Part shown: piece by piece, positions 1-64,000 of the stretch
Layout of the letters: each line of letters begins with the position of its first letter
Position numbering within the stretch: the first letter of the stretch is position 1
Assembly (NCBI RefSeq): GCF_023558375.1
Contig: NZ_CP083761.1
Span: 4,543,001-4,607,000 of the forward strand
DNA length: 64,000 bases
DNA from: Chroococcidiopsis sp. CCMEE 29
Lineage (GTDB): Bacteria > Cyanobacteriota > Cyanobacteriia > Cyanobacteriales > Chroococcidiopsidaceae
Direction: 5' to 3'
The notes under the pieces: generated by a model
Databases searched by the model: none
What the model was told of the DNA's origin: nothing
Seen by the model: only the letters and a program-made list of their open reading frames with translations
Made by a program: the position numbers and the translations under genes

Positions 1-52
1 GATTTTTTCTGTTGATTGCCTTGTTTGTATTCTGACTGCAGATTATGCCAAT

Positions 53-652
53 TCAGCGCTTCTCGAAGGGTGCTGAGGCTGTCCATTCCTCTTTCAAAAC
101 GGAGTACATTCTCACATCGTGAAAGCTGCCCTTGGCAAACAGGTGTTGCCGCAATACGCCCTCAAATTTCATCCCAACTTTTTCCATCACCCGCGCGGAA
201 GCTGTATTGGGAATTATACACCTGCCTTCAATTCGATTCAGCTTCATCATGCGAAACCCGAAGGTAATTACTGGGCAAACTGCCTCAGGCATATATCCTT
301 GACCCCAATAGTTCCTAGAGAGAGCATAGCCAATTTCAGCCCGTGCTTGATCGGGAATCCAATTTGCCAGCCCACAGGTACCAATGATCTTATTATCTGC
401 TATGTGTAGGATTCCCCAAGAAGCAAGCTGATGATTTTTGTAGCAATCCATGACCGCCCTAAGGAAGCGTTTAGTATCTTCAATAGATTCATGTACTGCC
501 CACGTATTGTACTTTGGCACCACTGGATCAGAGGCATACTCATATATATCTGCTGCATCACCCCATCTTAGGGCTCGCAGCAGAAGACGTTCAGTTTTCA
601 GGATCGGTAAATTATTAAATTTAGCTTCAGTCACTGGGACTTTCCTTGCCAA
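53..652 (-). CDS. GNAT-family N-acetyltransferase (RimJ/RimL-like)
   Basis: A predicted acetyl-CoA-dependent N-acetyltransferase of the ribosomal-protein-acetylating type; the substrate cannot be told from sequence. The ~199-residue product has the usual RimJ/L layout: ERLLLR near residue 21, the acetyl-CoA loop GQGYMPEA at 117-124, and the NTASARVMEKVGM helix around 149-161. Length fits the family. The start is unsure because the frame opens at a TTG (652) and no in-frame ATG lies near the expected N-terminus. It is divergent from the glycosyltransferase that starts at 711, so about 60 bp hold both promoters. Confidence 0.85.
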   Translation of the reverse strand: MARKVPVTEAKFNNLPILKTERLLLRALRWGDAADIYEYASDPVVPKYNTWAVHESIEDTKRFLRAVMDCYKNHQLASWGILHIADNKIIGTCGLANWIPDQARAEIGYALSRNYWGQGYMPEAVCPVITFGFRMMKLNRIEGRCIIPNTASARVMEKVGMKFEGVLRQHLFAKGSFHDVRMYSVLKEEWTASAPFEKR

Positions 653-710
653 TAAACTTATATTTGCAGTCTTGCTTTTGCTTTGATACTGCCCAGTTTA
701 CTGCCTGTTA

Positions 711-1904
711 ATGATGAAACTTAGCCTCTGTATAATTGTTAAAAATGAAGAACTAGCACTGCCTAAATGCCTGAACAGTGTTAGGAACGTAGTAGATGAA
801 ATGGTAGTTCTGGATACTGGCTCAACGGATCGCACACTAGAGATTGCCCGAGAATTTGGTGCTAAGGTTTATCAGTTTGAATGGTGTAATGACTTTTCAT
901 CTGCCCGTAATCAGTCTTTGAAATACGCCACAGGGGAATGGATTCTGGTTTTGGATGCGGATGAGGTGCTGGTACCTGAAATTGTGCCAACTCTGAAGCA
1001 GGCAATTAAGTGCGATCGCTACCTGTTAATCAACTTACTGCGACAAGAAGTCGGTGCTGCACAGTCTCCCTATTCTCTGGTTTCACGCTTGTTCCGCAAT
1101 CACCCAGATATTTGCTTTTCGCGCCCCTACCATGCCTTGGTAGATGATAGCGTTGCTCGGATTGTGAGCCAGGAAACTCAATGGCAAGTGGGCTATTTAC
1201 CAGAAGTGGCGATTCTGCATGCAGGGTACCAAAAGAGCGCGATCGCCAGCCGGGACAAATTCTCCAATGCAGCTAAGACGATGGAAGGCTTTCTCGCCTG
1301 CCATCCTCACGATCCTTATGTGTGCAGCAAATTAGGAGCGTTGTACGTTCAAACGGGGAAAATTGAGCAAGGTATTCAGTTGTTAGAGCGAGGACTTGCT
1401 GGCGAACAGGTGAGTTCTCAGATCCTCTACGAACTCCACTATCATTTAGGGATTGCCTACACTCGCCTGCAACAACTCCATCAGGCGATCGCTCATTATC
1501 AAGCAGCAATCAAGTTAGCTGTTTACCCAATGCTTAAGCTAGGAGCTTACAACAATTTAGGCAACCTGAGGCTGGCAGCAGGAGATTTGATGGAGGCGAA
1601 AACAACTTATGAGATGGTGTTGCAGATTGACCCTAGTTTAGCAGTAGGTCATTACAACCTGGGTATGACTTTGAAGGCAATGGGGCAGTTTCAGGAAGCG
1701 ATCGCCGCTTACCAGCAAGCAATACGACTCAATTCCAACTATGCCGAGGCGTATCAAAACTTAGGAGTGGTACTCCTGAAAGGTGGTAATGTGCCAGAGA
1801 GTTTAGCGGCATTTAGGCAAGCGATCGCTCTCCACGAGTCACAAAACTCCTCTGAAGCCGAACGACTGCGTCAAGGTTTGAAAGAAATGGGCTTTCAGGT
1901 CTAA
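711..1904 (+). CDS. Family-2 glycosyltransferase with C-terminal TPR repeats
   Basis: The N-terminal ~230 residues form a GT-A glycosyltransferase domain: LCIIVKNEE near the start, a GSTD motif around 37-40 and VLDADE around 81-86 as the DxD-type metal and nucleotide site. Residues ~235-397 are tetratricopeptide repeats with the canonical alternation of Y-x-x-L-G and A-x-x-Y-x-x-A, likely for protein-protein contacts. Domain order matches the SunS-like/TPR glycosyltransferases that are common in cyanobacteria. Acceptor and donor are unknown. Two adjacent ATGs (711 and 714) make the first codon ambiguous by one residue. It lies apart from the main EPS locus and may act independently of it. Confidence 0.85.
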   Translation: MMKLSLCIIVKNEELALPKCLNSVRNVVDEMVVLDTGSTDRTLEIAREFGAKVYQFEWCNDFSSARNQSLKYATGEWILVLDADEVLVPEIVPTLKQAIKCDRYLLINLLRQEVGAAQSPYSLVSRLFRNHPDICFSRPYHALVDDSVARIVSQETQWQVGYLPEVAILHAGYQKSAIASRDKFSNAAKTMEGFLACHPHDPYVCSKLGALYVQTGKIEQGIQLLERGLAGEQVSSQILYELHYHLGIAYTRLQQLHQAIAHYQAAIKLAVYPMLKLGAYNNLGNLRLAAGDLMEAKTTYEMVLQIDPSLAVGHYNLGMTLKAMGQFQEAIAAYQQAIRLNSNYAEAYQNLGVVLLKGGNVPESLAAFRQAIALHESQNSSEAERLRQGLKEMGFQV

Positions 1905-1928
1905 TTCACAAAAAGGTAGTAGGTTGAA

Positions 1929-1946
1929 AGCCCTCTTTTAAGGGCT
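1929..1946 (+). terminator. Short inverted repeat after the GT2-TPR gene
   Basis: A perfect 6-bp stem (AGCCCT/AGGGCT) with a 6-nt loop lies 25 bp downstream of the stop codon. There is no following T-run, so intrinsic termination is only possible. Confidence 0.3.
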
Positions 1947-2069
1947 AGCGTATACATGCAAGTGGAGTCTGAGCCAGTTTCCATCCGAGGAAGATAGACT
2001 CAACTAAGCTATGGTTGAGATCGGCCGGCGACGAGCCGACGGAGTTTTGTTGATCCAGCTTCCTATAAG

Positions 2070-2106
2070 TTGAAAAATATCTTAAGATTAGCGTAATAAT
2101 TACGCT
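2070..2106 (+). promoter_or_regulatory. Putative aldolase promoter overlapped by a palindromic operator-like site
   Basis: TTGAAA at 2070-2075 and TAATAA at 2094-2099 are separated by 18 bp and resemble -35/-10 boxes. The -10 candidate sits inside a perfect 17-bp odd palindrome (AGCGTAATAATTACGCT, 2090-2106), 44 bp before the aldolase ATG. A symmetric site over a -10 box would suit a dimeric repressor. No regulator is identified. Confidence 0.4.
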
Positions 2107-2150
2107 CGTCTATAACAACTAGCTGACAACCAAATTTAGGAGGACTGTCT

Positions 2151-3230
2151 ATGGCGCTCGTACCAATGCGGCTGATGTTGGATCACGCTGCTGAGAATGG
2201 TTACGGCATCCCGGCTTATAACGTCAACAACATGGAGCAAATTCAAGCCATCATGCAGGCTGCCCATGAGACTAATAGCCCTGTAATTTTGCAAGCCTCC
2301 CGTGGCGCACGTAAGTATGCTGGCGAGAACTTCCTGCGCCATCTAATTTTGGCAGCAGTAGAAACCTACCCCCATATCCCTATTGCCATGCATCAAGATC
2401 ATGGCAATGCACCAGCCACCTGCTACTCGGCAATTCGTCATGGTTTCACCAGCGTCATGATGGACGGCTCTCTGGAAGCAGATGCCAAAACTCCAGCTAG
2501 CTATGAGTACAATGTCAATGTCACCCGCGAAGTGGTGAAAGTTGCCCACGCAGTTGGCGTCAGCGTTGAAGGTGAACTCGGTTGTTTGGGTTCTCTGGAA
2601 ACTGGTATGGGCGATCAGGAAGACGGTCACGGAGCAGAAGGCGTTCTCTCCCACGACCAACTTTTGACCGATCCAGACCAAGCTGTTGACTTTGTGGAAC
2701 AAACTCAGGTAGATGCTTTGGCAGTTGCGATTGGTACCAGCCACGGCGCTTACAAGTTTACCCGCAAGCCAACCGGGGAAATTTTGGCAATCAGCCGGAT
2801 CGAGGAAATTCACAACCGTCTACCAAACACGCACCTAGTAATGCATGGTTCCTCCTCAGTGCCGGAAGATTTAATTGCTTTAATTAACCAGTACGGTGGT
2901 ACTATTCCTGAAACCTACGGTGTGCCGGTTGAAGAAATCCAGAAGGGTATCAAGAGCGGTGTCCGCAAGGTAAACATTGACACGGATAACCGTTTGGCAA
3001 TTACCGCTGCGGTACGTGAAGCTTTAGCAAAAGATACCAAGGAATTTGACCCTCGCCACTTCCTCAAGCCTTCTATTAAGTACATGCAGAAGGTTTGTGG
3101 CGATCGCTATGATGCGTTTGGAGCTGCCGGTCAAGGTACTAAGATTAAGCAAGTGACTCTGGATGACTTTGCTGCTAAGTATGCTAAAGGCGAGTTGAGT
3201 GCCATCACTAAAAAAGCTGTAACAGTCTAA
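2151..3230 (+). CDS. fbaA: Class II fructose-bisphosphate aldolase
   Basis: Catalyses the reversible condensation of dihydroxyacetone phosphate with glyceraldehyde 3-phosphate, or with erythrose 4-phosphate in the Calvin cycle, in the cytoplasm. The 359-residue length is that of the cyanobacterial CbbA/FbaA enzyme. The motif HQDHG at 81-85 carries the catalytic Asp83 and zinc ligand His84. Glu142 in GELG and His232 in MHGSSS are further metal ligands, and NIDTDNR at 275-281 binds phosphate. The ATG at 2151 is supported by a strong GGAGG about 8 bp upstream. A clear terminator follows. It is convergent with phosphoketolase, another enzyme of central sugar-phosphate metabolism. Confidence 0.97.
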
Positions 3231-3276
3231 AAGCTTCAGCTTTAGATTAATAGCAAGCAATTGTTAAATATTTGAG

Positions 3277-3303
3277 CGGGTAGCTGAATGCTACCCGTTT
3301 TTT
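3277..3303 (+). terminator. Rho-independent terminator of the aldolase gene
   Basis: Perfect 8-bp stem CGGGTAGC/GCTACCCG with a 5-nt loop, followed by a run of six T. It lies 46 bp after the aldolase stop, between the convergent aldolase and phosphoketolase genes. The reverse strand has no comparable T-run, so it mainly serves the plus strand. Confidence 0.9.
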
Positions 3304-3340
3304 ATCTGTCAATTATACACCTTTGCTATTTTGAGATCGG

Positions 3341-5866
3341 CTAGGAAACCGATTTCGCTGCCCCTTCTGCTCCTTCTTGTGATGGAGAAGAGCTAGCATC
3401 GGTTTGCTCTATTTTAGTTTTTGGCTTGGTTTTATCTGTGCCAGAACCACTATAGTACCCCCACCTCCACTTCTGAACCTCGGGCATATCCTCGCCATGC
3501 TTAGTGACATAATGTTTGTGTTCAATCAGTTTGTCGTGCAGCATTTGCTTAACATGTGCCGCCGTGTATCTGAGCTTTGGCACCCGATCAATTACATCAT
3601 CTACCAGGTTGAAACGGTCTAGCTCATTCATCACAACCATATCGAAGGGTGTGGTGGTTGTTCCCTCCTCTTTGTAGCCCCGAACGTGGAGATTGTGGTG
3701 GTTTGTCCGCCGATAGGTCAGGCGATGGATTAACCAGGGATAGCCATGAAAAGCAAAGATGATGGGCTTGTCAGTCGTAAAAATGGAGTCGAAGTCTTTG
3801 TCGCTTAAACCGTGAGGATGTTCAGTTGCGGGCTGGAGTTTCATCAGATTGACCACATTCACCACCCGAACCCTGAGGTCAGAAAAGTTTTGGCGGAGAA
3901 TGTCAACAGCAGCCAGCGTTTCAAGCGTCGGAACATCACCCGCACAAGCCATGACCACATCTGGCTCAACGCCTTGGTCGTTGCTCGCCCAGCCCCAAAT
4001 ACCGATGCCTTTCGTGCAGTGCTTAATTGCAGTATCCATGTCAAGGTATTGCAGTGCCGGCTGCTTGCCAGCGATGATAACGTTGACATACTGACGGCTG
4101 CGTAGACAATGGTCAGTCACAGAGAGCAGCGTGTTGGCATCCGGGGGCAGGTACACCCGAATAACCTCCGCCTTCTTGTTGACAACATGGTCGATGAAGC
4201 CAGGGTCTTGATGGGAAAAACCATTGTGGTCTTGCCGCCAGACGTGGGACGTCAGTAGATAGTTAAGGGAAGCAATCGGTCTGCGCCAAGGGATGTGGCG
4301 GGTGGTCTTGAGCCATTTGGCGTGCTGGTTGAACATCGAGTCCACGATGTGGATGAAAGCCTCGTAGCAGGAGAACAGACCGTGCCGACCCGTAAGCAGA
4401 TATCCTTCCAGCCAGCCTTGACAAGTGTGCTCGCTGAGGATTTCCATCACCCGGCCGTCTGGGGAAAGGCGATCGTCTTCGGGGAGCATCTGGGCTACCC
4501 AGGCGCGATCAACTACCTCAAATAGGGCATTGAGACGGTTAGAGGCAGTTTCATCTGGACCCATTACCCGAAAGTTACGGTTTTCTAGATTAAGTTTCAT
4601 CACATCGCGCAGAAAGGTTCCCATTACACGAGTGGCTTCTGCCTCTATTGCCCCTGGTTGGGAAACATCAACTGCATAGTTCTGGAAATCGGGTAGCTTC
4701 AGGTCTTTGAGGAGCAAACCACCGTTGGCATGAGGATTGGCTCCCATGCGGCGATCGCCTTCGGGTGCTAATGCTGCCAGTTCTGGGAGCAGCTTACCGT
4801 TCTCGTCGAAGAGTTCTTCGGGTTTGTAGCTCTTCATCCACTCTTGCAGCAACTTGACATGTTCTGGCTTGCTTGCCATTTCAGCAAAGGGAACTTGGTG
4901 CGATCGCCAGTAATCCTCAGTCTTCTTGCCATCAACTTCCTCGGGACCCGTCCAGCCCTTAGGCGAGCGGAGGATAATCAAGGGCCACTGCGGACGCTTG
5001 GTGAAACCATTGGTGCGGGCATCGTCCTGGATCTGCTTAATTTCGTTGATGACGATGTCCAGGGTGGCAGCCATCAACTGATGCATGGTTTCAGGGTCAG
5101 ACCCCTCCACGAAATAAGGCTTGTAGCCGTAGCCCACGAACAAGCTCTCTAGCTCCTGATGACTCATTCGTGCCAACACAGTTGGATTGGCAATCTTATA
5201 GCCATTCAGGTGCAAAATGGGCAGAACAGCACCATCCTGTACTGGATTCAGAAATTTGTTGGAGTGCCAGCTAGTTGCTAGAGGTCCAGTTTCGGCTTCC
5301 CCATCGCCGACAACGCAGGCAACGACTAGGTCAGGATTGTCAAAGGCAGCCCCATAGGCGTGGGAAAGCGCATATCCTAGTTCACCCCCTTCGTTAATAG
5401 AACCAGGGGTTTCCGGAGCAACGTGGCTGGGGATACCGCCAGGGAACGAAAATTGCTTAAAGAGCTTTTTCATTCCCTCAACATCTTGGGAAATATTGGG
5501 GTAAAACTCGCTGTACGTTCCCTCTAGATAGGTGTTAGCAACCAAGCCAGGACCGCCGTGACCCGGTCCCGTAATGTAGATTATGCTCAGGTCTTGTGCC
5601 TTAATTGCGCGGTTAAGGTGAACGTAGATGAAATTAAGCCCTGGTGTGGTACCCCAGTGACCGAGCAATCTGGGTTTAACGTGCTCTAGCTTCAGAGGTT
5701 CTTTAAGAAGTGGATTGTCAAGTAAATAAATCTGTCCAACGGAGAGATAATTAGCTGCTCGCCAGTAGGCGTTTATCTTCCGCAGTTCTTCGGTGCTGAG
5801 TGGAGCTTGCTGGACTGTGGCTTTGTCTCTCTCTTTAGATTGTGGCTTTGAAGGTGATATAGCCAT
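3341..5866 (-). CDS. xfp: Phosphoketolase (xylulose-5-P/fructose-6-P type)
   Basis: A thiamine-diphosphate enzyme that cleaves xylulose 5-phosphate (and often fructose 6-phosphate) to acetyl phosphate plus an aldose phosphate. It offers a carbon-sparing route to acetyl-CoA in cyanobacteria. Diagnostic segments are GHWGTTPGL near residue 70, GPGHGGPG near 100, the ThDP-binding GDGEAETGP near 190, [11 protein letters not shown] in the middle and [14 protein letters not shown] near the C-terminus. At 841 residues it is somewhat longer than the usual ~800. The excess is a polar low-complexity tail after the conserved KWRWGYYSG, rich in Lys, Thr, Ser and Glu. The initiating ATG is followed by a short variable leader as in homologues. 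Confidence 0.95.
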
Positions 5867-6049
5867 AGTGCCTGCTTCCTAAAGTTGAGTCTTTTTAAAC
5901 TTAACAGCCAGTATAGTGATGGAACAATCGCTGGAGGTGTTATGGGAAAAACATCCATAGCGACAATTGGATAGAGTGATAAGCTTCGTTTGGTAGAGCG
6001 CTTACAGCTCAAGTAAGAGAGTAAATAATAAAGAAAATCTGAAGAAGTG

Positions 6050-6832
6050 ATGAGCGAAACGCCTTTAGATGCAACACCGCTATATCAGATGAATCCGCTA
6101 AGTCGATTTTCCGACCGAGTGGCAGATTATGTAAAGTACCGACCGAGTTACCCAGCCGCAGCAATTGACATTATTCTGGAGGGACTCGAGTCACCGTCGC
6201 AGTTGGTAGCAGCAGATATAGGTGCAGGTACAGGGATTTCCTCTCGCCTACTGGCTGAAAGGGGGGTGCGCGTGCTGGCTATTGAGCCGAATGCGGCGAT
6301 GAGACAGGCTGCTGAACCTCATCCATTATTAGAGTTTCGTGACACGACAGCAGAAGCTACCGAATTACCTGATGCATCAGTTGACCTTGTAGTCTGCTTC
6401 CAGTCTTTCCATTGGTTCAACCCAGAGCCAACTTTGTTAGAGTTCCACCGGATTTTAAAGTCATCTGGACGCTTAGCTTTGGTATGGAATGAGCGCGATC
6501 GCCATGACGAATTTACTGCCAGCTACACCCGCTTAGTCCAAATCGCATCAAATCATCATCCAGCTGAGCAACGTCGTAGTTCGGTAAGCTCTCTCCTAAC
6601 CAGTTCCCTCTTCTCTAATGTTCAGCACCACAGATTTGATTACAGGCAAAATGTGGATTTATCTGGGCTCATTGGTCGTGCTATGAGTACTTCATATATT
6701 CCACGCGAAGGACCAATGCAGGAACAGCTTATCTCTGATTTGCAGCAATTGTATAAAAGTAATTGCAACGAGCATTGTCTCGTTAGCTTAATTTACACTA
6801 CGAGTGTATATTCTGCTGAACCGTGCTCTTAA
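6050..6832 (+). CDS. Class I SAM-dependent methyltransferase
   Basis: A cytoplasmic methyltransferase of the methyltransferase-11/UbiE-like fold; substrate unknown. The SAM loop is ADIGAGTGISS near residue 57, followed by an acidic turn (LAIEPN near 78) and a post-motif FQSFHWFNP that is typical of the trans-aconitate-methyltransferase-like group. The end VSLIYTTSVY matches the normal C-terminal strand of that family, so the gene is probably full length at ~260 residues. A GTG at 6047 precedes the ATG directly; the ATG at 6050 is the more likely start. It stands alone between phosphoketolase and the TnpB element. Confidence 0.8.
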   Translation: MSETPLDATPLYQMNPLSRFSDRVADYVKYRPSYPAAAIDIILEGLESPSQLVAADIGAGTGISSRLLAERGVRVLAIEPNAAMRQAAEPHPLLEFRDTTAEATELPDASVDLVVCFQSFHWFNPEPTLLEFHRILKSSGRLALVWNERDRHDEFTASYTRLVQIASNHHPAEQRRSSVSSLLTSSLFSNVQHHRFDYRQNVDLSGLIGRAMSTSYIPREGPMQEQLISDLQQLYKSNCNEHCLVSLIYTTSVYSAEPCS

Positions 6833-6989
6833 GCATTGTAGACTGCATGCCCTAGCTCCTACTCTAGCTTTTGTTGCTTTAGATACAATTTTGTTGGCAT
6901 TCCCTGTATAGCTAGGCTTCATAGCAGCTGGATTCTTCACTCAGCAGAGATAATTATCTGCGTCCGCAGTTTCAAGTCCTAAGAATGGA

Positions 6990-7067
6990 TTTACCCAACA
7001 TAGAAACTTATCCTTTTGAAGGGAGGTTGGGTAAACTACTCCCCGCTTGCTACGCAGAGCAGGGAGC
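6990..7067 (-). ncRNA. Right end / candidate omega-RNA region of the TnpB element
   Basis: Directly at and beyond the tnpB stop lie two hairpins. One is a nested stem at 7039-7067 (CTCCC/GGGAG outside, TGCT/AGCA inside) overlapping the stop. The other is a perfect 10-bp inverted repeat, TTTACCCAAC (6990-6999) with GTTGGGTAAA (7026-7035). In IS200/IS605 elements the structured right end overlapping the 3' end of tnpB is the subterminal hairpin and the scaffold of the guide omega-RNA. The exact right boundary of the element was not determined. Confidence 0.45.
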
Positions 7068-8259
7068 TTTCAATAGCCCTCCAGCAGCCTCATCCAAAGA
7101 ACAAGACAACCAGGAACCTTTAGGCGAGTTTACAAAAGTCGCCCCAAGCAGAGCAATTACCAAAGAGCCGTTGGTATCTGCATCTCCAATCCAGCCACAG
7201 CTATTATTACTGCACTTGAATTTCTTCTCGGCTCTGGCACCAATATGCAGACAACAATTGCAGGTTTGCGATGTATAAGCAGGAGGAACAGTTATTACTT
7301 TTACCCCTTCTTTAATTGCCTTGTATTCTAGGAAAATTCGCAACTGATGGAATGCCCAAGAATTAGAACGTCTGCGTTCGGTTTTGTTTCTTGGTTTTTC
7401 ATTTGTGCGTTCGCGAATCCCTGTTAAATCTTCTATCGCTACAGTGCAATTACTTCCTTTGGCTTCAGCAATTATGCTCTTGCTGATATTATGATTCAAC
7501 CATTGTTGGAATCTTCTTTCTCTTCCCGATAACCGTTGCAATGCCTGCCTCGCCCTACGACGAGTAGACCTTGTGCCTTGGGAAGCTTTGCGCTGTAAAG
7601 AAGCTCTAACAAAGAGCGTATTTATCCCTAATTTGATTTATCTGTTTTCCATCCCAACCTTTATCTGTACTGGTTTTTGCTATCTCTCTCCGCCCAAAAT
7701 CAACTCCAATCACATTAGTTGTGCGGTTTGACTCTGGGACTTCAGATTTCAACTGAATATGCACGTAAAAACTACCATCGCGGTGCAAGCAGACCTGAGC
7801 CGATGTTGGCTTATGCCCTGCCAATTTACCGCGATGGTAGTTACTAGCGTTCAGAGAAATTCTTTCTCTTCCCCTAACTGTACTTAAACTAACCGTCCAG
7901 TCTTTTTCTCTAAAAGTAAAAGTATCCTTATCACAATCAAAACTAGTTGGTTTAAATCCTTTAACCTTCTTGCCTTTGGGTTTGGCAGTTAAACGATTTG
8001 CTCCGACCCTAGCGCAAGACCTGATTATATGGTTAGACACCAAATTAAACTTGTTCTTGGCATCGTTATAGATAACTGCCTGGATTGAGTTACGGTTAGT
8101 TAAAGTTGGTTTGACTGATGAGTTTATGAACTCGCAACATGACGCAAACTCTAGAGCAGTATCCTTAAGCTTGGCATACTGTTCTGAGTTAGGTTGAAGT
8201 CTTACAACTAGCGTCAATACTTGATTCATGTATATAATAATACCGCGCTTTGTAGGCAC
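7050..8259 (-). pseudogene. tnpB: TnpB (IS200/IS605-family OrfB), single-base frameshift
   Basis: TnpB is the RNA-guided RuvC-like nuclease encoded by IS605/IS1341-type elements. The 5' reading (7606-8259) holds the N-terminal region and the first RuvC motif GVDFGRR. The 3' reading (7050-7541) holds the second acidic motif AIEDL, the zinc finger with CNCC and CSNNSC cysteines, and the third motif DADTNGS. Removing one T from the TTT that corresponds to 7611-7613 joins the frames without a gap: the residues after YAL become VRASLQRKAS and run into the second part. All three catalytic acids remain. No TnpA gene accompanies it, so the element is IS1341-like and depends on others to move. The likely true start is the Met ten codons inside the open frame. 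Confidence 0.85.
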
Positions 8260-8306
8260 TTGACAAGCTCATCCCCATCTAGGGAAATCGCTTGTCCGCT
8301 CTCCCC

Positions 8307-8333
8307 CTACCCCTTACTTCGTTGAAGGGGTAG
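8307..8333 (+). repeat. Perfect hairpin near the left side of the TnpB element
   Basis: A 9-bp perfect stem, CTACCCCTT with AAGGGGTAG, encloses a 9-nt loop. It lies between the tnpB start and the truncated monooxygenase. Such subterminal hairpins mark the left ends of IS200/IS605 elements, so it may define the junction; a generic repeat is also possible. Confidence 0.45.
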
Positions 8334-9495
8334 CCCCTCGCGACTCGGTGGCTCATTAGGCGGTTTGTTCACCGGAATTATGCTGCGCTCTATTGGTTGG
8401 AGTGTCCATATTTACGAACGCTCTGACCACGATCTCGACAGTCGCGGTGGTGGCATTGTGCTACAACCTGATGTTATTGAAGCATTTCAACGTGTGGGCA
8501 TTTCTGATCAAGCACTCGGCGTAGTAGCACATGAACGCTATTACTTGAACTCAGATGGCAGCATTGCCCAACGAATGCCGATGCGTCAAATGTTGACCTC
8601 TTGGAATTTGCTTTATGGTTCTATGTGTCGGCATTTTCCATCCGACCATTACCATTGCGGAAAATACTTGACCGATATTCAGCCAAACGGTGAACAGGTT
8701 ACAGCAATTTTTGCTGACGGAACTCGTGACACAGCAGATTTATTGATCGGTGCCGATGGACCGAACTCGACCGTGCGACAACGTTTCCTACCGGATGCCC
8801 ACTATCGTTATGTCGGATATGTCGCCTATCGGGGATTGGTTAACGAAACTGAACTTGATGAAGATGCCGCGGCTCTTTTTACAGAGCGATTTGTGTTCTA
8901 CCAATTTCCCAACTCGCACATTCTTCAATATGTAATCCCTGGTGAGAATGAATCTCTGGTGCCTGGAGAACGCCGCTTTAACTGGGTCTGGTATGTCAAC
9001 TACGATGAGGCGACAGAACTACCTCGTATTCTGACGGATAAGGAGAACAAACGCCGGGACTATTCTATTCCACCTGGAATGTTAGCACCAGCAGTTGAGC
9101 AGGAGATGCGATCATATGCCGATACGGTACTAGCTCCCCCATTTCAGAAGCTCGTTGCAGCAACTCAAGAGCCGTTTGTTCAGGGAATTTTGGATCTGGG
9201 AGTGCCACAAATGACGTTTGGACGGGTGGCGCTAGTTGGCGATGCTGCCTTTATTCCACGCCCCCACACAGCCGCTAGTACGGCGAAAGCGGCGGCAAAT
9301 GCGATCGCTCTTGCTGATGCGCTAGTTAAACACAACCATAACGTTATTAAAGCGCTGCCAGCCTGGGAGCCAAGTCAATTAGCTTATGGAAGGCAACTTG
9401 TGGCATCCGGTCAGCAACTTGGCGATCGCTCTCAGTTTAGTTATGGAACAAGTCGATTTGGTGAAAATTCAGATACTCTGCAACAAAGAGTGTAG
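8326..9495 (+). pseudogene. FAD-dependent monooxygenase missing its first residues
   Basis: A PHBH/UbiH-type flavin monooxygenase, which hydroxylates small organic substrates using NAD(P)H and oxygen. Recognisable parts are the end of the dinucleotide loop (GGSLGGLFTG at 8347-8376), the second FAD motif LIGADGPNSTVRQ in the middle, and the GRVALVGDAAFIPRP motif near 9220-9265, followed by a conserved C-terminal helix. The frame opens at 8326 after an in-frame TGA, and the first beta strand (normally a Met plus a few hydrophobic residues before the Gly-rich loop) is absent. The only in-frame start is a TTG at 8365, which would remove the FAD loop itself. Arrival of the adjacent TnpB element or a linked deletion is the probable cause. 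The rest looks intact. Confidence 0.75.
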
Positions 9496-9536
9496 AATAA
9501 TAGGTTTTAAACTACCTTCCAACTCTGCCAAGACTA

Positions 9537-9554
9537 AATTCAAATATTTGAATT
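9537..9554. repeat. 18-bp perfect palindrome
   Basis: AATTCAAATATTTGAATT is a perfect inverted repeat 42 bp downstream of the monooxygenase stop. It could bind a dimeric regulator or be a remnant of a terminator; no T-run follows. Confidence 0.4.
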
Positions 9555-10111
9555 GAAACACTCGTTCTATTACTTCAAGAGACTAAGGTGCCGCATTCAG
9601 AGAATATCAAAAAGTACCAGCATTGATTGCAGTATCTACAATATAACAATCTGATTTGATTTGTGGGGCAGGCTTCCAGTCTGCACAGGCAAGATGCCCA
9701 TCACACATCTCACAACTATATTTAGGATTGCTATATCAGGCATAAATTTTTCTTCAATTAGTTAAAGAACAGGCTATTCGCTCAACGAATCGTCCTCCTA
9801 ACTCTAAATCGGAATAGGTTAAAAGCCTAATTATCCTGAAAATATTGCGCTTGTTCGCTCTTTTGCAATCACATCTATCTACTACATTCAAGAGGAGTTC
9901 AACCAAGAAGCCTCTAGTTTAGAAAAGATAAGTAAAGTTTTGTATCAAACTATGAAAATGCGGGAGCGGGCAGTGATGAAGGCATTAGATAGCAAATCTG
10001 CTGTTGAATTCATAGTTAGACCGCAGGAGGCGGTTCTACTTCCCCAGCGAGCTTGGGGCGGTCGAATGCAGATGCTTTACTCCGTTAGTATATTTTTGAG
10101 AGGAGCCCTTG
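9555..10111. other. Gene-poor spacer before the haem peroxidase
   Basis: No convincing gene. At about 9660-9705 is a GC-richer stretch (GGGGCAGGCTTCCAGTCTGC and following) of the kind found repeatedly in cyanobacterial spacers. From about 9823 a plus-strand frame stays open to 10134 and could be the tail of a decayed gene, since its first in-frame ATG lies late (9949). I do not recognise the peptide. GAGAGGA at 10098-10104 is the ribosome-binding site of the peroxidase. Confidence 0.4.
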
Positions 10112-11767
10112 ATGCAACCGTTTCAGCAAGATGACCTTTACTTCGCGCCCCGTCAGACCGGAACAGGGAAGGGGCAGCCCGAGGTCGAGAGCGACTTCAA
10201 CATGCTCTTCAACTTGCCTTCTTTCGCCGAGGGGCAGGACCGACGGGATTTGATCCACCGGATTGGCGAGTTGGGTAAGCGGCGGGGTCCGATGGACGCC
10301 AACGATCCGAAACTCACCGTCACTAATCCGCTGAACCAGAGTGCCACGAACGTCGATAACCGGAACTTCCCCGAGATGACCGTCGGGTTCACCTTCTGGG
10401 GTCAGTTCCTCGACCACGATATCACCCTGGAGGACTCGCCCCTGCCGACGGGGGACGAGTGGCTCGACGACGCCGCGATTGCTCGCAAGAGCAGTAACAA
10501 CAACCTCCGGTCGCCGTTTCTCGACCTAGACGGCGTGTATGGTCCGGACCCGGGTGGGATCTTCATCCCAGCTGATGACCCAGTCGGCCGACTCCTGTAC
10601 GACCGGTCGTTCGAGCGTTTCCAAGACTCGGCCGCGTCGATCAAGTTCCTGATGGACCGAGACGCGCCGTGGGATGTGCCTCGGAACAGCCAACTCCGGG
10701 CCCTGATCGGGGACCCTCGGAACGACGAAAACCTCATCGTCAGCCAGTTCCACCTGGCGTTCCTGAAGCTTCACAACCGGGTGATGGATCACCTGACCCG
10801 GCAGGAGCGGGCGCACCACGCCCAGACCGGGCAGAGACTGTTCGAGGATGCACCGGCCAAGTTCCGGGAGGCCCGTAAGCTAGTCCGGTGGCATTACCAG
10901 TACATTACCGTCGAGCAGTACCTGAAGGTGTCGCTTGACACGCAGGTATATGACGCGGTGCGGGCTGGCGGTCCCACGCTGTTCCGTGCCCGCAATCCGA
11001 AAGGATCCCCTCCTAAGCTGCCGCGGGAGTTCCAGGTGGCCGCATTCCGGTTCGGGCACAGCCAGGTCCGGCCTGGCTACGCGCCGAACCGGACGTTCGG
11101 AGCCCCCATCTTCGACGCCACGATCAACCCGAACGAAGCCGACCCAAACGACCTGCGGGGTGGCGTCCGGGCACCGCGGCGGTTCGTCGAGTGGGACGTC
11201 TTCTTCGACTTCGGGACCTTAGAGATAGCCCCGGCCTCGTCGGCCGGCGGGTCGCCGGTGACCCGGTTGAAGGTGAAGCCGAACAAAGCGATTGACACGG
11301 TCATCTCGACCGCACTGTTCGAACTCCCGGTCGCAGCTGCCTTGCCAGGCGTGAACGACGCCGAAAGGACGTTAGCCGGCCGGAACCTGCTCAGGCACAT
11401 CCAATTCAAGGTCCCGTCCGGGCAGGGGGTGGCGGCCGAACTAGGTTACCCCGTCTTGTCCCCAGGGAACTTCCCCGTCGACGTGAGGGAGCTCGGGTTC
11501 CACGAGAACACTCCACTTTGGTACTACATCCTGCTGGAGGCCCAAACCCAGCAGGGTGGAGCTCGGCTAGGGAAGGTCGGCAGCCGGATTATTGCTGAGG
11601 TGTTCTTCGGGCTGCTGGAGCGGGACCCGAACTCCTACTGGTGTCACGACAAGAACTGGGTGCCTGTCTTGCCGCGGAGGACCCCGCCACCTGCTGGGGG
11701 GGATCCCAACGAGCATCAAAAGGGGTTCAATATTGTAGATTTCCTCACGTTCGCGGGGGTCGCTTAG
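10112..11767 (+). CDS. Animal-type haem peroxidase (peroxidase-cyclooxygenase superfamily)
   Basis: A predicted haem peroxidase oxidising halides or phenolics with hydrogen peroxide. The distal-histidine motif WGQFLDHDITL has His102; LHNR at 220-223 belongs to the helix after the NENL segment; the proximal histidine lies in AAFRFGHS (His316). The end, IVDFLTFAGV, is the normal family terminus, so the 551-residue gene looks complete. No signal peptide is visible. A TTG precedes the chosen ATG, and GAGAGGA sits at a proper distance. Base use is strikingly different from the surroundings: bases 10381-10440 contain 37 G/C of 60, codons end mostly in G or C, and I saw no GCGATCGC site. With a mobile-element remnant directly downstream, recent lateral transfer is likely. 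Confidence 0.92.
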   Translation: MQPFQQDDLYFAPRQTGTGKGQPEVESDFNMLFNLPSFAEGQDRRDLIHRIGELGKRRGPMDANDPKLTVTNPLNQSATNVDNRNFPEMTVGFTFWGQFLDHDITLEDSPLPTGDEWLDDAAIARKSSNNNLRSPFLDLDGVYGPDPGGIFIPADDPVGRLLYDRSFERFQDSAASIKFLMDRDAPWDVPRNSQLRALIGDPRNDENLIVSQFHLAFLKLHNRVMDHLTRQERAHHAQTGQRLFEDAPAKFREARKLVRWHYQYITVEQYLKVSLDTQVYDAVRAGGPTLFRARNPKGSPPKLPREFQVAAFRFGHSQVRPGYAPNRTFGAPIFDATINPNEADPNDLRGGVRAPRRFVEWDVFFDFGTLEIAPASSAGGSPVTRLKVKPNKAIDTVISTALFELPVAAALPGVNDAERTLAGRNLLRHIQFKVPSGQGVAAELGYPVLSPGNFPVDVRELGFHENTPLWYYILLEAQTQQGGARLGKVGSRIIAEVFFGLLERDPNSYWCHDKNWVPVLPRRTPPPAGGDPNEHQKGFNIVDFLTFAGVA

Positions 11768-11794
11768 CTACTGCCCGTTCACCACTTTCAGGTG

Positions 11795-12736
11795 TGGCTC
11801 TTGATGGATTCCGGGGAGCTAGCGCAGAAGGCACTCTAACAGAGATGCCAAGAGAGTTTTGCCCCGTTTTCTCATGTTGTGAACGAACTCAAAGAATCCC
11901 ACATAGCGAGGCAGCTTGTCCTGAGAAATCCCGCAATGTGGTCTTAGCTAAGAACGTAATAGCGCACTAGCAACAAAGGCTTCCTCACTCATGTTTTCTA
12001 ACAGCAGTTTGGCAACAGCTAATGTGGTAGGCACTCTTGATAGCCAGCGGAAAGAATCCATTTGTTGTAAATTCTCCTCACTGTAGAGAGCCGCATCAGC
12101 AACAAACAAAGCATCTATTTGCTACTGTTGCTTAAACTCTTTGAGAATTCGAGCAAACATTGCACAGTCTGCTTCCCCCACTGCACATCAAGTCCGCGTA
12201 GGAATTGTTTTAGGTCTGGTCGATGGTCTTGTGAGTAGCCATAGGTAATTTCAATCGCTGTAGGCTCTGCCTCCACTTCTTTTGTTGTGCTGGCATACTC
12301 TCCATGCACATGAAATGAACTTGAATCAAGGTGCAAGCTGTCCATTTTCACTTCAAACTTTTTGGCTGCATTCATTGCTTCCGAGACGAACACTTGTGTC
12401 AGCCCCGCCTCATATAGCTTGCCAATACTCTTCCCAAGCGGTTGTCGTTCAGGTGTTCTGGACTTATTCCTTTCCCTGGCGGGAGCGCAGATGTTCTGTC
12501 GCATTTGTGGCTATATTTCCACACTCAAAAAGCAGGATCGCAATGTCTGGATGCGCTTCGGCAAGTTTTCATGGAACACCCTTTTCTGCCTATCCTCCAA
12601 CCTGAGTAGTTACGTTTGGAGGTTAATTAGCACAGGGATGGTCACGGTTCGGTCAGTCTCAAAGCTAGTCAGAGTAGGTATTATATCCTCCTGACTGCCA
12701 CCAGAACTCCAGATCCCTGGAATCCATCAAGAGCCA
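11795..12736 (-). mobile_element. Decayed IS1634-like insertion sequence remnant
   Basis: The interval is bounded by a perfect 18-bp inverted repeat, TGGCTCTTGATGGATTCC at 11795-11812 and its complement at 12719-12736. Minus-strand fragments inside match the DUF4277/IS1634 transposase type: KLYEAGLTQVFV, then MDSLHLDSSSFHV and ITYGYSQDHRPDLKQF (around 12220-12430), and FVADAALYSEENLQ with RWLSRVP (around 12000-12110). They lie in different frames: PEHLNDNRLGRVL is out of phase with KLYEAGL. The central and C-terminal parts are largely deleted. It is non-functional. About 1.1 kb between the peroxidase and the coiled-coil gene holds nothing else that I recognise. Confidence 0.7.
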
Positions 12737-12870
12737 AAAGACTTTGATGCCAGACTTGGCATTCATCCGATGGTAGTAGATACCAATTTCACGATACTCC
12801 TTCATTGCCGAATTTTGATTAACCTAAGATAAGTTAATTACAAACATTGACTGGCAGAAGGATAATCACT

Positions 12871-15624
12871 ATGAAGCGCCAGAGACAAGAAGTCTTAGCA
12901 TTGGTATCGCGAAGCAGTATTGCCGCCCTTTCCGCTTTCCTGCTATATGTTGGAGTTGCCAGTGCTCAACCTGCGCGCTCGAACGCTTCAGAACTGATTC
13001 TGAGCCAAGCTCTTTCGCCTCAAGAACGGGAAGAACTAGAGCAACTGCGCGAAGAACGACGAATGCAGGCGCAAACCCAAGCCGAAGTGAATCGCACCTT
13101 GGGTCGAGCGACAAGCGTGTTCAATATTTTGCTCGGCATCCTGATTTTACTGCTAGGAGCTGAGATTGCTGCATTATTGCTGCTGCGACGTGCCGCGATT
13201 CAAGAAATCGTAACTAGAGTGAAAGAACACCTACAGGATTTGGGAGACTTAGAAGGTCAAATCGCCAGAGCTAGGGCAGATGTTAAAACTAGCCTGCAAG
13301 AAGTTGATGCGATCGCACAGACAGTAGGGAGTGAAGCAGAAAATTTTCAACAGGAGATAGGCAGAGAAAGAGAAAATTTATCTAGGCTTGTCTCTTCCCT
13401 TACTCAATCAAAAGACCAAATTATTAACCAACTAGAGACACAACTCAAATCCTCTACCCAAAAGCTAGAACAATTGGAGTTGGAGTTTATTTCTCAACTC
13501 TCTGGGTTGCAGTCCGGTACTCAAAAACAACAGGAGCTAGTGCTTCATAACTTAGAAAAATCAGAACAGGAGGTTGCTGCTCAGCTTTCTAAGTTACAGG
13601 CAGATGCTCAACAACAAAAGGATCTCATTCTAGAAAATCTAGAACAAATCAAGTCAAACTTTGCACCGCAACTTGCTGAATTACAATCGGATGCTCAACA
13701 GCAACAGCAGCAAGTGCTGGGAAACCTCAAACAATTAACGTTGCAGTTCACTGCTCACCTTTCTGATCTGCAAATAGCTGCTCAACAACACAAGAATGTT
13801 ACCTTTGAAAGTTTAGAACAAATCAAGTCAAACTTTGCACCGCAACTTGCTGAATTGCAATCGAATGCTCAACAGCAACAGCAGCAAGTGCTGGAAAACC
13901 TGAAAAAATCAGAGCAGGAATTTGCTACTCAGCTTGCCGATCTACAGGCGACTGCTCAACAACAGAAGAATCTCGTTCTTAACAGTCTAAAAGACCTAAA
14001 ATCTGAATTTGCTCCGCAACTTTCTCAATTACAATTAGATACTCAAAAACAACAGAAACAGGTGTTGGAAAACCTGAAAAAACTAGAGCGTGAGTTTAAT
14101 ACTCAGCTTTCTGTGTTGCGGACAAATGCTCTACAACAAAAGCAACTAACTCTTAAAGATTTAGAAGAACTAAAATCTGAATTTGCTCCGCAACTTTCTC
14201 AATTACAATCAGATGCACAACAACAACAGGAGCAAGTACTGGAAACCCTCAAACAATTGGAGGCTGAATTCACTACTCACCTGTCTGAGTTGCAGGCGGC
14301 TGCTCAACAACAAAAAGACTTCATTCTAGAAAACCTAGAACAAATCAAGTCTGACTTTAATCCGGAACTCTCTCAATTACAGTTGGATAGCCAAAAGCAG
14401 GTTCAACAGAAAAGAGATTCTATATTAAAAAGTTTAGAACGTCTAGAGTCTGAGTTTACTGGACAACTTAGCCAATTGAGTTCGGGAGCAGACGGACAGA
14501 AAGATTTAACAATTCAGAATTTAGAAAAAATAGAGTCTGAATTTGCTGCTCAAATGTCTGAGTTAGAGTCGAATGCTCAAGCCCAAAAAGATACTATTCT
14601 CCAACAACTGGCTGAGATTTCTCCTGAATTCATAGCAGATTCTTTTGTTTCTGAAGTCCAGAAACAAATCCAAGACCTGACAGAAAAAATTGAATTTTTA
14701 AAATCTCACCATCCTCAGTTGTTTTTGACCCCTGAGGATTATGTCAACCAGGGAAATATGTTGTTCTCTGAGGGACGCTATGAAGAGGCGATCACTCAAT
14801 ACAACCAAGCAGTTGAAACTCAGGCTGATAACCCTGATGTTTGGTATCAGCGGGGTATGGCGCTGAAAGAATTACGACAGTATGAGGAGGCGATCACCTC
14901 GTTCGACAAAGTTTTGAAACTCAAGCCCGATCAATCCGTCGCCTGGTATCAGCGAGGCATTATCCTGAAAGAATTGCGACAGCACGAAGCAGCGATCGCC
15001 TCGTTTGATAAAGCAGTTAAACTTCAACCCGAAGACTACAAAGCCTGGCTCGGTCGAGGTCTGACTTTGGTAAGATTAAAGCAGTACGAAGATGCGATCA
15101 CCTCGTATGATAAAGCCCTGAAACTAAAATCTGACTATCATGAAGCTTGGGTCAATCGGGGTGTGGTGCTAGGGATTTTAGGACGGCATCAAGAAGCTTT
15201 CACGTCTTTTGATCGGGCAGTCAAATTTCAACCTGATGACTTTGTTGCTTGGTTAAATCGAGGCTTAGCCCTAGAGGAGTTGGAACAATACGAAGATGCG
15301 ATCGCCTCGTATGACAAAGCCTTGAAACTTAAGCCTGACTCTACCAAAGCTTGGGACAAGCGAGGTTATGTACTGGTGCAGCTAGGTCGCGATCCAGAAG
15401 CGATCGCTAGCTTTAATAAAGCCCTGGAGCTTAGCCCAGATTATCCCAGTGCTTACTATAATAAAGCAAGCTGTTATGCTCTACAGGGTGAAGTTGAATT
15501 AGCCCTGGAAAACTTGCAACAGGCGATCAAATTGAATCCCAGCTATCGGGAAGAGGCAAGCACTGACATAACTCTTGATCTACTGTGGGAGGAGGAGTGG
15601 TTCCGGCAGTTGATTGAAGGATAG
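12871..15624 (+). CDS. Membrane-anchored coiled-coil repeat protein with C-terminal TPRs
   Basis: A ~917-residue protein of unknown function. The N-terminus is basic followed by a hydrophobic stretch ending in VASAQPA, a plausible signal peptide or signal anchor. A second hydrophobic segment (FNILLGILILLLGAEIAALLLL, split here only for description) lies near residues 90-112. Residues ~125-214 are charged and helical. Residues 215-566 are twelve tandem 29-residue units rich in Gln, Glu, Lys and Leu. After a linker come about eight TPRs (residues ~622-900) of the type YEEAITSFDKVLKLKPD. The ATG at 12871 has AGAAGGA upstream; an earlier TTG (12847) would break the signal sequence. It may be an extended spacer or scaffold in the periplasm or at the membrane, with the TPRs as docking platform. 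Confidence 0.85.
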   Translation: MKRQRQEVLALVSRSSIAALSAFLLYVGVASAQPARSNASELILSQALSPQEREELEQLREERRMQAQTQAEVNRTLGRATSVFNILLGILILLLGAEIAALLLLRRAAIQEIVTRVKEHLQDLGDLEGQIARARADVKTSLQEVDAIAQTVGSEAENFQQEIGRERENLSRLVSSLTQSKDQIINQLETQLKSSTQKLEQLELEFISQLSGLQSGTQKQQELVLHNLEKSEQEVAAQLSKLQADAQQQKDLILENLEQIKSNFAPQLAELQSDAQQQQQQVLGNLKQLTLQFTAHLSDLQIAAQQHKNVTFESLEQIKSNFAPQLAELQSNAQQQQQQVLENLKKSEQEFATQLADLQATAQQQKNLVLNSLKDLKSEFAPQLSQLQLDTQKQQKQVLENLKKLEREFNTQLSVLRTNALQQKQLTLKDLEELKSEFAPQLSQLQSDAQQQQEQVLETLKQLEAEFTTHLSELQAAAQQQKDFILENLEQIKSDFNPELSQLQLDSQKQVQQKRDSILKSLERLESEFTGQLSQLSSGADGQKDLTIQNLEKIESEFAAQMSELESNAQAQKDTILQQLAEISPEFIADSFVSEVQKQIQDLTEKIEFLKSHHPQLFLTPEDYVNQGNMLFSEGRYEEAITQYNQAVETQADNPDVWYQRGMALKELRQYEEAITSFDKVLKLKPDQSVAWYQRGIILKELRQHEAAIASFDKAVKLQPEDYKAWLGRGLTLVRLKQYEDAITSYDKALKLKSDYHEAWVNRGVVLGILGRHQEAFTSFDRAVKFQPDDFVAWLNRGLALEELEQYEDAIASYDKALKLKPDSTKAWDKRGYVLVQLGRDPEAIASFNKALELSPDYPSAYYNKASCYALQGEVELALENLQQAIKLNPSYREEASTDITLDLLWEEEWFRQLIEG
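13513..14568 (+). repeat. Twelve tandem 87-bp (29-codon) coiled-coil repeats
   Basis: The units follow a pattern of (S/A)xAQQQ, then two hydrophobic positions, NL, a lysine or glutamate pair, F and QLxxLQ. They alternate between two subtypes (QQQVLxNLKxLExEF and KDLILENLEQIKSxF), so a 58-residue super-repeat is visible. The eleventh unit has four extra residues. A 29-residue period corresponds to eight turns at 3.625 residues per turn, close to a straight helix bundle rather than a classical left-handed heptad coil. Confidence 0.9.
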
Positions 15625-15807
15625 ACTTTGGTGTTACAAATAAGCAGAGATTAGGGCAAATCAAACTCGGTATGCCCTTAGCTTTAGCTGGTGTTTTTTA
15701 GGAGATTTTATTCTTTTTTTTGTTAGCAGGTAATTTATTAAATTTCAACCGCTTTAAATTTAAGCGAAAAGCGGCACCAGTATGAAAATGAGATTTTGCC
15801 TGTTAGT

Positions 15808-16074
15808 TTAGTTTTGATAAGAGTCGTGTTTTAGTTGTTCAAGCATTAACTTAGTAATTTCTTTGTCTTTTTTAGACTTTGATAATAGTTCCAAGTAAGC
15901 GAATGGTACTACTATTGGCCATAAAATAGTTGCTATGACTAATAATGCTATAGAAAGACGCTGCTGCAAGCGTGTGCCGTGATCTTGCTGAAACATAATC
16001 AGCCATTGCTTAAATAAGCAAGCAGCGATCGCTACGTAAGTAAAAGCTAAAAAAAACAAAATTAGTTTTAGCAT
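15808..16074 (-). CDS. Small two-TM membrane protein (paralogue 1)
   Basis: Function unknown. The 88 residues contain a hydrophobic segment at ~1-24 and another at ~42-66 (LLVIATILWPIVVPFAYLELL), followed by a Lys-rich cytoplasmic-looking tail. A Trp in the loop and the pattern R-L-S before the second segment recur in the next gene, as does LWPIVVP. The two genes are tandem and 76 bp apart, so they look like an old duplication. Nothing ties them functionally to the EPS genes beyond position. Confidence 0.65.
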   Translation of the reverse strand: MLKLILFFLAFTYVAIAACLFKQWLIMFQQDHGTRLQQRLSIALLVIATILWPIVVPFAYLELLSKSKKDKEITKLMLEQLKHDSYQN

Positions 16075-16150
16075 ATTTTTATATTTTAAGTAAGTAATTG
16101 TATTAAATTATGGCATTCCTTAAATTAAAGAATGGTTAATATAAAGACTG

Positions 16151-16408
16151 CTAAGCGATCGATGTCTTCACGTGTTTTTTTGACTTATCTCTTTGAAGCT
16201 TATTAGTTAACTTGATATTGCCTAAAATTTTCTGACAAGAGATAGGAATAATAAGAGGCCACAAAAGCACTACTACGCATAGAATTACGCTAGACAAAAA
16301 TCTATCTTCTACCGATGAAACAGAATTGCGGCTCAAAAATTTTAACCAATTGAGGAAAAAATGAACTGTTATAATTAGATATAGAAGCAGCAAGGTGATT
16401 TTAATCAT
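16151..16408 (-). CDS. Small two-TM membrane protein (paralogue 2)
   Basis: Function unknown. The 85-residue product has TM segments at ~1-24 and ~41-62 and a basic C-terminus. It shares with its downstream neighbour the LNWLKFL-type loop entry, DRFLS before the second helix and LWPLIIP in it. Conservation of the Trp-Pro core in both copies argues that they are real genes rather than chance frames. Confidence 0.65.
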   Translation of the reverse strand: MIKITLLLLYLIITVHFFLNWLKFLSRNSVSSVEDRFLSSVILCVVVLLWPLIIPISCQKILGNIKLTNKLQRDKSKKHVKTSIA

Positions 16409-16503
16409 TGCTTAATTTTATTGTTAAAGAATTTTATTTAACCAAAGGTTAGAAAAGCAAAGCAACCGTTTTCGTTAAGCAGGCTGCAAATCAATATGCT
16501 TTT

Positions 16504-16637
16504 CAAGGGGTCAGGGAATCCTCATACTTAAAAGCTTCTTGATTTAATCAGGATGACTTGTATGTTCACTACTGCGCCGTCTACCAACAATTTTTTCTCT
16601 TCACCCTGACCCCCGACCTCTGATCCCTGACCCCTTG
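16504..16637. repeat. Inverted repeat and short GGGGTCAGGG-type repeats
   Basis: CAAGGGGTCAGGGA (16504-16517) returns inverted as TCCCTGACCCCTTG (16624-16637). Between them are further CCCTGACCCC-like words. Such CCTGACCC tracts are scattered in cyanobacterial spacers. The unit ends just before the permease 3' end and may act in transcription termination or simply be a dispersed repeat. Confidence 0.55.
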
Positions 16638-16647
16638 TGTAAAATCA

Positions 16648-17883
16648 CTAGCTTCTCAAAGCAAGGATAGGGTCAAGGCGAGCAGCACTGCGGGCTGGAA
16701 CCACACCAAAGCCCAAACCAATTGCTCCAGAAACACCCACTGCTACTACGATCGCTACTGGACTGATAACAGCTTCTATCGGAGTCAAGGCAGCTACTAC
16801 CAGAGTACCCCCAACCCCCAGGGCGATGCCGAAAAGGCCACCTACAGTAGATAAGATTACGGCTTCGATTGTAAATTGGAGGAGCACATCGTTGCAAGTT
16901 GCACCAATCGCTTTGCGCAGACCGATTTCCTGAGTCCGTTCGGTCACAGACACTAGCATGATGTTCATAATACCAATGCCGCCTACCAGCAGTGATATAC
17001 TCGCAGTTGTAGCCAGTACAATGATCGCAATTCCCGTGATATTGTCTGCCGTCTGTAACAAGTCCTGCTGGCTGCGGACAGTGAAGTCATCTTCACCCCG
17101 AATCTTATGGCGCAAGCGCAGCAGGTTCGTAATCTGAAATTGGGCAGCGCTGGTACTTGACTGATCGCGGGCTGAGACCGCGATTGTTTGCACGGTTGGA
17201 CTCCGACGCCTTCGCCCCGATAGCTGGTTAGCCATTGTAGTAATTGGTACGAACAGAGCCTCATCTTGGTTGCGACCCAAAGCTGCACCCTTGGGTGCCA
17301 TGACCCCAATCACACGAAAGCTCAGGTTCCGGATGCGAATTTTCTCCCCAAGGGGGGTTCGATTGCCAAACAGCGTGCGAGCAGTTTCGGCTCCCAAGAC
17401 TGAGACTCGGTTGTTGCGCTGCACATCCACGTCACTAAAAAACTGACCTTGCGCCACGGCAGAGTTACGGACACTGGTGTATTCAGGCGTAGTACCTGTC
17501 ACTGTGACTTGTGTATCCTGGCTCCCCCAAGTTACCCAAAAGCTATCGGTTTTCTCTGGAGCGACTTCAAGGACTGAAGGCACCTGCTCCTTAATCGCCT
17601 GAGCATCAGCTAGTACCAGACTATTAGATAGTACCAGACTATTGGGCGCGATCGCTCCCGCTTGCGACCCTCGCTCTACACCGGGTACCACAAAGAGCAG
17701 ATTCGTCCCCAGAGACTGAAATTGCTGATTGACGAATCGCTGGGCTCCCTGACCCACGGAGACCATAGCAATCACTGAGGCATTGCCAATGATGATGCCC
17801 AGCATCGTCAGACCGCTGCGCAGTTTATTTGCGCTTAGCGTTCGCCCTGCCATGCTGACACTTTCGAGAAAATCGATACTCAT
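16648..17883 (-). CDS. MacB/DevC-type ABC transporter permease
   Basis: An inner-membrane permease of the FtsX/MacB superfamily, which works with an HlyD-type adaptor and an ATPase to push lipids, glycolipids or peptides through a TolC channel. The 411 residues show an N-terminal TM (~20-42), a large periplasmic MacB core, and three C-terminal TMs (~270-405) with the signature VGGIGIMNIMLVSVTERTQEIG-like region and RKAIGA. The ATG overlaps the adaptor stop by 4 bp (ATGA), so the two are translationally coupled. No ATP-binding subunit is encoded next to it, unlike the devBCA arrangement. Confidence 0.88.
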   Translation of the reverse strand: MSIDFLESVSMAGRTLSANKLRSGLTMLGIIIGNASVIAMVSVGQGAQRFVNQQFQSLGTNLLFVVPGVERGSQAGAIAPNSLVLSNSLVLADAQAIKEQVPSVLEVAPEKTDSFWVTWGSQDTQVTVTGTTPEYTSVRNSAVAQGQFFSDVDVQRNNRVSVLGAETARTLFGNRTPLGEKIRIRNLSFRVIGVMAPKGAALGRNQDEALFVPITTMANQLSGRRRRSPTVQTIAVSARDQSSTSAAQFQITNLLRLRHKIRGEDDFTVRSQQDLLQTADNITGIAIIVLATTASISLLVGGIGIMNIMLVSVTERTQEIGLRKAIGATCNDVLLQFTIEAVILSTVGGLFGIALGVGGTLVVAALTPIEAVISPVAIVVAVGVSGAIGLGFGVVPARSAARLDPILALRS

Positions 17884-19259
17884 TGAACCTGCTCCCGATT
17901 GCCGTTGCTAAAAGCACTGGGGGCTTTGCCTCCTGGAAAGTCAATGAATACTCGCTCACCTTGCCTCAAGCCCTTGAGAACACGGGTCTGACCATCTTGG
18001 GTCAAGCCCACAGTAACAGCTCGAAATTGCTCCTTGCCCTGCTCATCCGGTACTAGCACGCCTGTCTGCCCTTGACGGGTGACAATGGCAACTGTAGGTA
18101 CCACCAGCGCCTCCGACACACGTTCCCCAATAAAGGTCACGTCAACATTCATGCCAGAGCGCAGTTCTGACTGTCCGCTCACTAACTGCACGCGCACCTG
18201 AAAGGAGGTAACATTTTGCTCAACCACTGCTTCGGGGGCAATCAGGCGCACCCGTCCTTCAAAGGTGCGATCGGGATAAGCATCGGCCATAATCTCGACG
18301 CGCTGACCGTTCTTCACCTGGGTAATGTCAGTTTCAGGCACATTCACTCTGATTTCCAGCCCTGAAGCTAGAGCGACAATCGAAGTGGAAGTTGCCGACA
18401 CCGTGGTTGAAGCAGATGTGGTGGGCGTGACAATCGCTCCAACAGTTGCATACTTCTGCGTCACGATGCCATCGAAGGGAGCACGAATGATCGTGTCATC
18501 CAGCTGCGCCTGAGCTTGAGTGACCTGAGCCTGAGCAGCCTTTACCTGTGCTGCGGCAGATTCGATATCCTCAGAGCGCGACCCCCTAGTCAGTTCCAGC
18601 AGTTGCTGTTGAGCCTCTCGTAAACTAGCACGGGCGCTGCGATCGCCACTGAGCACTTCATCAAGTTGGTCTTGAGAAATGGCTCCATCCCGAGCTAAGC
18701 TACGATATCGCTTGGCTCGTTCTTGGTTTAGCTCAGCCTGTGCTTGAGCAGCTGCGACTTGGGCTCTGGCTCTGCCGATTTCCTCGCTGCGGCTGCCAGT
18801 GCGGACTTTTTTGTACTCAGCCTGGGCTTGAGCTAGCTGTGCCTGGGCTTGAGCCAGTTGCGCCTTGAGGTTTTCAGAATCCATGCGAGCGACGATCTGC
18901 CCAGCTTTGACCTGATCGCCTTGGTCAACGTAGAGAGCTGCCAGTTGTCCAGCTGACTTCGGGCTGACATTGACAGTTGAGATTGGAACCACGCTGCCAC
19001 TGACCTCAATCTCAACTGTTAAATCTTGAGTCTGCACGGGTACTGTCAGTTCAGAGAGATCTGGGTCAGAGGCAGCACGGCGTGAAGCAGTGTAGACTCC
19101 ACCAGCCCCCGCCAGTACTAGAACTGCTAATAGCGGCAACGTCCAGCGCCACTTTTTTTGAGACTGTTTTTTGCCAGCTACTAGGAAATTTTTCACAAGC
19201 GTTAACTTAATTTCCTGTTTATTTGAATACAATTTACCCCTTTCTAAAGGGCTTATCAA
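17880..19259 (-). CDS. HlyD/DevB-family periplasmic adaptor
   Basis: A membrane-fusion protein linking an ABC permease to an outer-membrane channel. One TM follows a basic N-terminus (WTLPLLAVLVLAGAGG). Then come a lipoyl half-motif with VNVSPKSAGQLAALYVDQGDQVKAG-type sequence, a long Gln/Ala-rich helical hairpin (AQAQLAQAQAEY), the second lipoyl half (IIRAPFDGIVTQ) and a beta-barrel domain. The open frame starts at 19259, but a GTG at 19196 (VKNFLVAGKKQ) would place the TM at a more usual distance, so the start is uncertain. It is coupled to the permease gene. Confidence 0.88.
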   Translation of the reverse strand: MISPLERGKLYSNKQEIKLTLVKNFLVAGKKQSQKKWRWTLPLLAVLVLAGAGGVYTASRRAASDPDLSELTVPVQTQDLTVEIEVSGSVVPISTVNVSPKSAGQLAALYVDQGDQVKAGQIVARMDSENLKAQLAQAQAQLAQAQAEYKKVRTGSRSEEIGRARAQVAAAQAQAELNQERAKRYRSLARDGAISQDQLDEVLSGDRSARASLREAQQQLLELTRGSRSEDIESAAAQVKAAQAQVTQAQAQLDDTIIRAPFDGIVTQKYATVGAIVTPTTSASTTVSATSTSIVALASGLEIRVNVPETDITQVKNGQRVEIMADAYPDRTFEGRVRLIAPEAVVEQNVTSFQVRVQLVSGQSELRSGMNVDVTFIGERVSEALVVPTVAIVTRQGQTGVLVPDEQGKEQFRAVTVGLTQDGQTRVLKGLRQGERVFIDFPGGKAPSAFSNGNREQVQ

Positions 19260-19345
19260 TAAATAACAAATTTGAGTAAATCAGGACTTTATCAGCACTC
19301 TAATCTATTCTTACTTGTTATAGCAATGTAGTTAGTAGATCCTAA

Positions 19346-20077
19346 CTAGTAAGCGCCTTTACTTGTAACAACGATTTGGATAGTTCGCCAGATAATACGC
19401 AGATCTAGCAATAAAGACCAATGTTCGATGTAGTGAATATCTAAGTGCAGCATATGGTCAAAGGCTACCTCACTGCGTCCGCTCACTTGCCACAATCCAG
19501 TCACACCTGGCATCACTGTCAAACGCTTAGCGAAGACATCTGGATTTGCTTTGCTTGCCAAGTCAGAATCTCGTAATTGCAGGGGACGCGGACCTACCAA
19601 ACTCATGTGACCTTGCAACACGTTGAATAGTTGTGGCAACTCATCTAAACTTGTGCGTCGCAGAAATTTGCCGATACGTGTCACTCGTGGATCTTCTTTC
19701 ATCTTGAAGAGTACTCCCCCTTCTGACTCGTTGAGCTGCTCTAACTCCTGAAGACGCTTCTCCGCGTTTACCTCCATAGTCCGGAATTTCCACACTATAA
19801 AAGGTTTCCCGCCGCGGCCTAGCCTTGGCTGGCAAAAGAAGATAGGTCCTTGCGAATCTAGGCGGATGAGCAGGGCAATTCCTAGCATTAGCGGACTGAG
19901 GAAAAGTAATCCTAACCCAGCCCCTATAAAGTCAATAACTCGTTTGCCGATCAATTGAGCTGTATAGCTCCACGACTCGCGCACTTCTAGGACTGGTGCT
20001 TTATCCCAGACTGCACTGCTGAAGATTCCTAGACGTTTGTGCGTAGACATAAGCAGAGGGTTACTGAAGCTATTCAT
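19346..20077 (-). CDS. Undecaprenyl-phosphate sugar phosphotransferase (priming enzyme, HepC/WcaJ-like)
   Basis: Initiates repeat-unit assembly by moving a sugar 1-phosphate from its nucleotide carrier onto undecaprenyl phosphate at the inner membrane. The short 243-residue form has only one TM (RVIDFIGAGLGLLFLSPLML region) before the catalytic domain. Conserved blocks are WKFRTM, SLDELPQLFNVLQGHMSLVG with PRP, and PGVTGLWQVSGR; the Asp-Glu pair in DELPQ is catalytic in the family. It stands directly before the HepA-like exporter with only a GMC-gene relic between, the order I remember for hepC-hepA in Nostoc. The sugar (glucose or galactose type) cannot be told. Confidence 0.92.
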   Translation of the reverse strand: MNSFSNPLLMSTHKRLGIFSSAVWDKAPVLEVRESWSYTAQLIGKRVIDFIGAGLGLLFLSPLMLGIALLIRLDSQGPIFFCQPRLGRGGKPFIVWKFRTMEVNAEKRLQELEQLNESEGGVLFKMKEDPRVTRIGKFLRRTSLDELPQLFNVLQGHMSLVGPRPLQLRDSDLASKANPDVFAKRLTVMPGVTGLWQVSGRSEVAFDHMLHLDIHYIEHWSLLLDLRIIWRTIQIVVTSKGAY

Positions 20078-20130
20078 CAGAGCAATTAGTTTAGGAAATC
20101 CTAGAGATAGCTGTAGGATAGAAAAAAGCT

Positions 20131-20400
20131 TTAAACGTATAAAGGCTTACCATTGGCCGTGGTTAGTGCATCTGATGCCATAGCTTTTTTCACGTGACCT
20201 GCTAGCCAAATTGCTAGAGAAACAATGGTCAGAGTAGGATTAGCGGCAACTCCTGTAGGAAAAATGGAACTGCCTGCTATGAACAAATTGGAAACACTAT
20301 GAACTCGGCAATTTTCATCGACAACGCCATGCTTAGATCAATATGCATGCGTGTTGTTCCCATATGATGGTTCCCGCCATTGCACTTTGGCTTAGTACGT
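20131..20400 (-). pseudogene. 3' relic of a GMC-type oxidoreductase
   Basis: Only the C-terminal ~85 residues remain: GNHHMGTTRMHID in one frame and, after a one-base shift near 20330-20340, KHGVVDENCRVHSV, then SNLFIAGSSIFPTG and NPTLTIVSLAIWLAGH, ending at a TAA (20131-20133). The same segments occur in the intact GMC gene at 31909-33615, but with clear divergence, so this is a relic of a paralogue and not a fresh copy. The GMC N-terminal FAD domain is entirely missing. Confidence 0.8.
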
Positions 20401-20476
20401 CCATCTAGTTCAGCCCATGACTGAAACTAGACCTAGCTCAAAGCTCAAATTGAGTCGGTGCGCGATTGAAATAGGC

Positions 20477-22387
20477 TTAGCTTGCTTTACTTGCTTCATG
20501 CTGCATCTGGTGATAATTCCAGAGCTTACCGCGCTGTTGGAGCAACTCTTGATACTCTCCCTGCTCCACAATTCGCCCCTGCTCAAGCACTACCACCTTA
20601 TCTGCTCGGATAATGGTAGAAAGTCGATGTGCGATCGCAATTACGGTTCGGCCTACAGAAAGCTTTTCTAATGACTCCTGAATTAACCGCTCAGACACAG
20701 AGTCCAGCGCACTTGTTGCCTCATCCAGAATCAAAATGTCGGGGTCACGTAGCAAGGCACGCGCGATCGCAATCCGCTGACGTTGCCCTCCAGATAACCG
20801 GACTCCTCGGTCTCCCAGTTGGGTGTCAAACCCCTCAGGTAGCTCTTGGATAAATTCCAGTGCATTGGCAAGTCGAGCCGCCTCCCAAATTGCAGCTTCA
20901 TCCGCCTCCTCTAGAGCATATGCAATATTGTTGCGGACAGAAGTGTTGAAAATAAACGTATCTTGACTGACGACAGCCAGCTTGCGGCGCAGCGTGTTGA
21001 TCTCAAACTCTCGCAGATCAACTCCATCAATCAGAATCTTACCTTGGGTTGGATCGTAAAATCGTGGGATTAGATCTGCTAACGTTGTTTTACCGGCACC
21101 GGAAGCTCCGATTAACGCCGTCATCTGTCCCCGGTTGATGGTTAGTGTAATGTTATGCAACACCGGCTCATGCAGGTCGTAACCAAAATCTACAGACACA
21201 AAGTCAATGGCTCGCTGCAATCCCGAAAACTGGACTTTACCATCCTGTAAGTAAGGTTTATTGTTAGTTCGTAGCAGCTCCTTAACACTGCTCAGCGGGC
21301 CCTGAAAAGTATTGAGTTTTACTCTGGCTCCATCAAGCTGACGCCGAATTGGCATCAAACGCAATAAGACAAATAAATATGTTAGCAACGAAGCTGATTC
21401 CAACTGTCCGTTCGGAATTAGGACAGTGAAGGCTGCAATCAGCATGCCAATGAATATTAAAGCGCCCACTCCTTCCGAGAGAGGTTCTACTAATGCCTGG
21501 ATTCTTCTGGATTGTTCACAAGCTTCTAGAAGGTTAAAGTTTGCGTCATTAAATCGTCTGCGCTCAAAGTCCTGTGCGGCGAATGCTTGAACAGTACGAA
21601 TGCCATTGATGAATTCCAGCGACACTGAAGTAAACCGGCGGCTAGCCTTTGACCTTTCAAAGCTGGCCTCCCGTACCTGTCCTAGCAGCGTTGATAGCCC
21701 CACCGATAGTAAACTAAACAGCATCACTGTAATAATTGTTAGCTGCCAGGATAGCAATAACATTGATAATACATAAACTAATAGGGTAGAACCCTTGGTA
21801 ATGAAAAGAGAAACTACATTGAAAGCTGTCGTAATCTGGTTGATTTCAGTCGTAATGTTGTTGACTATATTTCCGGTACGCGTCTTCGCGAAGTATTTCA
21901 GGCTCAGCGCTTGCAACTGTTCAAAAACTCGTAAACGCAGCCGATATGCCAGAATGAACTGAGCGCTATGGCTGTAAAGCTGTCCCCAATAGGTAAACAA
22001 TAAACGTATTAAAATCGTTAGGAGAGTTAGGGCAGATATGCGATATAGCCGCTCAGTGACAGGAGCGTTGACCCCTAAAATCCAGAGATCAAACCAATCT
22101 ATCCCTGTATGAATTGGCTTGGCATTAGGATTAGTCAAACTATGTAAAAAAGTCAATATAAAACCGACCCCAAACCCCTCAAAAGCTGCCGCTAGTAACG
22201 TGAATACCAGAGCCAGAATAGCAATCCGACGAAAGTGTTTGAATTCACGTAGGATGAAATAGTTCTCTTTCCAAAACCTTGTAGCTTTCAGCAAATTGCG
22301 GATTGGCATAGAAATTTTAATAAACATAGATATTTTTGACAGTAGAACGTCACGATCATTTGTATGCCATAGCCAATTTAAGAGCAT
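20477..22387 (-). CDS. ABC exporter with fused TM and ATPase domains (HepA/MsbA-like)
   Basis: A half-transporter expected to dimerise and export lipid-linked sugar or glycolipid across the inner membrane; HepA of Nostoc has this architecture and is needed for the heterocyst polysaccharide layer. TM helices occupy residues ~50-350. The nucleotide-binding domain holds Walker A GASGAGKTT, the Q-loop VVSQDTF, signature LSGGQRQRIAIARAL, Walker B ILILDEATSALD and the switch His in AIAHRLSTI. The first Met gives a 26-residue leader before MPIRNLL (22309), a possible alternative start. It may export material made by the surrounding transferases. Confidence 0.9.
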   Translation of the reverse strand: MLLNWLWHTNDRDVLLSKISMFIKISMPIRNLLKATRFWKENYFILREFKHFRRIAILALVFTLLAAAFEGFGVGFILTFLHSLTNPNAKPIHTGIDWFDLWILGVNAPVTERLYRISALTLLTILIRLLFTYWGQLYSHSAQFILAYRLRLRVFEQLQALSLKYFAKTRTGNIVNNITTEINQITTAFNVVSLFITKGSTLLVYVLSMLLLSWQLTIITVMLFSLLSVGLSTLLGQVREASFERSKASRRFTSVSLEFINGIRTVQAFAAQDFERRRFNDANFNLLEACEQSRRIQALVEPLSEGVGALIFIGMLIAAFTVLIPNGQLESASLLTYLFVLLRLMPIRRQLDGARVKLNTFQGPLSSVKELLRTNNKPYLQDGKVQFSGLQRAIDFVSVDFGYDLHEPVLHNITLTINRGQMTALIGASGAGKTTLADLIPRFYDPTQGKILIDGVDLREFEINTLRRKLAVVSQDTFIFNTSVRNNIAYALEEADEAAIWEAARLANALEFIQELPEGFDTQLGDRGVRLSGGQRQRIAIARALLRDPDILILDEATSALDSVSERLIQESLEKLSVGRTVIAIAHRLSTIIRADKVVVLEQGRIVEQGEYQELLQQRGKLWNYHQMQHEASKAS

Positions 22388-22450
22388 CTCTTTGGCTAGA
22401 CACGAGTGCTCTTTTAGAAGTACAGTCGAGATACTTCGTAAAAACAGAAA

Positions 22451-23287
22451 TTAAGCCAGAAGGGTGAGTCCTCCAGCCATTTGCCAATTTTTAAAGTGAT
22501 AAAAGAAGGCTCTACATTTGCTCATAACCTCAACAGGGATAAGGGGCTGAGAGTCAGGGCTCAGGGAATCCCCAGCAATAAATCTAAGGATTTTGATACT
22601 GACACCATGGGCGTTGCACTGCCTGTCTCCACACAAATCTTTGGCAGGTTTCAAAATTTCTAGGCGATTGATTGCTAACCCAACATGGTCAGCGACGAGT
22701 TTCAGCAGCTGAGCATCATCCCTAGTGAATTGGCGGCGACGAAACGTACCGACGTGGAAGACCCCAATGACTTGGTCTTGGACTAGCAGTGGCACACCAA
22801 GCATCGACTGGAGTTCCTTATTACGGAGAATTGGACTTACAACCTCCACCATCGACAGGTCGTTTACAATCGTCGGCTCACAGCTAGCTGCGATGCAACC
22901 GGCAAAGCCGCGTCCGACCGGAATTCTAATTCCTTCTGTAATTTCCTCTTCAAGCCCAATGGTGGCGCACACAGCCAATTGCTCTCCGTCCTTAGTTGGT
23001 AGCAGAACCGCGACTGTGTCGACTTTCATGACTTGGTGAATGCAGGCGAGCAGTTGGTGGAGCAAGTTTTGTAGAACCGAAGCTGATACAGTATCCGTGA
23101 GGGCAAGCTGCTGGTGGAGCAGATCAGCGATCTCTTCAACCTCGGCGTGGATTAGCTCTGCGGTCTCCTCAACCTCGGCAAGAGCCTCACTAAGCGAAAT
23201 GGGGAGGTGGTTGTCGTCTTTGTAAATGTAATCTTTTTCTTTCCACCTAGACCCCTGCGAAGAAGATAGACGAGCTTCAGTATTCAT
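22451..23287 (-). CDS. GAF-domain protein
   Basis: A putative sensory or regulatory protein. Residues ~65-210 form a GAF domain (VDTVAVLLPTKDGEQL, then GRGFAGCIAAS, LGVPLLVQDQVIGVFHVGT and FTRDDAQLLKLVADHVGLAI), a small-molecule or cyclic-nucleotide binding fold. Before it is a short Glu-rich helix (residues ~35-60), and after it about 60 residues that I do not recognise. No output domain such as a kinase or cyclase is attached. Position inside the EPS locus suggests a role in regulating it, but this is only inferred from context. Confidence 0.8.
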   Translation of the reverse strand: MNTEARLSSSQGSRWKEKDYIYKDDNHLPISLSEALAEVEETAELIHAEVEEIADLLHQQLALTDTVSASVLQNLLHQLLACIHQVMKVDTVAVLLPTKDGEQLAVCATIGLEEEITEGIRIPVGRGFAGCIAASCEPTIVNDLSMVEVVSPILRNKELQSMLGVPLLVQDQVIGVFHVGTFRRRQFTRDDAQLLKLVADHVGLAINRLEILKPAKDLCGDRQCNAHGVSIKILRFIAGDSLSPDSQPLIPVEVMSKCRAFFYHFKNWQMAGGLTLLA

Positions 23288-23352
23288 AATGCTGCGTACC
23301 TCTTGAAGTAAATGATAATAGTACCTAGCATCCAGGCAAAGTCAAAAAAATG

Positions 23353-25248
23353 CTAGAACTCCTCCCGCACTGATAACAACGAGCGAAGCCAGTTACGCGA
23401 TCGCAATCCTCGTCGCAGTCGGGTGATGTTGTAGATAATGGTGCGTGGACTCTGAAGCTCGACCGGGGTATCAGGGATGGACGGTGGTTTACTCCAGATG
23501 TCCTGCCACGCACCCTCGCCCGCCAAGCCCAGCACTGCACAGACGAGCCAATGTTCACCTGGCTTGTGCTTGCTGACAAGCGTGGGCAGCACTGTACGCG
23601 GATGCAGCAAATTAGTATTTGGATCTGTGCGTACGACTGTCCCTTGGCGATCGCCCCGCAGATCGCGGATGCCACTCCAGCCGGTCGAGTACATGGCGAT
23701 CGCGAAGCCGTCACCTTTTTGGAACATGGAGTTTTCGCTACGAACTGATGTGTCTGGTCGCCCTAGTGCGAAGCCACCTTCAGCACTTTGGAGCGATCGA
23801 GCAGTGCGGAGGCGATGCACGCGCACATGCCACGGTAGACGGGGCAGCAGCCACGTTTCAACTTCAACATCGGACCACGGCTGCCAGCGCGATCGCAGCA
23901 CGTCGCCCTCTAAGGCTGCCTCCAGCAGCGCTTCGCGCACTCGGTAATGCGTGCCATCATCGGTGAGCGCCAGCATACTGTCGTATGCACCCTGGATCAG
24001 ACCGTCCCGACTACTCGGGACGCTGAAGCCGAATACCGTCGAGTAGGCAAATTTGGTATATTTTTCTGCCCTGTGCCGCATTTGGGGTTCATGGTGCTGA
24101 CCACTGCTAAGTGCAAAAACATGGCTACTAGTGGCATCACGACAGACGATCATGCCAGCGTGAGGTTGAACATGCGTGGGCGGCAGCTCTGGGAGCGGGA
24201 CCTCATCAGCCTGCCAGAATGGGTGCGTCTCGGGCAGTGCGAGCGGCAAAAAAAACTTTAGCGCCCAGTACGGCGAGCCAGGAGCGTTGTAGGCTTCAGA
24301 CATATTCAAGTTTGGATATGTATAGCCAATTGAGAGGATGCCGTCGTGATAGGCAATTGGTCGCAGCGCCCACCAGCGCAGATGTCGCAGCGCCAGACCT
24401 TTCACCACTCCCCACGGCAGCGCTTCAACGTCGGCGAAGGCCAGCGCACCCCATAACGCGCCTTGGGCAAAGCGATAGGTTAGACTGCGACCAAACGGAA
24501 GCGCAGCGCCATCTGCAGCGAACCAGTGCATGAAGTCCGGGGCGAACGCTGCTGCCCGCTGGTGTAGCAACTGGACGCGTTCTGAATCATCTGCCGCAAG
24601 CTTGGCATAGACTAGCCCATAAAAATGCAGGGCGAATGCCACGTAGTAGTCACGCTGCTTGGTTAAACCGTCGGAGTACCAGCCGTCACCAAGATAGAAG
24701 GCGTCGAGGCGGTTGAGGTCCGCCTGCATGGCGGACGCATCGTACTCAGCGCCTACCCGCATCAACCCTAGATTGACCAAAACGCGGAAGAACAGCCAGT
24801 TATTTTCAGGCAGCTTGATCTTGTTGATCTGACGCAGCCATTGCCCAAGGTTGGTTTTGTCGCGCGAGTTGAGCGGCTCCCAAACGTGCTGTGGTATAAG
24901 CGCCAGCGCAAACCCAATCGCTGTCATTTCAACCACCGCCTGATCTTTGCCGACAGCGCCCCAGTACTCAGAATGTTGCGGGTCGCTTCCGTTGGCTAGA
25001 CCGCGGCGGTAAAGCTCCCAATCTGAGAAGCCACCACCGCCAGCCGCCAGAGGAACTAGCCCCCAAAGCGGTCGGGCAAACCCTTCTATCTCGGCGATGT
25101 AATCGGGGTACCTCGCACCAGTGTAGCCCAACTTGACTCTAGCCGCACCACGACTAAAATGTGCTTTCACCGGCATAAACAGTGTACGTACAGCGGCTTG
25201 CAGGTCGGCACGGGAGCGGAGCGGGTTATCAGCGAAAAGTGCAGACAT
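23353..25248 (-). CDS. DUF2264-domain protein, likely glycan-active
   Basis: The 631-residue product matches the DUF2264 family in its N-terminal block (NPLRSRADL, then ARYPDYIAEIEGFARPLWGL and FSDWELYRRGLANGSDP) and the (alpha/alpha)-barrel-like middle (NNWLFFRVLVNLGL). These proteins resemble polysaccharide lyases and glycoside hydrolases and often lie in polysaccharide loci; the activity here is unproven. It has no signal peptide. GC content is higher than the neighbours (38 of 60 in 24421-24480), yet GCGATCGC sites are present (e.g. 23646, 23889 regions), so it probably came from, or has long lived in, a cyanobacterium. It may trim or remodel the polymer. Confidence 0.75.
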   Translation of the reverse strand: MSALFADNPLRSRADLQAAVRTLFMPVKAHFSRGAARVKLGYTGARYPDYIAEIEGFARPLWGLVPLAAGGGGFSDWELYRRGLANGSDPQHSEYWGAVGKDQAVVEMTAIGFALALIPQHVWEPLNSRDKTNLGQWLRQINKIKLPENNWLFFRVLVNLGLMRVGAEYDASAMQADLNRLDAFYLGDGWYSDGLTKQRDYYVAFALHFYGLVYAKLAADDSERVQLLHQRAAAFAPDFMHWFAADGAALPFGRSLTYRFAQGALWGALAFADVEALPWGVVKGLALRHLRWWALRPIAYHDGILSIGYTYPNLNMSEAYNAPGSPYWALKFFLPLALPETHPFWQADEVPLPELPPTHVQPHAGMIVCRDATSSHVFALSSGQHHEPQMRHRAEKYTKFAYSTVFGFSVPSSRDGLIQGAYDSMLALTDDGTHYRVREALLEAALEGDVLRSRWQPWSDVEVETWLLPRLPWHVRVHRLRTARSLQSAEGGFALGRPDTSVRSENSMFQKGDGFAIAMYSTGWSGIRDLRGDRQGTVVRTDPNTNLLHPRTVLPTLVSKHKPGEHWLVCAVLGLAGEGAWQDIWSKPPSIPDTPVELQSPRTIIYNITRLRRGLRSRNWLRSLLSVREEF

Positions 25249-25311
25249 TTCAGTTGAAGCAGAGATAGGCTATTCTCCAAAGCAAAAAATTGTTCTTCTT
25301 TAGCTGAGACA

Positions 25312-26175
25312 CTAGAGTGCCAAAACGCGATACTTGATACAACCCTGTAATCGCCCTATGCGCCAGGCAAATTTCCGTACCCATCCAGGGCGATCTTCCT
25401 TGGAAAGGACTTGCGGAAAGCGCTTTAACAGACGCACCCATTTTCTCACGCCTGCCTTGCCTGAAAGTTTGGGCATACCTAGTGGTCTGTATTTCTTATA
25501 CAAGAGGACATTGTACTCGCCCCAAAGGCGACCTTGGTGGTAGAGACCTCCTATCGTATCGCGCAAACGGTAGTGAACCACTGCGTCTGGCACGAAGTGG
25601 AGTTTTGTGCCTGCCAGTTGGATTCTCCAGCAATAGTCGGTGTCTTCGAGTTGCTGCATAGTTTCGTCGAATCCACCGATAGCTTCATGGATTACACGTC
25701 TAACACCAAGATTACTGGCGGAAGCGTGTGGCAGGAAAGGAGGATAGTTATATTCTTGAAGTCCATCTAGCTGAGAGAGCGTACGATACTTAAGTGTCCA
25801 AGGTTCATTCAGCTTGTTGTACTCACGTTTGCCAGCAACGAAGTCATACTTGCAGAGCGCCTCACCCATCGCCTCCAGCCATCCAAGGGCTACCTCGTCG
25901 TCGGCATCACAAAATAGCAGTGCGTCACCAGTAGCAGATAATGCGCCAACATTCCTAGCGTGTGCTGCTCCTCCCTGGTCCGATGAATCGATAATACGTA
26001 AATTAGGTAATTTCTCCTGATATTGCTCTACGATTGCTACTGTCTCATCTGTTGAAGCATTGTCGGAAACAATAACCTCCCAGGGTTTGGACCAGTGCTG
26101 GTTCGCAAGTGCCTCAAGTTGAACGGCGATAGTGTTAGCTGCATTGAAACAGGGGATAATAACGCTTAGCTTCAT
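25312..26175 (-). CDS. Family-2 glycosyltransferase
   Basis: An inverting GT-A enzyme predicted to add one sugar to the lipid-linked repeat at the cytoplasmic face. LSVIIPCFNAANTI is the first strand, SDNASTDET the nucleotide-binding turn (~residues 36-44), FCDADDE the DxD-type metal site (~88-94), and LEDTDYCWRI (~172-181) the usual ED catalytic-base region. The 287-residue length is normal for the group. A run of basic residues follows the catalytic domain and may contact the membrane. Donor and acceptor are unknown. Confidence 0.88.
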   Translation of the reverse strand: MKLSVIIPCFNAANTIAVQLEALANQHWSKPWEVIVSDNASTDETVAIVEQYQEKLPNLRIIDSSDQGGAAHARNVGALSATGDALLFCDADDEVALGWLEAMGEALCKYDFVAGKREYNKLNEPWTLKYRTLSQLDGLQEYNYPPFLPHASASNLGVRRVIHEAIGGFDETMQQLEDTDYCWRIQLAGTKLHFVPDAVVHYRLRDTIGGLYHQGRLWGEYNVLLYKKYRPLGMPKLSGKAGVRKWVRLLKRFPQVLSKEDRPGWVRKFAWRIGRLQGCIKYRVLAL

Positions 26176-26376
26176 GCATCCTCTTCAATAAAATCTGCAG
26201 CAGTTACAACATAGACTAGTATGCTGTAATTGATGCAGCTCGTGAACCCAGATCTGCTCATTTTTTAGTACTCGGTACCTCTTGAAACTTTCCCAATTCT
26301 TGTTGGGTATGGACGTACTAGGTTAATGAGTTGATTGTTCATTATGAAGACTACATTAGGCTCTTGTCTTACAACC

Positions 26377-27411
26377 TCAACGTTGCAATCTAGCCGAAAA
26401 GGCTAACCCTTTCGCCATTTTAATACGATAGCGAATTTTTTGAAAAAGCTTCAGAATAATTTTCAACCTTTTTGTTAGCTGTATTGTGGCTCTAAGGATT
26501 ATTTCAGCAATCAGAAAACCAGAAATCCTTTGGATCAGATTGTAGGCTGCTGAGCCTTCAACCTTAAACTCCGGACATAGAAATAAAATCTTTCTCAATA
26601 CCCAGACGTATCGTGAATAATCAAGATATTTATAGTACCTTGACTTTAACAAATATCCTTGAGCTAACGCCTGTCGATAACGATTCGAAAGCTTATCCAA
26701 CTGGACTAGTTTGACCTCTGCCTTTTCCATTACCAAAAAGTGACTTTCCAGCAAAAGTCTTTTGTTGGACGAGGAAACTGTTGTATTACCGTGTTTTCTA
26801 TAGAATGAATCGCAGCCTGGCTGGTGCACAACTTTTGGATCGTTCATGACTACCGATATAAAAAAATCTCTATCCTGTGCGCCTTTCAAACTCTCATCCC
26901 ATCCACTACAATTGTCTACCGCAGCTCTTGTAAAAAGTAGAGCGACAGGAGCTACCCACCAGTGATCTGACAGTAATGACTCAAGAATATCTTCTTTTGG
27001 TCCGCTGGAAAACTCTCTGGCTTCTAGAAAGCTTGTTCCATCAGGCAAGTGCCGTTTATACTTCCAATCACCATAAACAACATCTGCTCCGGTTTTCTCT
27101 AGAAAAAGAACTTGCTTTTCTATTTTTTCAGGCAACATATAGTCGTCAGCATCTAGATACTGAATATATTCACCTTGCGACAAAGCAAAACCTCTATTTC
27201 TAGCACGGTTCCCTCCTCTATTGGGTCCAGTTTCCCAAATAATTTTATCCTCATAACTTTTTATAATTTCCAAGCAATTATCAGTAGAGCCATCGTCAAT
27301 TACAATTATTTCAATCCTGGGATAAGTCTGTTGAAGACAGCTATCGATTGCCTCTCTTAGCCACCTTGCCGCATTGAAACAAGGTATTATTACAGATACA
27401 AGCTTTTCCAT
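26377..27411 (-). CDS. Family-2 glycosyltransferase
   Basis: A second GT2 enzyme, unlike the preceding one outside the core. It has VSVIIPCFNAARWL, the turn DDGSTDNC (~39-46), YLDADDYMLPEK (~89-100) with the DxD-type site, and GAQDRDFFISV (~180-190) with the probable catalytic Asp. The ~150 residues after the catalytic domain are helical and basic, ending in KKL/KIR-rich segments that could bind membrane. The gene is separated by a 200-bp spacer, without recognised content, from the previous GT2. Confidence 0.88.
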   Translation of the reverse strand: MEKLVSVIIPCFNAARWLREAIDSCLQQTYPRIEIIVIDDGSTDNCLEIIKSYEDKIIWETGPNRGGNRARNRGFALSQGEYIQYLDADDYMLPEKIEKQVLFLEKTGADVVYGDWKYKRHLPDGTSFLEAREFSSGPKEDILESLLSDHWWVAPVALLFTRAAVDNCSGWDESLKGAQDRDFFISVVMNDPKVVHQPGCDSFYRKHGNTTVSSSNKRLLLESHFLVMEKAEVKLVQLDKLSNRYRQALAQGYLLKSRYYKYLDYSRYVWVLRKILFLCPEFKVEGSAAYNLIQRISGFLIAEIILRATIQLTKRLKIILKLFQKIRYRIKMAKGLAFSARLQR

Positions 27412-27464
27412 TTACTTGTTTTCCTCCAGAGCAGTATTTGGCTCAAAGGTGGGTAGAAGCAGAA

Positions 27465-28466
27465 TCAAGATCGCCAACGAGCTAACCGCCACGGCAGAAA
27501 ACGTCGAGCTGGCAGTCGAGGCAAGCCAGATGGTGATTTAGTCTGTTGGTTGCTAGTAACCTTAAGGATTGCATCATGCCAAAAGTTAGCGATCTTGCGG
27601 TAGCCTTGTGCATTCGGGTGAAAGCCATTATCCAAATCTAGCGACAGCGTCGCTGTCAAGTCATTTACTGTCAGACTTCTCATGTCAACAAAACTAACTT
27701 TTTTGCCTTGGGCAACCTTGGAGTCTACAATGCTAGGTATTGCTGCATTGAAATATATTGCCCGGAGAACTGGGAGCACGCGCTTGCCATCTGGATGAAT
27801 AGGTGGGATTGAGGCAATCAGTAGCCGCGTCTTCGGTGAATGAGCCACAATTTGGTCAATCAAAGCGCTGAGTTCGTCGATCATTGTCTTGATAGAGTTT
27901 TTCTTCGTATCGTTCGTACCGATCATCAACAGGATGAGATCCGGCTGATAGATATACAACCATTCGTTAACTGAGGCAGCAATCTGCCCGATTGTCCACC
28001 GACAATGACCTTCATGTGCTTTATTGCCAAGGCTATCAGGTCCACTGGACTGGGAACCAACAAACTCTACTTTCAACCCATCAGCCAAAAATTTGTGCCA
28101 AAGGTCGGTGCGGTATCCCCCGCTATCTCTATCGTTAGTTCCAATGACTCCGTAAGTAATTGAGTCACCTAGAGGCATAATTTTTAGCGGCGGGTTGTAC
28201 TCAGGGAGAAAAGCGAAGTTTTCTTCCAAATCGGCGTTAACACTACTAGCTATCTCAACCTCAGCAGCGCTATTGAAAAGATAACCGTCCTCTTGGTTAG
28301 TAAAGGCGTTTTGACCTCCAAAACCGATAGTGTTTTCCAGCCCATTTCTTGGGGTTATACCAGCAATAGTAACCCTAATGATATGGCTGTAATAAAGGAA
28401 AAAGATAAATTTTGTGAAAGATGAATGCTGATGTCGTCTCAGTAGGCGCAAAATTCTTTGCCGCAT
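27465..28466 (-). CDS. SGNH/GDSL hydrolase (esterase or deacetylase-like)
   Basis: A predicted esterase acting on acyl groups of the polysaccharide. The N-terminal ~45 residues are basic then hydrophobic (FTKFIFFLYYSHIIRVTIAG) and look like a membrane anchor or signal. The catalytic domain has block I PLGDSITYG (nucleophile Ser), a Gly in the GGYR region, block III IGTND (Asn) and block V DNGFHPNAQGY (Asp and His). It is a close paralogue of the SGNH domain inside the RTX protein at 45585-47339: both share KIMPLGDSITYG, EFVGSQSxGP and LLxASIPPIxPDG. It could remove O-acetyl groups that the LbH acetyltransferase adds. Confidence 0.88.
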   Translation of the reverse strand: MRQRILRLLRRHQHSSFTKFIFFLYYSHIIRVTIAGITPRNGLENTIGFGGQNAFTNQEDGYLFNSAAEVEIASSVNADLEENFAFLPEYNPPLKIMPLGDSITYGVIGTNDRDSGGYRTDLWHKFLADGLKVEFVGSQSSGPDSLGNKAHEGHCRWTIGQIAASVNEWLYIYQPDLILLMIGTNDTKKNSIKTMIDELSALIDQIVAHSPKTRLLIASIPPIHPDGKRVLPVLRAIYFNAAIPSIVDSKVAQGKKVSFVDMRSLTVNDLTATLSLDLDNGFHPNAQGYRKIANFWHDAILKVTSNQQTKSPSGLPRLPARRFLPWRLARWRS

Positions 28467-28573
28467 TTGTTATTAGTGTCAAATACTTGCCTTTAGATTC
28501 AGAGCAGTCTTCTTTTATAAGTACAGAACACATAAGAACTCCCTCTTGGCCTGGCAGGAGAAGTTTAGTTTAT

Positions 28574-29767
28574 TTACTGTTTAACTTGATTTAGATTAGT
28601 GGGATAAGTTGTAAATATTTCACTCTCACCATCTAAAGTCTCTCTTCTCAACAAGTTACCTGTAGTTTTCCCCAGTACCTTAGTTACGACTTCTTGATAC
28701 CGAGTAACACTGAATGTATTCAGTACTTTTTGGCGAGTCTGCCCCCAGTCCACAGGATAAGCTGTACCGCCAGCAATTGCAAGAATTGATTCAGCGATTG
28801 ATTCAGGCGAAGGCTCACAAGTCCAAAAGTCGGTTTCTGGGTTAAAGAATTCTCTCAAGGCAGGGGCATTCATGGTTAAAGTAGGAATCCCCATGGAAAG
28901 GGCTTCGTTCAACTTATTTGGAAGAGCATGGCACGCTGCATCTCCATCACCAAAGATACCCAATGCTAGGTCGCAGTTATCAACTAAGTACATGGGTAAA
29001 GAACCGCTAGGAAAGTTTAGATCTTTTCTCAGGAAAACACGATCTTCAAGAGCTTCTAGATGAATTTTCTCGGCATAAGTATGAAAAATAGGTTTATCCA
29101 CACCAAATAAAGTACACGTAAACGGCACTTCTTTTTCTTTTAAAATTTTCATTGCTTGTAGGATTTTATCTAGTCCATGTAGAGGAATAAATGTTCCCCA
29201 CCAGCATATATTTAATACACCATCTTCCATAAAGCTTCTCTTGAGAGTTAGTGTGGTAGAAGCATTACAATTGGGAGCTATAAAAACTTTGTTTTGATCT
29301 ATATTAATTCCTAAAAGTTTTTCCCAGTAATTTAGCTCATGCTTAGCACTGTGGATAATGTAGTCTGATTTTGTTAGAGCTAATATATCATGTTTCATGA
29401 TTGCTTTAGCTTCTTTGTCATCAGCATTTATCGATTTGTGCTCTTTCACATAATTGTCGTAGAGTGATATATGCATTTCTACAACTAGCTTTTTATTAAA
29501 AATCCTTGCTACCCAAAGGGCACTTTTAATAAATCTACCACTCTTTGGTAGGAGATATATTACATCTGCAAAAGCTGCTTTAATAAGTAGCTCAGTCCAG
29601 CAAAATATAATTGAAAGCCTTGTTTTCGTCCAGTAAAAATCAGGGTAAACTTGAGAAATACAATATCTAGATTCCTGGAGGAAATTAATAAGTACTCTGG
29701 AACGATAATTTCTAGGAAAAGATTTACCATATAGGAGGATTTTGATTTCTTTTGCATCAGCTAACAT
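28574..29767 (-). CDS. Family-4-like glycosyltransferase
   Basis: A GT-B enzyme transferring a sugar from a nucleotide donor. The C-terminal half shows the glycosyltransferase group 1 pattern: LNICWWGTFIPLHGLDKIL (~205-223), then SLPMYLVDNCDLALGIFG and LPNKLNEALSMGIPTL with the donor-binding Glu in the latter. The N-terminal domain is less conserved and binds the acceptor. The 397-residue length is normal. No specificity can be assigned. Confidence 0.85.
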   Translation of the reverse strand: MLADAKEIKILLYGKSFPRNYRSRVLINFLQESRYCISQVYPDFYWTKTRLSIIFCWTELLIKAAFADVIYLLPKSGRFIKSALWVARIFNKKLVVEMHISLYDNYVKEHKSINADDKEAKAIMKHDILALTKSDYIIHSAKHELNYWEKLLGINIDQNKVFIAPNCNASTTLTLKRSFMEDGVLNICWWGTFIPLHGLDKILQAMKILKEKEVPFTCTLFGVDKPIFHTYAEKIHLEALEDRVFLRKDLNFPSGSLPMYLVDNCDLALGIFGDGDAACHALPNKLNEALSMGIPTLTMNAPALREFFNPETDFWTCEPSPESIAESILAIAGGTAYPVDWGQTRQKVLNTFSVTRYQEVVTKVLGKTTGNLLRRETLDGESEIFTTYPTNLNQVKQ

Positions 29768-29855
29768 GACGATATCCCATCACTTCGTTTACAGTTATCT
29801 AGTACTTCAAAAGCTCAAATTTAGTCGATGCACAATGTCGAAAAACGAGTCTTGT

Positions 29856-30593
29856 TCAGGCTAGGTTGCTGCGCATGTTAATCACACGGGCAGGCACTCC
29901 AGCAGCGATCGCGCCATCCGGCACATCGTGCGTGACGACAGCACCCGCGCCAACTACAGCACCCTTGCCAATTCGTACCCCATCCAACACAATCACACCG
30001 AAGCCTAACCAGGCATCATCATCGATAATGATTCCTCCTTTTGTCTGCAATGGTTGCTTACTGATCAGTTCACCTGGTGCAACGCCGTGATCGTAGGGAT
30101 AGAATGCACAGTTAGGTGCAATTTGCACACCACGACCAATTTGAATGGGTGCTTTGTAGGCTGAAAACTGACACCGGGGCTGAATATGTGTATTAGAGCC
30201 GATCTTTAAGCTGCCGCCATCACCAGTCTGAATGCAGGTATCATTATGCACGCGGACCTCATCACCTAGCTCTACTGAGCCACTGTTTTTAACCTGAAAG
30301 ATCAAAACACGATCGCCGATGAAAATATGAGCGCCGAGTTGCAGATTGGCATGATGAATAGTTGCACTAGGCGCGATATAGCCTTTTGAATTGTAACGAG
30401 CTAAGCGACGGCGTTCATAGTAGGGTGGAGCAAACAATGTGGCAAGCCAAGTGGCAATTCGTCCGAAATAGCTTAACCCTGCAAATTGCATCCAAAAGCG
30501 CGACCAGATGGTTGAGGTGACGCCCCGCATGCCAGTAGACTGCAAGGTCTTGAAACGATGAGCCCAAATCTCTTGAGAGAATGCGTTTATCAT
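29856..30593 (-). CDS. Left-handed beta-helix O-acetyltransferase (WbbJ-like)
   Basis: A hexapeptide-repeat acyltransferase expected to O-acetylate a sugar. From about residue 80 the [LIV]GxxxxI periodicity is plain: APSATIHHANLQLG, IGDRVLIF, LGDEVRVH, IGSNTHIQ, IGRGVQIA, and a C-terminal IGKGAVVGAGAVVTHDVPDG with the usual loop and cap. I start it at the ATG at 30593. The frame remains open to 30689, but those codons translate the AT-rich repeat at 30637-30672 and are unlikely to be protein. Confidence 0.85.
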   Translation of the reverse strand: MINAFSQEIWAHRFKTLQSTGMRGVTSTIWSRFWMQFAGLSYFGRIATWLATLFAPPYYERRRLARYNSKGYIAPSATIHHANLQLGAHIFIGDRVLIFQVKNSGSVELGDEVRVHNDTCIQTGDGGSLKIGSNTHIQPRCQFSAYKAPIQIGRGVQIAPNCAFYPYDHGVAPGELISKQPLQTKGGIIIDDDAWLGFGVIVLDGVRIGKGAVVGAGAVVTHDVPDGAIAAGVPARVINMRSNLA

Positions 30594-30636
30594 AATGCTG
30601 TGTTGTGCGATTTGAGCATTGCTGAGTGACCAAAAA

Positions 30637-30672
30637 GATTTTAGATTTTGGATTTTAGATTTTAGATTAGGG
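30637..30672. repeat. AT-rich short tandem repeat (GATTTTA units)
   Basis: Five near-copies of a 7-8 bp unit (GATTTTA or GATTTTG) run without gap upstream of the acetyltransferase. Such AT-rich heptamer tracts are a common type of short repeat in cyanobacterial spacers and explain the spurious N-terminal extension of the gene below. Confidence 0.7.
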
Positions 30673-30789
30673 TTAGAGCGAATCCACAAGAAAAATTGAT
30701 AAGTGATATTTAAGACGCCTCTATTTCCAAGCCCTTAGTTCTAACAATGTAATTAATCCAAAATTCATTAAAATTTAAACGATTCAGTC

Positions 30790-31740
30790 TTAAATATGTG
30801 CTAAGGAACCTTGATCTATCCTTACAAAGTTATTTAAGACTTTAGCATCAAGCATATCTAAGATTTTAGAATCTTGCTTTGTATCAAACTTTCTTGCAAA
30901 ATGAAAATCACCAGTAGTTATTTTTGAATAATCTTCGGCGGTCAACACTTTAGCACAACCATTAAGCTCTCTGGGATAATCAACATAGCGCTTATTGTCA
31001 TTACAAAGATTGAACCGCTCACTATTTACTAACACAGTTTGAATTAGAGATTCTTCAGGACCCAGTGTTCTTCTGTAATATCTCAATATTTCAGGATTTT
31101 TTCTCAAGTAGTCTATTAGATATTTTACACATGCTTTTGATAGAGTATTCCAATACCATCCTCGGTAACATCTAAACTCGTTAGTAAATGGAGTTTTTGT
31201 TTCCATTCCGATAAGGGAATATCTCCATTTGACTATAAGTGGTGTAGAGTGTTCAATTCTCTCTGAGTATTTTTTTAGGAGCCAACTAGTTGATTCTGGA
31301 AGACAGATGTACTGAGCAAAAAAGCGCTTGATATTCTTTTGATTCCAGTCCGATTCTTCTGAAAGTAAATCATGATAACGTATGAAGCCGTCATATGTAG
31401 TTTTAGAAAGAAAATCTTCGATTTCAGATATGGGTTGAGTTGGGTAATCTTGCCCTGACAAACAAATAAGCCAATCAAAGTCAAAATCATGCTTAAACAA
31501 CCAATTAATAGCATTGAGATAAATTTCTAAGATCGAAGAATTACCCCGTCTTGCTGGTGTCTTGCGTTTAATTACGTCAATACCTGATAAGTTGTTCAGG
31601 GTAGTCAAATTTAGATAGGAGGAACTGAAGTCATGATTGATTAATACATGAGAATCAGGACTTGACTTTTTGATAACTTGAACTAACCTACAAATCTGTT
31701 CTGGATCTTTATGGCTTTGAATAAAGTAGCAAACTTTCAT
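30790..31740 (-). CDS. Family-14-like (core-2/I-branching) glycosyltransferase
   Basis: Resembles the branching beta-1,6-N-acetylglucosaminyltransferase family, whose members add side-branch HexNAc or xylose without a DxD motif. Markers are CYFIQSHKDPEQI at the start, ILINHD-type strand around 35, FDWLICLSGQDYPTQP (~88-103) and GPEESLIQTVLVN (~247-260) containing the catalytic-type Glu pair. At 316 residues it has the compact bacterial length. It suggests a branch point in the polymer. Confidence 0.82.
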   Translation of the reverse strand: MKVCYFIQSHKDPEQICRLVQVIKKSSPDSHVLINHDFSSSYLNLTTLNNLSGIDVIKRKTPARRGNSSILEIYLNAINWLFKHDFDFDWLICLSGQDYPTQPISEIEDFLSKTTYDGFIRYHDLLSEESDWNQKNIKRFFAQYICLPESTSWLLKKYSERIEHSTPLIVKWRYSLIGMETKTPFTNEFRCYRGWYWNTLSKACVKYLIDYLRKNPEILRYYRRTLGPEESLIQTVLVNSERFNLCNDNKRYVDYPRELNGCAKVLTAEDYSKITTGDFHFARKFDTKQDSKILDMLDAKVLNNFVRIDQGSLAHI

Positions 31741-31803
31741 GTTCTACCCCAGCAAGTTAGTTAATTGAGTAACAAATTCATAATGTACTTTCTCTAGATG
31801 AAA

Positions 31804-31857
31804 TACTCCCTTTCCCCAAAACTTTAGATTTGGTAACTTAATGCAGGGAAGGGAGTA
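31804..31857. repeat. Inverted repeat between the GMC and GT14 genes
   Basis: TACTCCCTTTCCC (31804-31816) pairs with GGGAAGGGAGTA (31846-31857) with one bulged base and a 29-nt loop. It may terminate the upstream gene; there is no clean T-run. Confidence 0.45.
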
Positions 31858-31908
31858 CTCAATATAACTGCTACGGAAATATTTGACGCGCTAAAGTAAG
31901 CGTTTTGC

Positions 31909-33615
31909 TCACTTGGTAGAAGTCACTTCGAGCCCTTTGGTTACCCCAGCAGAAGAATCCATGTGCTCTTTAATGTGGTCGGCAAGCCGAACTGCTAGAG
32001 CAATAATGGTGAGCGTAGGATTCGAAAGACCACTAGTCGGAAAGACTGAACTACCAGCTACATACAAATTGCTAACTCCATGAACTTGACACTGCTCGTT
32101 GACGACACCTTGTTTGGGGTTGATGCTCATGCGTGTGGTACCTATGTGATGGTATGAACCCCTAACTGATTGCCAAGAAGTGTCATCTTCAGTCAGCTCA
32201 CTTTGCAGTTGACCAAGCCCAGAACGAGCAAACTCTTCTGCAATGATCTGCTGCGATCGCTCAATCGTGTATTTGTCAATTGGACTCAAACGCCAATCGA
32301 GTTGCACGCGATTGAGCCCCAGACTGTCGCGTTCGCGACTGAGTGTAATGCGGCTATCTGGATTGGGAGCTTGTTCCCCAATCAGGTGGGTATTGCACAA
32401 GTTAGGCTGTGCAGCAGAGAGAGATTTTTTGCTGAAAAGCTTGGCATAGGCTTTAGCAGCGATGCGATCAAAATTGGCGATCGTTGTAGCTAAATCTTGG
32501 ATAAAAGTTGGGTCGCTATCGTACTTACGACCTTCCTTAATGGTTGGGAAATATTTGCGACGTTGTTCCTTAAGGGTTGGAAAAGCTTGATGCCCTGTTG
32601 GCTGCCGATTCTTCAATCGCTTCAGACGCTGGAAAGCCTTTATCCATTCTTCCTCAAAGGGTAGAAGTCTGGCGCAGAAATTGACCATTTGCTCGCGCTC
32701 TTGCACCTCCTTGGACAGACCTAGGGCTGTGGCGATAAAAGTCTCGCCAATCTGACAACTCCTCCCCGCGTATAAAGGCGCCGGGCTGGAAAGCCGCATC
32801 TTACCTGATATCAGGTACGGATGTTCCATGAAGAATCTGCCCACCAGATCGTATTGATTACCTAATCCATTGCTTTGGACTTGGTTGGAGCCTAACAGTA
32901 AGCGCGGGTTCTCAATGCCACCGACAGCCAGAATAAACACTTTGGCTGCCACCCAAAACTGTTTTCCGTCCAAGCGCGCCACCCGCAGTCGCGTCACTGC
33001 CTGCGCCGTATCATTGGTCTCAATCTCCACAACGTTGGCACTGAGAATTGTATTGATGTTTCTCGCCTGCTCTAGTTCTGCTCTGTAAGCCTCACCAAAG
33101 TGCAAGTGTGTCGGCGGGATGATCTGCCATAGATACGTAGCTATTTGCTCTGTCAGAAACGGTAATTGTCGACGTTGCAGTTCGCCCAATGCCTCTTCCC
33201 AATACGCCAAATCATACTCATAAGGTCCGAGCTTACAAGCTTTTTGGGCGCGCTTGTAGTAAGGGTCTAACTCCGCTTTAGTGAAAGGCCAGCCACTATA
33301 AGGCATCCATGGGCGGTCTTCAAAATCGATGTCGTCCAGTGGTCGGCTCCATCCTGCCCAAAGATTGGTAGAACCACCGAAATAACGAGCGCGAGCCTCC
33401 TTTAACGGGAAATAGTTCACCCCAACATTCTCACCCGTGTAAAGGGATTGCGTGGCTTCACCATAGTCTAATCCTCCACTTTCTAGCAGACAGACTTGGT
33501 AGGGTTGGTTGCTAAACTCCCGTGCTAAGGTAATTCCTGCAGCTCCACCTCCAATGATGCAGATGTCAGTCTCTACAAGCGTATCTTCTGGTAATGTCAA
33601 TGCATCAATGAACAT
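31909..33615 (-). CDS. GMC-family FAD oxidoreductase
   Basis: A glucose-methanol-choline type flavoenzyme oxidising an alcohol group, here presumably of a sugar. The FAD loop GGGAAGITLAREF is at ~22-34; RYFGGSTNLWAGW (~92-104) holds the flavin loop; the C-terminus has SYHHIGTTRM (catalytic His pair region), then SNLYVAGSSVFPTSG and NPTLTIIALAVRLADH. The 568-residue length is usual. A decayed paralogous C-terminus lies at 20131-20400. There is no signal peptide, so it probably acts in the cytoplasm on a precursor. Confidence 0.9.
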   Translation of the reverse strand: MFIDALTLPEDTLVETDICIIGGGAAGITLAREFSNQPYQVCLLESGGLDYGEATQSLYTGENVGVNYFPLKEARARYFGGSTNLWAGWSRPLDDIDFEDRPWMPYSGWPFTKAELDPYYKRAQKACKLGPYEYDLAYWEEALGELQRRQLPFLTEQIATYLWQIIPPTHLHFGEAYRAELEQARNINTILSANVVEIETNDTAQAVTRLRVARLDGKQFWVAAKVFILAVGGIENPRLLLGSNQVQSNGLGNQYDLVGRFFMEHPYLISGKMRLSSPAPLYAGRSCQIGETFIATALGLSKEVQEREQMVNFCARLLPFEEEWIKAFQRLKRLKNRQPTGHQAFPTLKEQRRKYFPTIKEGRKYDSDPTFIQDLATTIANFDRIAAKAYAKLFSKKSLSAAQPNLCNTHLIGEQAPNPDSRITLSRERDSLGLNRVQLDWRLSPIDKYTIERSQQIIAEEFARSGLGQLQSELTEDDTSWQSVRGSYHHIGTTRMSINPKQGVVNEQCQVHGVSNLYVAGSSVFPTSGLSNPTLTIIALAVRLADHIKEHMDSSAGVTKGLEVTSTK

Positions 33616-34306
33616 AATCGCTCTTGCTAAATTCTAAAGTGACAAATTTCGATATTTCGTTAACCACAGGAGTTATGCACTTAAGCCTAAAATCTTGCTC
33701 CGCCCTAGCCCCTTGCAAAAGGGGTTGGGGGATTCTCAACTGCGTAAGTCCTGAACCAGACATACAGATCGCGCTAGGGAAGGCTGGATAACGAGCAATA
33801 CCGATTACAGGTATTTCTTGTTCTGAACTTGGGTTCCCTTGAGTCGTGAAAGTGCGATCGCCATCTCAGAAACCTGAGATCATCTTTATTAATGCATCCG
33901 GTTCCTGAAATCTTGGCGTGAGACTAAGGGAACCTGCTGATTAGCTACTTCTTTAAGTTTGATGAAAGTCTACTGACGCGAACGATTCCTAGGTCGATTG
34001 CTTGCTCATCCGCCTTCCCAAAAGTCTAGTACTCTTGACTTTGGGGCGTTTCATCCTAACAATGCCTGCTGATGCGCTTCTGAAATTTGGACAATAAGCC
34101 TATGTTACCAGGGCTGTTAAATTGCACTCTTGGTGTCATCTCTAGCAACCCGCAGCGTATACGCTGGTCAAGTCAAATCAAATTATTAGCTTGATTATAC
34201 TGCAAACTTGTTGCTTTGGCACAACCAAACTAAAACCAGCACAATTGTATTAATATTTACAATCTGCAATTTACATACCTAAACTATAACGACTATTCAC
34301 TCGCTG
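33616..34306. other. Long spacer upstream of the GMC gene
   Basis: No gene seen in 690 bp. It contains a CCCCTTGCAAAAGGGG hairpin at ~33710-33725 (a frequent cyanobacterial spacer repeat) and a perfect 7-bp stem ATCTCAG/CTGAGAT with an AAAC loop at 33863-33880. The latter could end transcription of the Kdo block. The stretch 33955-34150 has no stops-free frame or motif that I recognise, and probably carries the promoter of the GMC gene. Confidence 0.5.
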
Positions 34307-35523
34307 TTAAACTAAGGAAGCATTTAAATGTTTAACGTTTTGAATTGTAGACAGCAAATCTGCTTCATGTTTGATTCGGCTGGAAATATGATCTTGATAA
34401 AAGAATTTTTCGACTATATCGCTTCCAAAGCCTACTATACATTGAGCATTGAAAAGAAACTCTAGAGTTAAGCAAGCAGAGCTAAACGTAAAGATTTTAG
34501 GCATTTGAAGCTTTTGTAGCTCTGGACTAAGAAATAATTCCATGAACAAAACTTCAAATGGAAGATAGAATAAAATTTCTTCAGAAAGAAGAAAAATATT
34601 TGAATAAAGATCGCTCAGCGCAGACTTTAATTGGAGTATTTTGAGTTTTGAGTCTCTTGGGTGAGGTTTAATCAAAAGAACTGATTTTTCTGGAATTCCT
34701 TGAGTTTCTAAAAATTCTCTGTACGCACAAATTTCCTTCTCCAAAGACATCCTACCTGCTGCTTCTGAAAAATTTGATGTTAGCAAAATTGATACGGGAG
34801 AATTTTGAATACTTGTACGCAAATCATGTGTGTAATTAAGGTCTATTAAACTCTCTAATTTTTGCCTAAGGATTTTGAAAATTTGTATATGAAATTTCCT
34901 ATCAATAAGAATTATTTTCATCGGAGGAACTTCACCAAAAGCAGATGGTAGTGCGAAGTAACCTACATCAAATTCTTTCTGAACAAGGAATCTTCTTTGA
35001 GGTACTAATACTTTGATTTTATTTTTTAATAATGTAAGTATAGTGTTTGAGTAGCTATTTGAACTCTTAACCGAAACTGGTGGAAGAAACGCTGATTCAG
35101 AGAAATAAATTCCAATACCATCTCCATAACAGATCTTTTCTGCCGATTCATAAACATTCATTAAAAGCTGGTTTTCAAACTTCCATTCCCGAGATAGATA
35201 AATTTCGTCAGGATTTTTAACTCCTATTAACTCGTGAACCAAGCAAGATATTCTAGATAAACCAAAAATTTTTAACTTGTTAGCAATCAACTTCATCTGC
35301 TCCAAAGGAATGTACGAAATTTTCTCCCATGAGCAAATTGACTTAGCCATTTTCTCAATAAAAGCTGCGAATTCCTCAGCTTGCCCTTGAGGGGCCCACA
35401 GTGGAGTGATAACAAGATAATTCTCATAATTAATATTCAGTTCTTGTTCTTCCTTTTCTCTATAGCTAAGAACTGACAAAACTGTAACTAACTGAATACT
35501 ACCAAAGCAAGCTATAAGTCGCT

Positions 35524-35545
<22 letters not shown>
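34307..35545 (-). CDS. Polysialyltransferase-like GT-B protein, candidate CMP-Kdo transferase
   Basis: I infer a CMP-ulosonate-dependent glycosyltransferase. Two motifs stand out in the 412 residues: GDG at 141-143 in CYGDGIGIY, corresponding to the (D/E)(D/E)G motif, and KPHP at 293-296 in LLIKPHPRD, the HP motif. Bacterial sialyltransferases and polysialyltransferases share this pair. The preceding DEIYLSREWKFENQLL also has the look of that family. No sialic-acid synthesis gene lies nearby, but kdsC, kdsA, kdsB and kdsD do, so CMP-Kdo is the most likely donor. The 5' end overlaps the end of kdsC by 22 bp. Family membership is moderately sure; the donor is inferred. Confidence 0.6.
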
Positions 35546-37665
<2,120 letters not shown>

Positions 37666-37720
37666 TCCAATCGCTCCCAAGAAGTAATTGCTTGTGGCTG
37701 AATTAAATTAGATTAAACGC

Positions 37721-38593
37721 TTAATAGTCAGAGCTATCAGCGCTGTGCAAAGCCATTTTTTTAAGATTCTGCAGGGCTTTTGCAGGAGCTGAAATAGAAT
37801 TTCCTAACCAAGCCTTTTTTTCTTGATATTGAGACAAGTCGAACAAAGGCTGCTTGACTTCCCCTAACAGATTAAAGAAGTATCTAGGTGTGTTAGTCTT
37901 TGAGCGGACAGTAACGCCATGTACAGAGTAGAGCGAGTTAATAAACAATATCAACACATTACGTTGGTACTTTACAGTTTTAACTACCTCAACATACTTG
38001 TCACGGATATATTCCCCTCTAAAGTGATTAGGCTTGTCCTTAAGTTTGTAAATTTCCAGGTCTCCCCCAGTTGATGTATCTTCTGGACTACGCAGATAGT
38101 AAAGACCAGCAAATAACTTGTTGGGCTTGTCTACATGAGCTGTTCGTACAGATGATGGAGTTCCCGCAACCGGCGTATTCACACAAATTTGAGCATCTAA
38201 TAGAACATTAACGTCAGGAAAATTATCAATTTTTCTAACTCCCGATGTTAAAGTTTTGAGTGCTCCAATCTCCTCTTCAAAAGAGGGATACATCAACCGA
38301 ACATGATCTTCAAACAAGCTTACAACTTCGTTTAAAAAAACATTTGATGTATGGACTTGAACAAAATTTTTCCATAAAGGGCTGATATTCTCATTACTGA
38401 AAACTTCGCTTGCTGAATAGCTAAATCGCTTATTGCTTGAATAAGTTTCCTCTTTGGCAATTGTTTTGACATCAGGATACTCAGAGAGGAGTTGCAAAGA
38501 AATTTCGTCCTCCAGTGGATCGGTAATAATGATGTGTGGAAACGGCTCGCTTGACACATCAATTTTTTGAACACGCGACAGTAGCGACTTCAT
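37721..38593 (-). CDS. 2OG-Fe(II) oxygenase-like protein
   Basis: A predicted non-haem iron, 2-oxoglutarate-dependent oxygenase. The double-stranded beta-helix fold is signalled by TAHVDKP with the HxD iron ligands (His153, Asp155), the distal HGV (His225), and Arg237 as the probable 2-oxoglutarate anchor. The strand FAGLYYLRSPED between them is typical. No close functional relative can be named. It sits between kdsB and kdsD on the same strand, so hydroxylation of Kdo or of a sugar carrying it is possible; Kdo 3-hydroxylases of some proteobacteria are also 2OG-Fe(II) enzymes, though not clearly this subfamily. Confidence 0.75.
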   Translation of the reverse strand: MKSLLSRVQKIDVSSEPFPHIIITDPLEDEISLQLLSEYPDVKTIAKEETYSSNKRFSYSASEVFSNENISPLWKNFVQVHTSNVFLNEVVSLFEDHVRLMYPSFEEEIGALKTLTSGVRKIDNFPDVNVLLDAQICVNTPVAGTPSSVRTAHVDKPNKLFAGLYYLRSPEDTSTGGDLEIYKLKDKPNHFRGEYIRDKYVEVVKTVKYQRNVLILFINSLYSVHGVTVRSKTNTPRYFFNLLGEVKQPLFDLSQYQEKKAWLGNSISAPAKALQNLKKMALHSADSSDY

Positions 38594-38675
38594 AATCTCC
38601 TTACTTTACAGATTATTTTAATAAAAGCTTTGTCTAGTTGAGAGTAGGCAGTAAAGCTCTTCACTCCCTTATTTC

Positions 38676-39668
38676 TTAGAGTCCGCTACGAACGATGTCG
38701 TGCAGGCGAATTAGACCAACACAATGCTGCTGCCCATCCACAACAGGTAACAAAGAAATTTGGGAGGGACGATTTTCCATTAATTGCAAGGCATGGTATG
38801 CCAGTAAATCGGGAGAAACTACAACCGGATTTGGCGTCATCATTGAACTTGCTGTCAGTGTTTCCAGAGCGGTTTGTTTGACTTTTTGCAACAATCGGCG
38901 CAGATCGCCATCTGTAATAATTCCTACTAAACAGCCTGAATCATCCACAACATTGACCGCCCCCAAACCCCTGTGACTAATTGTACTGAGCACTTCAATC
39001 CAAGCGGCTTGTGGTGAAACGGTGGGAGTTTCCACACCAGTGTGCATCAAATCCCTCACTCTGAGAGTCAAGCGCTTGCCTAATCGTCCGGCTGGATGGT
39101 TGAGGGCAAAATCTTCTGGAGTTAATCCTTTGACTTGGATCAAGGTCATTGCTAGAGCATCCCCGATGGACAAGGCAACCGTTGTACTGGTAGTGGGTGC
39201 TAAATTAAACGGACACGCTTCTTTGTCAACGGCAGCATCTAGCACTACATCTGCATTACGAGCCAGGGTGGAGCACAGGTTGCCTACCAGGGCAATTATT
39301 GGCACCTGCCGAGATTTGAGGTAGGGTAACATCGCCACTAGTTCATCAGTTTCACCACTGTTACTCAAGACGATGGCAACATCTTTGGCACTGACAATTC
39401 CGATGTCCCCATGTAGCGCATCAGCTGGATGAAGATACACTGCAAGCGTACCCGTACTCGTCAAAGTTGCAGCAATTTTACGTGCTACAATCCCTGATTT
39501 GCCTACCCCTGCTAGAATTACTTTGCCCTGACAATTAGCTAACAGCTTAACTGCCTGTTCTACTTGTTCTAAGTGCAGCCGATTTGCCGCCTTTGTAATT
39601 GCCTCTGCTTCTAGTAGAAGCAGTTTGACAACCTGTAAAACATAAGTTTTGTCCTCTATGCACTGCAT
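38676..39668 (-). CDS. kdsD: Arabinose-5-phosphate isomerase
   Basis: Converts ribulose 5-phosphate to arabinose 5-phosphate, the first committed substrate for Kdo. The SIS domain has GVGKSGIVARKIAATLTSTG (~55-74), the HPADALHGDIG loop with active-site His, SNSGETDEL (~107-115) and HPAGRLGKRL (~190-199). Two CBS domains follow (VRDLMHTG and LTASSMMTPNPVVV), as in E. coli KdsD. The 330-residue length is normal. A 2OG oxygenase separates it from kdsB. Confidence 0.93.
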   Translation of the reverse strand: MQCIEDKTYVLQVVKLLLLEAEAITKAANRLHLEQVEQAVKLLANCQGKVILAGVGKSGIVARKIAATLTSTGTLAVYLHPADALHGDIGIVSAKDVAIVLSNSGETDELVAMLPYLKSRQVPIIALVGNLCSTLARNADVVLDAAVDKEACPFNLAPTTSTTVALSIGDALAMTLIQVKGLTPEDFALNHPAGRLGKRLTLRVRDLMHTGVETPTVSPQAAWIEVLSTISHRGLGAVNVVDDSGCLVGIITDGDLRRLLQKVKQTALETLTASSMMTPNPVVVSPDLLAYHALQLMENRPSQISLLPVVDGQQHCVGLIRLHDIVRSGL

Positions 39669-39694
39669 ACTTCTACCTGTGTTGAGTGAAATTG

Positions 39695-40579
39695 CTAGAC
39701 TGGCTTAGTCGTCAAGATGGGTCGTTTGATAAGTTTCTTAACTGCTCCCATCGTGGCCTGCTTGAGTGGTCGAATTGCTTGTTTGAGATAATTCCTCTCG
39801 CGCCCCAGAAATGAGAAGTTTCCCTTCAGTAAGTCGCGTCTAACATAGGATCTGACCATGCTGAGCTTGATGTCTTGCTCAGTAATATAACCAGATGCAA
39901 CTGCCTCATTGAAGTATTTAAACCACACTTCTCCATAGGGATGATTTGGGTATTTCCAAGGCTGAGTGTAAAGGCTGGTATAGTGGATCAGCTTGGTATC
40001 TTTATCACAATAATCAAGCACATTCCACTGCGGAGCGAGTTCTCCAATTGTATAGGGATGATGTGCAAGAAAAGTACGGCTCATACCCATGAATTCTGTG
40101 TAGTCATACAAGCCTTGGTCGATCTCATCAAAAATTGCTTCCAGGTCAAATCTAGATTTTTCACAGTCAATCAACATCACACTCAGACCCCAAAGGTCAG
40201 GTCTAATGCGATACGCTCCTTTTTTTGCTAAAAAACTACAGCCATTCATGGGCGTATTGAACAGCTCTCCAATATCGGATAGAGAAACGATATCGGAGTC
40301 TACATAAATTGCCTTTCCCTGGTAATTGCAAATTTCAGGAATTAAAAATCTGTAGAGGCTAAATTCAGTACCACCATTACGGTATTTAACCCTCAATGAC
40401 ATCGGAGCTAAAAATGGCTCTCCATCGTTTAACTCAATGGCATTATGAGTTCCATGCAACACATAGATATCAAGTTCTCTTTGGCTATGTTTACGCAGAG
40501 AGTGAATCAGAGTCTTTCTTTCTAAAAGACTTGCCTCTCCAGAACCGATAAAGACCTTAACCCGCTCTTGTTGATTCAT
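39695..40579 (-). CDS. GT8-like glycosyltransferase
   Basis: A retaining GT-A enzyme of the galactosyltransferase/glycogenin group in appearance. KVFIGSGEASLLERKTLIHSL at the N-terminus is the first nucleotide-binding region (cited here as two overlapping parts, KVFIGSGEA and ERKTLIHSL). YVDSDIVSLSDI near residue 95 carries the DxD metal site, and NVLDYCDKDTKLIHYT near 190 contains the conserved late His. The C-terminal ~60 residues are strongly basic, suggesting membrane association. Sugar unknown. Confidence 0.82.
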   Translation of the reverse strand: MNQQERVKVFIGSGEASLLERKTLIHSLRKHSQRELDIYVLHGTHNAIELNDGEPFLAPMSLRVKYRNGGTEFSLYRFLIPEICNYQGKAIYVDSDIVSLSDIGELFNTPMNGCSFLAKKGAYRIRPDLWGLSVMLIDCEKSRFDLEAIFDEIDQGLYDYTEFMGMSRTFLAHHPYTIGELAPQWNVLDYCDKDTKLIHYTSLYTQPWKYPNHPYGEVWFKYFNEAVASGYITEQDIKLSMVRSYVRRDLLKGNFSFLGRERNYLKQAIRPLKQATMGAVKKLIKRPILTTKPV

Positions 40580-40653
40580 GACAAATCTCCTGCTGTTGAA
40601 CCTACGTAGGCTAACTTTTAACTACAGTGCATAAACTTCTGTACGTAGAATTA

Positions 40654-41943
40654 TCAGGTTGTTGAGTGGATTACCTCTAATTTGCTAGAGGGTTTTTGAG
40701 CCGTTTCTTGAGCCTTTAGAGCTTCGCTTAGGATACGCTGACCCTCAGTTAACCAAGCGTTATAGGCTGCTCTCCCTGCGATCGCTAAACGTTTACGCGT
40801 ATCTGTATCCTGTAGCGACCTAAAGGCTGCTACAAAATCCTTTGTTGTTCGACAACTATAGTAAGCTTCCGGCGTTGGTGGTACGCCACGAAACGTTTGA
40901 GGTGAACCAACTACAGGCAATCCAGTAGCCAGTGCTTCAAGCAGTTTGATCTTGCAGCCCCATCCAATCTGAACTGGTAGGCAAGCAACATCAATGTTGT
41001 ATAAAAAGGCTGGCAAATCCTCAACAAAATCGTGGATCAGGATTGTTTTTGAGGCGTACTTCCCTAGATGCTCAGTGCTACCTGGTCCGACCACATGAAA
41101 GCGGAATTTACATGGCATTGCCGCTTCAACAGCAGGAATTACTTTATGCAGAAACCATCGGGCACCTGACATATGAGTAGGACTGATGTAATTGCTGCTG
41201 AGATAAATGACATCGAGCGGCGACTTGTTGTCTTTGACCGGAATGCATTCACGCTCCAGAAAAGGTATTACCCAATCCTTAGCAACAGTTCCACCATAGA
41301 GCGAGGACATAAACTGCATATCACCATAAGAATTAAAAAATATACGGTTAGCAATCTGATGCATTTGACGCTCTGTCAAAAAGATCCTTGCAGATAAACT
41401 AGAAAAATTCTTAATCCAACTTGCAGTCTGCTGCAAAGTGCTGAGTCTCCATCCATGGCGCCATGGTCGAGTCTCAATCATCTTTTCTAAGTTGTGAGCA
41501 AGTTCAAAATTGTGGGGGCGGAACCAAAGCTGAGCCCCTTGCAAATTAAGTTGAGATGCTAACGGTACAAGGTCGGCATAATTACACCACACTATTTGGG
41601 GTCGGTGATGATCAATCAGTTGCTGGAGCTTTTGGACATGTAATACAGTTTGTGGGTCTTTTGCCGCAGACCAGCGCGAACTACGTTGAATAACGTGTAC
41701 TTCCATGTCTATTGGCAGGTCAATACCGGGCTCGCCATTAGCTTTTAAAATTTTTTCCCAACTACACACAGCCAGAATGACGCGCCAGCCAGCCTGTTTG
41801 AAGAACAGAATAAGTCCCCATATATGGATTCGGGTACCGTTAGTAGGTGGATACGGCACAGGGCAGACTACCAGGATAGTTTTCGCCACAGGCATTGAGT
41901 TTCTGATGTCAGTTGCGATATCACGTGTTTCGCTTTGTGTCAT
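40654..41943 (-). CDS. Family-4 glycosyltransferase with captured N-terminal leader
   Basis: A GT-B enzyme: VVCPVPYPPTNGTRIHIWGL (~25-44) is the acceptor-domain start, HNFELAHNLE the central loop, and GWGCKIKLLEALATGLPVVG (~330-350) the donor site with its Glu. The first 21 residues precede the normal family start and match the leader of the sulfotransferase at 42121-43002 (ET at 5-6, IA at 9-10, N15, MPV at 17-19, K21 in both). DNA similarity continues into the spacer, so the leader belongs to a duplicated 5' module and not to the enzyme family. Confidence 0.87.
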   Translation of the reverse strand: MTQSETRDIATDIRNSMPVAKTILVVCPVPYPPTNGTRIHIWGLILFFKQAGWRVILAVCSWEKILKANGEPGIDLPIDMEVHVIQRSSRWSAAKDPQTVLHVQKLQQLIDHHRPQIVWCNYADLVPLASQLNLQGAQLWFRPHNFELAHNLEKMIETRPWRHGWRLSTLQQTASWIKNFSSLSARIFLTERQMHQIANRIFFNSYGDMQFMSSLYGGTVAKDWVIPFLERECIPVKDNKSPLDVIYLSSNYISPTHMSGARWFLHKVIPAVEAAMPCKFRFHVVGPGSTEHLGKYASKTILIHDFVEDLPAFLYNIDVACLPVQIGWGCKIKLLEALATGLPVVGSPQTFRGVPPTPEAYYSCRTTKDFVAAFRSLQDTDTRKRLAIAGRAAYNAWLTEGQRILSEALKAQETAQKPSSKLEVIHSTT

Positions 41944-42095
41944 GTAGTTTGGAACCTCATGTGTTTGAACCTATCTCTGGAGCTAGTGCCTCCGCTGGTC
42001 ATAACTAACCGCACTAAAATTTCTTGAACTTATCCATTCTGGATAAGTTCAGAGTTTTCGCGCTGGCTATAGATCATGTAAAAACCAATGCCATC
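41888..42095 (-). repeat. Duplicated 5' module, copy A (with SAF-gene 3' relic)
   Basis: About 208 bp that align almost end to end with 42947-43153. It covers the first ~19 codons of the GT4 gene, its 5' spacer, and at 42052-42095 a 44-bp stretch matching the 3' part of the SAF-domain gene (44412-44455; 38 of 44 bases by my alignment). The relic would read DGIGFYM and ENSE before a stop. The module is thus a junction: end of a SAF gene, spacer and start of the next gene. Confidence 0.85.
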
Positions 42096-42120
42096 GGCTA
42101 AATTAATATTGGTGAACTCA

Positions 42121-43002
42121 TCATTTGTCCCAATCAAAATTTACACCTAAGAGTTTGTACAACTTTTCATTATGAGGTTTGAAATAGTCAACTAAATATT
42201 TTCTTGTAGTCGGGTTGATTCCTTTTGTGTAACTATTAGAATTGTATCGCTCGTATTTTTGGGGTTGCCAGCGTGGGACATCCAAAAAATCAAGTACCTT
42301 TTCAATAGTTGCTGATGGTTGAGTATCCAAGCTTTCACTGCTTAGTATCAAAATCTGATTTCTACGGAAAGCTTCTAGCCAATTTTTTAATTGCTCTACA
42401 TAAATTCCCCTAGATAAATATGAATAGTAATGAAAATTTTTATTATAGTAATTTTCATTCTCAAGCATCCTTTCCGCTAGACCATGTAGTCTCTCATTCT
42501 CTTTTGCTATTGCTTCTTCAAATGATAGGTTTTCCCTTCCCCGTCTTACTGTATGATGATAATGTGAATAAGCTCTATCAACAGGGTTTCTTAAGAGAGC
42601 TAGCAGCTTAACTTGCGGTATTGTTTCTGCAATTCTTCTAGGAGCATGAGGGTGGCAAATATAACCAGTGGATGCTTCTCCAGTGATGTGCTTTTGTCTG
42701 CCTGCTCTGTGGAACAAGGTAGGGAAGTAGCTTCGATAACAGTTAATTCCCTTGCTAAAGTGTCTACTGAAAAAAGCTATCTCTTTCCGAGCAGATGCAC
42801 TAATAGATGGGTGTTCTATCAAATATTCAAATAGCGAAGTTGTCCCACATTTTTGAGCTCCAATAATAATAAAGTCTGGCATTAACCTGATCGAGCTTGT
42901 CAGGTTTCTGTAAACTTTTGAAATACGAGCGAGACCTCTTTTACTAACAGGCATGAAGTTGCTCAGGTTGTTAGCGATCTTCTGTGTTTCATTGGAGATC
43001 AT
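42121..43002 (-). CDS. PAPS-dependent sulfotransferase
   Basis: Transfers sulfate from 3'-phosphoadenosine 5'-phosphosulfate to a sugar hydroxyl or amine; it resembles heparan N-/O-sulfotransferase-type bacterial enzymes. The 5'-phosphosulfate loop is IIGAQKCGTTSL (~46-57), the 3'-phosphate site LLRNPVDRAYSHY (~133-145), and KEIAFFSRHF lies between. The conserved core starts at MPDFIIIGAQ (residue 41). The first 21 residues are the shared leader described for the GT4 gene downstream. It indicates a sulfated polymer. Confidence 0.88.
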   Translation of the reverse strand: MISNETQKIANNLSNFMPVSKRGLARISKVYRNLTSSIRLMPDFIIIGAQKCGTTSLFEYLIEHPSISASARKEIAFFSRHFSKGINCYRSYFPTLFHRAGRQKHITGEASTGYICHPHAPRRIAETIPQVKLLALLRNPVDRAYSHYHHTVRRGRENLSFEEAIAKENERLHGLAERMLENENYYNKNFHYYSYLSRGIYVEQLKNWLEAFRRNQILILSSESLDTQPSATIEKVLDFLDVPRWQPQKYERYNSNSYTKGINPTTRKYLVDYFKPHNEKLYKLLGVNFDWDK

Positions 43003-43153
43003 ATAGTTCGGAACCTCATGAGTTTGAACGCCTATCTGAAGCAGTACGTCTGCTGGTCATAACTAACCGCACTAAAATTTCTTGAAATTATTCATTCTAG
43101 ATAACTTCAGAGTTTTCGCACTGGCTATAGATCATGTAAAAACCAATGCCATC
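42947..43153 (-). repeat. Duplicated 5' module, copy B (with SAF-gene 3' relic)
   Basis: Partner of 41888-42095, 207 bp. Its longest exact blocks are in the spacer (CTGGTCATAACTAACCGCAC and following) and in the SAF-derived end at 43110-43153. It overlaps the first codons of the sulfotransferase gene. Copies A and B flank exactly one gene, the sulfotransferase, so they form direct repeats around it. Confidence 0.85.
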
Positions 43154-43190
43154 AAATGAACTCGTTTCAAATTCCTTCATTTAAGAGTTT

Positions 43191-44180
43191 TTAACTTACA
43201 CGCCTCTCACTACTAAAAATGGTGCCATCAGCCAGCAGAGGTTCAAGAGATTTTGTTACATTTACGGCATGATTCTGTCTGCACCATTTTGCCTTCAACG
43301 CTTCGATTTCTTCCTGGCTGTAAAAATGACACATATACTTCGATGTATACATTTTATTTATATAAGATTCAGGTAATAGGATAGAGTCCAAGAACTGCCG
43401 ATAAATATTACTATAGCTTTTACTACTACTAATGTTTGAATGTATCAAAGTAAAGTTATTAATGCCTAAAAAATTCTTAAAGGCATCACCTGCACACTCA
43501 TTAAGATTCTCTAGCTTGATAAGTAAAATATCAGCAAATTCAGCTTCATAAATTTCATATCCTTTTGACTTGGAAAATTCTCTTGAATAAATATCCATAC
43601 CAAACACTGCTTTTAACTCAATATCAAACCAGTTTAGAGGCTTTTCACCCTTGTATTTGTATAGAAAGAGCTCCATCAGCTCTTCAATGATATCTTCTAC
43701 TTTCATAGATTCAATTTTAGCTTGGTAGTTATGACCTACATATTCTTCAAGGATTTGAAAAAACGAAGAAATATTTCTGGCAATTGGATCTCTAACAAGA
43801 GTTACAACTTTCCATTTTTTCTTGCCTTCCAAACCCTTTTCTAGCTTTTTTCGTAAATATTGACTCTCTAAAATATGAGCAGTAATACTATGTTTATAAC
43901 GAAAACTACTTTTATAGTTTTTTTCTACTACCTCTATCCGCTCTTTTGTCAAAGAATGAATATGATAAACATCCAAATTTTTTAATGGTTGCAGTGAATC
44001 ATAAATTGTTGTAGAACCAACCTTACCCATTTGATAGACTATTACTGTTTCTCTGTCTCTGGAGTTGAGATATTGAAGAAAATTGGCGTAATAAAGCTTA
44101 GCCATACGATAAGCTTTAAGGGCATGATAATTAGCGTATAAAAGGCGTTTGATCGGGGAGTTTAATCCATTGTTTTTCAT
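43191..44180 (-). CDS. Sulfotransferase-like capsular polysaccharide protein (PF10364-type)
   Basis: Belongs in appearance to the putative capsular-polysaccharide-synthesis family related to sulfotransferases. VIVYQMGKVGSTTIYDSL (~45-62) is the P-loop-like phosphosulfate-binding site, VYHIHSL the following strand, and VVTLVRDPIARNISSFFQ (~122-139) the 3'-phosphate site. The 329-residue length is typical. It is unrelated in leader and spacer to the other sulfotransferase. A second sulfation position on the polymer is a reasonable inference. Confidence 0.8.
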   Translation of the reverse strand: MKNNGLNSPIKRLLYANYHALKAYRMAKLYYANFLQYLNSRDRETVIVYQMGKVGSTTIYDSLQPLKNLDVYHIHSLTKERIEVVEKNYKSSFRYKHSITAHILESQYLRKKLEKGLEGKKKWKVVTLVRDPIARNISSFFQILEEYVGHNYQAKIESMKVEDIIEELMELFLYKYKGEKPLNWFDIELKAVFGMDIYSREFSKSKGYEIYEAEFADILLIKLENLNECAGDAFKNFLGINNFTLIHSNISSSKSYSNIYRQFLDSILLPESYINKMYTSKYMCHFYSQEEIEALKAKWCRQNHAVNVTKSLEPLLADGTIFSSERRVS

Positions 44181-44221
44181 TCTGAACCACCTTGATAAGA
44201 ATACTAAGTAGTAGAGGCTGC

Positions 44222-45532
44222 TTAAACGGTTGCAAGCGCTTTCGATGAGCTAAAATGAGCATTTTGCTCAGCCCGCAACTTGTCACACAGCCTGCCTGAA
44301 GGCAATTCCACATCGTCATAGGTGAGGACTTGGTCTTTAGCAATATCCCGCTTCAAGCGACATCCTTCAGCTAAGCCGATTGGCAGTAGGTTTTGAGCTT
44401 GGACAACCTCCGAGTTTTCACACTGACCATAGGTCATGTAGAAACCAATGCCATCAAGCGTTTCTCCAGCTTTGAGGTCAATTTTGGCAGTAGTAACGAC
44501 ATCAACCAGGGGACCAGCTAAGGGAGCCATCACAGCATCCTGAAACAGAACGGCGCGAGCCACAGATAAAGGCACCTCAAAGTGACACAAATGGTAAGGG
44601 GTGTAGAAGCTGTAAAGCGGACCTTCACCCAACTTATAAAGATTGAGATAGTGCTGTTGCTTGGGATCGTCATGGGTGGCAAACACAAATACACCCGGAC
44701 CTGGTTTGGCACCGACAACGTAATCGACTATGCCGCCCAACTGTTTAAGAGAGCCAACGTCATACATCTGGGTCATTTCATCCACATGACCGGTGTAGTC
44801 GTACCCCAGCATACCGCGCTGAGCTACTCTCATGCCTGTAGCATTGGCAACGATCGCTTGCTCGAAGGAGATCTTACTGCCATCAGCAAAGCTGGTCACC
44901 ATGTGCGGCTTTTGTCCCCAGCGTTTGGCAAACCCTTCCTGTGTCGTAGGATTGCGGTAAGGATCTTGTAGACCTTTGATGTTGCCACATAAAAGCGGAG
45001 TCAGCCCGATGCTTTTGACGAAGCGATAGAGATTCATCTGCACTCCCGGCTGGTCACCATCACAGGCGCTGAGGATTACGCCAGCACGGTCGGCATATAC
45101 TTTGAGCATCGGACCAATCGTGCCATCGAGTTCTGCATTCATCAGGATGATGTGCTTGCGGTGGGCGATCGCTTCCATCACGACATGAGCGCCAAATTCA
45201 ATCGTGCCTGTGACTTCGATGATTGCATCAATGCCTTGTGCTTGACACAACAGCATGGCATCATCGGTTATTGCATATTGCCCCCGCGCGATCGCTTCTT
45301 CCAAGTCAACAACCCTCTTGACAACTTGGACTTCTTCTATCCCTGCCTCAGTATATGCCCGCTTTGCTCCCTCCAGATTGCGGTTAAAGATGGCAACCAA
45401 TTCCATCCCCGCTACAGAGTTAACGATTTGATTGGCAATGCCTCGCCCCATAAACCCAGCACCAATCATCCCCACTCTCACAGGATTACCTGCTTCTGCC
45501 CGTGCTGCCAGCGCTCGATCAACAATAATCAT
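44222..45532 (-). CDS. NAD(P)-dependent oxidoreductase with C-terminal SAF domain
   Basis: Resembles the predicted homoserine-dehydrogenase-like proteins with a SAF domain. The Rossmann loop is VGMIGAGFMGRGIANQI (~20-36); the middle has IEVTGTIEFGAHV and ILSACDGDQPGVQM; the C-terminal ~100 residues (KAGETLDGIG onward) form the SAF part with LPIGLAEGCRLKRDI, a fold also found in sialic-acid synthases and antifreeze proteins. It is often, and wrongly, called FlgA because of the SAF domain. The substrate is unknown; company with rfbF, an SDR and an RfbC-like epimerase suggests a role in unusual sugar formation. Its 3' end has left relics at 43110-43153 and 42052-42095. Confidence 0.8.
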   Translation of the reverse strand: MIIVDRALAARAEAGNPVRVGMIGAGFMGRGIANQIVNSVAGMELVAIFNRNLEGAKRAYTEAGIEEVQVVKRVVDLEEAIARGQYAITDDAMLLCQAQGIDAIIEVTGTIEFGAHVVMEAIAHRKHIILMNAELDGTIGPMLKVYADRAGVILSACDGDQPGVQMNLYRFVKSIGLTPLLCGNIKGLQDPYRNPTTQEGFAKRWGQKPHMVTSFADGSKISFEQAIVANATGMRVAQRGMLGYDYTGHVDEMTQMYDVGSLKQLGGIVDYVVGAKPGPGVFVFATHDDPKQQHYLNLYKLGEGPLYSFYTPYHLCHFEVPLSVARAVLFQDAVMAPLAGPLVDVVTTAKIDLKAGETLDGIGFYMTYGQCENSEVVQAQNLLPIGLAEGCRLKRDIAKDQVLTYDDVELPSGRLCDKLRAEQNAHFSSSKALATV

Positions 45533-45584
45533 GATTCAGTTCCTCCAAAATTTCTAGCAGACGTGATACCGTTCTCGGTTTGAA

Positions 45585-47339
45585 TTAAGTAACAATCCTG
45601 AATTGATCGAGACCGAGAAATGGTAATCCATTTAGTGTTGCAATCACTACTGCCGCATCTGAGCCAGTGCCATCACGGTCAAAGCTGAGGTCACCTGTAC
45701 CAGTGTTGTACAAGAAGTTAGCACTAGTGAATATAGGAATTGGATTGGCATCACTGACGAAGACACCAGTTGTAGAAGGACTCATGCTCAGGGGAATACC
45801 TGCCTGTAAGCCGCCACCAAAGACAGAAGCAGAGATCTGCAAGATATCATTCCAACTAAAGTCAGTGATCGTGTCACCGCCTTCAGTTGGCGAGCGATAT
45901 ACAAAGGTATCGACCCCACCCCCCCCTGTGAGAATATCCCTGCCACCACCACCTTCAATGACGTTGGCACCAGCCTTGCCTACCAGCGTATCGTTAAAGT
46001 CCGAACCAACAAGATTCTCAATACTGATGAGAGTATCTTTGTCTACGCTGAAGGTGCCTTGGTCTACACCAATGCCTAGCAGGGCGTCGTACCACAAGTC
46101 AGTAACCTTGCCATAGCCATCTATGGTGGGATGAAGACCATTGTCATCTGGCGGCGAGGAAATGTCATCCACTGTCAAGCTTGTCATATCGACGAACTTG
46201 ACTTTTTTGCCTTCAGCAAGCTTGCCATCCACGATGTTAGGTATGGCTGCATTGAAATCTAAGCCCTTTTGAACCCGTGCCTGAGGCTGTCCGTCTGGAT
46301 TAATGGGTGGAATTGAGGCCACAAGCAGTTGTGTATCAGGTAACTGCTGAGTAATTTTGTCAATCAGGTTACTCAGTTCACTGGAAATTTGACCGATTGA
46401 CTTGCCTCTCCTCGGATTCGTATCATTCGTGCCAATCATTAACAGGACGATGTCTGGCGTAGAGGTGTTCAACCACCCATTAACTCGATTGTCAATCCAA
46501 TCGATTGTCTTGCCAGGATGTCCTTCATGGTCTTTATCACCCAGATTGTAGGGTCCAGTAGACTGTGAACCTACAAAATCTACGGTTAAACCATCAGCCT
46601 CAAGCTTTTGCCATAACTCAGTTCGGTAGCCTCCGAGATCTGGTAAGTACTTGTTGACCTTTCCGTAAGTAATAGAGTCACCCAGGGGCATGATCTTTGC
46701 TACCCGTATAGCAACCCCTGTCTTTAAGTTGGCAATGATACCGCTGGTTGCCTGGGCATAGTTAGCTGTATCCCTACCGGAACCACCATCGAGGATATCG
46801 TTGCCCGTTCCGCCAATCAAGATATCATTGCCAGCGCCGCCAATCAGGGTGTCGTCGCCTCCACCACCGTTAATGATATTGCCTCGGGCATCCCCCGTTA
46901 GAGTTTCGGCAGCGTCAGTACCCTTAAGCTTGCGTTGGATGAACTCGATGTAGTCAACCCGTGCCCATTCCGTCTGGTTGGCTCTCGCTTGGATTTCTAT
47001 GGCTGTCCCCGGCTTGAGTGATAGCCCAGTTTTAACAGTGCGGCGTACCAGACTCTGAGGGCTGGCTTTACCACTGCCAAGATTTTTGTTGAGCTCCCAC
47101 CCATCTAGGCGATCGCCTCCCACACTCACCTGTAGCTGAGAGATGCCGTCATTCTCATCGTAGTAGCCAAGCACCACGTCGTAGATACCAGATGCCCCGG
47201 TAAACACAGCTTTTGCGCTGCCCGTGGTGCGTGGTGCGTTGCGGAGACTGATCAGTTTCCCGTTGGAGGCGAAGTTGCCCGACTCAGTGCTGTAGGTCGT
47301 CAGCGCCATATCTTCGGCTTCAATCCGAATTGACGTCAT
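45585..47339 (-). CDS. Secreted SGNH hydrolase nested in RTX repeats, with N-terminal CBM-like domain
   Basis: A multidomain extracellular esterase. Residues ~1-135 (IEAEDMALTTYSTESG, then WARVDYIEFIQ) look like a carbohydrate-binding module of the CBM6/35 type. Residues ~140-190 are calcium-binding nonapeptides (GGGGDDTLIGGAGNDIL). An SGNH domain (~210-425) follows with PLGDSITYG, IGTND and DNGLHP. Then the RTX unit resumes (DTLISIENLVGSDFNDTL and GGGGRDILTGG) and ends with the serralysin-type C-terminal region of type I secretion substrates. The first RTX part stops at IIANLKTGVA and the second begins at DTLISIENL, halves that are normally contiguous. No signal peptide is present, consistent with type I export. 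Confidence 0.88.
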   Translation of the reverse strand: MTSIRIEAEDMALTTYSTESGNFASNGKLISLRNAPRTTGSAKAVFTGASGIYDVVLGYYDENDGISQLQVSVGGDRLDGWELNKNLGSGKASPQSLVRRTVKTGLSLKPGTAIEIQARANQTEWARVDYIEFIQRKLKGTDAAETLTGDARGNIINGGGGDDTLIGGAGNDILIGGTGNDILDGGSGRDTANYAQATSGIIANLKTGVAIRVAKIMPLGDSITYGKVNKYLPDLGGYRTELWQKLEADGLTVDFVGSQSTGPYNLGDKDHEGHPGKTIDWIDNRVNGWLNTSTPDIVLLMIGTNDTNPRRGKSIGQISSELSNLIDKITQQLPDTQLLVASIPPINPDGQPQARVQKGLDFNAAIPNIVDGKLAEGKKVKFVDMTSLTVDDISSPPDDNGLHPTIDGYGKVTDLWYDALLGIGVDQGTFSVDKDTLISIENLVGSDFNDTLVGKAGANVIEGGGGRDILTGGGGVDTFVYRSPTEGGDTITDFSWNDILQISASVFGGGLQAGIPLSMSPSTTGVFVSDANPIPIFTSANFLYNTGTGDLSFDRDGTGSDAAVVIATLNGLPFLGLDQFRIVT

Positions 47340-47426
47340 GTTGTTTCTCTACGATCTATGGTCTTCATAAGGGTTAATAAATAGGAGCACAAAATGTCTG
47401 ATCGTCAGGGGTTTCGTCTAAATCAC

Positions 47427-47648
47427 CTATGCTCTGTTGCATGTTCTCTTTTTAGCCAGCAAGAAACCAAATCCCAAAGCCAGACCTGAGCCAAGCACGG
47501 TGGATAGTTCAGGAACAGGTTGACCCTCTGCAGACAAGGTATATTTAGCCGAAAAGTCAGTCCAAATTCCATCACCATTTGGGTCTTCACCCGGAATAGC
47601 GATTTCTAATCGGTCTACGGTAAAAGTTAAGCTATTAATGGAAAAACT
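47427..47648 (-). pseudogene. 3' relic of a PEP-CTERM protein gene
   Basis: The minus frame reads a ~73-residue tail without a start codon: a TAA closes it upstream (47649-47651). It ends in VPELSTVLGSGLALGFGFLLAKKR, i.e. a PEP-type motif, a hydrophobic helix and a basic end, as in exosortase substrates (PEP-CTERM proteins). The preceding part (IAIPGEDPNGDGIWTDFSAKY) is a normal luminal segment. The gene body is missing. Confidence 0.75.
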
Positions 47649-47688
47649 TTAGTACAAGCTGGAAGCATTTAGTTGCTCATAATCATAA

Positions 47689-48237
47689 CTACACTCCTAC
47701 AAATACAGATTCAAATAGAAATGGCCAAGTTGCATCTTTAGCCGAGATTTCACTCACAGGTAAAGGCCACTCAATATCAAAGGCGGGGTCGTTGTAACGC
47801 AGACCCCGCTCATGACCGGGAGCGTAAAACTCACCAACTTGATATATAACTTCAGCTCCAGCCGTTAGTGTCTGGTAGCCATGGGCAAACATATCAGGTA
47901 CGTACAAAGCTCGCCGGTTTTCAGCAGTCAGTTCCACACCAATGTGTGATAAGTAAGTGGGGGAATTAGGTCGCATATCGACGATTACGTCATAGATAGC
48001 ACCCTGCACACAACGAACTAACTTAGTCTCAGTTACTGGGACCATTTGATAGTGCATTCCCCTTAACGTGCCTTTTTTGTAGTTAAAAGACAGATTACAT
48101 TGAGCAACAGTTGGTTTTAGACCATGCTCTGCAAATTCTTTAGCACAGAAAGTACGAGCAAAAAACCCTCGTTGGTCAAATCGTTCAGCTAAGTCAATGA
48201 TGAATGCTCCTTTGAGCTTTGTCTCTGTGAATTGCAT
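47689..48237 (-). CDS. rfbC: dTDP-4-dehydrorhamnose 3,5-epimerase-like cupin
   Basis: An RmlC-type sugar epimerase acting on a nucleotide-linked 4-keto sugar. RGFFARTFCAKEF (~23-35), LRGMHYQM (~59-66, catalytic His) and the VRCVQGAIYDVIVDMR strand are characteristic, with YVPDMFAHGYQTL (~113-125) near the active site. The start ATG at 48237 follows the SDR stop by 2 bp, with GGAGA upstream, so it is coupled to the SDR. No rmlA, rmlB or rmlD is present in the window, so the true substrate may be a CDP- rather than dTDP-sugar. Confidence 0.88.
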   Translation of the reverse strand: MQFTETKLKGAFIIDLAERFDQRGFFARTFCAKEFAEHGLKPTVAQCNLSFNYKKGTLRGMHYQMVPVTETKLVRCVQGAIYDVIVDMRPNSPTYLSHIGVELTAENRRALYVPDMFAHGYQTLTAGAEVIYQVGEFYAPGHERGLRYNDPAFDIEWPLPVSEISAKDATWPFLFESVFVGV

Positions 48238-48239
48238 TA

Positions 48240-49262
48240 CTATCTCCATAAGAAATTTTGATCAATTTGCTGTGTACGAATTAGGTACTCTAACTGTTTC
48301 AAACGAGTAAAGCCTCGGAAAAAAAAGGTGTCCACAGGCATATCAATTAGAGTGAACAAATCAAATAGCTGTTTTGCCCCACGAACCGCATCCCAGTCGC
48401 ATTTAAATCCGGGCAGTAACTTGTTAATCTTTTCGAAAGAGACGCGATAACTACGGTTGTCTGCACTACTGTCCCCTAAGCTCAATTGGCATCCTTTGAA
48501 GGTATTAGCAACTATCTCAGCAATTTCTTTGACTTGATAGTTGTGAGCAGTGTCACCCACATTAAAGATTTGGTTGTGAACAATGTCACGCGGAGCTTCG
48601 AGTGTGCAAACAATAGCCTTACAGATATCCAGCACGTGTACCAATGGACGCCAAGGAGTGCCGTCACTGGTCATCTTAATTTCTTTAATCGTCCAAGCTA
48701 GCCCTGCCAGATTATTCAAAACAATATCAAAGCGCATTCGCGGAGAGGCACCAAAAGCTGTGGCATTCCGCATAAAGGTGGGAGAGAAACTTTCATCAGC
48801 CATCGTCTTCACGTCTTGCTCTACCATCGTCTTGCAGATTGCATAGGCTGTTTGTGGATTGACAGGGGACTCTTCAGTGACGTCGTTACCAGTAGCAACA
48901 CCATATACACTGCATGAAGACATGTAGATAAAGCGACGCACGCCAGCTGCCTTAGCTAATGTTGCCAAGTGAACTGAACCCTTATGATTAATGTCGTAGG
49001 TAATGGTGGGAGATAATTCTCCGGCTGGATCGTTGGAAAGCTCAGCCATATGAACCACTGCCTCGACATCTTGAAGATCCTCAACAGCGATCTGCCGGAT
49101 ATCTTTGTTGAGGGTTTTGGAAGTTAGCTGTGTGCCATTGTACAACCAGCCAACTTTATAAAATCCTGTATCTACTCCGATGACTTCGTGCCCGCGTTGC
49201 ATCAACATAGGAGCCAGCAAAGAGCCGATGTAGCCTTCAGTTCCAGTAACAAGTATTTTCAT
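48240..49262 (-). CDS. NAD-dependent epimerase/dehydratase (extended SDR)
   Basis: An extended short-chain dehydrogenase acting on a nucleotide sugar. The NAD loop is TGTEGYIGSLLA (7-18), the Ser of MSSCSVYG (~113-120) and the YxxxK pair in TAYAICK (~138-144) are catalytic, and WRPLVHVLDICKAI (~205-218) binds the substrate. The 340-residue length is normal. It is co-directional with, and closely coupled to, the RfbC-like epimerase. Its upstream spacer carries a 3' relic of lhgO, which suggests that lhgO once lay directly before it. Confidence 0.88.
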   Translation of the reverse strand: MKILVTGTEGYIGSLLAPMLMQRGHEVIGVDTGFYKVGWLYNGTQLTSKTLNKDIRQIAVEDLQDVEAVVHMAELSNDPAGELSPTITYDINHKGSVHLATLAKAAGVRRFIYMSSCSVYGVATGNDVTEESPVNPQTAYAICKTMVEQDVKTMADESFSPTFMRNATAFGASPRMRFDIVLNNLAGLAWTIKEIKMTSDGTPWRPLVHVLDICKAIVCTLEAPRDIVHNQIFNVGDTAHNYQVKEIAEIVANTFKGCQLSLGDSSADNRSYRVSFEKINKLLPGFKCDWDAVRGAKQLFDLFTLIDMPVDTFFFRGFTRLKQLEYLIRTQQIDQNFLWR

Positions 49263-49271
49263 GGGTGTTAA

Positions 49272-49342
49272 ATTCTATACGCTAAGTGCTGCTTGTAGGT
49301 ACGGCTGCTCAGGAATCTACTCAATGAGCATGCCAATTTCAA
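49272..49342 (-). pseudogene. Relic of the 3' end of lhgO
   Basis: The spacer upstream of the SDR gene matches the last ~75 bp of the lhgO gene (53168-53241) with a few substitutions and a 3-bp gap: TTCTATACG, TAAGTGCT, CGGCTGCTCAGGAATCT and TGCCAATTTC occur in the same order in both. The two copies are in direct orientation and flank a 3.8-kb block holding GT61, glf relic, IS630 and a GT2-like gene. Confidence 0.85.
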
Positions 49343-49403
49343 GATGATCTAGTTAATGACTCCGCTCACTAGAGTCTTTGAAGAATTTTTACAGCAGGGG
49401 CGC

Positions 49404-50711
49404 TCAAGCTAATCGCCTTTCATTACTCAGTGTTGAAGGACTCGTTTTAGTATAAACGTATAGCATCTCCGCAACGAGAGCCTGCAATCTGGAAACGTCC
49501 ACCATTATGTCATTGTACTGAGCCTGAAATTTGTCGATGTCCATCATTATGCCATTGAACTTATCACTGTACTGATTGCGCTTATTGTGGTCTGACATAA
49601 GACACGCATACTGAAAACCCAGGGCTTTTGCTAAAAAGAATAAAGTTGGAATCCCAAATGAACCAAAAAGTTCGATGACTGTTAAGTTCTGTGCAAATAT
49701 TATATTTGTTAGACCAGCACCATGTGGGGAAACAACTATTTCTGCTTGTGAAAAAAGCTTTACTTGATCCGAGAAGCTGAGATTTTCTAGTGTATAAGCA
49801 ACAAATCCAAATGGGATCAAAGCTTCTAGTACATCATCTTCATTAATGATGCGGCGACCTGCTGTTTTGGGTCGGGAAATATATATTCTTGAAGAACAAG
49901 AGATCTGTTTGCTATCAACATTAGGAAGATTGCTAAAAACCCGCTGACGAAGCCAGCGACATGCTGTAGGTGATACCAGTTGATCGCTAGCACTATGTTG
50001 AAAAGATGGGACTACTAATCGTTTAACTTTGAGCTTTGATCGATTCCATTGTATACAATTATCTGGCTCATATCCTAAAAGCCTAAGAGATTCTATCTTC
50101 CAGCTAGGAGGATTTGACGGTATAATTAAAGTCGGCTTTATCCCAGTTTGTTCTTGATAATATTCAAGTCCTTCGATTTTTGTTAAAGACTGCATCAGCC
50201 AATGGTAATAATTTGTGTGCCACCAATGAACTAACGAACAAGCTGTATCCAGATGAGGAGTAACAAGGCTAGGTAATTTTTTCGAAATTAATGTTCGTGT
50301 AGGTAAGTTCCTCCCTATTTTTTTTGTAGTTGTAACTGTTTCTGATATCAGGTTTCCATCCTCATCAAATCCAACAGCCGCAGGACCAATAAGTTCAGCA
50401 TTGGTAATTTCAAATACAAAAGGTTTTTTTAAAGTAATTGTGCCGACTCTTTTGGTAATAAAACTCGGAAGATTATCTGAACTATTATATGGCTCGCTAA
50501 CTGTGATTGATTCCTCAGAACCAAATTGTAGAACTTTGTATTTCTCGCTGTTTTTAATTACTTCTTCCCTTGTTAGTATGTTTAAGCCGAGTTTTTCTGT
50601 CACGTTAGAAAACGTCCACTTACGTAGTTGGTATTTAATTACCCCAATAATTGCCCTGCGACGACCGACCAGAATCTTTTTCTTAAGCAGATTTACTATA
50701 TATGACGTCAT
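49404..50711 (-). CDS. GT61 (DUF563) glycosyltransferase
   Basis: A GT-B family-61 enzyme, of the type that adds xylose, arabinose or GlcNAc in plants and animals; bacterial substrates are mostly unknown. WWHTNYYHWLMQSLTKIEGL (middle) with its His pair, IYISRPKTAGRRIINEDDV, and FSQAEIVVSPHGAGLTNIIF near the C-terminus (with the conserved HGAGLTN) are diagnostic. I start it at the ATG at 50711, supported by GGAGGC just upstream, giving 435 residues; the open frame extends 38 codons further into the glf relic but without conservation. Confidence 0.87.
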   Translation of the reverse strand: MTSYIVNLLKKKILVGRRRAIIGVIKYQLRKWTFSNVTEKLGLNILTREEVIKNSEKYKVLQFGSEESITVSEPYNSSDNLPSFITKRVGTITLKKPFVFEITNAELIGPAAVGFDEDGNLISETVTTTKKIGRNLPTRTLISKKLPSLVTPHLDTACSLVHWWHTNYYHWLMQSLTKIEGLEYYQEQTGIKPTLIIPSNPPSWKIESLRLLGYEPDNCIQWNRSKLKVKRLVVPSFQHSASDQLVSPTACRWLRQRVFSNLPNVDSKQISCSSRIYISRPKTAGRRIINEDDVLEALIPFGFVAYTLENLSFSDQVKLFSQAEIVVSPHGAGLTNIIFAQNLTVIELFGSFGIPTLFFLAKALGFQYACLMSDHNKRNQYSDKFNGIMMDIDKFQAQYNDIMVDVSRLQALVAEMLYVYTKTSPSTLSNERRLA

Positions 50712-50799
50712 TAGATAGCCTCCTTGAACAATTCCGACTGCTTGTCGGTTGTGATTTTTCCCCACGCAGTTAACCGTGCACTCTACCTCAGCCTCCAGC

Positions 50800-50994
50800 T
50801 CAAGAGATGCTGAACTTGAGAGCATGGTTATTCTCTGGCTGCAAACTATTGCCGCGTTCCGCGAGCTTAGCGTACACCGTTAGAGTCTGAGCTACGACCT
50901 GGTCCATTAGGATTTTCTTGCCAGACTGACTAGCTAATCGCTCGGCAAGAACGCTCCTGGCAAATCCTGCACCGACAATCAAGTAATCGAACAT
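50800..50994 (-). pseudogene. glf: 5' relic of UDP-galactopyranose mutase gene
   Basis: The first ~29 residues, MFDYLIVGAGFARSVLAERL and the following ASQSGKKIL, are the FAD-binding N-terminus of a Glf protein. The usual second Gly of the loop is Arg here. After KKIL the family sequence (normally a DKR...GGNAYD segment) is replaced by unrelated residues. Only the gene's start remains. Confidence 0.75.
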
Positions 50995-51150
50995 TTGAAT
51001 ACCCCGCTTTTTAATCGCTAGTAACGAAGTTGCTTTTTACCATGCGAGTTGATTGCTTGACAGCTGGTAGTTAGGCGATATGAGCTATAGCGGCACAAGG
51101 GCGATTCTCCGGAGAGGATATGCGATCGCTCAGTGCCGACTCCACTCAGT

Positions 51151-52107
51151 TATAGCCGTCGCCATAAAGGTTAGGACGCGGCAACCTTAAGAACAGACTC
51201 CATCGCCTGCCGCAGGGAAGCAGAGTCAGATAAGCACTTGCGAATCCGAGTTTTAAGCCAAGCCCAGCACTTCTCAATTCGGTTCAAGTCTGGGGAATAA
51301 GCAGGGAGATACAACAGGCGACATCCAACTGACTCAACCAAAGCTGCAATACGTCCGCCATGATGGAACGTCGCATTATCCAAAATCACCACCTGTCCAG
51401 GCTGAAGCGTCGGCAGCAAACAAGTTGCTAGCCAGGTTTCAAACACCACTCGATTACACGCACCTTCCACCGTAAAGGGAGCACTCAACTGTCGCTCACA
51501 GTAGGCAGCAATCATGTTGACTCGCCCGGCTCTGCGTCCTGACTTGAGCGCCTCAAATCGCTTGCCCCGCTCACACCAACCATAGCCATAGTCGTCGCGC
51601 TCGTCCATTCCCGATTCATCTACATATACCCGTTGTGATGCTGGAATCTCTGCCAGTTGAGCTAGGAACGCGACGCGTTTAGCTTCATCACGTTCTCGGT
51701 AGCCATAGCTCTTTTTTTTCGAGTCCAGCCGATATGTGCCAAAGCACGAGACATCGTGCGTTCACTCATCTCTTTGTGCCACCGTTGCGCCATTTCAGCT
51801 TGGGTCTTGTCGCCGTACTTTTGGGCGAAGGCTCGAAACTCGTCCCAATCGCTGATGCGGTGACTGTGCCCTCGTTGATAGCCTTGCACAGCTTGTACAT
51901 TTCCAGTCTGATCCCGGCGCTTCAACCATCGGTCAATTGTGTCGCGGCTGATATTAAACATGTGGCTGACATGGCTTTTCTTTTCGCCACGGTCAATGGC
52001 TGCCATCACTTTTGAGCGGAAATCATCACTGTAGGGAGCAGGCATACGAGTATTTGAGATTATCTATTCCCTCTCAATATGCCGCAACCCTTCCGGCGAC
52101 GGCTATA
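51151..52107 (-). mobile_element. IS630-family insertion sequence
   Basis: Terminal inverted repeats are TATAGCCGTCGCC at 51151-51163 and its complement at 52095-52107, with similarity continuing a few bases inward. Both ends start with TA, the target dinucleotide duplicated by IS630/Tc1-mariner elements. The unit is about 950 bp and carries one transposase in two frames. It sits between a GT2-like gene and the glf relic. Confidence 0.9.
51171..52045 (-). CDS. IS630 transposase in two frames, probable programmed -1 frameshift
   Basis: The 5' frame (51662-52045) encodes a helix-turn-helix DNA-binding region: SHMFNISRDTIDRWLKRR, then QGYQRGHSHRI. The 3' frame (51171-51608 within a longer open reading) holds the DDE domain: YVDESGMD (first Asp), VVILDNATFHHG (second Asp) and SPDLNRIEKCWAWLK (Glu). 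Eight A residues (complement of 51712-51719) lie where the frames meet. A -1 slip there reads on as KKKSYGYRERDEAKRVAFLAQ-type sequence without a stop. Many IS630 elements use slippage on such A-runs, so the transposase is probably intact. Confidence 0.85.
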
Positions 52108-52168
52108 CATCATGCGTAAGCAGATTTGTTTGGTTGAATGTTCGCCGTTTTTTTAGTCGTCGTGCTGA

Positions 52169-52954
52169 TCAACGGAGGGCGTAAAGGCTAAATTCATCAC
52201 GAATCGTGGGGCTCAGAGGCCGAGAATTTAACGTCTTATAGGCTTTTTTCAGGACCATCATAAATTTGTTGGGATTGTGCGTCATCCTGGGATTGTCTAC
52301 TCCAAAGCCTTTCTGATAATAGTTATTCTCTCCGTGTTCAGTTATATAAACAACCGCTGGAAAAGGCAGGGGTTCAATGGGTGTTCCCTGCTTATCCATG
52401 AATTTTCTGACCCTCCCATGTTCTTGATAGAACTGACGCGGTTTGTCGTAGTTGATATTTTCAGGCAGATTGAGCAAGTTGTATCGGATGATATTGCAGC
52501 TACCACATCGAACATAAAAATCTTCTTGTCTGAGATAGATTAGCCTGCTGCCCTCCTGGTATTCGTATCCTTTACTTACAAACCAGCCATTGCAGTGAGA
52601 ATTGCGGTTGACAAATTCTACAAGGTGTTTACTCAAACAATCGTCAGCATCAACAGGCATGATGTAGGACGGTTCAAGTTTTCGCGCATGAACTAATCCC
52701 ATCAAAAGTTTCTGCTCCTTATCTCGTTTTCTATCTTCCCAGGTTGGTTGTGGAATGGGAAGATCTACCTCAAGATAAAGAATGTTGGGATGGCTAAACT
52801 GTATATAAGGCTTTTCGTTGCAGACAACAAGAACCCTGAAGTCTGATGAAGTTTGGCTGCAAAGTGATTTTACACATCGCTCAAATAGCTTAGATACCTG
52901 GCTCCACGACTTTGCAGCTTGTGGACTTTTGAGTGGTATAACGAACACGAGCAT
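52169..52954 (-). CDS. GT-A glycosyltransferase (GT2-like)
   Basis: A 261-residue nucleotide-sugar transferase. The first strand is LVFVIPLKSPQAA, FRVLVVCNEKP near residue 40 corresponds to the nucleotide-binding core, and YIMPVDADDCLSKHLVEF (~97-114) contains the DxD-type site. ITEHGENNYYQKGF near the C-terminus resembles the acceptor region of family-2 enzymes involved in cell-wall synthesis. Spec­ificity is unknown. The gene lies between IS630 and lhgO, inside the block flanked by lhgO 3' repeats. Confidence 0.75.
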   Translation of the reverse strand: MLVFVIPLKSPQAAKSWSQVSKLFERCVKSLCSQTSSDFRVLVVCNEKPYIQFSHPNILYLEVDLPIPQPTWEDRKRDKEQKLLMGLVHARKLEPSYIMPVDADDCLSKHLVEFVNRNSHCNGWFVSKGYEYQEGSRLIYLRQEDFYVRCGSCNIIRYNLLNLPENINYDKPRQFYQEHGRVRKFMDKQGTPIEPLPFPAVVYITEHGENNYYQKGFGVDNPRMTHNPNKFMMVLKKAYKTLNSRPLSPTIRDEFSLYALR

Positions 52955-53168
52955 AAAGCTTTATCTTCCTTAATTTACAGGTTGAAACTTTACTCTTTTT
53001 CTTCAGTTTTAGTACCTGAAATCTCCGTTTAACTACCCCTAATCTAGGGAAATGTTTTGGTCCTGTTTCTCCTGGAGCATAAGAGCAGCAACTTCGTTAG
53101 AAGCTCACGTTAAAAGAAAACTTCCGGAAAAGTTTTGACATGACAAGCATCTTCATGGATGACAAGTT

Positions 53169-54383
53169 CTATACGTTAAGTGCTACTTGTAGATGCGGCT
53201 GCTCAGGAATCTGCTCAACGATCGCTTTGCCAATTTCGATGGAAGAAGTAGCTGCTGGAGAAGGAGCATTGCAAACATGAACCGAGTTCTGACCTTTAAC
53301 AATTAAGAAATCGTCCACCAGCTTGCCGTCGTTCATTAAAGCTTGTGCACGAACACCCGCATGGGTAGGAATGAGGTCGTCTGCTTGCACTTCCGGAATT
53401 AGCCTTTGTAAGCTACGGACAAAGGCAGCTTTATAAAAGGAGCGAATCATTTCCTGGATACCTTCATCTGCATGTTTGGCTGCCAGCTTCCAGAAACCAG
53501 GATAAGTCATGACCTCAGCAAAATCCCCAAGGTCAAAGTCTGTCTTTTTGTAGCCCTCACGCTTGAAGCTGAGAACTGCATTCGGTCCAGCGTGAACACT
53601 TCCATCAATCATGCGAGTGAAGTGAACACCTAGGAAGGGAAAATCTGGATTAGGAACCGGATAAATCAGGGTCTTGACGAGGTAGCGTTTCTCTGGTTTG
53701 AGTTCGTAGTATTCTCCCCGAAAGGGGACGATCTTAGCTTGAGGGTTAACTTGTCCCAATTTGGCAATGCGATCACTATGCAGTCCAGCACAATTAATTA
53801 CAGTGCGAGTTTCAAATGTATCTTTATTTGTTTCAAGCACTTGACCTTTACTTGTGTTGGAGATTTTTTCAACTTTGGTGTTGAGACGAAGTTCTCCTCC
53901 TTGAATTTCGATCAAGTCAGCATATTTTTGGCAAACCTGCTTATAGTCAACAATTCCAGTTGTGGGTACCCTAATTCCTGCCAGACAGCGCACATGAGGT
54001 TCAATCTCTTGAACTTCTTTTGCACTAATTTTGGTAACACTTAGACTATTTTCCAGACCACGCTTATAGAGATTTTCTAGCAGCGGCAGTTCCTTTTCCT
54101 CAGTGGCAACAATTACTTTGCCACACATTTCATGGGCAATGCCATGCGCTTGGCAGAACTCCACCATTGAGCGACTGCCCTCACGGCAAAACTTGGCCTT
54201 GAAGCTTCCAGGTTTGTAGTAAATGCCAGAGTGAATGACGCCGCTATTATTACCAGTCTGATGATACGCCCAAGTGCTTTCTTTCTCCAACACAACAATG
54301 CGTGCATTAGGATAGCGTTTCCCCAACGCCATGGCGCTAGCCAAACCCACAATCCCGCCGCCGATCAGCGCAAAGTCATACAT
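53169..54383 (-). CDS. lhgO: L-2-hydroxyglutarate oxidase-like FAD enzyme
   Basis: A DAO-family flavoprotein that in E. coli oxidises L-2-hydroxyglutarate to 2-oxoglutarate. The FAD loop is FALIGGGIVGLASAMAL (4-20); HQTGNNSGVIHSGIYY (~41-56) is the LhgO hallmark after it; the C-terminus has RAQALMNDGKLVDDFLI and NAPSPAATSSIEIG. The 404-residue length is right. It begins 12 bp after... the rfbF stop, within the same transcript, so its role here may be oxidation of a sugar acid or recycling of 2-hydroxyglutarate and not general metabolism. Confidence 0.9.
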   Translation of the reverse strand: MYDFALIGGGIVGLASAMALGKRYPNARIVVLEKESTWAYHQTGNNSGVIHSGIYYKPGSFKAKFCREGSRSMVEFCQAHGIAHEMCGKVIVATEEKELPLLENLYKRGLENSLSVTKISAKEVQEIEPHVRCLAGIRVPTTGIVDYKQVCQKYADLIEIQGGELRLNTKVEKISNTSKGQVLETNKDTFETRTVINCAGLHSDRIAKLGQVNPQAKIVPFRGEYYELKPEKRYLVKTLIYPVPNPDFPFLGVHFTRMIDGSVHAGPNAVLSFKREGYKKTDFDLGDFAEVMTYPGFWKLAAKHADEGIQEMIRSFYKAAFVRSLQRLIPEVQADDLIPTHAGVRAQALMNDGKLVDDFLIVKGQNSVHVCNAPSPAATSSIEIGKAIVEQIPEQPHLQVALNV

Positions 54384-54395
54384 GAATATTATCTC

Positions 54396-55169
54396 CTACC
54401 ACACCTTCCAAGGGGCATTACCACTCTTCCAGAAGTTTTCCAGGTAAGTTTTATCTCGTAAAGTATCCATGGGCTGCCAAAAACCATCATGTTTGTAAGC
54501 AGATAGCTGTTCCATATGAGCTAATTTTTCTAATGGCTCCTGTTCCCAAACTGTGGAGTCATCTGCAATGTAGTCAATGACTTGAGGTTCTAGAACAAAA
54601 TAGCCGCCGTTAATCCAAGCACCATCTCCTTCAGGTTTTTCTTGAAAGGTGGTGATTTTCGTTTGCTCCTGTCCTAGGCAGATTGCTCCAAAACGTCCTG
54701 GTGGTTGGGTTGCGGTTAATGTTGCTAGAGTTTTTTGTTCTTTGTGGAAGTCAACCAGCTGTTTTATATTGATATTGCTGACCCCATCACCATAGGTGAA
54801 ACAGAAGGTTTCATTGCCAATATGCTCCTTCACTCGCTTCAGCCGTCCACCAGTCATCGTCAATTCACCAGTATCTACTAGTGTGACTCGCCATGGTTCA
54901 GCGTAACCACAGTGAACATTCATTTGATTAAACCGCATGTCAAACGTGACATCGGACATGTGTAAGAAGTAGTTAGCGAAATACTCCTTGATTACGTAAC
55001 CTTTGTAACCACAGCAAATAATGAAGTCATTAATACCATAGGCAGAGTAGATCTTCATGATGTGCCAAAGAATAGGTCTACCGCCAATTTCAACCATGGG
55101 TTTTGGCTTGAGCGCAGTTTCTTCACTAATACGAGTGCCAAGTCCTCCAGCAAGCAGTACTACTTTCAT
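54396..55169 (-). CDS. rfbF: Glucose-1-phosphate cytidylyltransferase
   Basis: Makes CDP-glucose from glucose 1-phosphate and CTP, the entry to CDP-linked 3,6-dideoxy and branched sugars. The pyrophosphorylase loop is [13 protein letters not shown] (6-18), followed by [19 protein letters not shown] (~21-39), YGDGVSNI (~128-135, metal Asp) and [11 protein letters not shown] (~183-193). The 257-residue length is that of RfbF. It is the first gene of a long minus-strand series with its promoter in the 55170-56038 spacer. CDP-glucose 4,6-dehydratase (rfbG) is not in the window. Confidence 0.94.
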
Positions 55170-56038
55170 GAGTTTATCTCCTAATCCTTAAAGAACCTAT
55201 TTTGTCTTCTTAACGTAAGCTAATTAGCGCTGCCATTTAGATAAGCAGAAAGGTATTACGATAGTGCAGCTTCTGCTAACTAAGTGTATTCAGCTTTTAT
55301 AACTACTGAAGGCTAAGTGAAATTTATTATCTAAATATTTTCCAGCCTACCTAAACTAATTTCACTCCACAGTATTATTATTCTCAAAAATATTTTCCAG
55401 CCTACCTAAACTAATTTCACTCCACAGTATTATTATTCTCAAAAATATTTTCCAGCCTACCTAAACTCTAGTTTGCTAGAGACAATATCAGGCTACAAAA
55501 CTCCTGAACTTATACATATAGACAAGTTTTGATCTTCACTTTAAATATTTATATTGTGAGGACAAGAAAATTTTCCATCAGTAAACCGACAAAAACCAAA
55601 ATTGGAGTTTGGTTACCTACGCACCAGCTTTAAATGGCATGTGCTTTACCCATTTTAAGTAAGCATTTACTAATCATTTTTCTATTTAGGCAGCCATTAT
55701 CAGAACTCACACGAATACTGAATTTGAAAACCGTAATCTTACTGGAATTATGCTCAGCTACTGAATCTGAAAACCGTAATTTCACAGTTGAGTCATTTCC
55801 TGAGTAAGTTCTATCGTTTTTGCAAGTAATGCTCAAACTCCTTCTGAATCTTGCTTTTATATCGTTTGTCACCCCGTCAGCTTTAGTTTAGAGCTTAAAG
55901 TTTGAAAACTCTTTGACGCCTTAGCGCTGCACACAAGTCATCTTTAATCTGAGCTATTTAGTTTAATTTGATACATTTTCCACACATCAATTTTTGGACA
56001 GGTATAAAAATAACACTTTATTTGTGGAGGAATTAAAC
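55170..56038. promoter_or_regulatory. Divergent spacer between rfbF and polysaccharide lyase genes
   Basis: An 869-bp AT-rich region that must contain the promoters of rfbF and its followers (leftward) and of the lyase gene (rightward). It holds the 55-bp tandem repeats at 55333-55468. A word close to TACTGAATCTGAAAACCGTA occurs twice at ~55728 and ~55761. A short minus-strand frame (55630-55872) spans these but has no recognisable protein or ribosome-binding site. Its size suits a major regulatory region of the locus. Confidence 0.55.
55333..55468. repeat. 55-bp tandem direct repeats, about 2.5 copies
   Basis: The unit starts AAATATTTTCCAGCCTACCT and includes TTTCACTCCACAGTATTATT. Copies start at 55333, 55388 and 55443; the first two are essentially identical and the third is cut after CCTACCTAAACT. 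The repeat lies about 165 bp upstream of rfbF and could be a set of regulator sites or a recent slippage product. Confidence 0.95.
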
Positions 56039-56830
56039 ATGAAAATTGAGAGCTGTAATAAGGCTGCGACTAAGAAATTTAGAGCATTTTTGTTAATTAG
56101 TGTTACTGCGACTTTTTTGTTTGTCAGTAATCTAGTTAGTGCTATTTCTACGGAAGAAGGGTTTGAAAGTGGTAGTATAGCTGGTTACAAAAAAGAAACT
56201 CAAGGAAGTGGAAGTTTCCAAATAATATCTGGTGATGCAAGAGAAGGTGATAAATTTTTACGCATTACCAAAGATAAAGGAGGAAGAAGACATGAACTTC
56301 GGCTAGCAGAGTATTCTAAACCAACAGATCTTTGGTACGGCTTTAGTATGCGGTTGCAATCCGACATGCAAGATACCGACGAGTATTTCATACTTCCTCA
56401 GTGGCATCACTTCCCCGATAGGGGTGAAGAATGGCACAGACCAGATGCCTTCATTCGCTTAAATTCGGATTACAAGATCGCATTTAGCAATCGTTGGGAT
56501 AGCCGCAGGATTACACCTAGAAATGACGGTGCTGGTGAAGAAGGTAGGAGAAGCAATATACGGCTTTTAACACTAAACCGAGGGCAATGGTATGATTTTG
56601 TAGTTCGCTATAAATTCAGCTACAAAGATGACGGCTTGATAGAAATCTATGGTGCACCTGCAGGTAATCGGTTACAAATACTACAAAGGCTAACTGGACC
56701 AAACTGTTTTAACGATGCGCGCGGTCAATTTCGTGTCGGTTTGTATGGAACAGAAAACGACTTCACTGCCTACGTTGATTACGATGCTGTCCGTATCGGT
56801 ACTAGCTTGGATGAAGTAAAACCACGCTAG
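56039..56830 (+). CDS. Secreted polysaccharide lyase-like protein (heparin-lyase-I-type fold)
   Basis: A predicted periplasmic or extracellular beta-jelly-roll lyase acting on a uronic-acid polymer. The ATG at 56039 has GGAGG 8 bp upstream; an in-frame upstream start lacks this. Residues 1-~37 form a signal peptide (basic, then FLLISVTATFLFVSNLVSA). Conserved family elements are RRHELRLAEY, LWYGFSMRL, PQWHHFPD, EEWHRPDAFIRL, NRWDSRRIT and the C-terminal DYDAVRIG strand. It is the only plus-strand gene in the right half and is convergent with its paralogue. Confidence 0.82.
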   Translation: MKIESCNKAATKKFRAFLLISVTATFLFVSNLVSAISTEEGFESGSIAGYKKETQGSGSFQIISGDAREGDKFLRITKDKGGRRHELRLAEYSKPTDLWYGFSMRLQSDMQDTDEYFILPQWHHFPDRGEEWHRPDAFIRLNSDYKIAFSNRWDSRRITPRNDGAGEEGRRSNIRLLTLNRGQWYDFVVRYKFSYKDDGLIEIYGAPAGNRLQILQRLTGPNCFNDARGQFRVGLYGTENDFTAYVDYDAVRIGTSLDEVKPR

Positions 56831-56904
56831 AATTATTAAGGTAACTTCATTTGCCATGTTCTCAAGGACGGCGAACACTGGCTTGATCGTAAGCAAATTA
56901 GTCA

Positions 56905-56942
56905 GATTCATGCTAGTTAGAATACACCTTCATGCATGAATC
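56905..56942. terminator. Hairpin between convergent lyase genes
   Basis: GATTCATGC (56905-56913) pairs perfectly with GCATGAATC (56934-56942) around a 20-nt loop. It lies about 75 bp past each stop region and could serve both genes, though T-runs are absent. Confidence 0.4.
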
Positions 56943-57016
56943 TGAACAAACCTAGTTTTTGCTAGCAAGGTTTATTGTAATTTGCAGCAACATCATAATT
57001 GTCTACCTATTGTGTT

Positions 57017-57916
57017 CTAAGGCGCGACATCTTTATAGCTTGCACTAGCATCACCAATTCTTACTTCATCAAAGTAGATAATTCGTTGAGTAGTGATAGA
57101 ACGTTCTGGACGTGACTTCCAGTCTGGTTTGTAAATCCCCATCTTAAAGGAAGGTCCTCTTTTATCATTAAAAGTATTGGCACCTTTTCTTCGTAGAATG
57201 AGCTTCCCGCCCTTCCACGCTTCAAGCAAGCCATCAGACTTATAAGACCACTTGGCATGATATACAAAGTCGATCCATTTCCCTTTTTCAACAGCTCCTA
57301 AGTTCCACTGTTGTCTTCCCTCGAATTGTTTACCCTTTGTAATCTGTCTTGAATCCCAGTAATTAGTGAGAGTAAACCCTTTTTTCCTCATACTTAATGT
57401 AAGTGAAGGACGATGCCATTTCTCACCCAAATCTTTATCAGGTGGGCTGATAAACTGAGTAATGATCTCAAAGCTTTTAGGCTCAAGTGTGTATTCTTTA
57501 GGAATAAAAAGGCTCAAGCCATACCAGTGTTCTGAATTAGCAGGGACAGGTCTTAATTTTAACTCTGCTCGTGGTCTACTATTTTTAAAATAAGGATCGC
57601 TTTTCTTGAGTGTAATTTTTACAGCCTCCCCACCTGCACGTGTAGGGTGACTGGCAATCTGAGCCGAGTGCTTACAGCAAAGCTCTTGTCCCCATCCAGA
57701 CAAGTCTCTTTCAAATCTCTTAGCGATAATTTTAGGACTTTTAGTACTTGCAATATCAGTGTTTGCAGTATCAGTAGGGATTCTTGCACCAACTATGGTG
57801 CTTAATAAGATAATTGGTAATACTACACCTAAGGCAAATTTTAATAAGCGCTTGTTTTGCCAAGACAAGCGTTTTCTTTGAGGCGTTGTAGAGTTACGAA
57901 AATCTTTAGTAGACAT
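57017..57916 (-). CDS. Polysaccharide lyase-like protein, membrane-anchored paralogue
   Basis: Same fold family as the gene at 56039: RPRAELKLRPVP, HWYGLSLFIP, GEKWHRPSLTLSM, TNYWDSRQIT, WIDFVYHAKWSY and FDEVRIGD align with it. I start it at the ATG at 57916 (MSTKDFRN), 16 codons inside the open frame. Residues ~25-45 (LLKFALGVVLPIILLSTIVG) form a signal anchor after a basic N-terminus. HPTRAGGEAVKITLKK is the usual family opening. The two genes presumably trim or release the polymer made by the locus. Confidence 0.82.
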   Translation of the reverse strand: MSTKDFRNSTTPQRKRLSWQNKRLLKFALGVVLPIILLSTIVGARIPTDTANTDIASTKSPKIIAKRFERDLSGWGQELCCKHSAQIASHPTRAGGEAVKITLKKSDPYFKNSRPRAELKLRPVPANSEHWYGLSLFIPKEYTLEPKSFEIITQFISPPDKDLGEKWHRPSLTLSMRKKGFTLTNYWDSRQITKGKQFEGRQQWNLGAVEKGKWIDFVYHAKWSYKSDGLLEAWKGGKLILRRKGANTFNDKRGPSFKMGIYKPDWKSRPERSITTQRIIYFDEVRIGDASASYKDVAP

Positions 57917-57997
57917 ACTCGATTCTCTCAGGAGTGAACTAAGGATTAAACAGTTGCTGAGCAACGCCTAAGTTTTTCCAGCACAGGAAGTAGTCAA

Positions 57998-58951
57998 TCA
58001 GCTTGGTATATTTTTTTCAATTTTTCTATTTAATTCAAAGTTTAAAAAAGGCTGCAAAAAAGGCCAACTTGCAGCTTTAATCAAGTCTTTTGTTAGCCAT
58101 ACCCAATTCCAAAGCACCCATTTTGTCATTTGGATATAGCAGCGTACCTTCTCATCCCAGCTCATTTGAACACGCCTTATTGCGCGAAGATACTCTACGA
58201 ACCATTTCCATTTTGTTAAATGAAGCTTGCCTTTTTTGGTTGGATCGTACCAGGCTATGCGTTCTCTATATGTACGATGTGTTCGTACTGATGTGTCGGG
58301 ATGATCTCTTTTAAAGAAGAGATACTCAGGGATTTCATAAAATTCACCGTGAAGAACCAGTTCCCCTAGTAAGATTAAATCTGAAGATGGATAACTCCCT
58401 ACAAGGGGTGTTGTCCTAAGAGTGTTTGTCCGGATCATTCCATGAAACGGCGGGTTACTTCTATGACCATAGCGAATAAGGTTGTGATATTGCTTGAATC
58501 GCTCATGTGTCTTTGATGAACGAATGTTGAGACCATCAAAGTATTTTTCTATATGCTGCCCATGTTCATCAATGATAATTGTCTTCGAATAGCACAAAAC
58601 TACTGCAGGGTTGCGATCTAGCACTTCAACGCATTGCGCAAAGAGTTCCGGAGCGCACACATCGTCATGGTGAGCCCACTTAAAGTAGTCGCCTGTAGAT
58701 AACTCAACTACACGACTTTGATTCCAGCCAGCTCCAAGATTTTGTTCATTACGGTAATAGCGGATGCGTTGATCCTGACCAGCGTACGCCTGACAAATTT
58801 CTTGCGTTTTGTCAGTTGAGGCATTGTCTGAAATGATCAGCTCAAAGTCCTTAAATGTTTGAGCCAAAATTGAATCTAAAGCCTCTTTGAGGAAGCGATC
58901 ACCATTATATACAGGCATGCCAATGCTTACTCTAGGCTGGTTGTTTCTCAT
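57998..58951 (-). CDS. Family-2 glycosyltransferase
   Basis: A GT-A enzyme with VSIGMPVYNGDRFLKEALDS at the N-terminus (first strand and acceptor loop), SDNASTDKT (~40-48), WAHHDDVCAPELF (~91-103; the DD is the metal site, one residue off the usual DAD form), and a C-terminal region with HPDTSVRTH typical of this subgroup. The 317-residue length is normal. The gene lies upstream of the lyase paralogue on the same strand. Donor unknown. Confidence 0.88.
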   Translation of the reverse strand: MRNNQPRVSIGMPVYNGDRFLKEALDSILAQTFKDFELIISDNASTDKTQEICQAYAGQDQRIRYYRNEQNLGAGWNQSRVVELSTGDYFKWAHHDDVCAPELFAQCVEVLDRNPAVVLCYSKTIIIDEHGQHIEKYFDGLNIRSSKTHERFKQYHNLIRYGHRSNPPFHGMIRTNTLRTTPLVGSYPSSDLILLGELVLHGEFYEIPEYLFFKRDHPDTSVRTHRTYRERIAWYDPTKKGKLHLTKWKWFVEYLRAIRRVQMSWDEKVRCYIQMTKWVLWNWVWLTKDLIKAASWPFLQPFLNFELNRKIEKNIPS

Positions 58952-59052
58952 TTATCTTACACTTGCGGGGTAAGTGATACGGATTGGCAGCGGCAAAACA
59001 ATTTTACAACTGAACAAATTAGTGCCTCCCATTGCCTATACAACTATGACAA

Positions 59053-59571
59053 TTAAGGCAATTTCAAGCTTGATATTTGTTTCTGAGGCTCCAGACTGCT
59101 ATAGTGGGCGATTAGATGCTCAACCAGTGAAGGACCATTTAACAATTCACCCTGAAAGGGGCATGGGCGCTGCTTCACGTAACTGATCAACTGATCTAAT
59201 TCAGTACAGTAGTGTACGCCAAATTTTTCTACAGTGCGAGCGAACAAGAGTTGGTGGTCATCAACATGTTCTCCGTAGCGTTTCAGTCTGGGCACAAGTA
59301 CAAAACAAGCTCCCATTTCTGCCAGCATACGTGTAGAACCTTGACCGGCATGTGAAATAATCAGCGAAGACTGCTTCACAGCTTCATGCATCTCATGACG
59401 AGTCAGCGAAGCTACACTTGTTAGCAGGGGATGCCTTAACTTAGTAGCAGAAGTCGCACCGTGTTGAAACAATACTGGCTCAACAATTATTTCTTTCTCA
59501 AGCAATATTTGTAACCAACTAACTGCTCGCTCAAAAGGAAAAAAGATAGTTCCAAGCGTGTAGACAATCAT
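59053..59571 (-). CDS. pssE: PssE/Alg13-like catalytic glycosyltransferase subunit
   Basis: The catalytic half of a split GT28-type transferase, which works with a membrane subunit (PssD/Alg14) at the cytoplasmic face. MIVYTLGTIFFPFERAV is the start, and SSLIISHAGQGSTRMLAEMG with the donor-binding HAGQGS and Glu lies at ~85-105, followed by VLVPRLKRYGEHVDDHQ. At 172 residues it is Alg13-size. The alternative start six codons earlier is possible. Its partner lies 125 bp upstream on the same strand. Confidence 0.87.
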   Translation of the reverse strand: MIVYTLGTIFFPFERAVSWLQILLEKEIIVEPVLFQHGATSATKLRHPLLTSVASLTRHEMHEAVKQSSLIISHAGQGSTRMLAEMGACFVLVPRLKRYGEHVDDHQLLFARTVEKFGVHYCTELDQLISYVKQRPCPFQGELLNGPSLVEHLIAHYSSLEPQKQISSLKLP

Positions 59572-59696
59572 TGAACTAAACCTATACATTAGGCTTTAGA
59601 TGAACTGGTATGCTCATACCAATCTGCACTCTACCAGGCAATTTTCAGAGCATTAGATGATTCCTAAAAAACAAGAGGTTTGAAATGTATAGAACA

Positions 59697-60146
59697 TCAT
59701 GCAACTACACCTCTATACTGAGCTTTAGGATAACGTTCTACACACTCAGGCCATTGGACGTAAAACTCGTCTACCAGGTTGTACACGAGTTTTCCAGTCA
59801 GGCTCAAGCCACTTGAGCGTGAGATACTCTCAATGAATACTGTTTTGATGCCAAAGAATTTGCTGGCTAATATAAAGGGCAGAGCTAGGCTGGCTCCTGT
59901 GGAGAGGAGCAAGTCAGGTCGGCTCGTACGCAAAATAACCAAGGCTTTGAAGAAGTTCATACATGCTTTTCCTAACATTCTTGCCTCTTGCATCTCTACC
60001 CAATAAACCAGTTCCTTTTCAGACAATTTTTGTGTGTCGAAATTGGGATAAGTCACCCACTCTCTTGGGTAGGCAGACCAGAAATTTTTAAGTCCCATCA
60101 TGGTAGAAAAATGTCCGCCTGGATTACACACTAATAACAATTTCAT
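59697..60146 (-). CDS. pssD: PssD/Alg14-like membrane subunit
   Basis: The membrane-recruiting and acceptor-binding half of the split transferase. MKLLLVCNPGGHFSTMMGL contains the conserved GGH; YWVEMQEARMLGKACMN is the amphipathic mid-region; LLLSTGASLALPFILASKFFG and FIESISRSSGLSLTGKLVY are diagnostic of Alg14/PssD. I start it at the ATG at 60146, which has GGAG upstream, and not at the outer Met at 60167. In rhizobia PssD/PssE add glucuronic acid as the second sugar, which fits the uronic-acid-forming dehydrogenase next door. Confidence 0.87.
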   Translation of the reverse strand: MKLLLVCNPGGHFSTMMGLKNFWSAYPREWVTYPNFDTQKLSEKELVYWVEMQEARMLGKACMNFFKALVILRTSRPDLLLSTGASLALPFILASKFFGIKTVFIESISRSSGLSLTGKLVYNLVDEFYVQWPECVERYPKAQYRGVVA

Positions 60147-60249
60147 CTCGCCTAGCTCCAGAATCAAATGTAAATGAACCCAAATTTAACAATGGACTGG
60201 TGGAGCGGAACAGACATACCTGGAGAAATAGAAGGTTTTAATGAACGCT

Positions 60250-61554
60250 CTATTTAAGAGCAGCTGTGAACTCGCAGCCTTTAAGTGTTTCGGTAGCAAA
60301 GTTACCTACTAGATCCAACACTCGTGTTGCCTCAGGGGCGTTGAGTAAAGCTTGGCGAAACTCAGGGTTAGAGTGGGTTACCACGACCAACTCCGCCCCC
60401 TCTAAAGCTTGGCGAGGTTCTGCAACTAGCAGGGACTGAAAGTGGGGCAGGTTACGCTGGATGTATGCGAGATTGGTTCCCATGAGGCAGGCTTGATAAA
60501 CCGCACTATCGTAAATCTTCACCTCACATCCTTCCCCTATTAACCGCTTGACTAGGAGTACAGCTGGACTTTCCCTGAGGTCGTCTGTGCCCGCTTTGAA
60601 TGCCAGACCGAAAATCGAAATTCGCCGTGCCCCTAAGCGCAATACCTGCTGGGCGGCTAAATCAACTTGAAGGCTGTTAGTAACCGGAACCATAGTCAGC
60701 AGCGGGACCGGAACATCCATTTTTCGTGCATGGTAAAGCAGGGCACTCAAGTCTTTGGGTAAACAGGAACCACCATAAGCAAACCCTGGGCGCATGTAGG
60801 CAGAAGAGATATTTAGTTTCGTGTCCTGCACAATAATGTTCATGACCTCTGTTCCGTCTACTCCAAAGGCATTGGCAATCCGCCCAATTTCGTTAGCAAA
60901 GGTCACTTTGGCAGCATGCCACGCATTGGCCACATATTTAACCATTTCTGCGACTGCCGGTTTAACGACAAGTACTGGTGCCTCTACGGTAGAGTAGATT
61001 TGCTGAACTACTTCTTTAGCCAGAGAATCTTCAGTACCAATGACAGTGTAGGGTGGCGTATAGTAGTCACGGATCGCCGAACCTTCGCGTAAAAATTCAG
61101 GGTTAAAGGCTAGGTGGATAAGCCCTCTGCTAACAAGTTCCCCCAGTAAAGTAGAACAGCGTTCTAACGTTCCTGGCGGCACGGTGCTACGCAACACAAT
61201 CATGTGGGGGGATGCTTTTCTATAAACAGCGGCTCCTATCTCTTTGCATACATCAAAAACGTAGCTAAGATCTGGTTCTCCATTTTCTGTTGAAGGCGTG
61301 CCGACGCTAATCAGTGAAATGTCTGAGGCAGCTACCGCCTCTTTAGAGTCTGTGGTGGCCGTGATTCGACCTGCCGCTACTCCTTCAGACAGCAACTGAC
61401 CTAGCTCCGGCTCCACAATCGGCGATTCTCCAGCGCTAAGCAACGCTACCTTTTGTGGATTTACATCTACACCGATCACTTGGTGGCCATCCCGTGCTAA
61501 GCAGGCCGCTGTCACTGTACCAACGTAGCCAAGACCAAAAATGCTGATCTTCAT
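60250..61554 (-). CDS. UDP-glucose/GDP-mannose dehydrogenase family enzyme (AlgD-like)
   Basis: Oxidises a nucleotide hexose to the uronic acid in two NAD-dependent steps. ISIFGLGYVGTVTAACLA (3-20) is the NAD loop, SPIVEPELGQLL and VGTPSTENGEPDL follow, and the catalytic Cys is Cys264 in GGSCLPKD. Overall pattern, including NAWHAAKVTFANEIG and FKAGTDDLRESP, is closer to GDP-mannose 6-dehydrogenase (AlgD) than to UDP-glucose dehydrogenase, but the substrate is not certain. It provides the uronic acid for the PssD/E transferase and, by inference, the residue that the lyases attack. Confidence 0.88.
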   Translation of the reverse strand: MKISIFGLGYVGTVTAACLARDGHQVIGVDVNPQKVALLSAGESPIVEPELGQLLSEGVAAGRITATTDSKEAVAASDISLISVGTPSTENGEPDLSYVFDVCKEIGAAVYRKASPHMIVLRSTVPPGTLERCSTLLGELVSRGLIHLAFNPEFLREGSAIRDYYTPPYTVIGTEDSLAKEVVQQIYSTVEAPVLVVKPAVAEMVKYVANAWHAAKVTFANEIGRIANAFGVDGTEVMNIIVQDTKLNISSAYMRPGFAYGGSCLPKDLSALLYHARKMDVPVPLLTMVPVTNSLQVDLAAQQVLRLGARRISIFGLAFKAGTDDLRESPAVLLVKRLIGEGCEVKIYDSAVYQACLMGTNLAYIQRNLPHFQSLLVAEPRQALEGAELVVVTHSNPEFRQALLNAPEATRVLDLVGNFATETLKGCEFTAALK

Positions 61555-61634
61555 ATGAAAACTCGTGTGTTGCGAATGTGGGTTGTGAAACAGGGAAGTC
61601 TGGGAAAGCAGGCACTAGTAATCGCAGCCTAAAT

Positions 61635-62783
61635 CTAGTGCGTGAGTGAATCATAGATAGCTTCCAACTTGACAGTTTGTTTACGAATATCAAACATCTC
61701 GCAAACGAATTCCCGTCCTCGTTGTCCCATCTTATTGGCTAAAGCACGATTACTTAGCAAAGTGTCAAGCTTTTCTGCCAAAGCTGCATCATCTCTCTCC
61801 GGCACTAAAAAGCCTGTTTCACCGTCTAACACAGCTTCGGGAATGCCACCATGCTTAGTGGAAACAATTGGCACGCCACAAGCAGAAGCTTCATTAAAAA
61901 CAATGCCTAAAGCTTCGCTATCTCCATTTTTTGCCGTCTGACTGGGCAGGGAAAAGATTTCCGCACCACGCATTAGGTTCAGTACAGTTTCGTGGGGTTG
62001 TCCTCCGAGGAAACGTACACGATTACTAATGCCAAGCACCTTTGCCAAGGTATGGAGCTCTGAGGTCATGGAACCAGAACCTACCTGGATAAGTGAAACA
62101 TTTGGGTACTTTTTTGCAATTCGTGCAAAGGCACGCAAAAGTGTATCAATCCCTTTTTTCTGCTTATGACTACCCACGCAAAAAATGTAACGTTCATTAG
62201 ATTTATCGCTTGACGGAGAAAACTTAGCTGTGTCTACACCAATGTAGTGCTGAATAATTTTCTTCTCAGGGTAGCCTTTGTCAAGGAGTTGGTTACGAAT
62301 GAAACCAGAGACAGCAATAAACGCTGAGGCTTTTTTCTTTAATTCCTCTTCATACCAAAGAAGCTGATAGTACAAAAGAGGCCCGGTTCGCCATATTGCT
62401 GTACGATAAATGGTAATATCATATCCGTGAAATGTTACTATAAAGGGAATTTTAAGCTTCTCGGCAAGTGCCATAGCGTAAACACCATCAGGACCAAAGT
62501 GAGCATGAATTAAGGCTAATTTGCCGAAGCTGTCAAGGTGACTAAAAAAACTAGGAGAACGCGTTAATAAATAACTTACTTGTTTAATTTTAAAAAAATC
62601 ACCTTGACTAATCGAAAAATTTTGGAAAGGTATTTGATTTAACAGAGTACAAAGAATAAATGTAGGATTGTACCGGCTCAAATTATAGGCTTGTTCTTTG
62701 ATGAAAGTCTCTGAAATACGAGGAAAGGCTTTACGATATATGCCAATTTCTTTCATAAATTTACCGTGGGCTGCTTTTTTCAA
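61635..62783 (-). CDS. Family-4 glycosyltransferase
   Basis: A GT-B enzyme with IYRKAFPRISETFIKEQ at the N-terminus (the ETFI signature of the colanic-acid WcaL-type group), the acceptor-side IHAHFGPDGVYAMALA (~92-107), YIFCVGSHKQKKGIDTLLRA (~196-215), and the donor site GDSEALGIVFNEASACGVPI (~291-310) with its Glu pair. The 382-residue length is normal. It is the gene before the polymerase. Confidence 0.9.
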   Translation of the reverse strand: MKKAAHGKFMKEIGIYRKAFPRISETFIKEQAYNLSRYNPTFILCTLLNQIPFQNFSISQGDFFKIKQVSYLLTRSPSFFSHLDSFGKLALIHAHFGPDGVYAMALAEKLKIPFIVTFHGYDITIYRTAIWRTGPLLYYQLLWYEEELKKKASAFIAVSGFIRNQLLDKGYPEKKIIQHYIGVDTAKFSPSSDKSNERYIFCVGSHKQKKGIDTLLRAFARIAKKYPNVSLIQVGSGSMTSELHTLAKVLGISNRVRFLGGQPHETVLNLMRGAEIFSLPSQTAKNGDSEALGIVFNEASACGVPIVSTKHGGIPEAVLDGETGFLVPERDDAALAEKLDTLLSNRALANKMGQRGREFVCEMFDIRKQTVKLEAIYDSLTH

Positions 62784-62841
62784 AATGGCTACTTTGGTTT
62801 ATGCAAGACTACTAACCACTTGCAGACCACAAGCGATCGCA

Positions 62842-64000
62842 TCAACGTCCGTGTGACGAAAGTACTCTTGTGTAGTAAGGCTGACAAGTGCCATATTCGC
62901 GTGTTGGTTTAGGGCGACGAATTGCAGCGCATAGCAAAATAAGCAGTGACGCTAAAGGCATACCATATAAAGCTCCCAGCGTAGGAGAGGCAAGGGTGTA
63001 AAAGATCATCACGCAAAACCCTGTTAAGGGTCTTTCCGCTCGTGTCTGGTAGAACCAAATAAATAGCGATATCCAGAACACTGTAAAAATTACAGTACCC
63101 ACTAAACCATTTTCGTAAAGCAGGTTTCCTAAGATAACGCTGTGGGAGCCTACGATATTTTGACTAGAGCTATTCAGGCTAATCAGCTCTCCCTTACCTA
63201 CGTGACCCCAAAGAGGATTTTCTTGAAAAGCATTCCACGTCTGCCTGTATATCTCGAGACGAGCTGAAGTAGAATTCGCGCGTAAATCGTTGACAGCTTG
63301 TGCTATGCCTGTAAACTGTCCAAAGATTAGGTTACTGATTGGAGGAAGTGACAACATGGTGAAACTTGCTACCGCAATCAGAGCAAAAATGACTGGAGGA
63401 CCCCAGCGCTTACCGAAATAGAAAAACAGGTAACGCAGACCTACCACAATCGGAAAAGCAACCCAAACAACTCGAGCTGTACTCAAAGCAATCAGGAAAA
63501 CACATGCTAAAAATAGCAGCAGCGACCAAAGACGGTTTTTGATTTCCAAGGCAACTAGGCCTATAAATCCTGCGACTACACCGAAAAATTGTGCTGAGAT
63601 AAAGAACAAGCTAAGACGGTATAACTCACCAATCTTGAGAGAACTCATTTCATAAGGCGCGATACGCTTGTAACCGTCATCTCTACCAGTAAACAACCCC
63701 AAAACAGTAGAAAGGCGAGGAGGCATGAAGAGATTTTCCGGCAAGACAAATAAGAGGAGCAACCAAAACCCAAACATCTGAATTACACTAACCGTACAAG
63801 CCCACGCAACCACCTCCATACGAATCTTGATGTTGTTGCTCTGAATGTACCAGAGCAATAAAGCAGGGCAGAACCATGGAAGAACCACAGTAATAAGTAG
63901 ACCGGGCCTTCCAGGCGCATAATAATTGAGCAGAATTTTTACTAGCTGATACGTGGCAAAGGCGAACAAGGCAACTACTGGCAAGTTTGGTCGCTTTAGG
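62842..64000 (-). CDS. O-antigen ligase/polymerase (Wzy_C-type), 5' end outside the window
   Basis: An integral membrane protein with about ten hydrophobic segments, probably the polymerase of the EPS repeat unit. The large periplasmic loop has SARLEIYRQTWNAFQENPLWGHVG-type sequence (here around residues 240-265: the R-x-x-x-W and PLWG pattern) and SHSVILGNLLYENGL, the Wzy_C signature with its His. The frame remains open to the window edge (a TTG at 63984 is not a necessary start), so the N-terminus is cut. Confidence 0.85.
   Translation of the reverse strand, partial: LKRPNLPVVALFAFATYQLVKILLNYYAPGRPGLLITVVLPWFCPALLLWYIQSNNIKIRMEVVAWACTVSVIQMFGFWLLLLFVLPENLFMPPRLSTVLGLFTGRDDGYKRIAPYEMSSLKIGELYRLSLFFISAQFFGVVAGFIGLVALEIKNRLWSLLLFLACVFLIALSTARVVWVAFPIVVGLRYLFFYFGKRWGPPVIFALIAVASFTMLSLPPISNLIFGQFTGIAQAVNDLRANSTSARLEIYRQTWNAFQENPLWGHVGKGELISLNSSSQNIVGSHSVILGNLLYENGLVGTVIFTVFWISLFIWFYQTRAERPLTGFCVMIFYTLASPTLGALYGMPLASLLILLCAAIRRPKPTREYGTCQPYYTRVLSSHGR

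What the first reader, a model, noticed from the sequence alone, without database searches (positions are those of the whole stretch)
41888..43153. One 207-208 bp segment begins two unrelated genes and gives them the same 21-residue leader
Segments 41888-42095 and 42947-43153 align nearly end to end and include the first codons of a GT4 gene and of a sulfotransferase. The two proteins share E5 T6, I9 A10, N15, M17 P18 V19 and K21, although their enzymes are unrelated. The conserved family cores begin only after this leader. This looks like swapping of a coding body behind a fixed regulatory and translation-start module.
Basis: seen in the sequence. Interest (0 to 1): 0.78.

Follow-up and report, generated by a model that had tools for sequence, protein, structure and literature searches.

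The report
Duplicated gene junction flanking an insertion
In a cyanobacterial sugar-polymer gene cluster, a sulfotransferase gene was inserted near the start of a glycosyltransferase gene by an event that copied about 208 bases, so both genes now begin with related versions of the same short leader; a second insert in the same cluster clearly shows the same kind of scar and two more suggest it.

Summary
41888-42095 and 42947-43153 (minus strand) are direct copies, 83% identical, which include the start codons and first 19 codons of the GT4 and sulfotransferase (ST) genes.

(1) The leader belongs to GT4. GT4 orthologs in three related species carry it, with no alternative start codon. The ST homologs examined lack it, so ST acquired it.

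(2) The copied segment is not a conserved regulatory module. Its first 56 nt are a fragment of the DRL/SAF oxidoreductase gene that lies two genes upstream. The full segment occurs nowhere else in this genome, nor in about 390 genomes of the order. It has no promoter-like match.

(3) A second insert in the cluster shows the same scar. The FAD-tail/epimerase-head junction (95 nt, 82% identical) flanks a three-gene insert. A third insert (GDSL gene) sits inside the first codons of DRL.

Best explanation: insertions that duplicate the target junction, like single-crossover integration, leaving the upstream gene whole and the downstream gene with its own start. At ST the leader happened to join in frame. 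Unexplained: the leaders (63% nt identity) have diverged far more than the first 102 nt of the repeat (95%).

The parts
41888..42095 (-). repeat copy A: DRL fragment + spacer + Shine-Dalgarno + first 19 codons of GT4
42947..43153 (-). repeat copy B: DRL fragment + spacer + Shine-Dalgarno + first 19 codons of the sulfotransferase ORF
42040..42095 (-). 56-nt DRL-derived fragment in copy A (82% to the DRL gene)
43098..43153 (-). 56-nt DRL-derived fragment in copy B (86% to the DRL gene)
44402..44457 (-). source-type sequence inside the intact DRL gene, 60 codons before its end
44222..45532 (-). DRL/SAF-domain oxidoreductase (PF21135), intact; 97% aa identical paralog at G000 C1:523249-524547
43191..44180 (-). 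NKWYS / sulfotransferase-like gene (PF10364) between intact DRL and copy B
42121..43002 (-). sulfotransferase (PF00685, residues 42-272); residues 1-19 are GT4-type leader, native ST N-terminus begins at about residue 20-24
40654..41943 (-). GT4-type glycosyltransferase (PF13692); leader native, present in orthologs of g2
41955..41958 (-). GAGG Shine-Dalgarno-like, 11 nt before GT4 ATG; equivalent at 43014-43017 for ST
   Evidence: sequence
42025..42051 (-). 12-bp hairpin in copy A; its left arm is the 3' end of the DRL fragment; imperfect in copy B
   Evidence: z -5.8 for A, -1.5 for B
53143..53237 (-). 3' end of the FAD-dependent oxidoreductase gene + stop + first 14 nt of an NDP-sugar epimerase-like start: left copy of a second duplicated junction
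49249..49340 (-). FAD-gene tail relic + true start of the NDP-sugar epimerase: right copy of the second duplicated junction, 82% identical
47679..47686 (-). ATGATTAT after the dTDP-sugar epimerase stop: remnant of the native epimerase/DRL junction, cut by the GDSL insert
45533..45544 (-). 12 nt before DRL identical to the dTDP-epimerase tail of the paralogous cluster L005

Best explanation
The repeat is the footprint of an insertion, not a reusable expression module. A junction made of a DRL-gene fragment, a spacer and the head of GT4 was duplicated when a sulfotransferase gene was inserted after codon 19 of GT4. The left copy now starts ST, because the GT4 head happened to join the ST body in frame. 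The right copy kept GT4 whole, with its own ribosome-binding site and start. The most likely molecular route (inferred) is single-crossover integration of a small circularised DNA, or an equivalent insertion-duplication, which leaves the insert between direct copies of 0.1-0.2 kb of target. The cluster carries a second clear scar of this kind and two weaker ones. Selection (inferred) explains why such events persist: in a packed operon only an insertion that copies the junction keeps both the upstream gene's end and the downstream gene's start. Partial gene conversion between the copies later homogenised their left 100 nt (inferred).
For: Repeat confirmed. Leader native to GT4: three g2 orthologs (67% aa in the core) have MIYSETEKLAPDITN at the same place and no other start codon. 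The ST homologs examined (29 loci) lack it; their similarity to ST begins near residue 19 or later and none shows the leader. The 5' 56 nt are DRL-derived. Second scar: 53143-53237 and 49249-49340, 95 nt, 82%, E 4e-19, flank GTA + IS + g49404 between FAD and NDP-epimerase, which lie 12 nt apart in the paralogous cluster L005. Third, weaker: the dTDP-epimerase stop is followed by TTATGATTAT, the native junction of relatives, before the GDSL gene, and the intact DRL follows. Fourth: DRL - NKWYS - DRL fragment. Experimental precedent: in E. coli, single-crossover integrants carried 109-950 bp duplications of the target (PMC3240628).
Against: The DRL fragment is internal (it stops 60 codons before the gene's end), so the pre-insertion junction was already rearranged and is not seen intact in any genome. 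The leaders differ by 37% (ungapped) against 5% in the first 102 nt (Fisher p = 4e-7), which simple duplication does not give; the conversion step is inferred. In relatives, inserts at the same junctions mostly show no such copies (one weak case, L134), so the mode is not general. The GDSL scar is only about 20 nt.
Confidence: 0.6

Rival explanations
1. Tandem duplication of the repeat plus GT4, then replacement of the first GT4 body by ST (loss of the GT4 copy and gain of ST in one or more steps).
For: Gives the same R-ST-R-GT4 order and makes the leader-ST join a later event; the leaders' divergence (A, B and g2 leaders about equidistant: 28, 29 and 27 of 48 nt) would suit an old GT4 duplication.
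Against: No GT4 remnant lies between ST and copy A: only 25 nt separate the ST stop from the repeat. The FAD/epimerase scar, which flanks unrelated genes, needs no such step.
Confidence: 0.2
2. One reading: a fixed regulatory and translation-start module behind which coding bodies are swapped repeatedly, as in Rhs/CDI or T6SS effector displacement.
For: Two unrelated bodies behind one leader; a head-anchored, one-sided recombination of this kind is proposed for V. cholerae effector-immunity arrays (PMC5361080).
Against: Only two full copies in the genome; none in about 390 genomes of the order; upstream part absent from g2, where the leader is present; no promoter-like match; GT4 was not displaced or truncated.
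Confidence: 0.1
3. The leader is a functional N-terminal element (targeting or complex assembly) selected in both enzymes, acquired by copying.
For: The reading frame is kept through many substitutions and two pairs of compensating indels; leader identical in three g2 species.
Against: Other GT4 homologs (G144; G385 and L102, whose matches begin at residues 17-19) lack it, as do ST homologs. ST and GT4 leaders are only 48% identical. Shared upstream noncoding DNA is enough to explain the likeness.
Confidence: 0.06
4. The 208-nt segment is a small mobile element (MITE-like).
For: Discrete ends in both copies; a 7-bp inverted match (GGCATTG) near the ends of copy A (seen in the sequence).
Against: Two copies only; contains a DRL-gene piece and conserved GT4 codons; no target-site duplication seen.
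Confidence: 0.02

Closest known systems
Single-crossover (Campbell-type) insertion-duplication, including the 109-950 bp target duplications recovered in E. coli (PMC3240628)
   Same: Insert flanked by direct copies of a short stretch of target; the size range of the experimental case (109-950 bp) is close to the 95 and 208 nt here; upstream gene left whole.
   Different: Here inferred from old, diverged copies; at ST the duplicated head became the start of the inserted gene; no donor circle known.
Homology-facilitated illegitimate recombination
   Same: One-sided homology plus an illegitimate join could put a new body next to an existing gene head.
   Different: In the cited experiment it was predicted to delete part of the target; here target is duplicated.
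Rhs / CDI / T6SS displacement arrays (for example V. cholerae immunity arrays, PMC5361080)
   Same: A new body joined behind a shared 5' stretch, with the old gene pushed downstream.
   Different: No toxin or immunity genes, no truncated old bodies, no recurrence in relatives, two copies only.
Horizontal regulatory transfer / promoter capture (known to me from general knowledge; one search lists papers that use the term)
   Same: A gene acquires the 5' region of another gene.
   Different: The copy includes codons and arises by local duplication within one cluster; no promoter-like match in it.

Membership tests
Insertion-duplication (single-crossover type) scar | Insert lies between direct copies of a stretch of the target | tested here: met
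   R copies flank ST; FAD/epimerase junction copies flank GTA-IS-g49404
Insertion-duplication (single-crossover type) scar | The target exists uninterrupted in a relative or paralog | tested here: inconclusive
   Met for FAD/epimerase in L005 and several relatives; not found for the DRL fragment-GT4 junction
Insertion-duplication (single-crossover type) scar | Donor circle or plasmid carrying homology and insert | tested here: inconclusive
   Repeat not found in 72,556 plasmid records, but no sister strain or its plasmids are held
Swappable 5' module (Rhs/CDI-like) | Same 5' segment before several different bodies across strains | tested here: not met
   (two bodies in one genome only)
Swappable 5' module (Rhs/CDI-like) | Displaced, truncated older bodies downstream | tested here: not met
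   GT4 is full length and aligns with orthologs from residue 1
Transposon / MITE | Multiple copies with terminal inverted repeats and target-site duplications | tested here: not met
   Two copies in the genome; no inverted-repeat pairs reported
GT4 glycosyltransferase | Glycosyl transferases group 1 domain above the curated cut-off | tested here: met
   PF13692, 61.3 bits against a cut-off of 27
PF00685 sulfotransferase | Domain above the curated cut-off | tested here: met
   83.1 bits against a cut-off of 22, residues 42-272

The most novel reading that the evidence does not exclude
Compact polysaccharide operons in this lineage grow by a recurrent insertion mode that cuts inside the first codons of the downstream gene and duplicates the gene junction, so that inserted genes sometimes inherit a neighbour's ribosome-binding site and N-terminus in frame: a ready route by which foreign genes gain expression and new N-termini.
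Probability: 0.22. Interest if true: 0.6.

Novelty: new member of a known kind. Interest (0 to 1): 0.4.

Why it matters
It gives a concrete sequence record of how a foreign gene can enter a packed operon without breaking it, and how it can pick up a working start and a new N-terminus from its neighbour. Two clear and two weaker scars in one cluster make operon growth by junction duplication testable by comparing sister strains. It also warns that shared N-terminal leaders between unrelated enzymes can be insertion footprints instead of functional modules.

Tried and rejected
DRL 'fragments' in G002, G003, G006 and G008 first looked like recurrent relics, but they lie at contig ends and are assembly breaks in multi-copy DRL genes. 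Genome-contig scans with GT4 gave nothing, then one homolog matched only from residue 17. Plasmid search negative. The spacer does not align with the DRL tail (score 14, shuffles mean 15). A 13-nt identity between the DRL fragment (ACATGATCTATAG) and the g2 GT4 start scored 26, within the range reached by shuffles of the same sequence (maxima 39 and 28), and was set aside. No Rfam match; no sigma-70-like promoter in the repeat. Junction copies were sought at the gaps of 100 nt or more in relatives: one weak hit (L134 dTDP-epimerase/DRL, score 33, shuffle maximum 27). The FAD relic is absent before the g2 epimerase, so that event is not shared with g2.

Full report
Observation. On the minus strand, 42095-41888 (copy A) and 43153-42947 (copy B) align end to end, score 242 against a shuffled maximum of 31, 83% by BLASTN. 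The alignment passes through both start codons to codon 19. The leaders MTQSETRDIATDIRNSMPVAK (GT4) and MISNETQKIANNLSNFMPVSK (ST) share 10 of 21 residues, far above chance. The finding's coordinates are exact.

What the segment contains. Its first 56 nt are a copy of an internal piece of the DRL/SAF oxidoreductase gene (44402-44457 in gene 44222-45532; 86% to B, 82% to A). Then come a spacer, a GAGG ribosome-binding-site-like motif 11 nt before the ATG, and the leader codons. No sigma-70-like promoter and no Rfam family match in it. Copy A, not B, forms a strong 12-bp hairpin whose left arm is the end of the DRL fragment.

Whose leader is it? GT4 orthologs in three species of genus g2 (core 67% aa identity) begin MIYSETEKLAPDITN and have no other start codon before the conserved core. 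Their upstream sequence is unrelated to the repeat; the best match is a 13-nt stretch within the shuffle range. So the leader is part of GT4 and must be translated there. In more distant GT4 homologs the match begins only at residues 17-19 (G144, G385, L102). ST homologs, up to 55% identical, have other N-termini, and none of the 29 examined shows the leader (similarity to ST begins at about residue 20 or later, with one whole-genome match from 12). ST therefore received the leader. Neither ORF start has a better in-frame alternative: for ST the only candidates are M1 and M17.

How widespread? The genome (6.39 Mb) holds only these two full copies, plus the DRL fragment inside two DRL genes. 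Among 391 genomes of the order, other genomes match only the first 42-57 nt, the DRL-derived part. A search with the leader peptide finds only these two genes.

The wider pattern. A paralogous cluster in the same genome (L005) has RfbF-FAD-NDPepimerase-dTDPepimerase-DRL, with FAD and NDP-epimerase 12 nt apart and dTDP-epimerase overlapping DRL. In the window these neighbours are split by inserts. At FAD/NDP-epimerase, both sides of the GTA-IS-g49404 insert carry the FAD tail plus the first 14 nt of the epimerase (53143-53237 and 49249-49340, 82%, E 4e-19). The left side has a whole FAD gene and a cut epimerase head; the right side has a cut FAD tail and a whole epimerase. At dTDP-epimerase/DRL the epimerase stop is followed by TTATGATTAT, matching the native junction of relatives, and then by the GDSL gene; the whole DRL follows it, preceded by 12 nt identical to the L005 epimerase tail. 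This third case is short and so weaker. A fourth is DRL - NKWYS - DRL fragment. The ST case fits the same scheme: cut GT4 head plus ST on the left, whole GT4 on the right.

Mechanism. Shown: duplicated junctions flank inserts; the GT4 head is fused in frame to ST; GT4 is intact. Inferred: each insert came by an event that duplicates the target. Single-crossover integration of circularised DNA is the best experimental parallel: in E. coli, 56 of 60 Lac-negative clones gave a duplication signal and the 14 sequenced ones carried 109-950 bp of duplicated target (PMC3240628). Also inferred: selection keeps only insertions that preserve the upstream gene's end and the downstream gene's start. In relatives, inserts at the same junctions rarely show such copies (one weak case in L134), so I do not claim a general mechanism.

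Unexplained. Identity between copies is 97/102 on the left, 40/52 columns in the next stretch, and 36/57 (ungapped) in the leader codons (p = 4e-7 for left against leader). The A, B and g2 leaders are about equally distant from one another. Either the duplication is old and the left part was later homogenised by gene conversion, or ST's leader came with the donor DNA from another GT4 lineage, or the leader changed fast after fusion. Two sequences cannot decide.

Verdict. Observation confirmed. The 'fixed module with swapped bodies' reading is only partly supported. This is best filed as an insertion-duplication scar with in-frame capture of a neighbour's leader, a new instance of a known kind, made more interesting by a second clear scar and two weaker ones in the same cluster.

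Noticed in passing
window 44222-45532 versus L005 8250-9563: The two DRL paralogs are 94.6% identical in DNA (97% aa), while neighbouring paralogs in the two clusters are 77-79% in DNA, which suggests recent gene conversion or transfer of DRL alone between clusters.
   Followed up: partly
window 51171-52045: IS element of the IS630 type (named from the ORF sequences, not searched) with two short ORFs, inside the FAD/epimerase insert; probably a secondary insertion.
   Followed up: no
window 42025-42051: Perfect 12-bp hairpin in copy A formed between the DRL fragment's end and the spacer's start; in copy B one base pair changes on both sides (C-G to G-U), one is weakened and one is lost. Could be a template-switch product or a processing site.
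   Followed up: partly
window 13483-14478 and 14878-15401: Two tandem arrays with periods of 87 and 102 nt, multiples of three, likely in repeat proteins.
   Followed up: no
window 55333-55497: 55-bp direct repeat, two identical copies and a third partial one, upstream of the RfbF gene.
   Followed up: no
L134 (G096), between dTDP-epimerase and DRL: Weak relic of the dTDP-epimerase tail before DRL (score 33, shuffle maximum 27): a possible independent case of junction duplication in another genus.
   Followed up: partly
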